64,000 bases of DNA from Euryhalocaulis caribicus. Lineage in GTDB: Bacteria; Pseudomonadota; Alphaproteobacteria; Caulobacterales; Maricaulaceae. The stretch lies in assembly GCF_000412185.1 (NCBI RefSeq), contig NZ_ASJA01000007.1, positions 62,001 through 126,000 of the forward strand, in the 5' to 3' direction. The position numbers and the translations under genes are program-made. Below, piece after piece: positions 1-64,000 of this stretch (within the stretch, counting starts at the first letter, position 1; every line of letters starts with the position of its first letter). The notes below the pieces were generated by a model that saw only the letters and a program-made list of their open reading frames with translations, had not been told where the DNA came from and made no database searches.

Positions 1-1
1 C

Positions 2-1207
2 CTGCTGAGCTTCGGTCAGGACTGGATCATCGACCAGATGAAGGCGTCGGGCCTGCGCGGCCGTGGCGGCGCCGGTTTCCCGACCGGCCTGAAATGGTCC
101 TTCATGCCCAAGGAAGTCGGCGAACGGCCTCACTATCTGATCGTCAACGCTGACGAATCCGAGCCGGGCACGTGCAAGGACCGGGAAATCATGCGCCACG
201 ATCCGCACCTGCTGATCGAGGGCTGCCTGATCGCCTCCTACGCGATGCGCGCGCACGCCTGCTACATCTATATCCGCGGCGAATATGTCGATGAGCGGAT
301 CGCGCTCGAAAAGGCGATCCGCGAGGCTTATGACGCGGGGCTGGTCGGCAAGGACGCCGCCGGGTCCGGATGGGATTTCGACATCTATGTCAGCCATGGC
401 GCAGGCGCGTATATCTGTGGCGAGGAAACCGCGCTGCTGGAAAGCCTGGAAGGCAAGAAGGGGCAACCGCGCCTGAAGCCGCCTTTCCCGGCCAATGCCG
501 GCCTCTATGGCTGCCCCAGCACCGTGAACAATGTCGAATCCATTGCGGTTGCGCCGGACATTCTGCGCCGCGGCGCGGAATGGTTCGCCGGCATCGGGCG
601 CGAAGGGAATACCGGGACCAAGCTGTTCTGCGTCTCCGGCCATGTGAACAAGCCGTGCAATGTCGAAGAGGCGATGTCGATCCCGCTGAAAGAGCTGATC
701 GAGACCCATTGTGGCGGCGTGCGCGGCGGCTGGGACAATCTGAAAGCGGTCATCCCGGGCGGATCATCTGTCCCGCTGATCCCGAAGGATATCTGTGACG
801 ATGTCCTGATGGATTTCGACGCGCTGAAGGAAGTGAAGTCGGGCCTGGGCACCGCCGCGGTGATCGTGATGGACCAGTCCACCGATATCGTGAAGGCGAT
901 CGCCCGCATCGCGTATTTCTACAAGCATGAGAGCTGTGGCCAGTGCACGCCGTGCCGCGAGGGCACGGGCTGGATGTGGCGCGTGCTGGAGCGCATGGCG
1001 CGCGGCGAGGCGGAGCATTCGGAAATCGAGACGCTGCTGGACGTCACCTATCAGGTGGAAGGCCACACGATCTGCGCGCTGGGCGATGCCGCGGCATGGC
1101 CGATCCAGGGCCTGATCCGGCATTTCCGGGGCGAAATCGAAGAGAGAATCAACCAGTACCGCAGCGCCAAGCCGCACGTTCAGGGCGCGGCCGTGGCGGC
1201 GGAGTAG
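2..1207 (+). CDS. nuoF: NADH-quinone oxidoreductase subunit F (5' partial)
   Basis: This is the NADH-binding flavoprotein subunit of respiratory complex I, which passes electrons from NADH through FMN to the iron-sulfur chain at the cytoplasmic tip of the peripheral arm. The reading frame is open to the window edge, so the first codons (about 30 residues by family length) are missing; the first internal ATG at 38 is not the true start. Visible motifs are the FMN/NADH-site [13 protein letters not shown], then [19 protein letters not shown], and near the C-terminus [12 protein letters not shown] with a later HTICALGD cysteine, which together ligate the N3 4Fe-4S cluster. It is followed after 8 bases by nuoG. 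The identification is secure. Confidence 0.97.
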
Positions 1208-1215
1208 GGCGAGTC

Positions 1216-3327
1216 ATGAGCGAAGACCTGCGAAAACTTGTCGTCGATGGCGAGGAAGTCGAGGTTCCGGCGGACCTTACGCTGCTTCAGGCGTGCGAGA
1301 CGGCGGGCCGCGAGATTCCGCGTTTCTGCTATCACGAGCGGCTGTCCATCGCGGGCAATTGCCGGATGTGCCTGGTCGAGGTGGTCGGCGCGCCCAAGCC
1401 GGTGGCGTCCTGCGCCCAGCAGGTGCGCGACCTGCGTCCCGGCCCCAATGGCGAGCCGCCGAAGGTGAACACCGCCACGCCGCTGGTCGACAAGGCCCGT
1501 GAAGGCGTGATGGAGTTCCTGCTGATCAACCATCCGCTGGACTGCCCGATCTGCGACCAGGGCGGCGAATGCGATCTTCAGGACCAGGCGCTGGCCTATG
1601 GCCGCTCCTTCACGCGCTATGAGGAAAACAAGCGCGCGGTCGAAGAGAAATATATGGGTCCGTTGATCAAGACGATCATGACCCGGTGCATCCAGTGCAC
1701 GCGCTGCGTCCGCTTTGCGGCGGAAGTCGCCGGCGTTGAAGAGTTCGGCATGCTGAACCGCGGCGAAGACGCGGAAATCACGACCTATCTGGAAAAGGCG
1801 GCGACGTCGGAGCTGTCCGGCAATGTGATCGACCTTTGCCCGGTCGGCGCGCTGACCTCCAAGCCTTACGCTTTCGAGGCGCGCCCGTGGGAGCTGCGCA
1901 AGACGGAATCGGTCGACGTGATGGACGCCATGGGGTGCGCCATCCGCGTGGACGCCCGCGGCACGGAAGTCATGCGGATCCTTCCCCGTATTTACGAGGA
2001 AGTGAACGAGGAATGGATCTCCGACAAGACGCGCTTTGTCTGGGACGGCCTGCGCCGCCAGCGTCTGGACAAGCCTTATGTCCGCAAGGATGGCCGTCTG
2101 ACCCCTGTCGACTGGACAGAGGCGCTGGACGTCGCCGCGCAGAAGCTGGCGGGCAACCCGGAAGGCATTGGCGCGATCGTCGGCGATCTGGCCGACGCCG
2201 AGGGCATGAAGGCGCTGAAGGACCTGATGGACGGCCTTGGCGTGAAGAGCATCGATTGCCGTCAGGACGGCATGATCCTGGGCGAAGGGCCGCGTCAGTC
2301 CTGGCTGTTCAATTCCACCTTCATGGGCGTTGAAGACGCCGATCACCTGCTGCTGATCGGCGCCAATCCGCGCTATGAGGCGTCGGTTCTGAACGCGCGT
2401 ATCCGCAAGGCCTGGCTGCACAACGACCTGAAGGTTTCGGTGATCGGCGAGCCCGTCGACCTGACCTATGACTACGATCATCTGGGCGAAACCGCCGCCG
2501 ACCTCGACAAGGCGCTGTCCGGCGACCTCGCCAAAGCCTTCAAGGAAGGCGGGCGCGGTATGATCGTGCTGGGCGCCGGCGCGCTGAACCGTCCGGACTC
2601 TGCGGCAATCCTCAATCGCGTGGCGCAGTTCGCCAAGGACGCGGGACTCAACCAGTCCGGCGACGACGCCTGGAACGGCTTCAACGTGCTTCACACCGCC
2701 GCCTCGCGCGTGGGCGGTCTCGACCTTGGCCTGGTGCCGGGCGAGGGCGGACGCAATGTTGCCGGTATGCTGGAAGCGGCGCGGGCCGGAGAGATTGAAA
2801 CGGTGCTGCTGCACGGCGCCGACGAGCTTCGCGACAATGATTTCGGCGATGCGTTCGTGATTTATGTCGGCAGCCACGGCGATGAGGGCGCGCACAAGGC
2901 GGATGTAATCCTGCCGTCCGCCGCCTATACCGAAAAGTCCGGCACTTGGGTCAATGCGGAAGGCCGCGTCCAGACCGGCGCGCGCGCCGTCTATCCGAAG
3001 GGCGATGCGAAGGAAGACTGGGCAATCTATCGCGCGCTCTCCGACCGCCTGTCGCGAACGCTGCCCTACGACACGCTGGGCCAGCTCCGCGCCAAGCTGA
3101 TTGAGGACCATCCGAGCTTTGGCGGCATCGACTATGCCCCGGGCGCGGCTGACCTCGACAAGCTGGACTTCGATGCGCTGGGCGAGAAGGGCGACCTGTC
3201 TGCCGAGCCGTTCCGCAGCGCTGTGACCGATTTCTACATGACCAATCCGATCGCGCGCGCCAGCCGGGTCATGGCGGAGTGCTCCGCCGTGAAAGATGAA
3301 GCGCCGCGCATGGAGGCCGCCGAGTAA
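1216..3327 (+). CDS. nuoG: NADH-quinone oxidoreductase subunit G
   Basis: The large iron-sulfur subunit of complex I (703 residues), carrying electrons from NuoF towards the quinone. I place the start at the ATG at 1216 because the 2Fe-2S ferredoxin domain begins at once; the frame is open further upstream but only as overlap with nuoF. Cluster ligands can be read directly: C38, C49, C52, C66 (N1b); H106, C110, C113, C119 (N5); C158, C161, C164 and C208 (N4). The rest is a molybdopterin-oxidoreductase-like domain that is catalytically inert in complex I. The stop overlaps the nuoH start (TAATG), as expected of a translationally coupled operon. Confidence 0.97.
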
Positions 3328-4388
3328 TGTACGGTTTCTTCGAAAACATGATGGGGCCGCACTGGGGCCACTTCACAGCCTCCGTGCTGCACGTGCTGAT
3401 CATCATGATCGCGTTGCTGCTGAGCCTGGCCTACCTGCTTCTGGCTGACCGGAAGATCTGGGCTGCGGTGCAGATGCGCAAAGGCCCGAACGTGGTGGGG
3501 CCGTTCGGCCTGCTTCAGTCCTTCGCGGACTTCTTCAAGTTCGTTTTCAAGGAAATCGTCATTCCTGCCGGCGCCGACCGTCCGCTCTTCATCCTGGCGC
3601 CGTTCCTGACCTTCGTTCTGGCGTTCATTTCCTGGGCCGTCATTCCGGCCGGGCCGGGTCTGGCGGTGTCGGACATCAATGTCGGCATCCTCTACCTGTT
3701 CGCGATTTCGTCGCTGGGCGTTTACGGCATCATCATCGGCGGCTGGGCGTCGAACTCGAAATACCCGTTTCTGGGCGCGTTGCGCTCGGCAGCACAGATG
3801 GTCTCTTACGAGGTCTCCATCGGCTTCATCATCATCACGGTCCTGCTGCTGGTCGGTTCGCTGAATCTCAGCGATATCGTTGAGGCGCAGGCGGGCGGCA
3901 TCTGGCACTGGCACGCCTTCATGCTGACCTGGCCGAACATCGTGCTTCTGCCGGTGCTTTTCCCCATGCTGGTGATCTTCTTCGTGTCGGCGCTGGCCGA
4001 GACGAACCGTCCGCCCTTCGACCTGCCCGAGGCCGAGTCGGAACTGGTGGCGGGTTACCAGGTCGAATATTCGTCCACGCCGTACCTGCTGTTCATGATC
4101 GGCGAGTACCTGAACATCGTGCTGATGAGCGCGATGACGGTGATCCTGTTCCTTGGCGGCTGGCATTCGCCCTTGCCGTTCCCGCCGTTCGAATGGATCC
4201 CGCCGGTGTTCTGGTTCGCGCTGAAGATTGTCCTCGTCTTCTTCATGTTCGCCATGGTGAAGGCGATGGTCCCGCGTTACCGCTACGATCAGCTGATGCG
4301 GCTGGGCTGGAAAGTCTTCCTCCCCACCTCGCTGGTTGCGGTTGTGCTCGTCGGCGGATACGTCGCGCTCACCGGCGGCCCGGCCTAA
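3327..4388 (+). CDS. nuoH: NADH-quinone oxidoreductase subunit H
   Basis: Membrane subunit of complex I (353 residues) that joins the peripheral arm to the proton-pumping arm and helps form the quinone cavity. It has about eight hydrophobic segments, the family stretch [20 protein letters not shown] near residue 45, and the acidic loop [19 protein letters not shown], which is the charged loop lining the quinone channel in this family. The start overlaps the nuoG stop codon. Length and motifs are typical and nothing is missing. Confidence 0.97.
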
Positions 4389-4418
4389 AGCGCAAAACGA
4401 AGAGAAACGAACGAAACA

Positions 4419-4907
4419 ATGGCTCGTATTACACAAGCTCTCCGCGGCGCGCTCCTGCTGGACTTTGTCGGCGCCTTCATCCTGGCCATGAAGTATTTCT
4501 TCCGGCCCAAGGCCACGCTGGCCTATCCGTTCGAGAAGGGCCCGCTGAGCCCGCGCTTCCGCGGCGAACACGCGCTGCGCCGTTACCCGAATGGCGAAGA
4601 GCGCTGTATCGCCTGCAAGCTGTGCGAGGCGATCTGCCCGGCGCAGGCCATCACGATCGAGGCCGAGCCGCGCGCGGACGGTTCGCGCCGCACGACGCGC
4701 TACGACATCGACATGGTGAAATGCATCTATTGCGGTTACTGCCAGGAGGCATGCCCGGTGGATGCGATTGTCGAGGGACCGAACTTCGAATTCGCGACCG
4801 AGACGCGCGAAGAGCTTTATTATGACAAGGACCGGCTGCTGGCGAACGGTGATCGCTGGGAGCGGGAAATCGCACGCAATCTGGAACTGGACGCGCCTTA
4901 CCGCTAG
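4419..4907 (+). CDS. nuoI: NADH-quinone oxidoreductase subunit I
   Basis: Ferredoxin-like subunit of complex I (162 residues) holding the two tetranuclear clusters N6a and N6b that pass electrons to N2. Both CxxCxxCxxxCP motifs are present: C63/C66/C69/C73 and C102/C105/C108/C112, followed by the family segment [12 protein letters not shown]. It starts 30 bases after nuoH. After its stop, 66 bases hold two short GC hairpins (4912-4924 and 4926-4937) before nuoJ. Confidence 0.97.
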
Positions 4908-4973
4908 GGCGGGCGCTTCGCGCCGGGCGGTTCCGCCGTGGCGTGATTTTATCGGGAAGAGACGGGGCAGGGC

Positions 4974-5585
4974 ATGATCTTACAGGCGATCGCCTTCTGG
5001 ATACTGGCCGGGGTCGCGGTTTCCGCGGCCTTCATGGTCGTGGCCGCGCGCAATCCCGTGCGCTCGGTCATGTGGCTGATCCTCACCTTTTTCACCACGG
5101 CGGGCCTGTTCGTGCTGATTGGCGCGGAATTCCTGGCGATGCTGCTGGTCGTTGTCTATGTGGGGGCGGTCGCCGTGCTGTTCCTGTTCGTCGTGATGAT
5201 GCTGGACGTCGATTTCGTCGAGCTGAAACAGGGCTTTCTGCAATATATGCCGGTGGGCGCGCTGATCGCGCTGATCATGCTGGCCGAGATGGCGTTCGTC
5301 GGCGCCAGCTGGGCCGCTTCGCGCGGCGAGGCCGCCGCGCAGCCGCCCGCCATTCCGGTTTCGGCGTCGAATATCGAGGCGATCGGGGCGGTGCTCTACA
5401 CCGAATATGTCTATTTCTTCCAGGCCGCCGGCATGGTTTTGCTGGTCGCCATGATCGGCGCCATCGTGCTGACGCTGCGTCATCGCGAAGGGGTCAAGCG
5501 TCAGGACATCGGCAAACAGGTCGGCCGCAAACGCGACGAAGCGGTGGAGCTGGTCGATATCGAACAGGGCGAGGGGATTGGTTAG
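4974..5585 (+). CDS. nuoJ: NADH-quinone oxidoreductase subunit J
   Basis: Small membrane subunit of complex I (203 residues) with five predicted helices and the family pattern VVAARNPVRSVMWLILTFFT near the N-terminus, followed by LIGAEFLAMLLVVVYVGAVA, which carries the helix distortion linked to quinone-coupled movement. The C-terminal 40 residues are hydrophilic and charged, ending just before nuoK. The ATG at 4974 sits 66 bases after nuoI and the next gene begins at once after its stop. Confidence 0.96.
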   Translation: MILQAIAFWILAGVAVSAAFMVVAARNPVRSVMWLILTFFTTAGLFVLIGAEFLAMLLVVVYVGAVAVLFLFVVMMLDVDFVELKQGFLQYMPVGALIALIMLAEMAFVGASWAASRGEAAAQPPAIPVSASNIEAIGAVLYTEYVYFFQAAGMVLLVAMIGAIVLTLRHREGVKRQDIGKQVGRKRDEAVELVDIEQGEGIG

Positions 5586-5891
5586 ATGATCGGGCTGGCT
5601 CACTACCTCACGCTCGCCGCCATTCTGTTCACGATTGGCGTGTTCGGCATTTTCACCAACCGCAAGAACGTCATCATCATCCTGATGTCGATCGAGCTTC
5701 TGCTGCTAGCGGTGAACATCAATCTGGTCGCCTTCTCGGTCTATCTGGGCGAAATCGCGGGGCAGATTTTCGCGATGTTCGTTCTGACGGTCGCGGCGGC
5801 TGAAGCGGCCGTCGGGCTGGCCGTTCTGGTGGTTTATTTCCGCAACCGCGGCGACATCGCGGTTGAAGACATCAATCTGATGAAGGGTTAG
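5586..5891 (+). CDS. nuoK: NADH-quinone oxidoreductase subunit K
   Basis: Three-helix antiporter-like membrane subunit of complex I (101 residues, the normal length for the family). The segment [23 protein letters not shown] contains the conserved membrane glutamate in helix 2, and [18 protein letters not shown] supplies the second conserved glutamate in helix 3. The start codon directly follows the nuoJ stop. Confidence 0.97.
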
Positions 5892-5898
5892 GCGGGGG

Positions 5899-8040
5899 AT
5901 GTACGCGATAATCGTATTCGGCCCGCTGCTGGGCGCGGCCATCGCGGGGCTTTTGCAACGCTATATCGGCGACCGGGCGGCCATGTGGATCACCACGTTG
6001 CTGGTCTGCCTGTCGGCGGGGCTGTCGCTCTACGCTTTCTATGACGTGGCGTTCGTCGGCAATGAGCTGACCATAGAAATCGCGCGCTGGTTCGATATCG
6101 GCGCGTTCCAGACCTCCTGGTCCATGCGGATCGACACGCTGTCGGCGGTGATGCTGGTCGTGGTCACGTTCGTGTCCTCGCTCGTCCACATCTATTCGTT
6201 CGGCTATATGAGCCACGATCCGCACCGGGCGCGGTTCTTCTCCTATCTCTCGCTGTTCACCTTCGCGATGCTGATGCTGGTGACGGCGAACGACTTCATG
6301 CAGCTCTTCTTCGGCTGGGAAGGCGTGGGGCTGGCCTCCTATCTGCTGATCGGATTCTGGTACAAGAAGCCGACCGCGAATTCGGCGGCCATCAAGGCGT
6401 TTGTCACCAACCGCGTGGGCGATTTCGGCTTTGCGCTCGGCATCATGGCCATCTTCCTGATCTTCGGGACGATCCAGTTCGACGGGGTGTTCGCGCAGGT
6501 TGCGGCCATGCAGGGGCAGGCGACCGAGTTCCTCGGCATGCGCTTCTATGCGCTGGAAATCATCGCCTTCCTCCTGTTCATCGGCGCGATGGGCAAGTCC
6601 GCCCAGTTTTTCCTCCACGTCTGGCTGCCGGACGCCATGGAGGGCCCGACGCCGGTCTCCGCGCTGATCCACGCCGCCACCATGGTGACGGCGGGCGTGT
6701 TCCTTGTTGTGCGTTGTTCGCCGATTTTCGAGGCGGCGCCGGTCGCCTCCGCCATCGTGGCGGTCATCGGCGCGATCACCGCCTTCTTTGCCGCGACCAT
6801 CGGTATGGCGCAGAACGACATCAAGCGCGTGGTGGCTTACTCCACCTGCTCGCAGCTGGGTTACATGTTCTTCGCCGCCGGGCTTGGCCTTTATGGCGCG
6901 GCGATGTTCCACCTGTTCACGCACGCCTTCTTCAAGGCGCTGCTGTTCCTGGGCTCCGGCTCGGTCATCCACGCCCTGCATGACGAGCAGGACATGCGGA
7001 AGATGGGCGGCATGTGGAAGGTCATTCCTTGGACTTACGCCGTCATGCTGATCGGCACGCTGGCCCTGACTGGCGTCGGCATCCCGGGCACGAAGCTGGG
7101 CTTTGCCGGTTTCTTCTCCAAGGACGCCATTATCGAGGGCGCTTTCGCGGTCGCCGCCGACACGGGATCGCAGGTTGCGACTCTGGCCTTCTGGGCGGGC
7201 GTGGTCGCCGCTTTGCTGACCTCATTCTATTCCTGGCGCCTGATCTTCATGACGTTCCACGGCAAGCATCGCGGGCCGCAGGAGCATTTCGAGAAGGCGC
7301 ACGAGTCGCCGCCGGTCATGATGGGGCCGCTGTTGATCCTGGCGGTTGGCGCCGTGTTCGCCGGCGCATTGTTCTACTCGCCGTTCGTGGGCGATGCGAA
7401 AGACGGGTTCTGGCGTGAGAGCGTAACCTTTGCTTCCGCTGCGACACATGGCGAGGAAGCGGAGCACGGCGAAGAGCTTCACGCTGAAGCCGGCCACTCG
7501 GACGAAGCCTCTGAAACCGCGGAGAACGTCACGGGGCAACTGACAGGCGACGAGGCCGACACCGAAGCCGCCGAGGCGCATGCCGAGGGAGGCGAGGGCG
7601 CCGCCCACGCCGCTTCAGAGGAGCACGGAGAAGAACATGGTGGGCATCACGTGCCGACCTGGGTTCTCTGGACGCCGTTTGTCGTGACGTTGCTGGGCTT
7701 CCTGGGCGCGGTGTTCTTCTATCTGATGCGTCCGGGCATCCCGCGGCGCATCGGGGAGAGCGGCGGGCCGCTGCACAGCTTCCTCTATAACAAGTGGTTC
7801 TTCGACGAACTCTATAACGCGACCTTCGTGCGCGGCGCGCGCGGACTGGGCGACCTGTTCTGGAAAGTTGGCGATGTGCGCATCGTTGACGGGCTGGGAC
7901 CCAACGGGGTGGCCCGTGCGGTCCGCTCCGGCGCGTCACGGCTGTCGCGGCTGCAAACCGGATATTTGTATCATTATGCGCTTGTCATGCTGATCGCTGT
8001 CGTGGCGATTGCCGGCGCCCTGATCGTGCTGAAGGGGTAG
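5899..8040 (+). CDS. nuoL: NADH-quinone oxidoreductase subunit L
   Basis: The distal antiporter-like proton-pumping subunit of complex I (713 residues), with multiple transmembrane helices and the long lateral helix expected at the C-terminus. The conserved core is clear: [20 protein letters not shown], the lysine segment [20 protein letters not shown] and the histidine-bearing [20 protein letters not shown]. Unusual is a hydrophilic insertion at about residues 513-590 very rich in His, Glu and Ala, lying before the last helices. It follows nuoK by 7 bases. Confidence 0.97.
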
Positions 8041-8050
8041 GGCGAAGGCG

Positions 8051-9583
8051 ATGTCTGATTTTCCGATTCTTTCCCTGACGACCTTCCTGCCGACGATTGG
8101 CGCGCTGCTGATCCTCGTGCTGAAGGCGATGGCCCGTCCGGAAGACGGCGAGGTGGTCGATCGCAACAGCCGCTGGGTCGCCCTGTGGTTCACGCTGGGC
8201 GCGCTGGCCTCATCGCTGGTGGTGCTGTCCTGGTTCGATCCCAGCCTGGCCGGTTTCCAATTGACCGAAGAGGCCAACTGGCTGGGTCTGGATATTTCCT
8301 ACCGCATGGGCGTGGACGGCATTTCCGTCCTGTTCGTGCTGCTGACCACGTTCCTGATGCCGATCTGCATCATCGCAGGCTGGCGGTCGATCAATACGCG
8401 CATCACGGAATACCTGGCCTCGTTCCTGGTGCTCGAGACGATGATGATCGGCGTGTTCACCGCCAAGGATCTCATCCTCTTCTACTTCTTCTTCGAGGCC
8501 GGCCTGATCCCGATGTTCCTGCTGATCGGCATCTGGGGCGGCGCGAACCGTGTCTATGCGTCGTACAAATTCTTCCTGTACACGCTGCTCGGCTCGCTGC
8601 TGATGCTGGTCGCGATCATCTATATGTATCTGCAGGCCGGAACCACGGACATCGCGATCCTGATGGATTACCGATTCGATCCGGGCGTGCAGAAATGGCT
8701 CTGGCTGGCCTTCTTCGCCTCATTCGCGGTGAAGATGCCGATGTGGCCGGTGCATACTTGGCTGCCGGACGCGCACGTCCAGGCCCCCACGGCCGGGTCG
8801 GTCATCCTGGCCGGCGTGCTGCTGAAGATGGGCGGCTATGGCTTCCTGCGCTTCTCGCTGCCGATGTTCCCGTTCGGGTCGGAATATTTCGCGCCGCTGG
8901 TTTTCGCGCTGTCGGTCATTGCCATCATCTACACCTCGCTGGTGGCGTTCCGGCAGACCGACATCAAGAAGCTGGTGGCCTATTCCTCTGTGGCCCACAT
9001 GGGCTTTGTGACGCTCGGCATTTTTGCCGCCAACGCGCAGGGCCTGCAGGGCGCGATTTTCCAGATGATCAGCCATGGCGTCATTTCCGGCGCGCTCTTC
9101 CTGGCGGTGGGCGTGATCTATGACCGGATGCACACGCGGGAAATCGCTTTCTATGGCGGGCTGGTGCACCGCATGCCGGTCTATGCCGCGATCTTCCTGC
9201 TGTTCGCCTTGGGTAATGTGGGGCTTCCCGGGACCAGCGGGTTCGTGGGCGAGATCCTGACCATGGTGGGCGGCTATCTGGTCAATCCGTGGATCGCGTT
9301 CGGCGCGGCCTTCGGCGTGATCCTTTCGGCGGTCTACATGCTGAACGTGTACCGCAACGTCGTGTTTGGCGAGATCGTGAACTCGAAGCTCGAGAACATT
9401 ACCGACGTGAACCGCCGGGAGCTGATCACCTTCATTCCGCTGATCATCGCCACGCTGGCGCTGGGCGTTTTCCCGTCGCTGGTTACCGACATCACCGAGA
9501 CCTCGGTCATGGACCTGGTCGCACATTATGAAGAAGCGCTCGCGCCTGCGCCCGAGACTTTGGAGATCCCGCTGGAGCCATGA
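8051..9583 (+). CDS. nuoM: NADH-quinone oxidoreductase subunit M
   Basis: Antiporter-like proton-pumping subunit of complex I (510 residues). Conserved helices are visible: [19 protein letters not shown] with the conserved helix-5 glutamate, [20 protein letters not shown] with the central lysine, and [20 protein letters not shown]. The stop overlaps the nuoN start by four bases (ATGA), so the two are probably translationally coupled. Confidence 0.97.
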
Positions 9584-11025
9584 CTGAATCCTTCGCTGTA
9601 AACTTCGCGATCGCGGCGCCGGAAGTCTTCCTGGCTGTCGCTACGATGGGCCTGCTGGTCGCCGGCGTGATCATGGGCGACAAGTCCGCGCGCCTGATCA
9701 CATGGCTCGCCTTGGCGACGCTGGCCGGGTACGCGGCGCTGGCGCTGGCCGGGCTTGCCAATGGCGCCGGCGCGGCCTTTTCCGGCGCGCTGGTGGCGGA
9801 CCGTTTTGCGGTCTTTGCCAAGGTTGTCATCGCGATCGGCGCGGGCCTGACCCTGCTGCTGTCCGACAGCTTCATGCAGAAAGAGAAACTGTCCCGGTTC
9901 GAATTCCCGGTTCTGGGCCTTCTGGCCGTTCTGGGCATGGGCATGATGGTGTCGGCGGGCGACATCATCGCCGTCTATATGGGGATCGAGCTGCAATCGC
10001 TGGCTCTTTATGTGATGGCGGCCTTCAACCGCGACTCCTTGCGGTCTTCGGAAGCGGGTCTGAAATATTTTGTCCTCGGGGCGCTCTCCTCGGGTCTCTT
10101 GCTATATGGCCTTTCGCTGATTTTCGGCGCCACCGGCGCGACCGATTTCGACAGCATCGCCGCCGCGCTGGCGCAGGAAGAGTCCCTGATGTTCACCATC
10201 GGGCTGGTCTTCGCGATTTCCGGCCTTGCTTTCAAAGTCAGCGCCGCGCCGTTCCACATGTGGACGCCAGACGTTTATGAAGGCGCGCCGACCCCGGTCA
10301 CGGCTTTTCTGGCCGCCGCGCCGAAATTCGCCGCCATGGCGCTGTTCGCGCGCGTTCTGGTCGGCCCGTTCGGTGAGTTTATTGGCGATTGGCAGCAAGT
10401 GATTGTGGCGCTGGCCGGCATTTCCATCGGCGTTGGCGTGTTTGGCGCGCTGGCGCAATCGAACATCAAGCGCCTGATGGCCTATAGCTCCATCGCCAAT
10501 ATGGGGTATGCGCTGATGGGGCTGGCTGCGGGCACCCAGAACGGCGTCAACGGCCTGCTGATCTATATGACGATCTATCTGCTGTCGGTAATCGGCGTAT
10601 TTGCCTGCATTCTGGCCATGCGCCGCAAGGATGGCATGGTTGAGCAGATCGACGATCTGGCGGGGCTTTCCCAAACCAATCCCGGCATCGCCGTGGCGCT
10701 GTCCATGTTGATGCTGTCCGTGGCCGGTCTGCCACCCTTCGCAGGCTTTATTGCCAAGCTCTATGTCTTCATGGCGGCGCTGGACGCCGGATTGGTCCTG
10801 CTGGCGGTCTTTGCCGCGCTCGGCACGGTCGTCGGCGCGTTCTACTATCTGCGCATCGTCAAGCTGATCTGGTTCGATGAACCCGCTCAGGGCTTTGTCC
10901 GCCCGGGCCGGACTGTCGCCTATACCGCGTTCGGGTCGGCGGCTCTTGCCTTCCCGATCCTGGTGGTCTTCATCTTTCCGCTGATCTCTCAGGCGGGCGC
11001 AGCGGCGAGCGCGCTGTTTTCGTGA
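9580..11025 (+). CDS. nuoN: NADH-quinone oxidoreductase subunit N
   Basis: Third antiporter-like subunit of complex I (481 residues) and the last nuo gene. Motifs include [20 protein letters not shown] with the conserved glutamate, [20 protein letters not shown] with the pumping-site lysine, and [20 protein letters not shown]. The TGA stop overlaps the GTG start of birA, so complex I and the following cofactor genes look like one continuous transcription unit. Confidence 0.97.
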
Positions 11026-11771
11026 CGCAGTCTGCGCCGCGCATTGAGCGGCTGGCCGAGATCGACTCGACCAATGAGGAAGCCAAGCGCCGTCTTGGCG
11101 CAGGCGCGGAGACGCCCTTCTGGATTTCGGCGGCGGCCCAGACGGCGGGCCGGGGGCGCAGAGGGCGGCCATGGCAGAGCAGAGGCGGCAATCTCTTTCT
11201 CAGCGGCGCCTACCGCTTTTCCAGCGACCCGGGCGAGTTGGCGCAGCTTTCCTTTGTCACCGCCCTTGCGGCGTATGACGCTTTTGCGGCGCATGTGCTG
11301 CCGGGGGCGGTCTCTCTCAAATGGCCCAATGACCTACTTCTGGATGGCGCGAAGGCCGGCGGGATTTTGCTGGAGTCAGGCATGGACTCCGTGGGCCGCT
11401 GGCTGGTTGTGGGGATTGGCCTGAATATCGCCGACGCCCCGGACAACACGCCTTACCCGGCGCTGGCGCTGGCGGACCGCCTTGCGCCAGGCCTGAACCG
11501 GCCACACCCCGATGACGTCGCGCGCGATCTGGCGGCGGCGTTCGAGTCCTGGCTTGGCGTCTGGCGGCGCGAAGGTTTTACCGCCATCCGCAAGGCGTGG
11601 CTGTCCCGCGCCAGCGGGCTGGGAGAACCGATCGTGGTGAAGGGCGGCGCCGAAGACCTCTATGGGGTTTTCGAGGATCTGGACGCTGGCGGCGCGCTTT
11701 GCCTTCGCCAGCCTGATGGCGCATTGATGCGCGTCGCGGCCGGCGATGTCTTCTTTCCCGGCAGGAAATAG
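11022..11771 (+). CDS. birA: Biotin--[acetyl-CoA-carboxylase] ligase
   Basis: Attaches biotin to biotin-carboxyl-carrier proteins via biotinyl-AMP. The 249-residue protein has the ligase signature [19 protein letters not shown] near residue 47 and [20 protein letters not shown] near 102, plus the small C-terminal SH3-like domain. It lacks an N-terminal helix-turn-helix, so it is the monofunctional kind and not a BirA repressor. The start is GTG, overlapping the nuoN stop. Position between nuoN and coaX is common in alphaproteobacteria. Confidence 0.95.
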
Positions 11772-11782
11772 GGGCGGCAGCC

Positions 11783-12559
11783 ATGCTTCTGGCGATCGAT
11801 AGCGGCAATACGAATACGCTTTTCGCGGTCCATGACGGCGAGAACTGGCGGGCGCAGTGGCGCTCCGCCACGCATCAGTCCCGCACCGCGGACGAGCATG
11901 CTGTCTGGCTGGACCAGCTGATGAAGATGGAGGGGCTCAGTTTCGATGACCTGGATGGCTGCATCGTCAGCTCCGTCGTGCCGCAATCCATCTTCCACTT
12001 GCGCAACCTGGCCCGCCGCTATCTGGGCGTTGAGCCGATAATCATCGGCGAATCCGATATCGATCTGGGGGTTGGAGTCAGTATCTCGCGGCCCGAGGAC
12101 GTGGGGGCGGACCGGCTGGTCAATGCGCTGGGCTGCCGGATTGTCTATGAGGGCGCCTTGCTGATCGTCGACTCCGGCACCGCCACGACGTTCGACGTGA
12201 TTTCGGCGGACGGCAATTTCGAGGGCGGGGTGATCGCGCCAGGGATCAATCTCTCCCTGACCGCGTTGCATGAGGCCGCGGCGAAACTGCCCCGCATCGC
12301 AATACAGAAGCCGCCCAGAACGATCGGAAAAGATACCGTTGGCGCAATGCAATCGGGCATTTTCTGGGGCTATATCGAGTTGATTGACGGCCTGATTGAG
12401 CGCGTGAAGGCCGAATATGACCAGCCTATGACCGTGATCGGCACGGGCGGCGTCGCGTCCCTGTTCGAGGGCGCGGCGGAACAAATCGATCATTACGACC
12501 CGGACGTGACCATCCGCGGGCTTCTGGACATCTGGCAACGCAACAAGAGCAAGATTTAA
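11783..12559 (+). CDS. coaX: Type III pantothenate kinase
   Basis: Phosphorylates pantothenate, the first step of coenzyme A synthesis. The 258-residue protein is an ASKHA-fold kinase of the CoaX type: the phosphate loop [14 protein letters not shown] at the N-terminus, [10 protein letters not shown] near residue 110, [12 protein letters not shown] near 131 and [11 protein letters not shown] near 150 are all in order. It stands 11 bases after birA and its stop overlaps the ATG of rnj (TAATG). Confidence 0.95.
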
Positions 12560-14232
12560 TGGCCGACACCGCCGTCCAACCTTTCGTGTTCCTGCCGCTT
12601 GGCGGCTGCGGCGAGATCGGGATGAACCTCAATCTCTACGGCTACGGGCCGGAAGAGAACCGCAAATGGGTCATTGTCGATCTGGGCGTGACCTTTGGCG
12701 ACGCCTCGACGCCCGGCATCGACATCATCATGCCCGACGCCGGCTTCATTGAAGAGCGCGCCGACGATCTGCTGGGCATTGTCCTGACCCATGCGCACGA
12801 GGACCACATGGGCGCGGTGGCCCGCCTCTGGCCGCGCTTGCGCTGTCCGATCTACGCCACGCCTTTCACGGCCTGGCTGGTCCGGGACCGCCTGCAGGAA
12901 TTCGGCCTGCTTAACGAGGTCCAAGTCATCGAGATCGGGCTGGATCACCGTTTCGAGCTTGGTCCCTTCGACCTGCAGTTGATCACGCTGACCCACTCGA
13001 TCCCGGAGCCGAACGGTCTGGCGATCCGAACCCCGGCCGGCATGGTTCTGCATACCGGCGACTGGAAGATCGATCCCGATCCCCTGATTGGCGAGTCCAC
13101 CGATGTAGAGGCGCTGAACGCGCTGGGGGAAGAGGGCGTGCTGGCGCTGGTCTGTGACTCCACGAACGTCTTTGTCGAGGGGCACACGGGCTCCGAGGGC
13201 GAGGTGCGGGAAGAATTGATCCGCGTGGTCGGCGAACAGAAAGGCAAGGTCGCCATCGCTTCTTTCGCGTCAAACGTGGCGCGCATGGAAACCGCCATGG
13301 TGGCGGCAGAGGAAAATGGCCGCCGCGTCTGCCTTGTCGGCCGGTCGATGCACCGTATGTCGGCGGCGGCGAAATCGGTCGGTCTGCTTAACCAGTTCAA
13401 GCCGTTCGTTGACGAGAACGAGGCCGGCTTCTTCCCGAACGACAAGATTCTGTTCCTGTGCACGGGCAGCCAGGGCGAGCGCCGCGCGGCGCTTTCGCGC
13501 ATCGCTTCGGGCGATCACCGCAATGTCAGTCTGGGGGAGGGCGATACGGTCATCTTCTCTTCCCGCGTCATCCCCGGGAACGAGAAGGATATAATCGAAC
13601 TGAAGAACAAATTCGTCGAACGCGGGGTCGAACTGATCACCGACCGTGACGGCGAAATCCATGTGTCCGGCCATCCGGCGCGCGATGAACTTCGGCAGAT
13701 GTATCAGTGGGCGCGTCCCAAGCTGGCCATCCCGGTGCATGGCGAGCGCCGCCATCTGGTGGAGCACGCCAAGCTCGCCCGCGACGTGCAGGTGGGGCAG
13801 GCCATCGCGCCGCATAATGGCGATCTGATCCTGCTTGGCCCCGGCAAGCCGGGCGTGATCGACGAGGTTCCGGCCGGGCGGCTCTATGTCGACGGCGACG
13901 TGATCGTGGATGCGGAAGCGCCGTCGCTAAAGGATCGTCGGAAAATGTCCTTTGTCGGCCACGTCACGGTCGCCGTTTCCATCGATGCCCGCGGGCGTAT
14001 TCTTGAAGGCCCGGCTTGCCTGACGCGCGGCATTCCCGATGCGCCGGACTTCAGTCTGGACGCATTCGAGGAAGAAATGGAAGACGTCGCGCATGAGACG
14101 CTGTCCCGCGCCAAACGCGTGGACGCGGAGACGGCGGAGACTCTTGTGATGCGCGCGGTTCGCCGCAGGGCGCAGGACATCTGGGGCAAGCGGCCGCTGG
14201 TTGATGTTATTGTTCTGGACGAAAACGCCTGA
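12559..14232 (+). CDS. rnj: Ribonuclease J
   Basis: A beta-lactamase/beta-CASP exo- and endoribonuclease (557 residues) for mRNA decay and rRNA 5' end maturation. The metal-binding motif HAHEDHMGA lies near residue 78, the beta-CASP motif segments SGHPARDEL and PVHGERRHLVEHAKLA near 370-400, and a C-terminal RNA-binding domain follows. Alphaproteobacteria commonly keep RNase J beside RNase E. Its start overlaps the coaX stop. Confidence 0.95.
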   Translation: MADTAVQPFVFLPLGGCGEIGMNLNLYGYGPEENRKWVIVDLGVTFGDASTPGIDIIMPDAGFIEERADDLLGIVLTHAHEDHMGAVARLWPRLRCPIYATPFTAWLVRDRLQEFGLLNEVQVIEIGLDHRFELGPFDLQLITLTHSIPEPNGLAIRTPAGMVLHTGDWKIDPDPLIGESTDVEALNALGEEGVLALVCDSTNVFVEGHTGSEGEVREELIRVVGEQKGKVAIASFASNVARMETAMVAAEENGRRVCLVGRSMHRMSAAAKSVGLLNQFKPFVDENEAGFFPNDKILFLCTGSQGERRAALSRIASGDHRNVSLGEGDTVIFSSRVIPGNEKDIIELKNKFVERGVELITDRDGEIHVSGHPARDELRQMYQWARPKLAIPVHGERRHLVEHAKLARDVQVGQAIAPHNGDLILLGPGKPGVIDEVPAGRLYVDGDVIVDAEAPSLKDRRKMSFVGHVTVAVSIDARGRILEGPACLTRGIPDAPDFSLDAFEEEMEDVAHETLSRAKRVDAETAETLVMRAVRRRAQDIWGKRPLVDVIVLDENA

Positions 14233-14250
14233 AGGCTGAGGAGGTCGAAC

Positions 14251-14670
14251 GTGAAAATTGGCCGGCTGAACCATATCGGCATCGCCGTTCCGTCTATCGA
14301 CGAGGCGGCGAAGACCTATCGCGACATGCTGGGCGCCAGCGAAGCCACGGACAAGATCGAACTGCCGGAGCAGGGGGTCTGCGCCGCCTTCATCAGGCTG
14401 GATAATAGCGAGATCGAACTGATCGAGCCTCTGGGCGATAATTCCCCGATCACGAAATTTCTCGAAAAGAACCCCAAAGGCGGCCAGCATCATGTCTGTT
14501 TCGAGGTGCCCGACATCGTGAAGGCGCGCGACGACATGGTGGAAAAAGGCGCGCAGGTGCTGGGCACGGGCGAACCGCGTATCGGCGCCCACGGCGTTCC
14601 GGTGATCTTCGTGCATCCACGTGATTTCAACGGCGTTCTGATTGAACTGATGGCGGAGCCCGGTCACTGA
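14251..14670 (+). CDS. mce: Methylmalonyl-CoA epimerase
   Basis: A VOC-fold metal enzyme (139 residues) interconverting the R and S forms of methylmalonyl-CoA in propionyl-CoA breakdown. Metal-ligand segments NHIGIAVPSIDEAAKTY (residue 6 onwards), the QHHVCFEVPDI block near 75 and GVLIELMAEP at the C-terminus are in the usual order. The start is GTG with AGGAGG just upstream (14239-14244), which decides it. The mutase genes are not in this window. Confidence 0.92.
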   Translation: MKIGRLNHIGIAVPSIDEAAKTYRDMLGASEATDKIELPEQGVCAAFIRLDNSEIELIEPLGDNSPITKFLEKNPKGGQHHVCFEVPDIVKARDDMVEKGAQVLGTGEPRIGAHGVPVIFVHPRDFNGVLIELMAEPGH

Positions 14671-14942
14671 TGGGCATTGTCACGGGCATCGTCACTTTCG
14701 TCATTATCTGGTGGGTCGTGATCTTCGCCGTCCTGCCGTTCGGCGTGAAAGGCCAGTGGGAAGGCGATGGCGGCCCTGAAGGCACGGAGCCGGGCGCACC
14801 TCAAAACCCGCAACTGGGCAAGAAGGCCCTGATCACCACGGGGATTGCCGCGGCTATCTGGGTTGTTGTCGCCCTGGTCATCACCTCTGGCGCGGTTACG
14901 CTGGAAAGCCTTCCGGCTCCGTTCGACATCCCGGAAGTCTGA
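14670..14942 (+). CDS. DUF1467 family membrane protein
   Basis: A 90-residue protein of unknown role with two transmembrane helices: [20 protein letters not shown] at the N-terminus and [20 protein letters not shown] near residue 53, joined by a hydrophilic loop. The pattern matches the DUF1467 family that sits between mce and proS in many alphaproteobacteria. Its ATG overlaps the mce stop (TGATG), implying coupling. No catalytic motif is visible. Confidence 0.85.
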
Positions 14943-14952
14943 TCGGCGTTCG

Positions 14953-14989
14953 CGCGTTGCGCCGCCCAACCGGGCGGTCTATCAACGCG
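14953..14989. repeat. Nested perfect inverted repeats before proS
   Basis: Outer arms CGCGTTG (14953-14959) and CAACGCG (14983-14989) enclose inner arms CCGCCC (14962-14967) and GGGCGG (14972-14977) around an AACC loop. No T-run follows, so it is not a classical intrinsic terminator. It lies in the 82 bases between the DUF1467 gene and proS, and would form a strong stem in the proS leader RNA. Confidence 0.6.
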
Positions 14990-15024
14990 AACCGTTCATT
15001 TCCGGCCTCCGCGATTCAAAAAAC

Positions 15025-16356
15025 ATGCGTCTTTCCCGTTATTTTCTGCCTGTTCTGAAGGAAACCCCGGCCGAGGCGGAGATCGCCTCGCACCGGCTGA
15101 TGCTGCGCGCGGGCATGATCCGCCAGTCGGCGTCCGGCATCTATTCCTGGCTTCCGCTGGGCCTTGCCGTTCTGAAAAATATCGAGCGGATCGTGCGCGA
15201 GGAGCAGCATCGCGCCGGGGCGGTGGAGCTGTTGATGCCGACCATCCAGTCGGCCGATCTGTGGCGCGAAAGCGGTCGGTATGACGACTATGGCGCGGAA
15301 ATGCTGCGCATTCAGGACCGCAAGGAGCGGGACCTGCTCTACGGTCCTACCAACGAGGAAATGATCACCGAGATCGCCCGGGCCTGCCTGCGGTCCTACA
15401 AGGATCTCCCGAAGCTGCTCTACCACATCCAGTGGAAGTTCCGGGACGAGGTCCGCCCGCGCTTTGGCGTGATGCGCGGCCGCGAGTTCCTGATGAAGGA
15501 CACCTATTCCTTCGATATCGACGAGGCCGGGGCGCGCCATTCCTATAACCGCATGTTCGCGGCCTATCTCAACACGTTCGAGCGCATGGGGCTGAAAGCA
15601 ATCCCGATGCGCGCCGATACGGGGCCGATCGGCGGCGACCTCAGCCATGAATTTATTATCCTGGCCGATACGGGCGAGTCGCAGGTTTATTGCGATGCCG
15701 GAATTCTGGACATGAACGCGCCCGGAGCTGACATCGATTTCGACGATGTCGCAGGATTGCAGGCGATGGTGGACGAGCGCACGGCGCTCTACGCCGCGAC
15801 GGACGAAATGCACAACGCCAATGCTTTCGCGGCCCTGCCGCAGGATCGCCAGCGCGAGGCGCGCGGGATCGAAGTTGGCCACATCTTCTATTTCGGGACG
15901 AAATATTCCGAACCCATGCGCGCCAAGGTGTCCGGCCCGGATGGCCAGGACCGCCTGTTGCACATGGGCTCCTACGGGGTTGGCGTTTCGCGTCTGGTCG
16001 GGGCGATCATCGAAGCGAGCCATGACGAAGCCGGGATTATCTGGCCGGAAAGCGTCGCGCCGTTTCAGGCCGGCATTATCAATCTCAAGCCCGGCGATCC
16101 GGACGCCGACCGCGTGACGGCTCAGTTTGAAGAGGCCATGACACTGGCCGGACGTGAGCCGCTGGTCGACGATTCCGAAGAGCGGCCGGGCGCGAAGTTC
16201 GCGCGCATGGATCTGATCGGCCTGCCCTGGCAGGTCGTGATCGGGCCGCGCGGCCTTCAGAACGGCGTGGTGGAGCTGAAGCGCCGCGCCACCGGGGAGC
16301 GTGAAGAGCTGGCGCCCGAAGCGGCCATATCCCGGCTTCTGGAGGGCGCGGTTTGA
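15025..16356 (+). CDS. proS: Prolyl-tRNA synthetase (short alphaproteobacterial form)
   Basis: Class II aminoacyl-tRNA synthetase charging tRNA-Pro. The start ATG at 15025 gives 443 residues beginning [19 protein letters not shown], the family N-terminus; the frame is open upstream through the DUF1467 gene but that part is overlap. Motif 2 is seen in [20 protein letters not shown], with GPTNEEM just before it, and motif 3 in [20 protein letters not shown]. The protein is too short for the roughly 180-residue editing insertion of E. coli ProS, as is usual in alphaproteobacteria. It overlaps lolC at its stop. Confidence 0.95.
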
Positions 16357-17645
16357 GCCGCAACGGCAAGACCTCGCGCGGCGCGGCGCCTTTTTCGCTC
16401 TATGAGCGACTGATTGCCGGACGCCTGTTGTTTGCTACGCGCAAGGATGGCGGCGTGGCCCTGATGTCGATCATCGCCTTTGTCGGGGTGGCGCTGGCCG
16501 TGGCGGCGCTGATCGCTGTCATGTCGATCATGAACGGCTTTCGCTACGAACTGGTCAGCCGCCTGCTGGGCGTTGACGGGCATGTCTATGTACAGGCCCC
16601 GAACATGAGTCTGGAGGAGGCGGCGAAGCTGCAAGGCCGCCTGACAGAGCTTGGCCCGGTCGAAACGGTCTATCCCATGGTCGCCGGACAGGCGCTGGCC
16701 TCCACTCAGGGCGCCGTTGCGCCGGTGGTGATCCGGGGTGTAACGCCGCAGGATATGGCGGAAACCCCGTTCCTGGTCGAGAAGTTGAATAATGGCGGTA
16801 GCCCCGAATTCGGCGAGGGCCGGAACGGCGGGGAGGTGGTCTATACGGGCAAGCGTCTGGCCGAACAGCTTGGCCTTTCAATAGGCGACGCCATCACCAT
16901 AATTTCCCCGCAGGGCGCGCAAACGCCATTCGGGACCTCCGTGCGGCGTAAATCCTATCTGATTGGCGATTACATAGAGATCGGCCTGACAGAGCTGGAT
17001 GGCGTGCTCGTCTATATGCCGCTGGACCAGGCGCAGCTTTTCCTCGGCAAGGGGGGTCAGGTTGATCAGGTCGAGGTGCGGCTCAATAACCCCGATGAAA
17101 TTGACGCGGGCGTTCAGGCGGTGCGCGCGGCGCTGTCGCCGGGATATTTCGTTTTCGACTGGCGGGACCGGAACAGAAGCCTGTTCAACGCCCTCCAGGT
17201 GGAACGCATGGCCATGCGGTTGATCCTGATGCTGGTCGTGCTGATCGCCGCGCTGAACATCATATCCGGCTTCACCATGATGGTCCGGAACAAGGCGGGA
17301 GATATCGCTATCCTTCGCACTGTGGGCGCGCCGCGGGCCGCGATCATGCGGGTTTTCCTGATGTCCGGCGCATCCCTTGGCGCGCTGGGCACGCTGACCG
17401 GTCTGATTCTTGGCGTCCTGTTCTGCGAATTCATAGGCCCGATTCAGGGCTTCCTTGAATTTGTCTTTCAAACCAATCTCTTTGACGCTGAAGTTTATGG
17501 CCTGGATCACCTTCCGGCGCGGATTGATTATGCCGAGGTCGGCTTTGTCGCCTTCTGGGGTTTCCTGGTTTCCGTGGTCGTGACCCTGATCCCGGCCTGG
17601 TTCGCCGCCCGCGTCGATCCGGTGGAGGCGCTGCGCTATGAGTGA
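16353..17645 (+). CDS. lolC: Lipoprotein-releasing ABC transporter permease (LolC/LolE)
   Basis: Inner-membrane permease (430 residues) that with LolD extracts outer-membrane lipoproteins and hands them to LolA. It has one N-terminal helix (about residues 30-50), a large periplasmic MacB-like domain, and three C-terminal FtsX-type helices, with the cytoplasmic signature [20 protein letters not shown] near residue 305. The likely start is TTG at 16353, overlapping the proS stop, giving [10 protein letters not shown]. There is one permease gene, so it probably acts as a homodimer (LolF-like). The stop overlaps lolD. Confidence 0.93.
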
Positions 17646-18327
17646 CCGGTCTTCCACGCTTTCGGTGCGCGGGATAGAGCGCAATTATCAGACGGGCGAT
17701 CAGGTTCTGCATGTCCTGAAGGGCGCGGATATCGACATCGCGGCCGGGGAAATTGTCGGGCTGGTCGGTCCGTCAGGCTGCGGCAAGTCATCCCTGCTGC
17801 ACGCCATAGGTCTTCTCGAGCGTCCCAATGCGGGCAGCGTCTGGATCAAGGGCGAAGACGCCCTGGCGCTTTCCGACCGGCAGCGCACGCGCCTTCGCCG
17901 GGATTCCGTGGGCTTCGTTTATCAGTTCCATCACCTGCTGCCGGAATTCTCGGCGCTGGATAATGTCGCCATACCCCAGATGATCACGGGGAAGGGGCGC
18001 CGCGCAGCGCGGGAAGAGGCGGAGGCCCTGCTGGTCGAGCTTGGGCTTGGCGAGCGCCTCACTCACCAGCCGGCGCAGCTTTCCGGAGGTGAGCGCCAGC
18101 GCGTGGCCATAGCCCGGGCGCTGGTGAATGATCCCGATATCCTTCTGGCGGATGAGCCAACCGGCAATCTGGACCCTGAAACCTCCGACGGCGTGTTCAC
18201 GGCGCTGACGCGGCTGGCGCGTGAGCGAAATCTCGCGGCCCTGATCGCCACGCACAATCATGACCTGGCCGCCGCGACGGACCGCGTTTTGACGCTGGAA
18301 CACGGCCTGATCGAACCCTCCCGATAA
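17638..18327 (+). CDS. lolD: Lipoprotein-releasing ABC transporter ATP-binding protein
   Basis: ATPase (229 residues) powering lipoprotein release by the adjacent permease. Walker A GPSGCGKS is at residues 44-51, the ABC signature LSGGERQRVAIARAL near 145, and Walker B ILLADEPTGNLDPE near 168. It overlaps the permease gene by eight bases. It is the last gene before the SOS promoter region; its stop is four bases before the first LexA half-site. Confidence 0.95.
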   Translation: MSDRSSTLSVRGIERNYQTGDQVLHVLKGADIDIAAGEIVGLVGPSGCGKSSLLHAIGLLERPNAGSVWIKGEDALALSDRQRTRLRRDSVGFVYQFHHLLPEFSALDNVAIPQMITGKGRRAAREEAEALLVELGLGERLTHQPAQLSGGERQRVAIARALVNDPDILLADEPTGNLDPETSDGVFTALTRLARERNLAALIATHNHDLAAATDRVLTLEHGLIEPSR

Positions 18328-18330
18328 AAA

Positions 18331-18345
18331 GTTCTTGAAATGTTC
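18331..18345 (+). promoter_or_regulatory. LexA operator 1 (GTTC-N7-GTTC)
   Basis: GTTC at 18331-18334 and GTTC at 18342-18345 are separated by exactly seven bases, the alphaproteobacterial SOS box. It overlaps the likely -35 element (TTGAAA, 18335-18340) of the promoter for the small ORF at 18392. The same spacing occurs in front of lexA in this window, which is internal support. Confidence 0.88.
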
Positions 18346-18363
18346 TCATTCTCGGAATAAGAA
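18335..18363 (+). promoter_or_regulatory. Promoter of the SOS small ORF (and perhaps dnaE)
   Basis: TTGAAA (18335-18340), a 17-base spacer and TAAGAA (18358-18363) form a reasonable housekeeping promoter with transcription expected to begin near 18370. Both hexamers are covered by LexA operators, one each. The elements were read by eye; the start site is inferred. Confidence 0.65.
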
Positions 18364-18375
18364 CAAAACACGAAC
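18361..18375 (-). promoter_or_regulatory. LexA operator 2 (GAAC-N7-GAAC)
   Basis: GAAC at 18361-18364 and GAAC at 18372-18375 are separated by seven bases; read on the minus strand this is GTTC-N7-GTTC. It overlaps the -10 hexamer and the expected transcription start, 15 bases after operator 1. Two operators on one promoter suggest tight repression. Confidence 0.88.
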
Positions 18376-18391
18376 TCAATTGGAGGATGAC

Positions 18392-18487
18392 ATGCACAAG
18401 AATCTTCTCAAAGACGCCGCCGCCCTTTCCGTCACCGCCGGTCTGCTGTGGATGGTTACAGCCTGGAGTCTGGTTCTGGGCGGCTAG
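18392..18487 (+). CDS. SOS-controlled small membrane protein, SidA-like candidate (31 aa)
   Basis: A 31-residue ORF starting MHKNLLKDAAALS and ending WSLVLGG. The Shine-Dalgarno GGAGG (18382-18386) stands five bases before the ATG, the best ribosome site in this region. The N-terminus is short and positively charged, residues 9-29 are one hydrophobic helix with two tryptophans, and the C-terminus would face the periplasm. It lies directly behind two LexA operators and 48 bases before dnaE. Caulobacter SidA is known as a 29-residue SOS-induced inner-membrane inhibitor of division acting on FtsW; size, topology, control and, as I recall, position next to dnaE agree. The functional match is inference; I could not compare sequences. 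Confidence 0.75.
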   Translation: MHKNLLKDAAALSVTAGLLWMVTAWSLVLGG

Positions 18488-18535
18488 CCGGGGCTAGGCT
18501 GATCCATAGCCCTTCCGCGAGTCGCGTGGCGATCC

Positions 18536-21500
18536 ATGTCTTCAACTCCGCCCTTCATTCATCTGCGCGTCCGGTCCGCCTATTCCCTGCTTGAGGGCGC
18601 GATCCGGATAGACCAGCTGGCCGAGCTGTGCCGGGAACGGCAGATGCCGGCCGTGGCGCTGACCGACACGAACAATCTGTTCGGCGCGCTGGAGTTTTCG
18701 GAGAAGCTGTCGAAGGCCGGGGTTCAGCCCATTGTCGGCTGTTCGCTCGCGGTGGCCCATGATGAGCGCCCGCTGGGCGAGACGCGGCGCGAACCGGTCG
18801 GGACAATTGCGCTGCTTGCGCAGGACGATGCGGGCTACAAAAACCTGTTGAAGCTCTCGAGCAAGGCGTTTCTTGAGGTGCAGAGCGATGAACAGGCTCA
18901 TGTCGCCTTTTCCGATCTGGAGGCGCATTCAGAGGGACTGATCGCGCTCAGCGGCGGCCCGGACGGCCCGGTCAACCGGCTTTATTGCGGCGGCGCGCAG
19001 GATGAAGCGGTCAAGCTGATCAACCGCCTGTCCGCCGCATTCCCGGACCGTTTCTATATCGAGTTGCAGCGACACGACGTTGATCGTGAAAAACAGGCCG
19101 AGGTGTTCCTTCTGAACGAGGCCTACGCCCACAAGCTGCCTGTTGTCGCCACCAATGAAGCCTATTTCCCCGACCCGGCCATGCATGAAGCGCATGACGC
19201 GCTGCTCTGCATCGCGGACGGCGCCTATCTGGATTCACGCGATCGCCGGAAGGTGACGCGTGATCATGATTTCAAGACCAGTCAGGAAATGCGGGAGCGT
19301 TTCGCCGATCTTCCCGAGGCGCTGGACAGCACGATCGAGATCGCGCGCCGCTGCGCTTTCCGTCCGCGCACCAGCGCGCCCATCCTTCCAAGTTTCAATA
19401 CCGGCGAAGGCCGCACGGAGAGCGAAGAGCTCGCCGTTCAGGCGCGCGACGGCCTGAAGGCGCGGCTGGCGAAGCTGGAGGCCGCGGCGCCGGTCGAGGA
19501 TTACGAAAAGCGGCTGGAATACGAACTCGGCGTGATCGAGGGGATGGGCTTTCCCGGCTATTTCCTGATCGTTTCGGATTTCATCAAATGGGCCAAGGCG
19601 CATGACGTGCCGGTCGGGCCGGGCCGGGGCTCGGGGGCCGGGTCTCTTGTCGCCTGGTCATTGACGATTACCGACCTTGACCCAATTCGTTATGGGCTGA
19701 TCTTCGAGCGATTTCTGAACCCGGAACGCGTCTCGATGCCAGACTTTGACATCGACTTCTGTCAGGAGCGGCGGGGTCACGTCATTGATTATGTCCAGAA
19801 GAAATATGGCGATGACCGCGTCGCCCAGATCATCACGTTCGGCACGCTTCAGGCCCGGGCCGTTCTGCGCGATGTCGGCCGGGTGATGCAGCTGCCCTAT
19901 GGGCAGGTCGACCGCCTCGCCAAGCTGGTGCCCAGCAATCCCGCCAACCCGGTGACGCTGGCTGAAGCGGTCCAGACCGAGGACCGTATTCAGGCCTGGC
20001 GGAAAGAGGAGTCGGACGTCGACACCCTCATCAGCATGGCCCTGAAACTTGAGGGCCTGTTCCGGAACGCCTCGACCCATGCCGCCGGCGTCGTGATCGG
20101 CGACCGGCCGTTGACCGAGATGGTGCCGCTTTACCGCGACCCGCGCTCCGATATTCCCGCAACCCAGTTCAACATGAAATGGGTCGAGCCGGCGGGGCTC
20201 GTCAAATTCGACTTCCTGGGTCTGAAAACCCTGACCGTCATTGCCCGCGCGCTCAACTATCTGGAAGAGCAGGACATCGCGGTCGATCTGGAGAAGGCCC
20301 CGGACGACGACCCGGCGACGTTCGAGCTTTTGAGCGCGGGCAATTCCATCGGCGTGTTCCAGATGGAATCGACCGGCATGCGCGACACGCTGCGCAAGGT
20401 GAAACCCGATACGATCGAAGACATCATCGCGCTTATTTCGCTTTATCGTCCGGGTCCGATGAAAAACATCGATTCCTATGTCGCCCGGAAATACGGCGAT
20501 GAGGAGATTGATTATCTCCACCCGGATCTGGAGCCGGTGCTGAAAGAGACTTACGGCATCATCATCTACCAGGAACAGGTGATGCAGATTGCCCAGATCC
20601 TCTCCGGCTACTCGCTGGGCGAGGCCGATCTTCTCCGGCGCGCCATGGGCAAGAAGATCAAGGAGGAGATGGACAAGCAGAAGGCGCGTTTCCTCGAGGG
20701 AACGGCCACGCATGGTCTGACGGACGCCAAGGCCAGCCACATCTTTGATCTGGTGGCCGAATTTGCCGGGTACGGCTTCAACAAGAGTCACGCCGCCGCC
20801 TACGCCGTCATCGCCTATCGCACCGCTTATCTGAAAGCCAATTACCCGGTCGAGTTCCTCGCCGCCCTGATGAGTCTGGATATCGCCAATACAGACAAGC
20901 TGGCGATGATGTTCCAGGAGGCGCGGCGGATCGATGTCCAGATTTTGCCGCCGGACATTAATCGCTCCGAAGCCGATTTCGCCGTCGAGGACGGCGCGAT
21001 CCATTATGCGCTCGGCGCGATCCGCAATGTCGGGCGGGCTGCGATGGAGCATGTTGTCGCCGCGCGCAAGGCGGATGGCCCCTTCAAGGACCTCTACGAC
21101 TTTGCAGAGCGGGTCGACCCCAAGCTGGTGAACAAGCGCGCCTTTGAAAACCTGGCGCGGTCCGGCGCATTCGATTCTCTCGAGCCTGATCGCTCGAAGG
21201 CCTATCACGCGGCGGAAACCCTGCTGGCGCTGGCCGCATCCAGCGAACAGGACCGGGCCAGTTCCCAATCCAACCTGTTCGGCGGCGAAATGCAGGATTC
21301 CGTGCGCCCGCCCTTGCCCGCCGGCGCGTCCTGGACCGCGGTTGAACGCCTTGATGAGGAGCTGTCAGCGATCGGTTTCTACCTGTCCGGCCATCCGCTG
21401 GACGATATGGTGGACTCCCTGCGGTCCCGCGCCGTGACGCTTTTCGCCGAGGCCCCCGAGCGGGCGCGCGAGGGCGCGTCCGCGCTACGCCTGGCCGGCA

Positions 21501-21973
21501 TGGTCCGGGCGCGGCAGGAGCGGGTTTCCAGCAAATCCGGCGAGCGGTTCGCCTTTCTGGCCCTGTCGGACCCCACCGGAGAATTTGAAGTTCTGGTTCC
21601 TCCGGAAACCCTGCGCCGGTCCCGCGACGACATGGAGACAGGCGCGGCGGTCAGCGTCCGGGTGCGCGTGGACTCACGCGACGGCGATATCAGGTTTTTC
21701 GCGGATTCCGTCGAACCGCTTGACCGGCAGATGTCGCAAGGCGTGGAAGGATTCCGGGTCTTTCTGTCCGATCCCAAGGCTTCTACGGCGATCAGCGAGA
21801 GCATTCGTCAGCTGCAGCGTGTAAAGGAAGGCGAGGGCGTCATACGCATCGTCATGCCCTTGCCGGAAGGGCAGGAGGGCGAGTTCGAACTGTCCGAACG
21901 GATCCTTCCTGATCCCGGCGCGCGGCGCGCCCTAGCGGCGGCGGCTGGCGTGGATCGTGTTGAAGAGCTGTAA
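18536..21973 (+). CDS. dnaE: DNA polymerase III subunit alpha
   Basis: The catalytic subunit of the replicative polymerase (1145 residues, DnaE1 size). The N-terminal PHP domain begins FIHLRVRSAYSLLEGAIRI; the palm has GPGRGSGAGSLVAWSL near residue 363 and the catalytic aspartates in MPDFDIDF near 400. The FNKSHAAAYAVIAYRTAYLK segment and the C-terminal OB domain follow. The ATG at 18536 gives the usual family N-terminus. Only 48 bases separate it from the SOS small ORF, with no obvious terminator, so part of dnaE expression may come from the LexA-controlled promoter. Confidence 0.97.
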   Translation: MSSTPPFIHLRVRSAYSLLEGAIRIDQLAELCRERQMPAVALTDTNNLFGALEFSEKLSKAGVQPIVGCSLAVAHDERPLGETRREPVGTIALLAQDDAGYKNLLKLSSKAFLEVQSDEQAHVAFSDLEAHSEGLIALSGGPDGPVNRLYCGGAQDEAVKLINRLSAAFPDRFYIELQRHDVDREKQAEVFLLNEAYAHKLPVVATNEAYFPDPAMHEAHDALLCIADGAYLDSRDRRKVTRDHDFKTSQEMRERFADLPEALDSTIEIARRCAFRPRTSAPILPSFNTGEGRTESEELAVQARDGLKARLAKLEAAAPVEDYEKRLEYELGVIEGMGFPGYFLIVSDFIKWAKAHDVPVGPGRGSGAGSLVAWSLTITDLDPIRYGLIFERFLNPERVSMPDFDIDFCQERRGHVIDYVQKKYGDDRVAQIITFGTLQARAVLRDVGRVMQLPYGQVDRLAKLVPSNPANPVTLAEAVQTEDRIQAWRKEESDVDTLISMALKLEGLFRNASTHAAGVVIGDRPLTEMVPLYRDPRSDIPATQFNMKWVEPAGLVKFDFLGLKTLTVIARALNYLEEQDIAVDLEKAPDDDPATFELLSAGNSIGVFQMESTGMRDTLRKVKPDTIEDIIALISLYRPGPMKNIDSYVARKYGDEEIDYLHPDLEPVLKETYGIIIYQEQVMQIAQILSGYSLGEADLLRRAMGKKIKEEMDKQKARFLEGTATHGLTDAKASHIFDLVAEFAGYGFNKSHAAAYAVIAYRTAYLKANYPVEFLAALMSLDIANTDKLAMMFQEARRIDVQILPPDINRSEADFAVEDGAIHYALGAIRNVGRAAMEHVVAARKADGPFKDLYDFAERVDPKLVNKRAFENLARSGAFDSLEPDRSKAYHAAETLLALAASSEQDRASSQSNLFGGEMQDSVRPPLPAGASWTAVERLDEELSAIGFYLSGHPLDDMVDSLRSRAVTLFAEAPERAREGASALRLAGMVRARQERVSSKSGERFAFLALSDPTGEFEVLVPPETLRRSRDDMETGAAVSVRVRVDSRDGDIRFFADSVEPLDRQMSQGVEGFRVFLSDPKASTAISESIRQLQRVKEGEGVIRIVMPLPEGQEGEFELSERILPDPGARRALAAAAGVDRVEEL

Positions 21974-21990
21974 TCAACGGTCCGGCGCGC

Positions 21991-22019
21991 TTGCGCCTTG
22001 AACGCGGCGCGCTTATAGA
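21991..22019 (+). promoter_or_regulatory. Probable rpsB promoter
   Basis: TTGCGC (21991-21996), 17 bases, TATAGA (22014-22019). Transcription would begin near 22026, giving a leader of about 125 bases before rpsB. The leader can form CGAACG/CGTTCG (22056-22061 with 22069-22074) and a second imperfect stem near 22090-22108, so it may be structured as in other ribosomal-protein leaders. No other good promoter is seen after dnaE. Confidence 0.45.
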
Positions 22020-22150
22020 CCGCCTCGCAAAACCGCACGCGGGTTCGGCCTGACGAACGGAGACATCGTTCGCTGGCCCTTTCCGGTGCCGTCCTCGTAT
22101 TGAGGCGGTGCAGCCCGCGGAGGCCTAACCGGAGAAAAGGAAGAACGATT

Positions 22151-23059
22151 ATGGCTCTGCCGGAATTTTCCATGCGCCAGCTGCTTGAGGCCGGCGCGCA
22201 TTTTGGTCACCAGACGCATCGCTGGAACCCGAAAATGGATCGCTACATCTTTGGCGATCGCTCGAATATCCACATCATTGACCTGTCCCAGACTGTCCCG
22301 CTGCTGCATCAGGCGCTGGTGACTGCGCGTGACGTCGCCGCCAAGGGCGGCCGGGTCCTGTTTGTGGGCACCAAGCGCCAGGCGTCCGAACCGGTCGCCA
22401 GAGCCGCGGCCCGCTGCGCGCAGTATTTCGTCAATCATCGCTGGCTTGGCGGCACGATGACGAACTGGGCGACCATTTCTCACTCCATCGCCCGTCTGCG
22501 CGAACTGGAAGACATTCTTTCCAACGACGACCAGAGCGGCCTGACCAAGAAAGAGCTTCTGGTCCTGAACCGTGAGCGCGACAAGCTGGAGCGTTCGCTG
22601 GGCGGCATCAAGGAAATGGGCGGCATTCCCGATCTCATGTTCGTGATCGACACGAACAAGGAGCAGATCGCGATCAACGAAGCGAAAAAACTGGGCATTC
22701 CGGTGATCGCCATCGTCGACACCAATTGCGACCCGGACCGCGTTGATTTCCCGATCCCGGGCAATGATGACGCCGCGCGCGCCATTACGCTGTATTGCGA
22801 CCTGATGTCCGACGCCATTCTGGACGGCATGGCTGAAGGCCAGGAAGCCTCCGGCGTGGATCTGGGCGAGGCGGAAGCGCCGGTTGAGCGCGCCCTGCAG
22901 AACGCCGGCGACGAAATGGCGACGGAAGAAGCCAAGCCGGAAGAACAGGAAGCCGCCGCCGAAGCTCCGGCAGAAGCAGCTGAGCCTGCGGCTGAAGAGT
23001 CCGGCGACGATGCAAAGACCGACGCCGCCGGCGACGGCAAGGAAACCGAGAAGGCCTGA
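22151..23059 (+). CDS. rpsB: 30S ribosomal protein S2
   Basis: Small-subunit ribosomal protein (302 residues). The ATG at 22151, preceded by GGAGAAAAGGAAG, gives the family N-terminus [20 protein letters not shown]; further open frame upstream is not part of it. Family segments [16 protein letters not shown] and [19 protein letters not shown] are present. The last 45 or so residues form an Ala/Glu-rich acidic tail, longer than in E. coli S2 (241 residues) but seen in some alphaproteobacteria. Confidence 0.97.
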
Positions 23060-23072
23060 TCTCAGGCCTTTT
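23051..23072 (+). terminator. Hairpin with short T-run at the rpsB-tsf junction
   Basis: AAGGCCTG (23051-23058) and CAGGCCTT (23063-23070) pair perfectly around ATCT and run into TTTT (23069-23072). The rpsB stop codon (23057-23059) lies inside the left arm and loop, so translating ribosomes would compete with the hairpin. It looks like a partial terminator lowering tsf relative to rpsB. Confidence 0.6.
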
Positions 23073-23102
23073 GACGACAAAATCCATACGGAGCTTCTAG
23101 TG

Positions 23103-24038
23103 ATGGCGAATATTACCGCGAGCCAGGTCAAGGAACTGCGCGAATCCACCGGCGCGGGCATGATGGACTGCAAGACTGCGCTGAACGAAACCGGCGGCGA
23201 TATGGAAGCCGCGGTCGACTGGCTGCGCAAGAAAGGCCTGTCCAAGGCGGCCAAGAAGGCGGACCGCGCCGCGACGGACGGTCTCATCGGCCTGGCGTTC
23301 GACGCCAAGGATGGCGGCATGACCGGCGCCATGGTCGAGGTAAACTCCGAGACCGATTTCGTGGCCCGGAACGAAGAGTTCCAGGCCGGCGTGCGCGCGA
23401 TCGCGGCGGCCGCGACGGACGCCAGTGACGTCGATGCCCTCAAGGGCGCGACGCTGGACTCCGGCGAGGACGTTGAAACCCGCCTGACCAACATGATCGC
23501 GAAGATCGGTGAGAACATGACCCTGCGCCGCATGGCGCGGATCGATGTCGCTCCGGGCGTTGTCACCGGTTACGTGCACAATGCGGCCGCAGAAAATCTC
23601 GGCAAGATTGGCGTTCTGGTCGGCCTGAAATCCGAAGGCGACACCGACAAGCTGAACGAGCTTGGCCGCAAGATCGCCATGCACGTGGCGGCTGCGGCTC
23701 CGCTGGCCAAGGATGTCGACTCGCTGGATCCGGAAGTGATCGAGCGCGAACGCACCCTGCTGGCCGATCAGGCCCGTGACTCCGGAAAGCCGGAAAGCAT
23801 CATCGACAAGATGGTCGAGGGCCGCATGCGGAAATTCTACGAAGAGTCGGTTCTGCTGAACCAGCCTTTCGTGATGGATCCGGACGTTACGGTCAGCCAG
23901 CTGGTCGAAAACACCGGCAAGGAGCTTGGCGCGTCTATCGAGCTTGTCGACTTCATTCGCCTTGGTCTTGGCGAAGGCGTCGAGAAAAACGAAGACGATT
24001 TCGCGAGCGAAGTGGCCGCGATGGCGGGCAAGGGCTGA
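23103..24038 (+). CDS. tsf: Elongation factor Ts
   Basis: Guanine-nucleotide exchange factor for EF-Tu (311 residues). The ATG at 23103 opens [20 protein letters not shown], followed by [20 protein letters not shown], the two conserved N-terminal UBA-domain stretches, and [20 protein letters not shown] of the core. It sits 43 bases behind rpsB as in most bacteria, with a hairpin in the gap. The C-terminal [20 protein letters not shown] is a normal ending. Confidence 0.97.
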
Positions 24039-24083
24039 TTTCCGGTTTCGGCGGGCGGGCTGGCTCGTCTAGTATCGCGCGCT

Positions 24084-24875
24084 GTGACTGACTCGTCTGA
24101 CCATACCGATATTCCCCGCGAGGCCGACGCGCCTCGCGGGGAACCGCGTTTCAAACGCGTTCTCCTGAAAATTTCCGGCGAAGCCCTGATGGGCGACAAG
24201 GCCTACGGCATCGACCTGGAAACGGCCGATCGCATTGCGCTTGAAGTGGCGGATGCGGTCAATCGCGGCGTGGAAATGTGCCTGGTGATCGGCGGCGGGA
24301 ATATTTTCCGCGGTCTGTCCGCCGCCGCCAAGGGGATGGAGCGCGCCTCCGCCGATTATATGGGCATGCTGGCGACGGTCATGAACGCGCTGGGCATGCA
24401 GAATGCGCTGGAAAACCGCGATCTGGAAACCCGCGTTCTGTCGGCGATCCCGATGGACACCATTGCCGAGCCCTATATTCGCCGCCGCGCCATGCGCCAT
24501 ATGGAAAAGGGCCGCGTGGTGATCTTTGCGGGCGGCACCGGCAACCCGTTCTTCACCACCGATACCGCCGCGGCCTTGCGCGCGGCGGAAATGGGATGCG
24601 ACGCCTTGCTGAAGGGCACGCAGGTCGACGGGGTTTATGATGCGGACCCGAAAACCAGTCCGGATGCTGTAAGGTTTGACGAACTGGATTATCTTGAGGT
24701 TCTGTCGCGCGACCTTCGCGTCATGGATGCTTCCGCCGTCAGCCTGATGCGCGAAAACGACATTCCAATCGTGGTGTTTTCGATCCGGGACCGCGGTTGC
24801 CTGTCACGCGTCCTGAGCGGGCAGGGCGCCTGTACAATTATCAAGAACATGCCTGGGGAGGGCGGCTCGAAATGA
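24084..24875 (+). CDS. pyrH: UMP kinase
   Basis: Phosphorylates UMP to UDP in pyrimidine synthesis (263 residues, amino-acid-kinase fold). The core begins [20 protein letters not shown] at about residue 23, and carries [12 protein letters not shown] and [20 protein letters not shown]. The start is GTG at 24084, adding a hydrophilic 22-residue N-terminal tail with no clear role; no better start lies before the core. The stop overlaps frr (ATGA). Confidence 0.95.
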
Positions 24876-25432
24876 GCGGTGAATTCGACGTAAATGACAT
24901 TAATCGCCGTATGGAAGGCGCGCTTGGCGCGCTGAAACATGAATTCGGCGGGCTGCGCACGGGCCGTGCTTCGGCCAGCCTGCTCGACAATGTCACGGTC
25001 GAGGCCTACGGCGCGCAGACGCCCCTCAGCCAGATCGGCAGCGTGAACGTGCCCGAGCCGCGCATGCTTTCGATCAATGTCTGGGACAAGAGCATGGTCG
25101 GCGCGGTGGAAAAGGCGATCCGCAACTCCAATCTGGGCGTGAACCCGGTCGTGGACGGCCAGAATGTGCGCATTCCGATTCCGCCGCTGAACGAGGAACG
25201 CCGTCAGGAGCTGTCCAAGGTCGCCGGCGGCTATGCCGAACAGGCCCGGGTCGCGGTTCGCAATGTCCGCCGCGATGGGATGGATTCGCTGAAACGCCTC
25301 GAAAAGGACGGAATGATCAGCGAGGATGAACACAAGGCCTATGCTGACGATGTTCAGAAAGCGACCGACGCCTACATCAAGAAAGTCGACGAGGCGCTGA
25401 AGGCCAAGCAGGACGAAATCATGCAGGTCTGA
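24872..25432 (+). CDS. frr: Ribosome recycling factor
   Basis: Splits post-termination ribosomes together with EF-G (186 residues, normal length). It starts at ATG 24872 overlapping the pyrH stop and contains [20 protein letters not shown] and the [11 protein letters not shown] segment, with the typical helical C-terminus. An in-frame extension upstream exists only as overlap with pyrH. Confidence 0.96.
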
Positions 25433-25456
25433 ACAGGACCGCATGGGGGAGGGACC

Positions 25457-26194
25457 TTGAGTCAGAGCGAAGCAACGAAACGGCCGGCGCCGAACCACAT
25501 CGCCATCATCATGGATGGCAATGGGCGGTGGGCGCAGAGCCGCGGCTTGCCTCGTTCAGCGGGTCACAAGGCGGGCGTGGAGGCTGTACGCCGCGCCGTT
25601 AAAGCCGCCGAAAAACTTGACCTCAAATATCTGACTCTGTTCGGCTTTTCGACCGAAAACTGGAACCGTCCGCGCGCGGAGGTCGACGCCCTGTTCGACC
25701 TGTTGCGCCGCTTTGTGAACAGTGATCTGGAATCGCTGAAAGCGCGCAATGTGCGGATTCGAATTCTCGGCGCCCGGGAAAATCTCTCCGCCGACCTGAA
25801 AGAGATTGTCGAGCGGGCGGAAAACGAAACCCGGGACAATACGGGACCGGTGCTGTCTATCGCATTCAATTATGGCGGACGCGATGAAATTGTTCGCGCC
25901 GCGCGGCGCATGGCTGACGCCGCCGCCCGCGGCGAGCTGAATGTCGAGACCATGGACGAGAGTGGTTTTGCGCGTTTTCTCGATAGCGCGGACCTGCCTG
26001 ATCCGGATCTTGTCATCCGCACCAGCGGCGAGCAGCGGCTGAGCAATTTCCTCGTCTGGCAGGCGGCCTACGCCGAATTCTGCTTCGCGGACGTGCTGTG
26101 GCCGGATTTTGCAGAAGAGCATCTGCGCGCCGCGATGGAAGACTATTGCAACAGGGAGCGTCGCTTCGGCGGCCTTTCACACGCTGCGGCTTGA
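25457..26194 (+). CDS. uppS: Isoprenyl transferase (undecaprenyl diphosphate synthase)
   Basis: Condenses isopentenyl diphosphate onto farnesyl diphosphate to make the C55 lipid carrier for peptidoglycan (245 residues). The catalytic motif HIAIIMDGNGRWAQSRGLPR is at about residue 14, LTLFGFSTENWNRP near 60, and the C-terminal RTSGEQRLSNFLVWQAAYAE is diagnostic. The start is TTG at 25457 behind GGGGGAGGGA, which makes this site likely despite the rare codon. Confidence 0.95.
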   Translation: MSQSEATKRPAPNHIAIIMDGNGRWAQSRGLPRSAGHKAGVEAVRRAVKAAEKLDLKYLTLFGFSTENWNRPRAEVDALFDLLRRFVNSDLESLKARNVRIRILGARENLSADLKEIVERAENETRDNTGPVLSIAFNYGGRDEIVRAARRMADAAARGELNVETMDESGFARFLDSADLPDPDLVIRTSGEQRLSNFLVWQAAYAEFCFADVLWPDFAEEHLRAAMEDYCNRERRFGGLSHAAA

Positions 26195-26231
26195 GAGTCC
26201 CCTTCCGCCCAGACGCGGGAGGGATCCGGCG

Positions 26232-27035
26232 TTGCCGTTGCGGATTGCCTCCGCAGTGGTGCTGGCCCCGGTCGCGCTGCTGATCGCGTGGCAGGGCGGA
26301 TGGGCGCTGGCCGGTTTCGTGACATTTTTCGCCGTGGCGATGAGCTATGAGTGGGTCAAGATGTCTGACCCCGGCGCGCCGCCGCGCGCCTATTCCATGT
26401 TTGCCGCCATCGTCAGCGGCGCTTCCGCCCTGGCTGGCGCCGACGCATGGCGCTGGGTGTTCGGGGTGATCCTGGTCGGCGCGTTTCTAATGGCGTTCGA
26501 GCGGGTCCTGCGGGGCGGCATATGGCGCGCCGCGGTCGGGGTGCCGTATGTCGGACTGCCCTGTGTCGCGATTATCTGGCTGGGCAACAGCGCTGCAGGC
26601 GGATTCTATGTCCTCCTCTATCTGTTCGTGGTCGTGTGGTCGGCCGACACCTGCGCCTATCTGACCGGAACATGGATCGGCGGGCCGAAGCTCTGGCCGC
26701 GCGCGAGCCCGAACAAGACATGGAGCGGCCTGATCGGGGGGCTGGCCGCAGGCGCGGCTGCAGGGGCGCTGGGGGCGTCCATAATGGGCGTGCGGGAAGA
26801 TGCGTGGATCTTCGCGCTGGTCGCCATCCCGATGGCGCTGGCGGCCGTGGGGGGAGACCTGCTGGAATCCGTGCTCAAGCGGCGCTTTGGCGTGAAAGAC
26901 ACTGGCACGCTGATTCCCGGTCATGGCGGCGTGTTGGACAGGGTGGACGCGCTGATTGCCGCCGTGCTGGTTTTCGCCAGCGTTTTGCTGATCCGTCCGG
27001 ATCTTTTCCAACCGTTCCAGCAGGGTCTGCCATGA
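26232..27035 (+). CDS. cdsA: Phosphatidate cytidylyltransferase
   Basis: Makes CDP-diacylglycerol, the precursor of all phospholipids, in the inner membrane. There is no ATG near the start of homology; TTG at 26232 (MPLRIASAVVLAP) follows GGGAGGG (26217-26223) by eight bases and gives 267 residues, the usual size. About seven transmembrane segments are present, with SPNKTWSGLIGG near residue 155 and the C-terminal signature KRRFGVKDTGTLIPGHGGVL followed by DR. The frame is open upstream into uppS but that part is not CdsA-like. It overlaps dxr at the stop. Confidence 0.92.
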   Translation: MPLRIASAVVLAPVALLIAWQGGWALAGFVTFFAVAMSYEWVKMSDPGAPPRAYSMFAAIVSGASALAGADAWRWVFGVILVGAFLMAFERVLRGGIWRAAVGVPYVGLPCVAIIWLGNSAAGGFYVLLYLFVVVWSADTCAYLTGTWIGGPKLWPRASPNKTWSGLIGGLAAGAAAGALGASIMGVREDAWIFALVAIPMALAAVGGDLLESVLKRRFGVKDTGTLIPGHGGVLDRVDALIAAVLVFASVLLIRPDLFQPFQQGLP

Positions 27036-28201
27036 CCAGCGTTTCCATTCTCGGCTCCACAGGCTCGGTCGGCGTCAGCACGCTGGACGTGATCAGGGCC
27101 GCCGGCGGCGATTATTCCGTCGCCGCTCTGGCGGCTGGCTGCAATGTGGAGCGTCTGGCGGCCCAGGCGAAAGCGTTCCGCCCGGATTTCGTCGCGATCG
27201 CTGATGAAAGCCTTCTAACGCCACTTCGCGAGGCTCTGTCCGGTCTCCCGATTGAAACCGGGGCCGGGGAGGCTGCGCTTATCGAGGCGGCGGGCCGGGG
27301 CGACGCGGTTGTCGCCGCGATTGTTGGCGCCGCCGGCCTGAAGCCCTCGCTTGCGGCCGCCCGGCGCGGCGCGCGTCTGGCCATCGCCAACAAGGAGTGC
27401 CTGGTGTCGGCTGGCGCGCTGTTCACGGGGGCCGTGAAACAGTCTGGGGGTGTAATGCTCCCGGTCGATTCAGAACACAGCGCCGTATTTCAACTTCTGG
27501 AGGGACGAAAGCCCGATACGGTCCGCAAGGTGACGCTGACGGCTTCGGGCGGTCCGTTCCGCACATGGTCCAGAGAGAAAATCCTCGCCGCCGCTCCGGA
27601 AGACGCCTTGCGCCATCCCACCTGGGAGATGGGCGCGAAAATCACCATCGATTCCGCGACCCTGATGAACAAGGGGCTGGAACTGATTGAAGCCAGTGTC
27701 CTTTTCGGCATCGGCGATGACCAGCTGGACGTTCTGGTCCATCCGCAATCCATCGTCCATGCGCTGGTGGAGTTCACCGACGGCGCCGTTTTGAGCCATA
27801 TGGGCGCGCCCGACATGAAGGGGCCAATCGCCTATGCGCTGAGCTGGCCGGCGCGAATAGCGGACGTAACGCCGCCGCTGGATCTCGCGGAAATCGGATC
27901 GCTGACATTCGAGTCTCCGGATCCGTCGCGTTTCCCGGCGCTGGAACTTGCGCGGGCGGCGCTGCGGCAGGGCGGGCATGCGCCCGCGGCGCTCAATGCG
28001 GCGAACGAGGTGGCGGTCGCCAGCTTCCTTGACCGGCGCATAGGCTTCCCGGATATTTCATCTGTCGTTCAGCGAGTTCTGGATAATCTGTCAGCGGGGC
28101 AGGATTTGAACGCCAGCGGCATGACGCTTGAATCCGTGTTGGAAATTGACGCGCGCGCCCGTAGCGCCGCCTCAGGCATCATCGCCGCCCGCGCGGCCTG
28201 A
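27032..28201 (+). CDS. dxr: 1-deoxy-D-xylulose 5-phosphate reductoisomerase
   Basis: Second enzyme of the MEP isoprenoid pathway, reducing DXP to MEP with NADPH (389 residues). NADPH-binding GSTGSVGVSTLDVI is at residue 8; ANKECLVSAG, PVDSEHSAVFQLLEG, SGGPFRTW and HPTWEMGAKITIDSATLMNK supply the metal and substrate sites. The ATG overlaps the cdsA stop. Placing it with uppS groups precursor and carrier-lipid synthesis. Confidence 0.96.
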   Translation: MTSVSILGSTGSVGVSTLDVIRAAGGDYSVAALAAGCNVERLAAQAKAFRPDFVAIADESLLTPLREALSGLPIETGAGEAALIEAAGRGDAVVAAIVGAAGLKPSLAAARRGARLAIANKECLVSAGALFTGAVKQSGGVMLPVDSEHSAVFQLLEGRKPDTVRKVTLTASGGPFRTWSREKILAAAPEDALRHPTWEMGAKITIDSATLMNKGLELIEASVLFGIGDDQLDVLVHPQSIVHALVEFTDGAVLSHMGAPDMKGPIAYALSWPARIADVTPPLDLAEIGSLTFESPDPSRFPALELARAALRQGGHAPAALNAANEVAVASFLDRRIGFPDISSVVQRVLDNLSAGQDLNASGMTLESVLEIDARARSAASGIIAARAA

Positions 28202-28216
28202 CCAGTTCGAGGACAC

Positions 28217-29407
28217 ATGATCGATTTCATTCTCTCCGCGCCGATCTTCCTGCTGGCCTTTGTGCTGGTCATTTCCATCGTCGTGGTCATCCATGAGCTT
28301 GGACACTACTGGGTGGGCCGTTGGTGCGGGGTGACCATCGAATCCTTCTCCATCGGCTTCGGGCCTACACTTTTAGCCTGGACGGATAAGCACGATACGG
28401 TCTGGCGGGTCGCGGCGCTGCCGCTGGGCGGTTACGTGAAGTTTCTGGGCGATGCGGACGCGGCCAGCGCGCCGGATGCCGAAGCGCTTGCAACGCTGAA
28501 AGCCAAGGTCTCGCGGGAGCGCGGGCCTGACGCTGTGAAAGGCGTGTTCCATTTCCTGCCATTATGGCGCCGCGCGGCGATCGTGGCGGCCGGGCCGGTG
28601 GCCAATTTCCTGCTCGCAATCGCGATATTCGCCGGAATTATCATGACCGCCGGCGTCGCCACGACGCCAGCCATTGTCGGGACCGTCCTGGAAGATTCCG
28701 CCGCGGAGGAAGCCGGCTTCCTGCCGAATGACGAAATTCTCGCAATCGATGGACGCACGGTAGAATCGTTCACCGATGTCGCGCAGGTCGTCGCCCTGCG
28801 TGCGGGCGATCCGCTTCGTTTCGATGTGTTGCGGGATGGCGAAACGATTACGCTGAACGCGACCCCGCGCCGGACCCAGCGTGAGGACCCGATCGGCGGG
28901 AAAATGTCGACCGGCGTTCTGGGCATTGGTCAGAACATGGAATTGAATCGCGAGCGCCATGGCCCCGTGACCGCAATCGCCATGGGGGCGGGGCAAACCT
29001 GGACTGTTGTGGCCACGACCGGCGATTATCTGGGACGCATCATCAGGGGCAAGGAGCCGGCGGACATGCTGGGCGGTCCCATCAGGATCGCGACCTATTC
29101 CGGGAAAACGGCGGTGGACACGCTGGCGATAGAGGCGGATCCGCTTCAGAAGCTTCAAATACTGGTTCTGCGGCTCATCAGCCTGGCCGGCGTTGTCTCG
29201 GTTGGACTGGGATTGATTAATCTTGTGCCCATCCCGGTTCTCGACGGCGGGCATCTACTGTACTACGCCTACGAAGCCGTGGCGGGCAGACCATTGAGCG
29301 AGAGGGCGCAGGCTTTCGGATTCAAGGTCGGCTTGCTGCTCGTGGCGAGTTTGATGTTGTTTGCCACGTGGAATGATTTGATCTATCTGCGCGGCTTCTT
29401 CTCTTGA
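28217..29407 (+). CDS. rseP: Site-2 intramembrane zinc metalloprotease RseP/MmpA
   Basis: Inner-membrane protease (396 residues) that cuts transmembrane segments of regulators such as anti-sigma factors; the Caulobacter orthologue MmpA cleaves PodJ. The zinc motif H26-E-L-G-H30 is in the first helix, one PDZ domain spans about residues 150-235, and the third-ligand region IPVLDGGHLLYYAYE is near 340. It begins 15 bases after dxr and overlaps or abuts bamA, the standard order. Confidence 0.94.
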   Translation: MIDFILSAPIFLLAFVLVISIVVVIHELGHYWVGRWCGVTIESFSIGFGPTLLAWTDKHDTVWRVAALPLGGYVKFLGDADAASAPDAEALATLKAKVSRERGPDAVKGVFHFLPLWRRAAIVAAGPVANFLLAIAIFAGIIMTAGVATTPAIVGTVLEDSAAEEAGFLPNDEILAIDGRTVESFTDVAQVVALRAGDPLRFDVLRDGETITLNATPRRTQREDPIGGKMSTGVLGIGQNMELNRERHGPVTAIAMGAGQTWTVVATTGDYLGRIIRGKEPADMLGGPIRIATYSGKTAVDTLAIEADPLQKLQILVLRLISLAGVVSVGLGLINLVPIPVLDGGHLLYYAYEAVAGRPLSERAQAFGFKVGLLLVASLMLFATWNDLIYLRGFFS

Positions 29408-29439
29408 TAGCCGTCAAACTGTGGGGAGCGCCCATCCTG

Positions 29440-31866
29440 ATGCTTTCTCGTGCGACACGCATGATTTCCCTGGCTTTCGCGCTTTGCCTGATGGCTGGCG
29501 CCGCCGGGGCGCAAGAACCCGCAGCGGAAGCTGACCAGGGCGGCCAGACCGGCGCCGTGATGGAGGTGGATCCGGACACGGAGGCGCTGGTTGACCAGTC
29601 CGCGCCCGTGCAACAGCGGATCAACGGAATCGTCGTACGCGGCAATCAACGGGTCGAACCCAATACCGTTATCTCTTATCTCGCCCTTCAGCCGGGCGAT
29701 TATTACGATCCGGCGCGCGTTGACCTGTCGCTGAAAACGCTGTTCGCGACCGGCCTTTTCGCCGATGTCAGCATGACGTTCGAAGGCGGCAACCTGATCG
29801 TCGAGGTGGTGGAAAACCCGATCATCAACCGCGTGATTTTTGAGGGCAATAACGCGCTCGACACCGAAAAGCTGACTGACGAGGTCGAGGTTGAGCCGCG
29901 GGCCGTCTTTACGCGCGCCCGTGTTCAGGCTGACGTGCAGCGGATTATCGAGCTTTACCGCCGCTCCGGCCGGTTCGCCGCCACGGTCACGCCGAAGATC
30001 GTCCAGCAGCCGCAGAACCGTGTGGACCTGATTTTCGAGGTCTCGGAAGGTCCTGTGACGCATGTGCGCCGCATCAACTTCATCGGCAACGAAGAATTCT
30101 CTGACCGGCGCCTCCGCCGGGTTCTGGTGACCGAAGAATCGCGTTTCTGGCGCTTCTTCTCGTCCAACGACAATTACGATCCCGACCGTCTGGAATATGA
30201 TCGCGAACTCCTCCGCCAGTATTATGCGGACCGAGGCTATGCGGATTTCCGAGTCGTGTCGGCGCTGGCCGAGCTGACGCCCGACCAGAAGGGTTTCTAC
30301 ATCACCTTCACGGTGGAAGAGGGCGTTCGCTACGATTTCGGCGAGATCACCGTTGAGACCGAACTGGACCAGCTGTCCGCCGAAGGTCTGCGCGCCTTTG
30401 TCGGGATTGATAGCGGCGACCAGTTTGACGGCAGCGCAATCGAATCCGCGGTGGACTCCCTGACCTTCGCCGCCGGCACCTCGGGGTATGCTTTTGTCGA
30501 TATTCGTCCGACGCTGAACCGGAACACCGAGGAACAGACTGTCGATGTCACGTTCGAGGTCTCCGAAGGCCCGCGCGTTTACATCGAACGCATCGAGATC
30601 GTCGGCAATGAGCGTACGCTCGACCGCGTGATCCGGCGTGAAATGCAGCTTGTGGAAGGCGACGCCTTCAACCGCATCCTTCTGGACCGTTCCCGCAACC
30701 GGATTCGCGCGCTCGGCTTCTTTGAAGAAGTCGAGATCGAGGAAACCGCCGGAACAATGGATGACCGGACAATCGTTCAGGTCGGCGTGACAGAACAGCC
30801 GACGGGCGAATTGTCCTTCGGCGCCGGCTTCTCTTCTGTCGACGCGTTCCTGTTCGACCTGCAGGTCAGCGAACGTAATCTGCGCGGCCGGGGACAATTC
30901 CTGCGCTTCCGTATCTCGGCCAGTTCGCGGCGTCAGACCATCGATATCCGGTTTACAGAGCCGCGCTTCCTGGGCCGGAACTTGGCGGCGGGCTTTGACC
31001 TGTTCTCGATCCGGACGGACTTCTCGGACGAAGCGAACTTTGAAAGCCAGTCCACGGGCGCCGCGCTTCGCGTCGGGTTCCCGGTGTCGCGCGACGCTTC
31101 GCTGGGCCTGCGCTACATTATCCGTCAGGACGATGTGGACGCCTTCTTCGGCGCGACAAGCTCGGTTCTGACCTCGCAAGGCGAAAGCCTCACCTCCCTG
31201 TTCGGTTACACGCTGCGCTGGGACAAGCGGAACGATCCCATTCGCCCGACGCGCGGGTTTGATGTGTCCCTCAGTCAAGATTTCGCCGGAATTGGCGGCG
31301 ATGTTCAGTATCTGAGAACCGAGATGCAGGGCACGGTTTATCGCGGCATCTGGCGGCAGGTCGTTGCCAGCCTTAGCGGCGAAGCCGGCTACATCACGGG
31401 ATGGGGCGGAGATACCGTTCGGATTAATGACCGTTTCTTCAAAGGCGGGAACAGTTTCCGCGGCTTCAAGGTGGCGGGCATCGGTCCGCGCGTTGTTCAG
31501 GAAGTCATGAACGAGGATGGCACGACCGAGTTGCGCTCGGGACAGGCGCTCGGCGGCAAGGCATACGCTATCGGCTCCGCGGAGTTGCGGTTCCCGCTGG
31601 GCCTGCCGGAGCAGTACGGCGTTGAAGGCGGATTGTTCTCCGAATTCGGCGTGCTGGGCGTTCTCGATGAAGCCGACAAGAATTTGACCGGACTTGGCGA
31701 AGACACGTTCATTGAAGACGAGCTGGGCTTCAGGGCCTCCGTCGGCGTCAGCGTATTCTGGCGCTCGCCCTTCGGCCCGGTCCGCTTCGATTTCTCAGAG
31801 GTTCTCGCCCAGGAAGAGTATGACCGGACTGAAAGCTTCCGGTTCAGCACAAGTACCCAATTCTAG
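29440..31866 (+). CDS. bamA: Outer membrane protein assembly factor BamA
   Basis: Essential outer-membrane insertase of the BAM complex. From the ATG at 29440 it is 808 residues: signal peptide MLSRATRMISLAFALCLMAG ending AGAQEP, five POTRA domains to about residue 410, then the Omp85 beta-barrel, with the final residue phenylalanine (STSTQF) as expected. GGGGAG (29423-29428) lies 11 bases upstream. An in-frame TTG at 29404 overlapping the rseP stop would add 12 residues and cannot be excluded. Confidence 0.95.
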   Translation: MLSRATRMISLAFALCLMAGAAGAQEPAAEADQGGQTGAVMEVDPDTEALVDQSAPVQQRINGIVVRGNQRVEPNTVISYLALQPGDYYDPARVDLSLKTLFATGLFADVSMTFEGGNLIVEVVENPIINRVIFEGNNALDTEKLTDEVEVEPRAVFTRARVQADVQRIIELYRRSGRFAATVTPKIVQQPQNRVDLIFEVSEGPVTHVRRINFIGNEEFSDRRLRRVLVTEESRFWRFFSSNDNYDPDRLEYDRELLRQYYADRGYADFRVVSALAELTPDQKGFYITFTVEEGVRYDFGEITVETELDQLSAEGLRAFVGIDSGDQFDGSAIESAVDSLTFAAGTSGYAFVDIRPTLNRNTEEQTVDVTFEVSEGPRVYIERIEIVGNERTLDRVIRREMQLVEGDAFNRILLDRSRNRIRALGFFEEVEIEETAGTMDDRTIVQVGVTEQPTGELSFGAGFSSVDAFLFDLQVSERNLRGRGQFLRFRISASSRRQTIDIRFTEPRFLGRNLAAGFDLFSIRTDFSDEANFESQSTGAALRVGFPVSRDASLGLRYIIRQDDVDAFFGATSSVLTSQGESLTSLFGYTLRWDKRNDPIRPTRGFDVSLSQDFAGIGGDVQYLRTEMQGTVYRGIWRQVVASLSGEAGYITGWGGDTVRINDRFFKGGNSFRGFKVAGIGPRVVQEVMNEDGTTELRSGQALGGKAYAIGSAELRFPLGLPEQYGVEGGLFSEFGVLGVLDEADKNLTGLGEDTFIEDELGFRASVGVSVFWRSPFGPVRFDFSEVLAQEEYDRTESFRFSTSTQF

Positions 31867-31878
31867 GAAGGAACAGAC

Positions 31879-32463
31879 ATGTTCGTCAGAATCGCCGCGC
31901 TTACCGCGGCCATCTTCATCACGTTCGTCAGCGTGGCTTCCGCGCAGCAAGTGCTCACGCTCAACCGTGAACGCGTGCTGACGGAATCCGCCGTTGGCAA
32001 ACATATCGCCACGCGCATCGAGGCGATTGGCGCGCAGATCGATCAGGAACTGGCCGCGCAGCGCGCCCCGATCGAGCAGGAAGGCCAGCGCCTCAATGCG
32101 GAAACCCAGGCCCTGACATCTGAGTCCCTGCAGCAGCGCCCGGACCTCATGCAGCGTATTCAGGACCTGCAGACGCAAGGTCAGGAATTCCAGCGTGCGC
32201 AACAGAAGGCGATCCGCGAGCTTCAGGCCACCGAAGCGCAGGCTCTGCGCCCGGTCGGCGAAGCGCTTCAGCCGATCATCTCCAGCGTTGCGGAAGAACG
32301 CGGCGCTCTGGTTGTTCTGAATCAGGGCAATGTCGTCTATTCCGCGAACAGCACGGATGTGACCGCTGATGTCATCAGTCGTCTCGACGCGCAGCTGACG
32401 ACGGTGGACGTCACGCGCGTGCGCCTGCCGGAACAGCAGGCCGCGCAAGCGCAGCAGCAGTAA
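31879..32463 (+). CDS. OmpH/Skp family periplasmic chaperone
   Basis: A 194-residue exported protein with signal peptide MFVRIAALTAAIFITFVSVA ending SAQQ, then VLTLNRERVLTESAVGKHIA and a long Gln/Glu-rich helical middle, the pattern of Skp-type tentacle chaperones for outer-membrane proteins. It sits between bamA and lpxD, the conserved place for this family. The helical region ends in a Gln-rich tail. Confidence 0.9.
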   Translation: MFVRIAALTAAIFITFVSVASAQQVLTLNRERVLTESAVGKHIATRIEAIGAQIDQELAAQRAPIEQEGQRLNAETQALTSESLQQRPDLMQRIQDLQTQGQEFQRAQQKAIRELQATEAQALRPVGEALQPIISSVAEERGALVVLNQGNVVYSANSTDVTADVISRLDAQLTTVDVTRVRLPEQQAAQAQQQ

Positions 32464-32487
32464 CAAAAACATTTCGCGGGTGAGCCG

Positions 32488-33516
32488 GTGCCGGTCGACG
32501 ATCGCTTTTATGAACGCCTCGAACCGTTATCGATTGAGACACTCGCGGATTTGACGCAGTCCCGGCTGGAGCGTGGATCCCGCGCTCCAGCCGTTTTGTC
32601 TGACGCGGACTCTCTTGAGCGCGCCGGCGAACAAACCATCGCCTTTTGCTATGGCGCGGAACCGGCGCGTACATTGCCTGAAACCGGCGCGGGCGCAGTT
32701 TTCATTCAGGAAGACCTGCTGGACGCTTGCCTGAAATCCGGCGCCAGCGCCCTGATTGTTACCCATCCTGAAGCGGCCTTTTCCAAGGCGCTGGGCGCGC
32801 TTTTCCGGCCGCGCGATATCTTCTTTTCCGATTCGCCCGTGTCCGCCGGCGCGGATATCCATGAGACCGCAAAACTGGCTCATGGCGTAGTGGTCGGGCC
32901 GGGCGCGTCCATCAGACCGAATGTCGAAATCGGGCCCTATGCCGTCATCGGGCCGGGCGTGGAGATTGGCGAGGGGACTCAAATCGGCGGCGGCTCCCAG
33001 CTCAGCTTTTCGATTGTCGGCGCGAATGTGAGCATCGGCGCGAATGCGGTGATCGGCGGCACGGGTTTTGGCATTGTGGAAAGCGCCGAAGGGCTGGTGG
33101 AGGCTCCGCATATCGGCCGCGTCATCATCGGCGAAGATGTGCGCGTTGGATCGGTGTGCACGATAGATCGCGGGCGCCTGGACGACACCGTCATAGGCCG
33201 CGCCACCAAAATCGATAATCACTGCCATATCGCGCATAATGTCCGGATCGGCGAGCGCTGCCTGATGGCGGCTTTTGCCGGCGTTTCCGGCAGCTGCGTC
33301 ATCGGTGACGGGGTGATGTTTGGCGGCCGGGTCGGTGTCGGCGACCATATTTCGGTGGGCGACAATGCCCGCCTTGGCGCAGACGCCGCGCTGATGCGCG
33401 ATGTTCCGGCGGGCGAGACCTGGCTTGGGTCGCCCGCCAAGCCCGCGCGCAGTTTTTTCCGCGAGGTGGCGACGCTGGAGCGCCTGTCCGGCAATCGAAA
33501 GAAGGGCAATAAGTGA
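32488..33516 (+). CDS. lpxD: UDP-3-O-acylglucosamine N-acyltransferase
   Basis: Adds the N-linked hydroxyacyl chain in lipid A synthesis (342 residues). An N-terminal uridine-binding domain (about 1-110) is followed by left-handed hexapeptide repeats (GVVVGPGASIRPNVEIGPYA onwards) and the catalytic-histidine region KIDNHCHIAHNVRIGERCL near 240. The start is GTG at 32488. Its stop overlaps the GTG of fabZ. Confidence 0.95.
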   Translation: MPVDDRFYERLEPLSIETLADLTQSRLERGSRAPAVLSDADSLERAGEQTIAFCYGAEPARTLPETGAGAVFIQEDLLDACLKSGASALIVTHPEAAFSKALGALFRPRDIFFSDSPVSAGADIHETAKLAHGVVVGPGASIRPNVEIGPYAVIGPGVEIGEGTQIGGGSQLSFSIVGANVSIGANAVIGGTGFGIVESAEGLVEAPHIGRVIIGEDVRVGSVCTIDRGRLDDTVIGRATKIDNHCHIAHNVRIGERCLMAAFAGVSGSCVIGDGVMFGGRVGVGDHISVGDNARLGADAALMRDVPAGETWLGSPAKPARSFFREVATLERLSGNRKKGNK

Positions 33517-33959
33517 CCGATCTCGATCGTAATGAACTGATGAAGTGGATACCCCATCGCGATCCATTTCTCCTGATCGATCACGCCGAAGATTTTCAGG
33601 CGGGCGAAAGCCTGACCGGGGTCAAGAATGTCACGCCTGACGAGCCTTATTTTCCAGGCCATTTTCCCGGCAAACCCGTCATGCCCGGCGTTCTGATCCT
33701 TGAAGCCATGGCGCAGACTGGCGCGGCGCTGGCTGCAAAGTCTCTGGATGTAGACCCGGCCTCCGGCGTCATATTGTTCGCCACTGTGGAGCGCGCGCGG
33801 TTCCGCCGTCCGGTCGCGCCGGGCGACACGCTGAAGCTGCCGGTCAAATTGCTGAACACGCGGCATGGCCTCTACAAATTCCAGGGCGAAGCCTGGGTCG
33901 GAGAAAACAAGGCGGCGGAAGCCAGTTTCGCCGCAAAGTTCGTGGAGGGCGCGCGATGA
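33513..33959 (+). CDS. fabZ: 3-hydroxyacyl-ACP dehydratase FabZ
   Basis: Hot-dog-fold dehydratase of fatty-acid elongation (148 residues). [15 protein letters not shown] and [20 protein letters not shown], with the active-site His and Glu, are clear. The GTG start overlaps lpxD and the stop overlaps lpxA; the classic lpxD-fabZ-lpxA order links membrane fatty acids with lipid A acyl chains. Confidence 0.96.
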
Positions 33960-34753
33960 ACGCTCCCCGTATTGATCCCACAGCTATCGTGGACCCTGCG
34001 GCCGAGCTGCATGACGGCGTTGTTATCGGGCCCTACTGCACGGTTGGCCCGCGGGTCACGCTCAAGCCGCGCGTCCAGCTTATCTCTCATGTCACCGTGT
34101 CCGGCCGCACGACAATCGGGGAAGACACGGTCGTTCATCCGTTCAGCGCGCTGGGGTTTCCGCCGCAGGATTTCAAATACAAGGGCGAAGACACGCGCCT
34201 TATCATCGGCCAGCGCAACATCATCCGGGAGCATGTCACGATGCATCCCGGCACCGGCGTCGGGCGCGGGGAAACGCGCGTCGGCGATGACGGTTACTAC
34301 ATGATCGGTTCGCACATCGCCCATGACTGCATCATCGGCGACCGTGTCACCTTCGCCAATAACGGCACATTGGGCGGTTATGTGCAGATCGGCGATTATG
34401 TGATGCTGGGCGGGCTGGCCGCCGTGCATCAGCATTGCCGTATCGGCCGGCACTCTTTCGTCGCGGGCGGCGCCATCCTGACCAATGACGTCATTCCGTT
34501 CGGCATGGTCCAGGGCAATACGGCGCGTCTGGCGGGCCTCAACCTTGTCGGCCTGAAGCGCCGCGGATTTTCGCGCCAGACCATTCACGACCTGCGCGCG
34601 GCCTACCGCCTGCTGTTTGCGCGGGAGGGCACATTCAAGGAGCGCATCGCGGACGCCAAATCGCTGTTTGCCGACAGGCCGGAAGTCATGGAAATCGTCG
34701 ATTTCATCAGCGGCGAGGCGGAACGCCCGCTCTGCCTGCCCGACCGGGACTAG
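33956..34753 (+). CDS. lpxA: UDP-N-acetylglucosamine acyltransferase
   Basis: First committed enzyme of lipid A synthesis (265 residues). Hexapeptide repeats fill the N-terminal two thirds ([20 protein letters not shown]), with the catalytic-histidine region near [20 protein letters not shown] and a helical C-terminal domain from about residue 200. It overlaps fabZ by four bases. Confidence 0.96.
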
Positions 34754-34757
34754 CGCC

Positions 34758-35585
34758 ATGCTCGGCCTGATCGCCGGCGCGGGAGAGTTGCCCGTCGCGA
34801 TAGCTGACGGGACGGATGAGGAAATTTACGTTGTCCGTTTGAAGGGCCTCGCCGATCCGGCGCTGGAGGGCCGTCCGGGCGGGGAATTCTCGCTGGGTCA
34901 GTTGGGCGGCGTGATTGAGGCCCTGAAATCAGCCGGCGTCGCGCGGGTCATGTTTGCCGGCTATGTCGACCGGCCTGATTTTTCCACGCTCAAACCGGAC
35001 TGGCGCGGCGCCCGTGCCTTGCCGCGCATCATTGCCGCTGCCACGCGCGGCGATGATGCGCTGTTACGCGCCGTCCTCGCTGAATTCGAGCGTGAAGGGT
35101 TCGAGATCGTCCCGGTCGAGTCCGCTCTGGAAACTCTGTTGGCGGAGCCTGTCCTGCTGACAGGAACAGAGCCTCGCGAGACGGATAAAATCGACATTGA
35201 GACAGCGATTGCCGCCGCCCGCGCCATTGGCGCGCTTGATATCGGTCAGGCGGCTGTAGCTTGCGCTGGTCTCGTTCTGGCGGTTGAAGCGCAGGAAGGC
35301 ACGGACGCCATGCTGCGCCGGGTTGCCGGTCTGCCTTTACGCCTGCGCGGATCCGCGGACCAGCCGCGCGGCGTGCTCGCCAAGGCTCCCAAGCCGGTTC
35401 AGGATCGCCGGGTGGATCTCCCGGCGATCGGCGTCCAGACCGTTCAGGGCGCGGCGGCGGCCGGACTGGCCGGCATCGCGGTGGAAGCGGGCGGCGCGTT
35501 GATCATCAACAAGGCCGCCGTTGCCGCCGCCGCGGACGCCGCAGGCATATTCGTCATGGGCGTTGCCCCGGACCATGCGCGCTAG
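34758..35585 (+). CDS. lpxI: UDP-2,3-diacylglucosamine pyrophosphatase LpxI
   Basis: Hydrolyses UDP-diacylglucosamine to lipid X; LpxI replaces LpxH in alphaproteobacteria. The ATG at 34758 gives 275 residues beginning MLGLIAGAGELPVAIADG, the family N-terminus; VMFAGYVDRPDFSTLKPD near residue 65 and the C-terminal GIAVEAGGALIINKAAV are family features. It is four bases behind lpxA and overlaps lpxB by 11 bases. Confidence 0.93.
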   Translation: MLGLIAGAGELPVAIADGTDEEIYVVRLKGLADPALEGRPGGEFSLGQLGGVIEALKSAGVARVMFAGYVDRPDFSTLKPDWRGARALPRIIAAATRGDDALLRAVLAEFEREGFEIVPVESALETLLAEPVLLTGTEPRETDKIDIETAIAAARAIGALDIGQAAVACAGLVLAVEAQEGTDAMLRRVAGLPLRLRGSADQPRGVLAKAPKPVQDRRVDLPAIGVQTVQGAAAAGLAGIAVEAGGALIINKAAVAAAADAAGIFVMGVAPDHAR

Positions 35586-36735
35586 AAGCCCGCATATCTA
35601 TCTGGTCGCCGCAGAGGCGTCCGGGGACGCGCTGGGCGCGGAACTAGCCGCGGCTCTGCAGGCGCAAGCCGCTGACATTGCGTTGAGCGGGGTGGGTGGC
35701 ACGCGCATGGCGAGACAGGGCGTGGAGTCGCTGTTCGATATTTCTGATCTGTCTGTCCTGGGCTTTATCGAAGGCATAAAAGCCTATCCGCGCGTTGTCC
35801 GGCGGGCGGATGAGACAGCGGAAGATATCGTTCGCGCCGCGCCTGACGCGGTCGTGCTTATCGATTCCTGGGGGTTTACGTTGCGTGTGGCGCAGCGCGT
35901 CCGGAAACGCGCCCCGCACATAAAGCTCGTGAAATATGTCGGGCCACAGGTCTGGGCGACGCGTCCCGGCCGCGCGCGCACGCTGGCGCATGCGGTCGAC
36001 CATCTTCTAACCATTCATCCATTCGACGCGCCCTTGTTTGAAGAGGAGGGGCTGAAGACCAGCTTCGTCGGCAACCCGGCGCTGTGGCGGGGTTCAGACT
36101 CCGGCGATGGAACATTGTTCCGCGTGACGCATGGCCTTGCGCCCGATGACCCCGTTCTGATGATCCTGTTCGGGTCCCGGAGCGCGGAGATCGAACGTCT
36201 TTTTGAACCCTTCGAAGCCGCCGCAGCCAGCCTTGTCGCGCAACAGCCGGGCTTGCGTCTGATCGTCCCGGTCGCTGACTCAATCAGACCGCTCCTCGAG
36301 CCCAGGCTTGCCGAAAGCCACGCTTTGAGCGGGGCCATAGTGGTGGGCGAAAATGATCGCTATGACGCGTTCGCCGCCGCGGACGCGGCCATTGCCTGTT
36401 CCGGCACGGTGACTTCAGAGCTGGCGCTGGCGGGCGTGCCCGCTGTGGTTGGCTATCGCCTCTCGCCAGTGACCCATTTCATCGCAAAACGTCTGATGCG
36501 GGCGCCCTATATTTCACTGGTGAATATCGCGGCGAACGAAAAATTGATGCCTGAGTTCGTTCAGGATGAATGCACGGGCGAGGCGCTGTGCGCTGCGGCC
36601 CGGGAGCTTCTGGGCAATGATGCGTTGCGCAATGAAAAGCGCCGCCTGCTGCGGCAGACGGCGCTTGAAATGAAAGGCGATGGCGCGCCGCCGTCAGAGA
36701 CCGCGGCTCGCATCATTCTGGAACTGATCGCCTAG
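35575..36735 (+). CDS. lpxB: Lipid-A-disaccharide synthase
   Basis: GT19 glycosyltransferase joining lipid X and UDP-diacylglucosamine (386 residues). It opens [20 protein letters not shown], and [20 protein letters not shown] and [20 protein letters not shown] are conserved blocks. The start chosen is ATG 35575, inside the end of lpxI. It converges on gltA; the two stop codons overlap with no spacer and no visible terminator. Confidence 0.94.
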
Positions 36736-38036
36736 CGGCTGGAGAGCGCCGTGTAGTCGCGCTCCGTAGCGCCGGTATACAGCTGGCGCGGGCGGCCGAT
36801 GCGCTGGTTCGGATCTTCCAGCATCTCCTGCCACTGCGCGATCCAGCCGACCGTGCGGGCCAGCGCGAACAGCACCGTGAACATGGAAGTCGGGAAGCCC
36901 ATCGCTTTCAGCGTGATGCCCGAATAGAAGTCGATGTTCGGGTAGAGCTTCTTCTCGACGAAATACTCGTCTTCCAGAGCGATCTTCTCCAGCTCCATGG
37001 CGATATCGAGAAGCGGATCGTCCTTAATGCCCAGCTCGCCCAGAACTTCGTGCGCGGTTTTCTGCATCACCTTGGCGCGCGGATCGTAGTTCTTGTAGAC
37101 GCGGTGACCAAAGCCCATCAGACGGAACGGATCGTTCTTGTCCTTGGCCTTGTCGATATATTCCGGAATCCGGTCGACGCTGCCGATTTCCGCCAGCATT
37201 TTCAGCGCCGCTTCGTTGGCGCCGCCATGCGCGGGCCCCCACAGGCACGCCACGCCCGCCGCGATACAGGCGAACGGATTGGCGCCGGAGGAACCGGCCA
37301 GACGCACCGTGGAAGTGGAGGCGTTCTGCTCGTGATCGGCGTGCAGCGTGAAAATCCGGTCCATGGCGCGGACAAGAGTCGGGCTTACTTCGTAATCTTC
37401 CGCCGGCACGGCAAAGCACATGCGCAGGAAATTTTCGGCATAGCTGAGATCGTTGCTGGGCGTGATGAAGGGCTGGCCGATGTGGTACTTATAGGCGCGC
37501 GCCGCGATGGTCGGCATTTTCGCGATCATGCGGTGGCTCGCCACCATGCGCTGATGCGGGTCCGTGATATCCGTGGAGTCGTGATAGAAAGCGGACAGCG
37601 CGCCGACAGCACCGACCATGATCGCCATGGGGTGCGCGTCGCGGCGGAAACCATTGAAGAACTGGTCGAACTGGGTGTGCAGCATCGTGTGGTGCGTGAT
37701 GCTGTCTGTGAACGTGTCCAGCTCGTCGCCCTTGGGCAGCTCGCCATTCAGCAGCAGGTAGCAGACTTCCAGGAAGTTGGACTGTTCGGCCAGCTGATCG
37801 ATCGGATAACCGCGATAGAGCAGGGTGCCTTCATCGCCATCGATGAAGGTGATCTTGGATTCACAGCTGGCGGTTGAGGCGAATCCGGGATCGAACGTGA
37901 ACGCGCCGGAATTCTTGTACAGGCCGCGCACATCGACGACGTCCGGACCCAGCGTGCCTTTATAGACGGGCAGGGTGACGTTTTCGCCCTTCAGGCCGAT
38001 CTTCGCTTCGCCGCCTTCTTTGATATTGCTTTCCAT
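36732..38036 (-). CDS. gltA: Citrate synthase
   Basis: Condenses acetyl-CoA and oxaloacetate (434 residues, type I/II hexameric bacterial form). The signature [15 protein letters not shown] with its active-site histidine and [17 protein letters not shown] with the catalytic aspartate are present; the N-terminal domain starts around [20 protein letters not shown]. It follows gltX by 50 bases on the same strand and converges with lpxB. Confidence 0.97.
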
Positions 38037-38086
38037 TATTCGTCCTCGTTCTGATGTCTGCGGCCCGAAGCGAGCCTCTCAAATTC

Positions 38087-39478
38087 TTATATCTGGTCCG
38101 AAATCCGGCCCAGGGATTCATCGCGGCCAAGCGCGGCCAGCGTATCTGACAGGTCCGGCGCGGGCGCGCCTGCGGTCAGTACCGCCCGGAGCGGCGCTCC
38201 AACCTTGCCGAAACCAACGCCTTCTTCTTCTGCGAATGCTTTCAACGCGTCGCCGAGCGCCGGCGCCGACCAGTCATCCAGCGCGCCCAGCGCGTCTTTT
38301 AGACGGTTCAGCCGTTCTGTTGCATCGTCATTCAGAGATTTGGCGATCTTTCCCGTGATCTCAAGCGGACGCGATGCAAACAGAAAGGCGGTCTGGTCCG
38401 CCAGTTCATTGATGGTTTTGGCGCGCGGCTTCAATGCGGGCATGGCGGCGATCAGCTGATCGCGTTTCTGCGCGGGTTTTTTAGCGGCGCCTTCGCTTTC
38501 AAGGCGCGCAATAACCAGATCGGCAAGACGGGCATCGTCGGCGTCGCGCAAATGATGCGCGTTGACGCTCGCCATTTTCTCCAGGTCCAGACGCGGCGCG
38601 GCCTTGTTGATCGCATCCAGCGCGAAGACCTTGATCACCTCGTCATCGGTGAAAATCTCCTGATCGCCGTGCGACCATCCAAGACGCAGCAGATAATTGC
38701 GCAGACCTTCCGGCAACATGCCCATATCGCGATACGCTTCAACGCCCAGCGCGCCGTGGCGCTTGGACAGTTTGGCGCCGTCATCGCCGTGAATCAGCGG
38801 CACATGGGCAAAAACCGGCTTGCCCCAGCCCAGCGCATCATAGATTTGCGATTGCCTTGCCGCGTTCACCAGATGATCATCGCCACGGATGACATGTGTG
38901 ATGCCCATATCATGATCGTCGACGACGACGGCCAGCATATAGGTGGGCGTGCCATCGGCGCGCAGCAGCACCAGATCGTCGAACGTCTTGTTCGCGAACC
39001 GGACCTCGCCCTGCACTTCGTCATGAATGACCGTTTCGCCGTCATCAGGGGCGCGGAACCGGACGACGAAGCTCCCTTCGCCAGTGTCTTTGCGGTCGCG
39101 CCATGGAGAACGGAACGCATGGCCGGCTTCGTGCGCTCTGGCGCGTTCGGCGTCGGCTTCCTCGGGCGTCAGATAGCAGCGATAGGCGCCGCCGCGCTCC
39201 AGCAATTCATAGGCGGCTTCCGTATGACGATCCTGCTGTTTCGACTGATAGACGGGGTCCTCGTCCGGGGACAGGCCCAGCCAGTCGAGGCCTTCGTGAA
39301 TCGCATCCACCGCCGCCTGGGTGGAGCGCGCCCGGTCGGTGTCCTCGATACGGATCAGGAATTTTCCGTTGTTCGCACGCGCGAACAACCAGTTGAAAAG
39401 CGCGGTGCGCGCGCCCCCGATATGGAGGAATCCGGTGGGCGAGGGCGCGAACCGGGTAACGACGGTTTCAGACGGCAT
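38087..39478 (-). CDS. gltX: Glutamyl-tRNA synthetase
   Basis: Class I synthetase charging tRNA-Glu (463 residues). The start ATG (39476-39478) gives MPSETVVTRFAPSPTGFLHI with the HIGH motif as HIGG; the KMSKS loop is KLSKRHG near residue 245. An 81-codon upstream in-frame extension runs into comEC and is not supported. The C-terminal anticodon-binding domain is normal. Divergent from comEC with 49 bases between starts. Confidence 0.96.
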   Translation of the reverse strand: MPSETVVTRFAPSPTGFLHIGGARTALFNWLFARANNGKFLIRIEDTDRARSTQAAVDAIHEGLDWLGLSPDEDPVYQSKQQDRHTEAAYELLERGGAYRCYLTPEEADAERARAHEAGHAFRSPWRDRKDTGEGSFVVRFRAPDDGETVIHDEVQGEVRFANKTFDDLVLLRADGTPTYMLAVVVDDHDMGITHVIRGDDHLVNAARQSQIYDALGWGKPVFAHVPLIHGDDGAKLSKRHGALGVEAYRDMGMLPEGLRNYLLRLGWSHGDQEIFTDDEVIKVFALDAINKAAPRLDLEKMASVNAHHLRDADDARLADLVIARLESEGAAKKPAQKRDQLIAAMPALKPRAKTINELADQTAFLFASRPLEITGKIAKSLNDDATERLNRLKDALGALDDWSAPALGDALKAFAEEEGVGFGKVGAPLRAVLTAGAPAPDLSDTLAALGRDESLGRISDQI

Positions 39479-39527
39479 AATCTCTTTGAGCTGTTGATGC
39501 CTGAGCGGCTTTGGCGCGGTTGATACC

Positions 39528-41615
39528 ATGCTGTCGGAGGGATGGATAGGCCGCGGACGAAGCTTTGCCGCAGTGCAGCGTGACCGCCTCGGGCCGCTTC
39601 GTGATCGCTTTGCCAGCGCCGGTTTCGGCGTCGATCCCTGTATTGGTCCACCGGTCTTTATGGGGCTTGGCGTTATCATTTTTATGACGCGCCCCGCGGC
39701 CCTGCCTGTGGCGATTATCATGCTTCTTATAGCTGGCGCGCTCGGCCTTCGTCTGGCGGCGCGGCGGCGGGTTGAACACCTGGTCGCCAGCTGGGCGTTG
39801 GCGCTCCTTGCATGGGGTTTGCTGGGCTGGGGCGCCGCAGCGTGGCGGGTGGATCGCGCGGCGGCTCCGGTTCTGCCGGAATATGAACGGGGCTATGACG
39901 TGGCCGGCTGGGTCAGCCGCGTCGATCCCGGCCGGCGGCCGGGCGTGGTGATCGAAGTGGCGGCGATAAGCGGCGTGGACGCCCCGCCGGAGCGCATCCG
40001 GGTGCGTACGCCGCGTCCCGCGCCGTCCCTCGGCGCCGGCGTTTCCGGGCGCATGTCACTGACCGCGCCGCCGGGGCCGGCGACGCCGGGCGGCTATGAT
40101 TTCTCGCGGCGGGCCTGGTTCGATGGCATTGGCGGGACAGGCTTCACCTATGGCCGTATGGACGCCGCCGATGTGGAAACCCGGGGCTGGCAATCCGTCA
40201 AACGCCGCGTTTCGCGAATTCGGGGGCGTCTGGCCGACCGCATTCGCGACGCCGCCCCGAGCGGGTCCGGCGCCATAATCGCCGCGCTTCTGACGGGGGA
40301 GCGCAGCGGGATCGACAATCAGGACGCCGAGGCGCTTCGCGCATCGGGGCTGGGACACTTGTTGGCGATTTCCGGCCTTCACATGGCGCTGGTGGGCGGG
40401 GGCGTCTTCTTCGTGATCAGCCTGTCGCTTGCGCTTATCCAGCCGCTGGCGCGGCGCTACGATATCCGGAAACCGGCCGCCATGGCCGCCATTGTGGCCT
40501 CGGCTGTCTATCTGGTTATTTCCGGCGCGCCCGTTTCCGCCCAGCGCGCCTTCATCATGTTGCTGGTGGCCTTTCTTGCGCTCATTTTTGACCGCCGGGC
40601 CCTGACATTGCGCAATGTCGCGGTCGCCGCCGTGATCGTCCTGTTCTTCACGCCGGAAGCCCTGCTTGAGGCTGGCTTCCAGATGTCATTTTCGGCCGCC
40701 GCGGCGCTGGTCGCGGCGTTCGATTTTGCTCGGGAGCGCGGCTCCAGCCGCAGGCTTCCCGCGCCCATCCAGTTTTTCTCGTCACTGTCGGCGACCAGCC
40801 TAGTTGCGGGCGCGGCGACCGCCGCATTCGCGGCCTTCCATTTCAATCGCTGGGCGGCCTACGGGCTGTTCGCCAATCTCGCCGCCATGCCGTTCTTCAC
40901 GCTCTGGGTTATGCCCGCGGCCGTCATCGGCTTGGCCTTGACGCCGATCGGGCTGGATGGCGTGTTCTACCGGCTGGCCGCTTCGGGAATGGATGTGGTC
41001 CTGGCCGTGGGCGGGAAAGCGGCGGAAGCGCCGCACGCGCTGGCCTTTACAGCGGCGGGGCCGGGTTGGGCGTTGGGCGTGTACTCCGCGGGTTTCATTC
41101 TGCTTGTGGGCGGACGCCGACTGGCGCGCGTCCTTGGCCTGTTGGTCATGGCCGCCGCGGGTCTGGCGTGGAGCACCGCGCCCAAACCTTTTCTCTGGAT
41201 TTCAGATCAGGGCGTTGTCGCCGTGCGGGAAGGGGATGAACTCTATGCCTCAAGCCTGCGCAGATCCCGCTATGGCGTGGACCAGTTTTCGCGACGCCTG
41301 GGACAGGATCCGGAAAAACCGGTTCACGACCTCAAAACCCGCATGAATTGCGACGCGGACGCCTGTGTCGGGCAAATCTCCGGTATGAAAATCAGCCTCA
41401 TCGAGCGCAGACGATCGCTGAAAGAGGAATGCCGGCAAGCCGATCTGGTGATTTTTGAAGAGCCCGCCGCCGCGCGCAGTGCATGGCTATGCCGGGGCGA
41501 ACTCTACGACGCGGTCCGACTGAACCGCGCCGGCGGCGTTGCATATTACCGCAAGGGTGGCGGTTATCAGATCAAAACAGCGCGGGAATCACGCTGGAAG
41601 CCGCCGAAACCCTAG
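39528..41615 (+). CDS. comEC: ComEC/Rec2 family DNA-uptake channel protein
   Basis: Polytopic membrane protein (695 residues) of the competence channel family. An N-terminal DUF4131-like region with helices at about 45-100 is followed by the Competence domain, seen in [20 protein letters not shown] near residue 270. The C-terminal 150 residues have no HxHxDH metal motif, so the nuclease-like metallo-beta-lactamase domain is absent or decayed. The first 35 residues are polar and the real start may lie further in, for example the ATG at 39660. The 3' end overlaps lexA convergently by four bases. Confidence 0.88.
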
Positions 41616-42298
41616 TTGTAGCGGCGCAAAAGACTGACAAGCCGCCCCTGAACCCGCACCCGGTCAGGTCCGAAAATCCGCGTTTCATAGGCGGGGTTGG
41701 CCGCCTCCAGAGCGATGGAGTCGCCCTTTTTCCGCAGACGCTTGAGCGTGGCTTCCTGATCGTCGACCAGCGCAACCACGATTTCGCCCGTCTGGGCGGT
41801 GTCACAGCGCCGGATGACGGCAAAATCGCCGTTCAGAATTCCAGCCTCGACCATGGAATCGCCCTCGATTTCCAGCACGTAATGCTCGCCATCGCCCATC
41901 ATGTCCGGGGAAACGGCGATACGGTCCGTCTCGTGCTGGATCGCCTCAATCGGCGTGCCGGCGGCGATCTTGCCGAGAATCGGCACGTCAATTGATGAGG
42001 CCCCGCGGTCAATATAGGCGCCGCCGCCTTCAATCACGTTGGGTTTGAAGCCTTTTTCGCGCGCCGCCCCGGCCTCCACCGATCCGTCCGGCATGCGCAG
42101 GATTTCCAGCGCGCGGGCCCGGTGCGGCAGACGGCGGATGAATCCGCGCTCCTCCAGGGCCGTGATCAGCCGGTGAATGCCCGATTTGGAAGCGAGATCC
42201 AGCGCCTCCCGCATCTCGTCATAAGAGGGCGGCACGCCATCCCGATCGAGGCGCTCTTTGATGAAGAGCAGCAGCTCTTTCTGTTTTTTGGTCAGCAT
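41612..42298 (-). CDS. lexA: LexA repressor
   Basis: SOS repressor (228 residues). The winged-helix DNA-binding domain is residues 1-65 ([20 protein letters not shown]). The autocleavage bond is A113-G114 in [11 protein letters not shown], with catalytic Ser148 (EGDSMVEAG) and Lys186 (EATLKRL). So RecA-stimulated self-cleavage should work. It has its own LexA-controlled promoter (42334-42362) behind trpC. It should also act on the two operators at 18331-18375. Confidence 0.97.
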
Positions 42299-42333
42299 GC
42301 GAACCCCAAGAACAAATCAGAAACGTCGACTAT

Positions 42334-42348
42334 GTTCTACTTGTGTTC
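42334..42348 (-). promoter_or_regulatory. LexA operator of lexA (SOS box)
   Basis: On the plus strand GTTC at 42334-42337 and GTTC at 42345-42348, spaced by seven bases. This is the alphaproteobacterial consensus and covers the -10 of the lexA promoter, so lexA is autoregulated. A further GAAC pair at 42301-42313 has five-base spacing and does not fit. Confidence 0.9.
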
Positions 42349-42362
42349 TTTTTGGGGGTCAA
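42334..42362 (-). promoter_or_regulatory. lexA promoter
   Basis: On the minus strand TTGACC (42357-42362), 17 bases, TAGAAC (42334-42339): a good housekeeping promoter 36 bases before the lexA ATG. The -10 lies inside the LexA operator. Confidence 0.7.
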
Positions 42363-42375
42363 GTGCTTGAACCGA

Positions 42376-43161
42376 CTAGGCGAGGAGGGCGCATGTCGCG
42401 CTTTCCACATTCTCTTGCCGCATCAGGTGTTCCCCGATCAGGAACCCGCGCGCGCCGGCGGTCCAGAGACGCTGTATATCACCGCGGTCTCGAATGCCGC
42501 TTTCGCCCACGAGGAAGGAATCGGGGGGCGCTTGCGAGGCCAGTGATTCGGTCGTTGCCAGATCGGTCGTGAAGGTTTTCAGGTCGCGATTATTGATGCC
42601 GAGCAGGGGGCTGGAAAGCGTCAGGGCGCGGTCAAATTCGGCCTGATCATGAATCTCGACCAGCGCGTCCATTTTCCATCGCCTGGCTTCGGCGATGAGG
42701 TCGGCGGCGAGGGCATCATCCACCGCGGCGAGAATGACCAGGATGCAATCAGCCCCCAGCGCGCGGGATTCCGCGACCTGCCACGGATCAAACAGGAAGT
42801 CCTTGCGTAACGCAGGAAGCGGCGATTCCGCTCTGACGGCCATAAGATAGGAGTCATCGCCCTGAAAGCTCGGCCCGTCGGTCAGAACGGAAAGGCAGGC
42901 CGCGCCGCCTGATTCATAGGCGCGCGCCAGTGCAGGCGGGTCGAAATCGGCGCGAATCAACCCTGCGGACGGGCTGGCTTTCTTGATTTCACAGATCAGG
43001 GCGGGCGTTCCGCTTTGTGCTTTCTCGCGCAGCGCGCTTTCAAAGCCCCGCGGCTGAGAGGCGGTTTTGGCGCGCGATTCGAGTTCGCTTGCCGAAATCG
43101 CCGCTTTGCGCGCCGCGATTTCTTCCAGCTTATAGGCCTTGATCCGCTCCAGCGCGTTCAT
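42376..43161 (-). CDS. trpC: Indole-3-glycerol phosphate synthase
   Basis: Fourth step of tryptophan synthesis (261 residues, monofunctional TIM barrel). [19 protein letters not shown], near residue 53, carries the catalytic lysine; [20 protein letters not shown], the ILAAVDD block, and [10 protein letters not shown] follow. It overlaps trpD by four bases. It is followed directly by lexA; moaC and moeA, which often stand here in alphaproteobacteria, are absent. Confidence 0.95.
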
Positions 43162-44171
43162 GAGTTGGATATCGCAATCAGGGAATCCAGAGCGCCGCGC
43201 GCCTTGCCCTCGTCAATGGAGGCGAACGCCATCTCCACGCCGTCGGTCAGATTGTCCGCGATTTCCGCGATAACCAGCGCCGCGCCCGCATTCAGCGCCG
43301 CAATATCGCGATAGGCGGAGCGTTCCCCGGCCAGCAGCGATTCAATCGCCCGCGCATTGTGCACCGGGTCGCCGCCCTGCAGGGCGTCAGGCAGGGAGCG
43401 CTTCAGTCCGGCGGCTTCCGGGGTCACTTCGAAATGCCGGATCTGGCCGTCTTTCAGCTCCGCCACGCGCGTTGTGGAGGTCGTGGTCAGCTCATCCATT
43501 CCGTCCGCGCCATGCACCACCCAGACGCGGGTGGAGCCGGTGCGGCGAAGCGCATCGGCAATCGGCTCCAGCCATTTGGCGTCATAAACGCCCAGAAGCT
43601 GCCGCTTCGCGCCCGCGGGATTGCTCAGCGGGCCCAGCAGGTTGAAAAGCGTGCGCAGGCTCAGCGAACGGCGTACCGGAGCGGCGTGTTTCAGCGCGGA
43701 ATGATGGGTCGGCGCATAGAGAAACCCGACATTCGCCTCGTCTATACAGCGGCCGACGACGGCGTGATCGGTCTCTATATTGACGCCCAGCTCAGCCAGA
43801 ACCTGTGAGGAACCGCTTTTGGAGGACACCGCGCGGTTGCCATGCTTGGCCACCCGCGCCCCGGCGCCGGCGGCAATCAGCGCCGCCGCGGTCGAGATAT
43901 TGAAGCTGCCCGCCGCATCGCCGCCCGTTCCGCAGGTATCGATGATGTCGTGCGGAGTCTCGATGCGCGTTGCGCGGGACCGCAACACACGCACCCCGGC
44001 CTCGATCTCGTCGACAGTCGCATCCAGAATTCGCAACCCCATGAGGAAAGCGGCGATCTGGGCGTGGTCAGCCGCGCCATCCATGATTTCGCCCAGCGCG
44101 GCCTCGACATCCTCCGCGGGCGCGCGCCGCCGGTCGGCATAGAGGCCAATGCATCTTTGAACCGCGCTCAT
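43158..44171 (-). CDS. trpD: Anthranilate phosphoribosyltransferase
   Basis: Joins anthranilate to PRPP (337 residues). The PRPP loop [17 protein letters not shown] is at residue 77, [20 protein letters not shown] follows, and [18 protein letters not shown] is in the second half, all typical. Overlaps of four bases at both ends with trpG and trpC indicate coupled translation. Confidence 0.96.
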
Positions 44172-44752
44172 GCCGCCGCCTTTGCCTGGCTGAGGTTCAG
44201 GAAATTCCGTAACAGGTCATGCCCGTGCTGCGTGGCGATGGATTCCGGATGGAATTGCACGCCATGGACGGGGCGGGTCGCGTGGCGAAACCCCATGATT
44301 TCCCCGTCTTCGGTATCGGCGTTGATAATCAGCGCTTCCGGAAGGCTGTCCCGCTCCACCGCCAGGCTGTGATAACGCGTGGCCGTGAAGGGGCGGGGCA
44401 GGCCGTCGAAAACGCCGGTGCCGTCATGCCGGATCGTGCTGGTCTTGCCATGCATGATGGTCTTGGCCTGCACCACCTTGCCGCCAAAGGCCTGCCCGAT
44501 GGCCTGATGGCCCAGACAGACGCCCAGTATCGGCAGGGTTACCGGGGCGGAGCGGATCAGGTCCAGACAGATGCCGGCCTGGTCAGGACTGCATGGTCCC
44601 GGAGACAGAAGAATCGCCTGAGGCTTCATGGCCAGCGCTTCGGAGGCGGTCAGCGCGTCATTACGGCGGACCTCCACGTCCGCGCCCAGCTCCAGCGCAT
44701 AATGGACGAGGTTGTAGGTGAAGCTGTCATAGTTATCGATCATCAGCAGCAT
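44168..44752 (-). CDS. trpG: Anthranilate synthase component II (glutamine amidotransferase)
   Basis: Supplies ammonia from glutamine to TrpE (194 residues). The class I amidotransferase nucleophile is in [15 protein letters not shown] near residue 80, and the His/Glu pair in [13 protein letters not shown] near 172. It begins [19 protein letters not shown], the usual start. It lies four bases after trpE. Confidence 0.96.
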
Positions 44753-44756
44753 GGCG

Positions 44757-46244
44757 TCACTCGTCCGAAAAGCGTTGCGCTTCCGCGGCGGCGCGGAACA
44801 GGGCGGCGGATTTATGCACGGTCTCCATGCGCTCTGTCTCCGGGTCGCTGTCGATCACCACGCCTCCGCCGGCGCGCACGTGCAGCTTGCCGTCTTTTAC
44901 CACGCCCGTCCGCAGGGCGATGCAGGTATCCAGTCCGCCGTCAGCCGCAAAATACCCGACAGCGCCGGCATATACGCCGCGTTCTTCATCTTCCAGTTCA
45001 TCAATGATTTCCATGGCGCGGATCTTTGGCGCCCCTGTCACCGTGCCAGCCGGAAAGCCTGAAAGCAGGGCGTCGATGGAATCCTTGCCCTTGGCCAGAT
45101 CGCCCTGAACGGTCGAGACAATATGCATGACGTGGCTGTAGCGCTCGATCGCGAATTTCTCGATCACTTCCACTTCGCCGGCCTCCGAAACGCGTCCGAC
45201 ATCGTTGCGGCCGAGATCCAGCAGCATCAGATGCTCGGCGCGCTCCTTTTCATCGGCCAGCAATTCCTCTGCATGGCGCTGATCCTCCCCCGGCGTGGCG
45301 CCGCGCGGACGGGTTCCGGCGATGGGCCGGATCGTGACCTTGTCGTTGCGCACCCGGACAAGGATTTCCGGGCTGGAGCCGACCACCGAAAAATCGCCAA
45401 AGCGCAAATGAAAGAGGAACGGCGAGGGGTTGAGACGGCGTAGCGCCCGGTACAGGGCGAAGCTGTCATGCGGGAAGGGGGCCTCAAAACGCTGTGAAGG
45501 GACAATCTGGAACGCGTCCCCCGCCTTGATATAACGCTGGGCTTCGCCAACGATTTCACGATACCGCGCCTCAGAAGTGCTGCTTTCAGGCGTCACCTCG
45601 ACCGGGGTGAAAGCCTGCTTCGCGCGGTCTGGCGGCGTGTTTTTCAAGGCTTCCGCCGCGTCTTCCAGACGCGCCCGGGCCTCATCCAGAGCCTTGTCGG
45701 ACTTGCCCTCCGGCCCCGTCGTGGTGGCCAGGGTAATCTCATGCGCCACATTATCGAATATCGCCACAACCGATGGCCGGATCAGAATAGCGTCCGGCAC
45801 ATCTAGGGCGCGGTTATTTGTCCGGGGCAGGTTTTCCGCCTCGCGCGCCAGCGCATAACCCAGATACCCGAACAGCCCGGTCGCCATGGGCGGCATTCCC
45901 TCGGGCAACTCGACCCGGGTCTCCGCAACCAGACGCCGGAGCGAATCTAGCGGGCCATCCTCCTGACGCGCCTCCGGGCCGCCATTACGGCTGATGAAGG
46001 CTGTGCGGTCGCGGACCGTCCAGACAAGGTCCGGCGCAAATCCGATTGCGGAATAGCGTCCGCGCCAGTCGCCGCCTTCTACCGACTCCAGCAGAAAGGA
46101 CATGCCCTCGCGCCCCGCCAGCTTCAGATAGGTGGAAACCGGCGTTTCCAGATCGTCGACAATATGGGCGTGGACAAGCTGCCGCTTTCCGGCGGCGTGG
46201 CGTTCGCGGAACGCCGCCGGATCAGTCGCCAGCCGGAGCGTCAT
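44757..46244 (-). CDS. trpE: Anthranilate synthase component I
   Basis: Converts chorismate to anthranilate (495 residues). The chorismate-binding block spans about residues 225-480 with [40 protein letters not shown] and [20 protein letters not shown]. The N-terminal [18 protein letters not shown] carries the Ser residue of the tryptophan feedback site. Since its start overlaps the ppiD-like gene there is no room for a trp leader peptide, so control is probably by feedback inhibition. Confidence 0.96.
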
Positions 46245-48124
46245 TGCGGAACGTCGTCGCCAAGCGCGAAGGCGATCTGGTCCGGATAGGTTTTCACTTC
46301 ATATTGCTGCTGCAGCGCCAGCTGGAATTGCGTCAGAAGGTCCTGCGCCACTTCATTGGCCATTTCTTCGCGCGACGGGCTTTCCGCGCCCGGATCCACA
46401 CTGATCTCACGCAGCGCCGCAACGGCCTGACCGCCTTGTGCGGACGGGGCGGTAACCACTTCGCCGGGGGCTGCCTCAAACAGCGCGCCGACGAGCCGCG
46501 GGCCCGCCGCGCCGGCCGTCTGACCACGTGTGACCGTTACCGATTCCACGCTGGCGCCCGCGCCGATATCGGCGGCAATGTCGGAAAAAGCCTCGCCGTT
46601 TTCGGCTCTCTCAGCGGCTTCACTGGCCACGGCTTCCATATTTTCCTGCAGCTGTTGCGACCGCCAGACCTGCTCGGCGGCGGGGCGCGCCTCAGCCAGC
46701 GAGACAAGCTCCTCTGCATTGACCCGGTCCACCCGCACCACGGCAAACCCCTGATCGCCCAGGTCCTCCAGCGCGCTGGTTTCGCCCTCCTGCATCTGGA
46801 AAGCCAGTTCCAGCACTTGCGGGGCCGCCATGAGCTTGGCGAAGGTTTCGCCTTCCGCGCCCCGGCCTTGCCGTGTCACGGGGAGGTAGGACATGGCCAC
46901 GATCTCCGCTTCCGTGGCGGCGTCCTCGATGGGAGCGCCGGCGCCGCGCGCATCCTCGAAGGCGCTGATTGCGTCATACATGTTTTCGATGGCCGTATCG
47001 GCGGCCAGTTCGCTCCGCAATTCGTCGCGAACGTCCTCTATGGCCGGGGTTTCGGCGTCCACGGCGGCGGTGACATCAACCACAGACCAGCCAAAACGCC
47101 CCTCCACTACGCGCGCAGGGTCTTCGGCGGACATGGCAAACAGGGCGTCCGCAATTTCGCTGTCGACAATATCGTCCGCGCTTGCCGCTTCGGCCTGAAC
47201 CAGATCCGCCTCGACGGAATCCGCAACCGCCTCGGCGGTTTCTCCGTCATTGATGCGCGCAGCCACGGCGTTGGCCTCTTCCTCGCCCGGCAGCTGGATT
47301 TGGACATAGCTGCGGGTGGCGGCTTCGGCGAAGGAATCCTTTCGGAATTCGTAGAGTTCCTCGATCTGCTCCTCCGTCACGTCCACGGTCTGTTCAAAGT
47401 CGGACGGCGAAAGCCAGGCAACGGTCACCGCGCGGCGTTCCGGTTGCGTGAATGCAGATTGATTGGAGTCGATGATGTCCTGAAGCTGCGCATCCGTCGG
47501 ATCACCGATTTCTTCCGCAAGGGAGGGTGCAAGGACCAGAACATCGGCGCGCCGGGATTCCCCGGCAAAGGCCTGACGCCGTTCCGCAAAGCTGGCCGGC
47601 GCGCTTTCCCCGGCGGTAACGGCGCGGATCAGCTGTTGGCGGATGATGTCGCCGCGCACCGCGTTCTCGAACTGGCGTTCGGACATTTGCAGTTGCGCCA
47701 GCTGGGAACGGTACTGGTCGCGATTGAATTCGTTCCGAACCGGATCCCGGAAGGCTTCGATGCTCTGTATTTCCTCATACAGCGCGCGATCGGACGCGCC
47801 GAGGCCGAAATTGCCCGCCTGGGCGTCCAGTGACGCCATTGTGATCATCTCGCTGAGAATCTGGCGATCCAGCCCCGCGTCGCGGGCGTCCTGCGCGGTG
47901 AAGCGACCTTCATTCTGGCGGGCGATGGTCTGGACTCGGCGATTGAACTCGTCAGAAAATTCCTGCGCCGTCACCTTTTCGGGGCCGACAACCGCGACAG
48001 CATCGCGGGGACCGCCGCGGAACATGTCATTAACGCCCCAGATGGCGAAGCTGAGGGCAAGAACGACAATAATGGGCGCGGCCCATTTCGATTTCGCGGC
48101 GTTGCGCAGACCAGCAAGCATCAA
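46241..48124 (-). CDS. SurA/PpiD-type peptidylprolyl isomerase
   Basis: A membrane-anchored periplasmic foldase (627 residues). One N-terminal helix (KWAAPIIVVLALSFAIWGVN) is followed by a SurA-N-like chaperone region, a parvulin-type PPIC domain at about 260-390 and a second, weaker repeat to the C-terminus. The whole soluble part is very acidic. The layout is that of PpiD, which assists exported proteins near the Sec channel. It is the first gene of the ppiD-trpE-G-D-C run, overlapping trpE by four bases, and is transcribed away from tpiA. Confidence 0.88.
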   Translation of the reverse strand: MMLAGLRNAAKSKWAAPIIVVLALSFAIWGVNDMFRGGPRDAVAVVGPEKVTAQEFSDEFNRRVQTIARQNEGRFTAQDARDAGLDRQILSEMITMASLDAQAGNFGLGASDRALYEEIQSIEAFRDPVRNEFNRDQYRSQLAQLQMSERQFENAVRGDIIRQQLIRAVTAGESAPASFAERRQAFAGESRRADVLVLAPSLAEEIGDPTDAQLQDIIDSNQSAFTQPERRAVTVAWLSPSDFEQTVDVTEEQIEELYEFRKDSFAEAATRSYVQIQLPGEEEANAVAARINDGETAEAVADSVEADLVQAEAASADDIVDSEIADALFAMSAEDPARVVEGRFGWSVVDVTAAVDAETPAIEDVRDELRSELAADTAIENMYDAISAFEDARGAGAPIEDAATEAEIVAMSYLPVTRQGRGAEGETFAKLMAAPQVLELAFQMQEGETSALEDLGDQGFAVVRVDRVNAEELVSLAEARPAAEQVWRSQQLQENMEAVASEAAERAENGEAFSDIAADIGAGASVESVTVTRGQTAGAAGPRLVGALFEAAPGEVVTAPSAQGGQAVAALREISVDPGAESPSREEMANEVAQDLLTQFQLALQQQYEVKTYPDQIAFALGDDVPQ

Positions 48125-48154
48125 TCATCCATTCGATTGCAGTTGAAGCGGCGA

Positions 48155-48183
48155 AATCTAGAGAGCGCGGCTCCACGGGGCAA
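48155..48183 (-). promoter_or_regulatory. Probable promoter of the ppiD-trp operon
   Basis: Minus-strand TTGCCC (48178-48183), 17 bases, TAGATT (48155-48160), about 30 bases before the ATG of the foldase gene. It lies in the 124-base divergent gap shared with tpiA. For tpiA only a poor candidate is seen (TTGCCG 48194-48199, TAGGCG 48217-48222). Confidence 0.45.
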
Positions 48184-48248
48184 GCCGCGCATATTGCCGG
48201 ACGCATATGGCGCTGCTAGGCGTTCTCCGAAACAGACGAGGAACAACC

Positions 48249-49001
48249 ATGACGCGAACGCCCCTGATCGCAGGGAACTGGAAAATGAATGGCCTTCAGC
48301 CTGCGCTGGAAGAGGCAAAAGCCATTGCGCAAGCCGCCGACAGCCAGGACGGGGCCGAAGTGCTGCTGTGTCCGCCTGCGACCCTGCTGACCGATCTGGC
48401 GCGCACCCTTTCGGGCAGCCGCGTGAAAACCGGCGGTCAGGATTGCCATGCCGAGGAATCCGGCGCCCATACAGGCGATGTCAGCGCGGAAATGCTGGCC
48501 GGGGCCGGGGCGGATTATGTCATCGTGGGCCATTCGGAACGCCGCGCAGATCATGGCGAGGACGACCTGACCGTGAAGGCGAAAGCCAAGGCTGCGCGCC
48601 GCGCGGGCCTCACGCCGATCATCTGCGTGGGGGAGAAGGAAGCCGAGCGCGCGAAGGGCGTGCATCTGGACGTTATCGAAATGCAGCTGGATGGCTCCAC
48701 GCCCAAGAATCTGGCTGGCGACGAAGTGGTCATCGCCTATGAGCCTGTCTGGGCCATCGGCACGGGCCGCACCGCGGAGCCGCAAGACATCGCCGAGATG
48801 CACGAATTCATCCGCACCCGCCTGCGGCACATCATGGGCGAAGAGGCGGAGGGGGTGCGGATTCTCTATGGCGGCTCGGTGAAGCCCGGGAATGCGGCGG
48901 AGATTCTCGGCATCGACAATGTCGACGGCGCCCTTGTCGGCGGCGCGAGCCTGAAAGCAGCAGATTTCGGCCCGATCATCGCGAGTGCGCAATCGGAATA
49001 A
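48249..49001 (+). CDS. tpiA: Triosephosphate isomerase
   Basis: Interconverts the two triose phosphates (250 residues). AGNWKMNG with the catalytic lysine K12, IVGHSERR with the catalytic histidine, and YEPVWAIGTGRTA with the catalytic glutamate are all intact, and the phosphate loop ILYGGSVKPGNAAEIL is near the C-terminus. The ATG at 48249 is chosen because homology starts there. Confidence 0.97.
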   Translation: MTRTPLIAGNWKMNGLQPALEEAKAIAQAADSQDGAEVLLCPPATLLTDLARTLSGSRVKTGGQDCHAEESGAHTGDVSAEMLAGAGADYVIVGHSERRADHGEDDLTVKAKAKAARRAGLTPIICVGEKEAERAKGVHLDVIEMQLDGSTPKNLAGDEVVIAYEPVWAIGTGRTAEPQDIAEMHEFIRTRLRHIMGEEAEGVRILYGGSVKPGNAAEILGIDNVDGALVGGASLKAADFGPIIASAQSE

Positions 49002-49026
49002 GCGCCTGTAAAGACTTCTCGGTTTT

Positions 49027-49057
49027 AATCGGGCCAGAGACAGGAACCGGCCCGATT
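49027..49057. repeat. Perfect 9-bp inverted repeat upstream of the receiver gene
   Basis: AATCGGGCC (49027-49035) and GGCCCGATT (49049-49057) pair perfectly around a 13-base loop, ending eight bases before the next ATG. No T-run follows on the plus strand and only A follows on the minus strand, so an intrinsic terminator is unlikely. It would fold in the RNA next to the ribosome site, or could be an operator. Confidence 0.6.
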
Positions 49058-49065
49058 AGGATTGC

Positions 49066-50016
49066 ATGGCTCAAGATCCCGAAAACCTCGCGCGCGTCGT
49101 ACTTTTTGACCCGATCCGGCAGAATCTCCGGACGACGCGCTATGCGCTCTACGAACTCGGATTTCGTGAAATCGATACGTTTTCGGCGCTGGGAGAGGTG
49201 CGCGAACGCGTTGAGGCGGCCGATGTCGATCTTCTGGTCATGGAGCCGGAAGACGATCCGAAGGTTTTCAGCCTTGTTCGCGACATCCGCCACAGCCGTA
49301 TCGGGCGCAATCCGTTTTCCGTCATTTTCCTGACCTGCTGGACGCGTGATCCGCAGAACATACGTCAGGCGCTGGAAAGCGGCGCCGACGACCTCATCGC
49401 GCGCCCCTTTTCGACCCGTTTTCTTGATGAGCGCGTCGCCGCCGCGATCGAACGGCGAAAGCGGTTCGTCGTGACCAGCGATTATATCGGACCGGACCGC
49501 CGCAGCGGCCCGCGCCCCGGCGCCGCCGATCCACGCTATCTGAACGCGCCCAATACGCTGAAGGCCGCCGCCAAGGGCGACTGGGAGGCGCTGGAGGCGA
49601 CCTATCAGCATATCAAGACGGTACAGGAAGACGTGGCGAAAGAACGCGTGCAGCGCTTGTCCGTGCGCATTGCCGCGGATCTTGAAATTTCCAACCCTTC
49701 TTCGCCCTCCGCCGAAATCTCGGTGATTAAACAGGCCCGTGAGCTTGAGCGCCTGGCGGAGCGAGTCGGTCCGGAAACGGCAAGCATCGCCAAGGCCCTG
49801 ACCAAATCCCTGACAGACGGGGAGGCGGGCGCACCCGGAAAGCGCTGGCGAGTCGCGCGTGAACTCGCGCACGGCGTTTGCGTATCCTCAGGCCATGGCG
49901 ACTCTTCCGCGTCGGAGGAAATCGACCGACTTGTGGGCAAGCTGCGTGAGAAACAGGATTCTGTTGCGAAAGATGGTGGCCTTGAGAAGCAGAAAGGCCT
50001 ACATAGCGCCGCTTGA
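49066..50016 (+). CDS. Degenerate receiver-domain protein with helical C-terminus
   Basis: 316 residues. Residues 8-130 fold like a CheY receiver: acidic D15 (VVLFD), T90 (VIFLT) and R113 in IARPF where lysine is normal. The phosphorylation position reads DLLVME, so the acceptor aspartate is replaced by E60. After a basic GPDRRS linker (142-147) comes a charged, helical C-terminal half with no recognised DNA-binding or enzymatic domain. It lies between tpiA and secG, which are usually adjacent. I infer a phosphorylation-independent, scaffold-like response regulator; its partner is unknown. Confidence 0.75.
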   Translation: MAQDPENLARVVLFDPIRQNLRTTRYALYELGFREIDTFSALGEVRERVEAADVDLLVMEPEDDPKVFSLVRDIRHSRIGRNPFSVIFLTCWTRDPQNIRQALESGADDLIARPFSTRFLDERVAAAIERRKRFVVTSDYIGPDRRSGPRPGAADPRYLNAPNTLKAAAKGDWEALEATYQHIKTVQEDVAKERVQRLSVRIAADLEISNPSSPSAEISVIKQARELERLAERVGPETASIAKALTKSLTDGEAGAPGKRWRVARELAHGVCVSSGHGDSSASEEIDRLVGKLREKQDSVAKDGGLEKQKGLHSAA

Positions 50017-50053
50017 ACCCGTGTAGCGGCCCCTCAAGCGTCTCAAGGTTCCC

Positions 50054-50407
50054 ATGCATACCCTTCTACTGTTGATACATTTCTTCCTGTCCGCAGGACT
50101 TATCGGTCTGATTCTGCTGCAGCGCTCCGAAGGCGGGGCGCTTGGCATGGGCGGTGGTCCGGGCGGCCTGATGAGTGGACGCGGCGCAGCCAGCCTGCTG
50201 ACGCGAAGCACGTCGATTCTGGCGGCCGGCTTTTTCATCACCAGCATCCTGCTGACCGTTATCGGCAACCGTGGCGCGCCTTCCAGCGTGGTGGACCGGG
50301 TCAGCTCGCCGACAACGACTCAGGAAACGTCTCCCGCCGATTTTCTCTCCGAGGGAGAGGCGACGGAAAACGAGACGCCCGAGCCGGTGATTCCCGAACA
50401 AGAGTAG
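50054..50407 (+). CDS. secG: Preprotein translocase subunit SecG
   Basis: Small SecYEG subunit (117 residues) with two transmembrane helices, LLLLIHFFLSAGLIGLILLQ and STSILAAGFFITSILLTVIG, separated by the Gly-rich cytoplasmic loop SEGGALGMGGGPGGLMSGRG. The C-terminal tail is acidic and Thr/Ser-rich. Position before pyrG is the usual alphaproteobacterial one. Confidence 0.94.
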   Translation: MHTLLLLIHFFLSAGLIGLILLQRSEGGALGMGGGPGGLMSGRGAASLLTRSTSILAAGFFITSILLTVIGNRGAPSSVVDRVSSPTTTQETSPADFLSEGEATENETPEPVIPEQE

Positions 50408-52105
<1,698 letters not shown>

Positions 52106-52171
52106 TCTTTTTCCTGTGACCGATGCATCCAATCGGTTCGTTCAATTCATCCCTATTTCCTGAAACGGGCG

Positions 52172-52177
52172 TATAAT
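52172..52177 (+). promoter_or_regulatory. Possible -10 element (TATAAT) of the DUF2807 gene
   Basis: A perfect TATAAT lies 31 bases before the chosen ATG (52203), in the gap after pyrG. No matching -35 hexamer is seen 16-18 bases upstream, so it is either a weak or activator-dependent promoter. It is also flanked by GGGCG/CGCCC arms that could pair. Confidence 0.3.
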
Positions 52178-52202
52178 GCGCCCGAGGCTTCAAGGGATGG
52201 GC

Positions 52203-52841
52203 ATGATGAAAACGAAATTGCTTCTGGCCGCGGCGGCCGGGCTCCTGCTTTCCGGAACGGCGAACGCACAGGACGGCGATTTACTGCCGCTGGGCTCATT
52301 CGATTCGCTGGATGTCGGCGGGCAATTTGAACTGGAAGTCACTGTGGGTCCGGAGGCGTCGGTCCGGATCGATGCATCGGACAAGGATGCCGATGAGCTG
52401 TCCATAGAGGTCAAGAATGGCGAGCTGGACATCGATCAGCGCGCCCGCTTCCTCGGCCGCACCCGCAGTCTGGACGCCCGCATCACAGTAACCATGCCTT
52501 CCCTGGATGAGGCTGAATTTTCCCGCGGGATCGACGCCACGGTCAGCGGAGATTTCACCGCGCCGCTGGAGATCGACGTGTCCACCGGGGCGCTGGTCAG
52601 CTTTCAGGGGACATGCGATTCACTGTCGCTGGACGTATCCACGGGCGGCGAGCTGGACGCGCGGGGACTGGAATGCCGCGAGGTGTCCGCTGACGCGTCA
52701 ACCGGCGGCGTCGCCGAGCTTTATGCATCCGAACGGTTCTCCGGCGACGCCAGCATGGGCGGCGTTCTGGATGTCTATGGCGACCCCGCCAGCTTTGACG
52801 CGGAATCCAGCATGGGCGGCGACGTCACGCGCCACCGCTAG
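52203..52841 (+). CDS. Exported DUF2807-type beta-helical protein
   Basis: A 212-residue secreted protein with signal peptide MMKTKLLLAAAAGLLLSGTA ending NAQ. The mature part has alternating polar/hydrophobic beta strands and repeated short turns (VDVSTGALVSF, LDVSTGGELDA, SADASTGGVAEL, SMGGVLDVYG), the layout of the GIN/DUF2807 auto-transporter-adhesin-like family. Function is unknown. Start chosen at 52203 behind AAGGG; a TATAAT box at 52172-52177 makes the earlier ATG at 52176 unlikely. Confidence 0.75.
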   Translation: MMKTKLLLAAAAGLLLSGTANAQDGDLLPLGSFDSLDVGGQFELEVTVGPEASVRIDASDKDADELSIEVKNGELDIDQRARFLGRTRSLDARITVTMPSLDEAEFSRGIDATVSGDFTAPLEIDVSTGALVSFQGTCDSLSLDVSTGGELDARGLECREVSADASTGGVAELYASERFSGDASMGGVLDVYGDPASFDAESSMGGDVTRHR

Positions 52842-52853
52842 GGCGCGAGGTCG

Positions 52854-52919
52854 CGCGCTTTAGAAGCATTGCAGAGGCTGGCTGCGAAATTCCGCGTCAC
52901 AGCCTTGAGAAAAAGCGCG
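52854..52919 (+). other. Structured intergenic RNA candidate before rpmF
   Basis: Outer arms CGCGCTTT (52854-52861) and AAAGCGCG (52912-52919) enclose an inner stem GGCTG (52880-52884) with CAGCC (52900-52904) and a small GCG/CGC extension. Thirty bases later a terminator hairpin follows. Either this is the leader of rpmF or a separate small RNA of about 125 bases ending at 52976. It does not match any RNA family I know by eye. Confidence 0.4.
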
Positions 52920-52948
52920 AATGAAGCTATTTGCGCGGGTCACTGAAC

Positions 52949-52976
52949 ACGGCGCGTTCAAAAGCGCGCCGTTTTT
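52949..52976 (+). terminator. Rho-independent terminator/attenuator upstream of rpmF
   Basis: ACGGCGCG (52949-52956) pairs perfectly with CGCGCCGT (52965-52972) across an eight-base loop, and TTTTT (52972-52976) follows. It ends 31 bases before the rpmF ATG. That leaves too little room for a separate rpmF promoter after it, so rpmF mRNA must either pass it or start just upstream, which suggests attenuation. Confidence 0.75.
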
Positions 52977-53007
52977 GTTTCGCGAACAATTATACGGAGA
53001 CGGGCCG

Positions 53008-54481
<1,474 letters not shown>

Positions 54482-54570
54482 GGCGGATTTCTCCGGCTGC
54501 GTTTACCAGCCGCTAACCCTGTTTCTTTGCCTTTCGCTAAGGCTTCGCTGTCATTTTCATGCCATCGAGT

Positions 54571-54593
54571 TCGCGGATCATAATCGCGGATCA
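54571..54593 (+). repeat. 10-bp tandem direct repeat upstream of ftsB
   Basis: TCGCGGATCA at 54571-54580 and again at 54584-54593, separated by TAA (13-base period), ending seven bases before the ftsB start. It could be a paired binding site or a chance duplication. In the rest of the 119-base gap after eno I see only a weak stem (CGGCTG/CAGCCG, 54494-54512). Confidence 0.5.
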
Positions 54594-54600
54594 GGGGTGA

Positions 54601-54918
54601 GTGACCGTGAAAGCCATCAGGCGCGCCATACCGACTTTTTTCCTTGCCGGACTGGTAGTCTATTTCGGCTATCATGGCCTGTCCGGCGATCAGGGGGTTC
54701 TGGCCTGGGCCGGCTACAAAACCCATATTTCCGAACTTGAAAGCGAACTGAAAGTCGCGCGCGCCGAACGCCGCGAGCTTGAAGACCGCGCCGCGCGGCT
54801 GCGTGAAAGCTCGCTTGATCTGGATCTGATTGACGAGCGGGCCCGCGAAATCCTGAATTTCGCAAACCCGGATGACTATGTCGTCCGGCTGGAGGCAGAT
54901 GCTTCGCATGTGAATTGA
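54601..54918 (+). CDS. ftsB: FtsB/DivIC family septum-formation protein
   Basis: Bitopic division protein (105 residues) linking FtsL and FtsQ to the septal peptidoglycan synthase. One N-terminal helix (IPTFFLAGLVVYFGYHGL) is followed by a coiled coil, roughly 45-80 (LESELKVARAERRELEDRAA), and the short conserved ending DLIDERAREILNFANPDDYV. The start is GTG at 54601; a second GTG at 54607 is an alternative. Its position between eno and pdhA is conserved in alphaproteobacteria. Confidence 0.92.
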   Translation: MTVKAIRRAIPTFFLAGLVVYFGYHGLSGDQGVLAWAGYKTHISELESELKVARAERRELEDRAARLRESSLDLDLIDERAREILNFANPDDYVVRLEADASHVN

Positions 54919-54946
54919 ATTCACTGCACAGCTTCTGTCAGCCCGC

Positions 54947-54975
54947 TTTACGTCAGCGTCATTTACTGACTACAT
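54947..54975 (+). promoter_or_regulatory. Possible pdhA promoter
   Basis: TTTACG (54947-54952), 17 bases, CTACAT (54970-54975). Both boxes are only moderate. If used, transcription would begin near 54982, which would cut into the left arm of the leader stem at 54977-54984. Confidence 0.3.
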
Positions 54976-54976
54976 C

Positions 54977-55024
54977 CTCTCGCCGGGCGCGTCAGACGCG
55001 CCGCCTTCACCTGTCAGGCGAGAG
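54977..55024 (+). promoter_or_regulatory. Structured leader covering the pdhA ribosome-binding site
   Basis: Outer arms CTCTCGCC (54977-54984) and GGCGAGAG (55017-55024) pair perfectly, and an inner hairpin GGCGCGTC/GACGCGCC (54986-54993, 54995-55002) is perfect apart from one central base. The right outer arm contains the only purine-rich stretch before the pdhA ATG (55028), so folding would hide the ribosome site. Alternatively the inner 17-base palindrome is a protein operator. Confidence 0.5.
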
Positions 55025-55027
55025 ACC

Positions 55028-56071
55028 ATGGCTGAACGCAAGACCACAAAATCCCCGTCCCGCAGCAAATCGGCTTCCAGCCGGTCTTCAAAGCCGAAGA
55101 TCGACGCGAAGCAGGATGAATTGCTGCATCTTTACAAAGAGATGCTGCTGATCCGCCGGTTCGAGGAAAAGGCCGGCCAGCTATATGGCATGGGGCTGAT
55201 CGGCGGCTTCTGTCACCTCTATATCGGGCAGGAAGCCGTCGTGGTCGGCATGCAGGCCAATCTGAAACCGGATGACCGCGTGGTCACCGCCTATCGCTGC
55301 CACGGCCATATGCTGGCCACCGGTATGGACCCGAAAGGCGTGATGGCCGAGCTGACCGGGCGCATCGACGGCTATTCCAAGGGCAAGGGCGGCTCGATGC
55401 ACATGTTCAGCCGGGAAAAGAATTTCTTCGGCGGGCACGGCATTGTCGGCGCGCCGGCGCCGCTGGGCGCGGGCCTGGCCTTCGCGCATCAATATGCCGA
55501 GGACAACGGCGTCTGCCTGACCTATTTCGGCGAGGGCGCGGCGAACCAGGGCCAGGTCTATGAGGCCTTCAACATGGCCTCGCTCTGGAAGCTGCCGACC
55601 GTCTTCATCATCGAGAATAACCGCTACGCCATGGGCACTTCCGTACAGCGCGCCGCCGCGCACTCGGAAGGCCTGTACGAACGCGGCGCCGCGTTCGACA
55701 TTCCGGGCGAGCAGGTTGACGGCATGGACGTGCTGAAAGTGCGCGACGCCGGCAAGAAGGCGGTGGAGCACGCCCGGTCCGGCAAAGGCCCCTATATTCT
55801 GGAAATCCAGACATACCGCTATCGCGGCCACTCCATGTCCGACCCGGCGAAGTACCGGACGCGGGAGGAGGTTCAGGACATCCGCGAAAAATCCGACCCC
55901 ATCGACAAGGTCAAAGCCTGGCTGCTGGACGCGGGCTGGGCCGATGAGGACGGGCTGAAAGAGATCGACAAGGAGATCAAGGCGCAGGTCAACGAAGCCG
56001 CCGAGTTCGCCAAGGACAGCCCCGAACCCGACCCGTCCGAGTTGTGGACGGACGTGCTGGTGGAGGCGTGA
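55028..56071 (+). CDS. pdhA: Pyruvate dehydrogenase E1 component subunit alpha
   Basis: Thiamine-diphosphate subunit of the alpha2beta2 E1 (347 residues). The ThDP motif is GEGAANQGQVYEAFNMAS...NN near residues 175-205, and the E1-alpha loop YRYRGHSMSDPAKYRTREEV near 257. The first 30 residues are a basic Lys/Ser-rich extension. The stop overlaps the next small gene (TGATG). Confidence 0.96.
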   Translation: MAERKTTKSPSRSKSASSRSSKPKIDAKQDELLHLYKEMLLIRRFEEKAGQLYGMGLIGGFCHLYIGQEAVVVGMQANLKPDDRVVTAYRCHGHMLATGMDPKGVMAELTGRIDGYSKGKGGSMHMFSREKNFFGGHGIVGAPAPLGAGLAFAHQYAEDNGVCLTYFGEGAANQGQVYEAFNMASLWKLPTVFIIENNRYAMGTSVQRAAAHSEGLYERGAAFDIPGEQVDGMDVLKVRDAGKKAVEHARSGKGPYILEIQTYRYRGHSMSDPAKYRTREEVQDIREKSDPIDKVKAWLLDAGWADEDGLKEIDKEIKAQVNEAAEFAKDSPEPDPSELWTDVLVEA

Positions 56072-56457
56072 TGCGCCGCGCCGTGCTGATACTCGGCCTG
56101 ACGGCGGGACTGACCGCCCCCGCGGCTGCGGGCGATCTGGATCAGCGCCCGGTGGGTGAGAACCCTGAATATGTGCTGACAGGCTGTGAAGCGCCGAAAG
56201 CGCCGAAACAGGGCCGTATCCGGACCGTGGACGAATATAACGAGGCGGTGGACCGCCACGCCTCCTATCTGGAGGCCGTAATGGCGCATCTGGGCTGCAT
56301 TCAGACGGAGGCGCAGGCCGATTATGACCGTCTCGCCGGCGCCATCCACACGGCCACCACGGCGGAAGTCACCGCCATGCAGGAAGAAATAGACGCCGCC
56401 AAATCCGAACTGGATGAGCGGCGCGAGCGTTTTCTTGAAGAAAGCGGCGTTCGCTAG
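56071..56457 (+). CDS. Small exported coiled-coil protein of unknown function
   Basis: 128 residues lying between pdhA and pdhB and overlapping the pdhA stop. It has a signal peptide (MRRAVLILGLTAGLTAPAAA), a possible disulfide pair (two cysteines, near residues 34 and 76 of the precursor), and a C-terminal Glu-rich helix likely to form a coiled coil. The segment VDEYNEAVDRHASYLEAVMA is helical. I know no function; an exported protein inside a cytoplasmic enzyme operon is unexpected, though co-transcription is very likely. Confidence 0.75.
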   Translation: MRRAVLILGLTAGLTAPAAAGDLDQRPVGENPEYVLTGCEAPKAPKQGRIRTVDEYNEAVDRHASYLEAVMAHLGCIQTEAQADYDRLAGAIHTATTAEVTAMQEEIDAAKSELDERRERFLEESGVR

Positions 56458-56486
56458 AGACCTCAAAGAGTTGAGACTGTAAGACT

Positions 56487-57962
56487 ATGCCCATTACCGT
56501 TACGATGCCGGCGCTTTCGCCCACCATGGAGGAGGGGACTCTCTCCAAATGGCTGGTCAAGGAAGGCGACTCCGTGTCTTCCGGCGACATCATCGCCGAG
56601 ATCGAGACCGACAAGGCCACGATGGAGGTCGAAGCCGTCGATGAGGGCACTGTCGGCAAGCTGCTGGTCGACGAAGGCTCCGAAAGCGTTCAGGTGAATG
56701 CGCCTATCGCCGTTCTTCTGGAAGAGGGCGAGGACGAGAGCGCGCTGGAAGGTTACCAGGCTGGCGGCGCGTCTGATGCGTCGTCTGACAGCGCCTCGGA
56801 CGCCGCCGCCGATGACGGCCAGGATGACGCTGAAGAGTCGGCAGAGGCACAGCCGGCCAAGTCCAAGACCCCGCCCGAGCCCGAAGGCGAAAAAGACGAA
56901 TCCCGCGCGCTGGGCGTGCCCGCGTTCCGCGGTCAGCCCGATGCATCCGACCCCACGCCGCCCGATGGCACGGAATGGAAACCGGTCGCCGTGCGGGACG
57001 CGCTTCGCGACGCCATGGCCGAGGAGATGCGCCGCGACGAAACCGTGTTCGTGATGGGCGAGGAAGTCGCCGAGTATCAGGGCGCCTACAAGGTGACGCG
57101 GGAGCTGCTGCAGGAATTTGGCGCCAAGCGGGTGGTGGATACGCCGATCACCGAACACGGCTTTGCCGGGCTGGGCGTCGGGGCGGCCTTTGGCGGCCTG
57201 CGTCCGGTCGTGGAGTTCATGACCTGGAACTTCGCCATGCAGGCCATCGACCACATCATCAATTCGGCGGCCAAGACGCTCTATATGTCGGGCGGCCAGA
57301 TGGGGTGCCCCATCGTGTTCCGCGGCCCCAACAGCGCCGCCTCCCGCGTCGGCGCCCAGCACAGCCAGGATTATTCCGCCTGGTACGGCATGGTGCCCGG
57401 CCTGAAAGTGATCGCGCCCTACGATTCAGCAGACGCCAAGGGGCTTTTGAAGGCCGCCATCCGCGATCCCAACCCGGTCGTGTTCCTCGAACACGAGCTG
57501 ATCTATGGCGACGAGTTTGACGTTCCCGACTGGGATGACTGGGTGCTGCCCATCGGCAAGGCGCGCATTCGCCGCGAAGGATCGGACGTTACGCTGGTCG
57601 CCCATTCCCGGATGGTGAAATTTGCGCTGGAGGCCGCCGAAAGGCTGGCTGAAGAAAATGGCATCGACGCCGAAGTCATCGACCTGCGCACGATCCGCCC
57701 GCTGGACACCGAGACGGTCGTCAATTCGGTCAAGAAGACCAATCGGGTGGTTTGCTGTGAGGAAGGCTGGGGCCGGTTCGGCGTCGGCGCTGAAGTCGCC
57801 TCTGTCGTGACCGCCGAGGCGTTTGACTATCTCGACGCGCCGCCCGCCCGCGTGCATCAGGCCGATGTGCCGTTGCCCTATGCCGCCAATCTGGAGGCGC
57901 TGTCGCTTCCGGGAACCGAAGAAATCATCACGGCCGCCAAGGCCGTCTGCTATCTCGATTAG
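56487..57962 (+). CDS. pdhB: Pyruvate dehydrogenase E1 component subunit beta with lipoyl domain
   Basis: 491 residues. Residues 1-78 are a biotinyl/lipoyl domain with lipoyl-lysine K43 in [10 protein letters not shown], then an acidic Ala/Ser/Asp linker to about 150, then the E1-beta transketolase domain ([20 protein letters not shown] to the end). A lipoyl domain on E1-beta is known in alphaproteobacteria. The lipoyl-coding DNA is nearly identical to that of pdhC. Confidence 0.96.
56511..56640 (+). repeat. 130-bp direct repeat, copy 1 (lipoyl domain of pdhB)
   Basis: Matches 57998-58127 in pdhC at 127 of 130 positions. The three differences (56573, 56576, 56579) are all third codon positions. 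Outside these limits the two genes diverge quickly. Confidence 0.9.
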
Positions 57963-57973
57963 GGTCTCGAACC

Positions 57974-59395
57974 ATGCCGATTGAAGTCACGATGCCCGCG
58001 CTTTCGCCCACCATGGAGGAGGGGACTCTCTCCAAATGGCTGGTCAAGGAAGGCGACTCTGTATCCTCCGGCGACATCATCGCCGAGATCGAGACCGACA
58101 AGGCCACGATGGAGGTCGAAGCCGTCGAGGAAGGCACGGTCGGCAAGCTTCTGGTGGAGGCCGGCTCCGAAGGCGTGAAGGTCAACGCGCCTATCGCCCT
58201 GCTTCTTGATGAGGGTGAAGACAAGACCGCGCTGGAGGGCTACCAGCCCAGCGGCGCCGATGCCGGTGGCAAGGATGAATCCGGCGGTGAAGATCAGAAA
58301 TCAGAATCCGAAGACTCGCCCGAGGCGGAATCTCAAGACAAATCCGCGGATGAAGCTTCCTCCGAGCCAAAGAACGGCAAGCCGCCCAAGCCGGCTGCGA
58401 AGCCCGGGGACGCGGACAAGGCCCTGTCGTCCGACGAGCGCAAGAAAGTCCAGACCGAAACGGATGGGGGCGAGCGCATCAAGGCAAGCCCCGTGGCGCG
58501 CCGCATCGCCCTGCATGAAGGTTTCGACCTGGCCGATGTAAAAGGCACCGGACCGAAGGGCCGGATCGTCAAGGCAGACGCGTTAAAGGCCGCCGAGGAA
58601 GGACTGGGCAAGAAAAAGCCCGCCGGGGACAAGACCGCGCCCAAGGCCGCCGCGCCGGACGCAGCGGCCTCCGCCGACGGCCCGCTGGCCAAATACGGCA
58701 TCGCGCGCGACCGCTACGAACTGGTCAAAGCCGACAATATCCAGAAAATTTCCGCTAAACGCCTGTCGGAATCCTTCCGGGACATCCCGCATTTCCCGTT
58801 GACCGTGGATTGCCGGCTGGATGCGCTGCTGGGCTTCCGCAAGGACATAAACGCCAAGGCGCCGGAGGGCGTGAAGGTCTCGGTCAATGACCTGCTGATC
58901 AAGGCGTCCGCCCTGGCCCTGAAGCAACAGCCCAAGGCAAACGCCAGCTGGACCGATGAAGGCGTGGCGCTGCACAAGCACGCCGATGTTTCCGTCGCCG
59001 TGGCAATTGAGGGCGGCCTGATTACGCCGATCATCTTCGACGCGGACCAGAAGGGCCTGGCTCAGATCTCCGAAGAGATGAAAGACCTCGCCACTCGGGC
59101 GCGCGAGCGCAAGCTGAAGCCGGAAGAATATCAGGGCGGCACGTTCAGCCTGTCCAATCTGGGCATGTTTGGCATCAAGAATTTCGCTTCCGTCATCAAC
59201 CCGCCGCAGGGCATGATCATGTCTGTCGGCGCAGGCGAGGAACGGGCGGTCGTCAACGACGGCGCGCTGGCCAAGGCCACCGTGATGACGGTCACGCTGA
59301 CCTGTGACCATCGCGTGGTGGATGGCGCGACAGGCGCAAAATGGCTGCAGGCCTTCAAACGCTATATTGAAGACCCCGTCACGATGCTGCTTTAG
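57974..59395 (+). CDS. pdhC: Dihydrolipoyllysine-residue acetyltransferase (PDH E2)
   Basis: Core acetyltransferase of the complex (473 residues). One lipoyl domain (1-78, K43), a long charged linker, the peripheral subunit-binding domain ([20 protein letters not shown] onwards, about 173-210), then the catalytic domain ending in [18 protein letters not shown]. Eleven bases after pdhB. No E3 (lpd) gene follows in this window, so E3 must be encoded elsewhere. Confidence 0.96.
57998..58127 (+). repeat. 130-bp direct repeat, copy 2 (lipoyl domain of pdhC)
   Basis: Second copy of the repeat at 56511-56640, in the same reading frame and at the same place in the lipoyl domain. See that entry. Confidence 0.9.
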
Positions 59396-59418
59396 GCGTC
59401 CCGGGTTTAAGAAAACCA

Positions 59419-59471
59419 GTCCGCTAACAGTCGAGAACGCATCCGGTCTGGATAGCGGACGCATCCCTTTT
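59419..59471 (+). terminator. Possible terminator of the pdh operon
   Basis: GTCCGCTA (59419-59426) and TAGCGGAC (59453-59460) pair perfectly over a loop that holds ATCC/GGAT; a TTTT run follows at 59468-59471 after an eight-base gap. The gap and large loop make it a poor intrinsic terminator. The rest of the 118 bases after pdhC shows nothing else. Confidence 0.3.
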
Positions 59472-59513
59472 CTGTCGCCATATTCCGCCGACGGCTAACC
59501 CGGACGAGAAAGC

Positions 59514-60971
59514 ATGCCTGATCGAGTTTCCTTCTACCTTGCGGGGGCTGCGGCCCTCTTCCTTTCCGCCTGCGCTACAGGCGCTCCCGTTTCGGGCGCG
59601 GCGGACGCCGGGGGCCAGAAGGATCCTCGCTTCGGGGAATGTCCGGAAGAAGACCGGACCGCCCCCGACAGTGTGTGCGCGATATTCGCCGCGCCTCTCC
59701 GCCCCGCGGAACCCGGCGGTGAAAAGATCGATATTTTCGTCCGTAAATTTCCGGCCCAAACTGAACGGGTCGGCGAATTCTGGATGTTGTCAGGCGGGCC
59801 GGGAGAATCCGGCGCATCCTTCTACACGCGCATTGAGGACTTTCAGGCGCGTTTCCCTGGCTATGACGTGTTCATCCCCGATCATCGCGGAACCGGACGC
59901 TCGGCGCGGCTGTGCGAGGGCGAAACAGTTCAGAGCGCCGCGGGATCACAACTCGCCGGTCAGGAATTCGGGCCTTGCTTCGGAGAGGTCTGGCAAAATG
60001 CAGAACGCACGAAAGCGTTTTCGATGACGAACGCGGCTCACGATCTTGATCGCCTGATCGCGGAATTTGGCGGCTCCGGCCCCCGCTATGTCTATGGCAT
60101 TTCCTATGGCACGGGTCTGGCCCTGCGCTTTGGTCAGATGCATCAGGAACGCGTGGACGGGCTTGTGCTGGATTCGCTGGTGTCCGCGCTGGACGATACC
60201 GATCACGATCTCAGCCGCCGATCCCACACTGTCGATGCGGTCGGCCGCGAAGTTCTGGCCGAATGCGCTGCCGCGCCCTCCTGCAATGACCGGTTCGCCG
60301 ATGGCGTCGAAGCCGCCTACGCCAACCTCCTCGAAGATATCGGGGAGGGGAAAATTGCCGCCGAAAGCATTCCGAACGGCGACATAAAACTGACCCTTGG
60401 GGCCATGCTGGACCATCCCCAGGCGCGAGCGCTCATCCCTGATCTCATAGACGCGGCCATTGAAGACCCGCATTCTCTCAAGGGCTCTTATTCCGGCAGG
60501 GTCGAGCCCCTGTTCGCGCCGCTGCAAGCTATCGGAGAATATGAGGGCGCGGATTTCTCTATCGTCCTAGCCAGCCTTATCGGCGAGTCCGAAACGAACC
60601 GCCGGCCGGACATGACGGCTGAACAGGTCGCGGCCGAGGAAGCAGCGCTCTGGTTCACGTCTCCGCTCCCCAGAACGCAAACGCTCGGGAATGTCCCGAC
60701 TTATGAGCGTGATGAATGGTTCGATAAACCCTATTCCGGATTGCCGCCCGTTCTGGTGGTTCACGGCGCGCTGGACCCGAAAACGCCGCTGGAGGGCGCC
60801 CGGCGTCACATAGCGGCAATCGATGAAGGCGCGGACGTCGAGCTGACGATCGTTGAAAGAATGCCCCACGCAATCTGGTTCTTCGGGGCCGATTGCCTTT
60901 ACACTTCAATCGATGCCTTCATATCGGGCGAGGACGCGCCCGCAACCTGCCGTCCGCAAGAAGCCGATTAG
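59514..60971 (+). CDS. Lipoprotein alpha/beta hydrolase (S33 peptidase-like)
   Basis: 485 residues. Signal with lipobox LSAC (cysteine 20) marks a lipoprotein, probably periplasm-facing. The alpha/beta-hydrolase core is clear: oxyanion segment GGPGESG (94-100), DHRGTGRS (123-130), nucleophile elbow GISYG with Ser197, a likely acid in VVHGALDPKTPLEG and catalytic His in RMPHAIWF. Insert size and order fit the TAP/proline-iminopeptidase-like S33 family. The substrate is not known. It follows pdhC by 118 bases and is probably a separate unit. Confidence 0.82.
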   Translation: MPDRVSFYLAGAAALFLSACATGAPVSGAADAGGQKDPRFGECPEEDRTAPDSVCAIFAAPLRPAEPGGEKIDIFVRKFPAQTERVGEFWMLSGGPGESGASFYTRIEDFQARFPGYDVFIPDHRGTGRSARLCEGETVQSAAGSQLAGQEFGPCFGEVWQNAERTKAFSMTNAAHDLDRLIAEFGGSGPRYVYGISYGTGLALRFGQMHQERVDGLVLDSLVSALDDTDHDLSRRSHTVDAVGREVLAECAAAPSCNDRFADGVEAAYANLLEDIGEGKIAAESIPNGDIKLTLGAMLDHPQARALIPDLIDAAIEDPHSLKGSYSGRVEPLFAPLQAIGEYEGADFSIVLASLIGESETNRRPDMTAEQVAAEEAALWFTSPLPRTQTLGNVPTYERDEWFDKPYSGLPPVLVVHGALDPKTPLEGARRHIAAIDEGADVELTIVERMPHAIWFFGADCLYTSIDAFISGEDAPATCRPQEAD

Positions 60972-60985
60972 AAGCAGAGCTTTAA

Positions 60986-61768
60986 ATGTCCCAGCCCCTT
61001 CAACTCAGAGAGATCCGGCATACCGATCTGGTCTTTCCGCAACAGGCCAATCACCAGGGGAGCTATTTCGGCGGCGCCGCGCTGGCCGAGATGGACAAGA
61101 TTGCCTTCCTGATCTCCGCCCGTCATGCGCGCCGCCCTTTTGTGACCGCCTCCTGCGACAAGATCGACTTTCGCAAACCGATCTTTGTCGGGGAGCTGGT
61201 GGAGCTGACCGGGGAAGTTCGCATGGTCGGCTGGCATTCGCTGATCGTCGATGTCGAGCTGTCGGCCGAGAGCCTGTTCACGGGCGAACGCCGGATCTGC
61301 ACGCGCGGCAGCTTCACAATGGTGGCGGCGGATCGGAAGGATAATCCGGACCGCCTGCCCAGCGCGCCCGAAGACCGCGCCGATTATTCCCCGTCGCCGC
61401 GGGATTCCGCGCGCGTCCTGCAACTGGTCTTCCCGGGCGACACAAACCATCTGGGTCAGCTTTTCGGGGGCAAGGCGGCATCTCTAATGGGTAAGGCGGC
61501 CTATATCGCCGCCTCGCGTCGCGCCCGGAAATCGGTCGGCATGGCGGCGTCCGACAAGATCGACTTCATCGCCTCCGTCAAGGAAGGGGAGCTGCTGGAC
61601 GTGACGGCCCGGGTCGCGTCCATCGGCAATACGTCCATGAAGGTGAAGGTGCGCGCCGAAGCCGAAAACCTGATGACGGGCGACCGGCGTCTCTGTGGCG
61701 AGGCGGAATACGTGATGGTCGCCCTGGACGAGGCCGGGAAGCCCACGCCCGTCCCGCCGCTGGACTAG
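60986..61768 (+). CDS. Acyl-CoA thioesterase, double hot-dog
   Basis: 260 residues with two hot-dog domains (about 1-125 and 138-255), each with the BFIT/ACOT-type pattern: HQGSYFGGAALAEMDKIA in the first and NHLGQLFGGKAASLMGKAA in the second, then DKIDF segments. It probably hydrolyses medium- or long-chain acyl-CoA in the cytoplasm. Fourteen bases after the S33-like gene. Nearest relatives by pattern are cytosolic acyl-CoA hydrolases. Confidence 0.85.
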   Translation: MSQPLQLREIRHTDLVFPQQANHQGSYFGGAALAEMDKIAFLISARHARRPFVTASCDKIDFRKPIFVGELVELTGEVRMVGWHSLIVDVELSAESLFTGERRICTRGSFTMVAADRKDNPDRLPSAPEDRADYSPSPRDSARVLQLVFPGDTNHLGQLFGGKAASLMGKAAYIAASRRARKSVGMAASDKIDFIASVKEGELLDVTARVASIGNTSMKVKVRAEAENLMTGDRRLCGEAEYVMVALDEAGKPTPVPPLD

Positions 61769-61825
61769 AGTCACACTTGCGCGCCATTGCGACTGGCTTC
61801 ATTCTTATCACGGGAGGAAGCCATT

Positions 61826-62422
61826 ATGCCTGACGATGCACGCACGCCGCAGCGCGCCAAGTTCCGCGCCATGGAAGAGGGCACGGCGGAAGACTGGTCA
61901 GTCATCGCCGGGCATTTCATGCCGTTCGCCGCGAAGGTCGCCGACCGCGTCATCGATCATCTGAAACTTCTGGACGGCGATTATGGCGGATTCCCCGTCG
62001 ACCGGCTGACCCACTGTCTGCAGACGGCCGCTCGCGCCGAGGCTGACGGTCAGGACGAGGAATATGTCGTCTGCGCCCTGCTGCACGATATCGGCGACAC
62101 GCTGGGGCCGTATAATCACCCAGACGTCGCCGCTTCGATCATCCAGCCTTTTGTCTCAGAGAGCCATCACTGGATGGTGAAACATCACGGCATTTTTCAG
62201 GGCTATTATTTCTTCCATCACCTGGGCATGGACCGCGACATGCGGGACCAGTTCAAGGGTCATGAAAACTATGACCTGACCGAAGAGTTCTGCCGCAAAT
62301 ACGACCAGATGGCGTTCGACCCGGACTATGTCACGCCGGATCTTGCGCACTATGAGCCCGCGCTCCGGTGTGTTCTCGCCGCGCCAAAACAGAGCGTCTA
62401 CAAAGCCGCTCTGGACGAATAG
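61826..62422 (+). CDS. HD-domain protein, diiron-oxygenase-like (PhnZ/MIOX type candidate)
   Basis: 198 residues. The start ATG 61826 is set by GGGAGGA (61812-61818); an earlier in-frame start at 61787 would put 13 residues before it. HD-type metal residues are H63 (RLTHCLQTA), H87-D88 (LLHDIGD) and downstream histidines H120/H121 and H131; Y53-G-G (DYGGFPVDR) precedes them. The order and the KHHGIFQGYYFFHH block resemble the mixed-valent diiron HD oxygenases (PhnZ, TmpB, myo-inositol oxygenase) and not HD phosphohydrolases. No phosphonate genes are nearby, so substrate is open. Confidence 0.65.
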   Translation: MPDDARTPQRAKFRAMEEGTAEDWSVIAGHFMPFAAKVADRVIDHLKLLDGDYGGFPVDRLTHCLQTAARAEADGQDEEYVVCALLHDIGDTLGPYNHPDVAASIIQPFVSESHHWMVKHHGIFQGYYFFHHLGMDRDMRDQFKGHENYDLTEEFCRKYDQMAFDPDYVTPDLAHYEPALRCVLAAPKQSVYKAALDE

Positions 62423-62444
62423 CGCCAGCGGTCCGTCAGCCGGA

Positions 62445-63413
62445 ATGATGGAAAAACTCGATCGCGATCATGCGCCCGCCACAGCGCAAGCGCCGGCGGA
62501 GTGCCCGAATTGCGGGTCGGCGCGCATTGCGAGTTTTTGCGCGGATTGCGGGCAGGATCAGGAAAGCCCGCGCAAGAAATGGCGCGCGCATATCGAGGAA
62601 ATTGTCAGCACCTATACAGAGCTTGATTCCGCCACTCTGAAGACACTGGGTCTGACCGTCGCCCAGCCCGGGAAGCTGTCAGAGCTGACGCTCCAGAATC
62701 GCAGCGGCGATCTGGTGTCGCCGCTGAAGCTGTTTTTGATCGTTATTGTTCTCTATTCGATCTTCTTCGCCTTCTCGCCCATCAAATATGGCCAGCTCTA
62801 TCTGGCGATGGATCGTGAATGGTACGGGGCGGACATGATCGCTCCCGGCGAGGAACTGCTGTGGACCTATGATGTGCAGGTCTATGCGCCGGCTGTTCAG
62901 GACCCCGTTTCGCCGGGGTTCCGCAAGGCGCTCTCGGAGGGCTCCATAAATCTGGAAACGATCGAACCCGGCTGGATCGCCGGCCTGGTGCAAGCGCCCG
63001 AGCGCATGGCGCGGGTCAATGACCGGTTCGCGACGTTTCTGATCTATCTGCCGCTGGCCGTGATTCCGGCGCTGATGATACTGAACGGCTTTCTGTTCCG
63101 GCGGAGATACTGGCTGTTCGACCATTTCTTCCTGGCGCTGGAGACCGCCACGGGAATGATCCTGATCGTGATGTTCACGGCGTCGGTGACGGCCCTGCTT
63201 TACATAGCGGGGATCACGCTGGACGAAGCCACGCCGCTTTTCCTGATCGAAATGCCGCTGATCCTCATCTATCTGGTGCGCTCAGTGAGGCGGTTTTACC
63301 GGCTGCGCGGATGGACCGCCTTTGGAAACGCCCTGGCCGTGTACGTGCTGTTTCTGACGTTTCAGCAGATCCTGTTTTACCAGACGATCGCGCTTATGGG
63401 CCGCTACGCCTGA
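62445..63413 (+). CDS. DUF3667-type zinc-ribbon membrane protein
   Basis: 322 residues. An N-terminal zinc ribbon (CPNCGSARIASFCADCGQ, two CxxC pairs) is followed by a hydrophilic linker and about five transmembrane segments, the first at VSPLKLFLIVIVLYSIFFAF and the last at FLTFQQILFYQTIA. The layout is that of DUF3667 proteins of unknown function. The start is ATG 62445 (a second ATG is at 62448). It converges with the acyl-CoA synthetase gene, seven bases apart. Confidence 0.8.
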   Translation: MMEKLDRDHAPATAQAPAECPNCGSARIASFCADCGQDQESPRKKWRAHIEEIVSTYTELDSATLKTLGLTVAQPGKLSELTLQNRSGDLVSPLKLFLIVIVLYSIFFAFSPIKYGQLYLAMDREWYGADMIAPGEELLWTYDVQVYAPAVQDPVSPGFRKALSEGSINLETIEPGWIAGLVQAPERMARVNDRFATFLIYLPLAVIPALMILNGFLFRRRYWLFDHFFLALETATGMILIVMFTASVTALLYIAGITLDEATPLFLIEMPLILIYLVRSVRRFYRLRGWTAFGNALAVYVLFLTFQQILFYQTIALMGRYA

Positions 63414-63420
63414 CGGCTTG

Positions 63421-64000
63421 TTACGCGGCCTTGGCCAGTTCCGCCTCCGCCAGACGCTGCACCGCGCCGTAATCTGTCTTGCCGGTGCCCAGAACCGGAA
63501 TTTCATCCACCTGAATGATCTTCCGCGGCGCAGCCAGTTCGGGCACGCCGTGATTCTGGATGAAACCGACGAGATCCGCCCGGTTTGCGTCGGGACTGTC
63601 TGTAATCAGGATGATTTGCTCGCCCTTGCGGCCATCCGGCACCGCCGCCGCGGCGTGCATGTTGTCGGGCCACAGGCTGGATGCGCAATTCTCGACCACC
63701 GTGAGAGACACCATCTCGCCGCCAATCTTGGCAAACCGCTTCAGACGGCCGCGAATGGTGATATAGCCATCATCGTCGATCACCACGATATCACCGGTAT
63801 CGTGCCAGCCTTCCTCGGGCGGCTGAATCACACCCGGCGCGTCGGCCAGAATATATCCCTTCATCACGTTCGGCCCGCGCAGATAAAGGCGTCCGCCGCG
63901 CGTGATGCCTTCCACCGGCTCCAGCTTGTATTCGCTCCCGGGCAGCAGCGTTCCCACGGTCCCGGGCCGATTATCGGCGGGCGGATTGACCGCCACAACG
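63421..64000 (-). CDS. Acyl-CoA/acyl-ACP synthetase, C-terminal part (partial)
   Basis: The last 190 or so residues of an AMP-forming enzyme whose start lies beyond the window. GWHDTGDIVVIDDDGYITIR followed by GRLKRFAKIGGEMVS is the A8 hinge, and the C-terminal lysine is in LGTGKTDYGAV. The wording ITIRGRLKRFAKIGGEMVSL and the mobile C-terminal domain resemble Aas-type 2-acyl-glycerophosphoethanolamine acyltransferase/acyl-ACP synthetase. A plain long-chain acyl-CoA ligase is possible. Confidence 0.8.
   Translation of the reverse strand, partial: VVAVNPPADNRPGTVGTLLPGSEYKLEPVEGITRGGRLYLRGPNVMKGYILADAPGVIQPPEEGWHDTGDIVVIDDDGYITIRGRLKRFAKIGGEMVSLTVVENCASSLWPDNMHAAAAVPDGRKGEQIILITDSPDANRADLVGFIQNHGVPELAAPRKIIQVDEIPVLGTGKTDYGAVQRLAEAELAKAA

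Follow-up and report, generated by a model that had tools for sequence, protein, structure and literature searches.

The window, as we term the whole stretch of 64,000 nucleotides that was analysed, encodes a pseudo-receiver protein of 316 aa (49066..50016, + strand, delineated by its open reading frame and its relatives), which is best read as a variant of the Cle-type pseudo-receivers rather than as a response regulator locked by a glutamate. Alignments and a structure model together show a predicted receiver fold that has lost its acceptor, its lysine, and its second metal-binding acid, a closeness to Cle-type receivers, a single copy of their Arg-rich motif, and a conserved helical domain. 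The explanation that we favor, with a rough probability of 0.4, is that of a Cle-derived, phosphorylation-independent switch that would bind c-di-GMP through the remaining half of an Arg-rich site and act through its helical part.

The first-pass annotation had described a receiver encoded at 49066-50016. The reading frame has exactly these ends, and the domain was confirmed by Pfam, a profile search, and an overlay of the AlphaFold model. The receiver domain spans residues 9-130 (49090..49455, + strand, as for all features within this gene) and has a CheY fold. The Pfam Response_reg match (residues 16-124, E 2.1e-5) reaches 25.1 bits, below the cut-off of 30.2 bits, and NCBIfam and Pfam scans of the window protein yielded weak receiver matches only, all of them below the cut-offs. 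A profile of 75 family members matched solved natural receivers of the CheY/OmpR type at 1e-12 to 1e-15, with a designed protein as its top row (3.9e-19; both among the best 60 of 242). The AlphaFold model, which was built from the 75-row family alignment, has a mean pLDDT of 91.2 and a pTM of 0.87, and its residues 6-132 overlay CheY with a Z of 16.7 and an rmsd of 2.0 over 125 aligned residues.

The catalytic columns were placed by alignments of the profile to CheY as well as by a second alignment, which combined seven short receivers and the window protein, and both alignments agree with the first-pass annotation that D15 and T90 (49333..49335) are kept, that the phospho-acceptor position is taken by E60 (49243..49245), and that R113 (49402..49404) stands at the position of the conserved Lys. 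The latter column holds R in all 41 syntenic rows, i.e., those from loci with the gene order described below, and K in 53 of the 65 others. What had been overlooked is the second, directly metal-binding acid of the DD pair, which is replaced by P16 next to the retained D15 (49108..49113; alignments and column counts). An acceptor Asp elsewhere in the domain, which had been named as the finding that would overturn this assignment, was looked for, and the family members with an Asp carry it in the same column as E60. Thus, instead of the canonical response regulator set (Asp acceptor, DD, Thr/Ser, and Lys), the protein has E60, P16, and R113. A pseudo-receiver, as defined in the available excerpts of a 2025 review (PMC12632262), matches the receiver family while one or more of DD, D, T, and K are missing; in the window protein, the acceptor D, the K, and one D of the DD pair (the second) are all absent. 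Judged from these alignments, the receiver of the window protein has no phosphorylation site that could still be used.

By far the most conserved part of the protein, which the first-pass annotation had not mentioned, is a half Arg-rich (ARR-like) motif at residues 131-146 (RKRFVVTSDYIGPDRR; 49456..49503), recognized by its conservation and a match to the structure entry 6sft, with the core YIGPDRR at residues 140-146 (49483-49503). Across 106 rows (matches of at least 70 bits out of 126 open reading frames, the window protein standing in for L001), the weighted mean entropy is 0.41 bits for this segment, compared to 2.37 bits for the receiver and 2.77-2.88 bits for the C-terminal parts, and it overlaps each of the eight top-ranked 16-residue stretches listed. 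R145 is found in 106/106 rows and R146 in 98/106, position 131 is R in 105/106, and position 132, a K in the window protein, holds K in 99 rows and R in 4. The half-motif directly follows helix 5 (117-129), so that the order of receiver and Arg-rich region is retained, with one copy only. Conservation of the motif is inflated in the 80 loci that were collected partly with the peptide FVVTSDYI, since this peptide was among the seeds. A less biased check applied a profile of the receiver alone to 30 further genomes from the class, which had themselves originally been picked from 60 other long-form genomes via a match to the whole-family profile, and 28 of the 30 genes carry [YF]xGPx[RK]R after the receiver. 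Among 25 loci of relatives, 20 fit this pattern and the other five read GPDRG. A second copy of the motif was found in none of these 55 loci (30 class genomes and 25 relatives), and a search of the 75 rows for another [YF/WH]xGP returned one row, where it lies 71 residues away and is unlike the motif.

Searching residues 129-165 against 177,635 solved sequences at E-values up to 10 resulted in one match, the CleD peptide of 6sft (E 0.71, which is weak), and the tail of a Cle-like paralogue from the same genome retrieved the same single entry at 5.7e-5. The Cle proteins CleA-E of Caulobacter crescentus harbor a c-di-GMP-binding Arg-rich region with a tandem motif, as stated in the available excerpts of Nesper et al. 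(PMC5677366). Residues 131-146 of the window protein occupy the place of this region and agree with its first half. According to the same excerpts, CleD binds c-di-GMP via this tandem motif, the R156A exchange strongly reduces or abolishes binding, and R169A weakens it about five-fold (PMC5677366). Numbering offsets tried on 6sft suggest that R156 and R169 are the last residues of the two motif copies. R146 would then be the counterpart of R156, while R169 would be without one, and since R146 matches R156 and nothing matches R169, the family appears to keep the more important half of the site. As an observation on the family itself, the loci L109-L113 (family f4) read GPDRG instead of GPDRR and have lost the counterpart of R156.

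Closeness to the Cle proteins is also seen when the motif is left out: with the receiver-only profile, the two top-ranked among 27 further receivers that were matched in the genome are Cle-like proteins (3.1e-17 and 1.3e-15). The first is the paralogue whose tail retrieved 6sft, and the second has a more degenerate tail, GPCRRRR. An Arg in helix 4, probably equivalent to R113 of CleD, is present in seven of seven short Cle-like proteins and absent here, the aligned residue being L103 in the window protein and I, V, A, M, or L in 99/106 rows. Because neither the tandem motif nor the helix-4 Arg is found, we have not filed the protein as a member of the Cle family. The short Cle-like proteins themselves kept the second motif copy in L002 only, and it is degenerate in the other six of the seven (L003, L040, and L114-L117); hence, short forms may not generally have the published tandem motif. 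The genome of the window has 4 matches to GGDEF (diguanylate cyclase domains) and FliM. It also encodes a second long form (L004, C6:118589-119311), which consists of a receiver, a degenerate tail (FKGHCRRRRR), and about 100 more residues.

Beyond the half-motif, an invariant Pro-Asn at residues 162-163 (49549..49554; each residue in 106/106 rows) opens a helical C-terminal domain (residues 164-315; 49555..50010), which is modelled with helices at 164-169, 173-208, 214-234, 236-250, 257-277, 279-302, and 306-315. The first-pass annotation had predicted a helical C-terminal half without a known output domain, which is in line with the AlphaFold model and with a Pfam scan (E 0.01) that assigned no family to this half of the window protein. 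Among 71 members, C-terminal Pfam matches were scattered over four families with 1 or 2 members each. A C-terminal sequence profile against solved structures gave a designed protein as its best match (E 0.0048), the domain alone reached a best E of 0.029 with Foldseek, and VIA returned Z values of up to 12.4 (7t2y, a designed bundle), which is within the range of common helical arrangements. The whole model retrieved PorX and receivers with Foldseek (best E 4.6e-5, TM 0.32 of the query), matches that we read as driven by the receiver part. Five members (L027, L033, L034, L050, and L062) extend by roughly 200-350 further C-terminal residues, for which Pfam gave no convincing match beyond the receiver.

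The gene is located between tpiA (48249..49001, + strand; PF00121, 6e-88) and secG (50054..50407, + strand; PF03840, 4.8e-16). The next gene after secG (50474..52105, + strand), an open reading frame that we take to encode CTP synthase (pyrG), has homologues downstream in 39 of 41 syntenic loci. Upstream of tpiA, a divergent gene (46241..48124, - strand; open reading frame and neighbor comparison) is presumably PpiD/SurA-like. Within one clade, 38 of 41 rows have the pseudo-receiver gene flanked immediately by tpiA and secG; of the remaining three loci, two (L017 and L108) break off at the gene on one of its sides, and in the third, L104, secG follows the gene, with tpiA absent from the stretch compared. 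The 35 relatives without an orthologue serve for comparison; tpiA was sought in 30 of them (G049, G052, G053, G058, and G060 were left out) and its locus obtained for 28, with secG within about 250 bases in 13 loci, about 1 kb off in 3, and outside the compared stretch in 12. Therefore, the first-pass annotation was right to regard the position as special, given that secG adjoins tpiA in 13/28 loci of relatives without the gene, but its label of an insertion is misleading, as 38/41 rows of the clade have the gene at this very site, of which it is an old resident. The clade may reach past a single order, as seven of the loci (L016, L018-L022, and L025) are from metagenome assemblies with titles that read just "Alphaproteobacteria bacterium". 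Other loci, titled Rhodospirillales, Rhodospirillaceae, or similar, encode the same kind of protein elsewhere and without widely shared neighbors. In 63 loci outside the tpiA-secG clade, no conserved operon partner stood out: the largest neighbor cluster was the gene itself (63), followed by minus-strand frames (46), which we read as antisense of the pseudo-receiver gene, and the next clusters covered 13 and 10 loci.

The gap between tpiA and the gene contains a hairpin at 49026-49058 (stem TAATCGGGCC/GGCCCGATTA), the 3' arm of which enters the probable ribosome site AGGA. Compared to shuffled sequences, it has a z of -1.46, with 13 of 200 shuffles as good, and no conserved sequence was seen in the corresponding gaps of 13 relatives. 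Elsewhere in the window, positions 22034-22146 match the Rfam rpsB sRNA (RF01815) with 40.6 bits at a gathering score of 40.

Within the class, the long form was found in at least 61 of 387 sampled genomes (best E 1e-45 or better), a lower bound since scoring was limited to the top 5 candidates of each genome, with the 1e-45 split between long and short forms being our own. Two family copies lie side by side in one assembly in L023, L042, and L180/L208, and 5 Azospirillum plasmid records hold a partial relative, two of which are annotated as "response regulator". Among 61 relatives, FliM is encoded in all 26 genomes with the gene and in 10 of the 35 without it. On a tree of 53 genomes, which leaves out 7 genomes without a tpiA locus and G006 (locus without tpiA), this corresponds to 3 versus 4 changes and 3 independent pairs (sign test p 1); with so few events, the co-occurrence shows no coupling and is confounded by descent. 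Across the class, 54/61 long-form genomes encode FliM compared to 163/326 others (Fisher 6e-9, uncorrected for descent), and 7/61 long-form genomes lack it. Genomes with shorter matches only look alike in this respect (67/79, compared to 96/247 with neither). GGDEF domains are encoded in 61/61 relatives and thus cannot discriminate. A role in motility would be a guess.

The first-pass annotation had remarked that Glu often mimics the phosphorylated state. That E60, as a stand-in for the phosphorylated Asp, keeps the receiver permanently active is an explanation that we now regard as improbable. Glu is indeed the commonest replacement and can serve as a phosphomimetic in many response regulators, as noted in the excerpts of the review, which also report cases where tests by replacement refuted this idea (PMC12632262). 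The acceptor column holds D in 56, E in 42, and other residues in 8 of the 106 rows. E predominates in the 41 tpiA-secG rows (E 36, D 5), in 38 of which T90 is kept, and D in the remaining 65 rows (D 51, E 6, other 8). On a tree built without the acceptor column, the syntenic rows (38 distinct ones among the 41, as several species occur in both collections) form one side of a branch with an SH-aLRT of 86 (not starred), and the distribution of D and E needs 8 changes. Moreover, the Lys expected to bind the mimic is Arg in 41/41 syntenic rows, and the aromatic residue at K-3 is replaced by L, V, I, or M in 106/106 rows. The Lys has been given up permanently, whereas Asp and Glu go on alternating at the acceptor position, a pattern that does not resemble selection for a Glu mimic. 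Furthermore, CleD has a Glu at its acceptor site, and its E70A allele was reported to be fully functional (PMC5677366, excerpts), which argues against mimicry. Even less probable, in our view, is a role as a decoy in a chemotaxis complex or phosphorelay, in which the C-terminal bundle would be the eroded remnant of an Hpt/CheA-P1-like domain. The bundle does overlay CheA P1 (1i5n; Z 9.8, with an rmsd of 2.3 over 94 aligned residues) as well as further Hpt domains, but such Z values are common for helical bundles, the designed 7t2y ranks higher with its Z of 12.4, the 71 rows contain no column with His in 90% or more of them, and the best E from Foldseek is just the 0.029 mentioned above.

A more serious alternative, which we hold tentatively to be nearly as likely as our best reading, takes residues 131-146 to be a structural clamp that joins the receiver to the bundle, with a look inherited from Cle proteins and c-di-GMP binding lost. 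The protein would then be a constitutive scaffold, or it would be regulated by its abundance, by partner binding, or by its oligomer state. In favor of a clamp, the model confidently gives the segment a pair of short strands (134-136 and 141-143; block pLDDT 92), one half of the site has disappeared and the helix-4 Arg is lost, and R146 is missing from one clade (L109-L113). In addition, positions that are not part of the Cle consensus vary just as little; this concerns FVVTSD, the strong conservation of which fits a structural role. On the other hand, paired Arg residues as constant as R145 (106/106) and R146 (98/106), together with a fixed Gly-Pro, are more than a linker seems to need, and the fixed residues match the part of CleD that matters most for the ligand. 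The favored reading of a Cle-derived switch would have the protein switch without phosphorylation, with the half Arg-rich site contacting c-di-GMP. Because one copy amounts to half of the CleD tandem site, we propose that a second protomer, or another part of the protein, would supply what is missing from the full ligand site. Binding of c-di-GMP may then alter how the receiver and the helical bundle meet, and the bundle would make the output contact with a partner, perhaps in motility or surface behavior as for the Cle proteins. A wider version of this idea appears doubtful at present, namely a class of alphaproteobacterial pseudo-receivers with a split c-di-GMP site, in which each protomer would contribute a half-motif, a c-di-GMP dimer would join two of them, the bundle would be a new output, and the receiver would serve as a phosphorylation-free scaffold.

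Literature searches with the peptide YIGPDRR gave no match, those with GPDRR gave matches that were judged unrelated by their titles and abstracts, and among the matches listed, none was recognized as describing the long form. As in the bacterial pseudo-receivers and atypical response regulators covered by the review excerpts, three of five catalytic residues are missing, and the exchanges of D to Glu and K to Arg are common replacements (PMC12632262). Unlike the examples given there, which have DNA-binding, kinase, or other known outputs, the window protein continues beyond its receiver with an Arg-rich motif and a helical bundle that is unclassified. The same excerpts call the on/off switching of pseudo-receivers a mystery (PMC12632262), and the family offers a testable answer for one group of them, i.e., that a ligand motif replaced phosphorylation. 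A precedent is ShkA of C. crescentus, an alphaproteobacterial pseudo-receiver under c-di-GMP control, as would apply to the window protein; ShkA binds c-di-GMP on the alpha4-beta5-alpha5 face within a hybrid kinase (PMC12632262, excerpts), whereas the window protein has no kinase and its Arg-rich segment lies outside the receiver. With the Cle proteins, it shares a CheY-like receiver directly followed by a [YF]xGP[DE][RK]R motif and, with CleD, a Glu in place of the acceptor; the flagellar switch is where CleA and CleD act, and phosphorylation was reported to be dispensable for both (PMC5677366, excerpts). It differs from them in that the motif is present in one copy rather than in tandem, the helix-4 Arg is absent, the position of the flanking Arg is probably taken by a Lys (K132, next to R131), the second metal-binding acid is a Pro, and a helical C-terminal domain of about 150 residues follows. 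With this long form, the Cle idea would no longer be confined to short proteins of a single domain.
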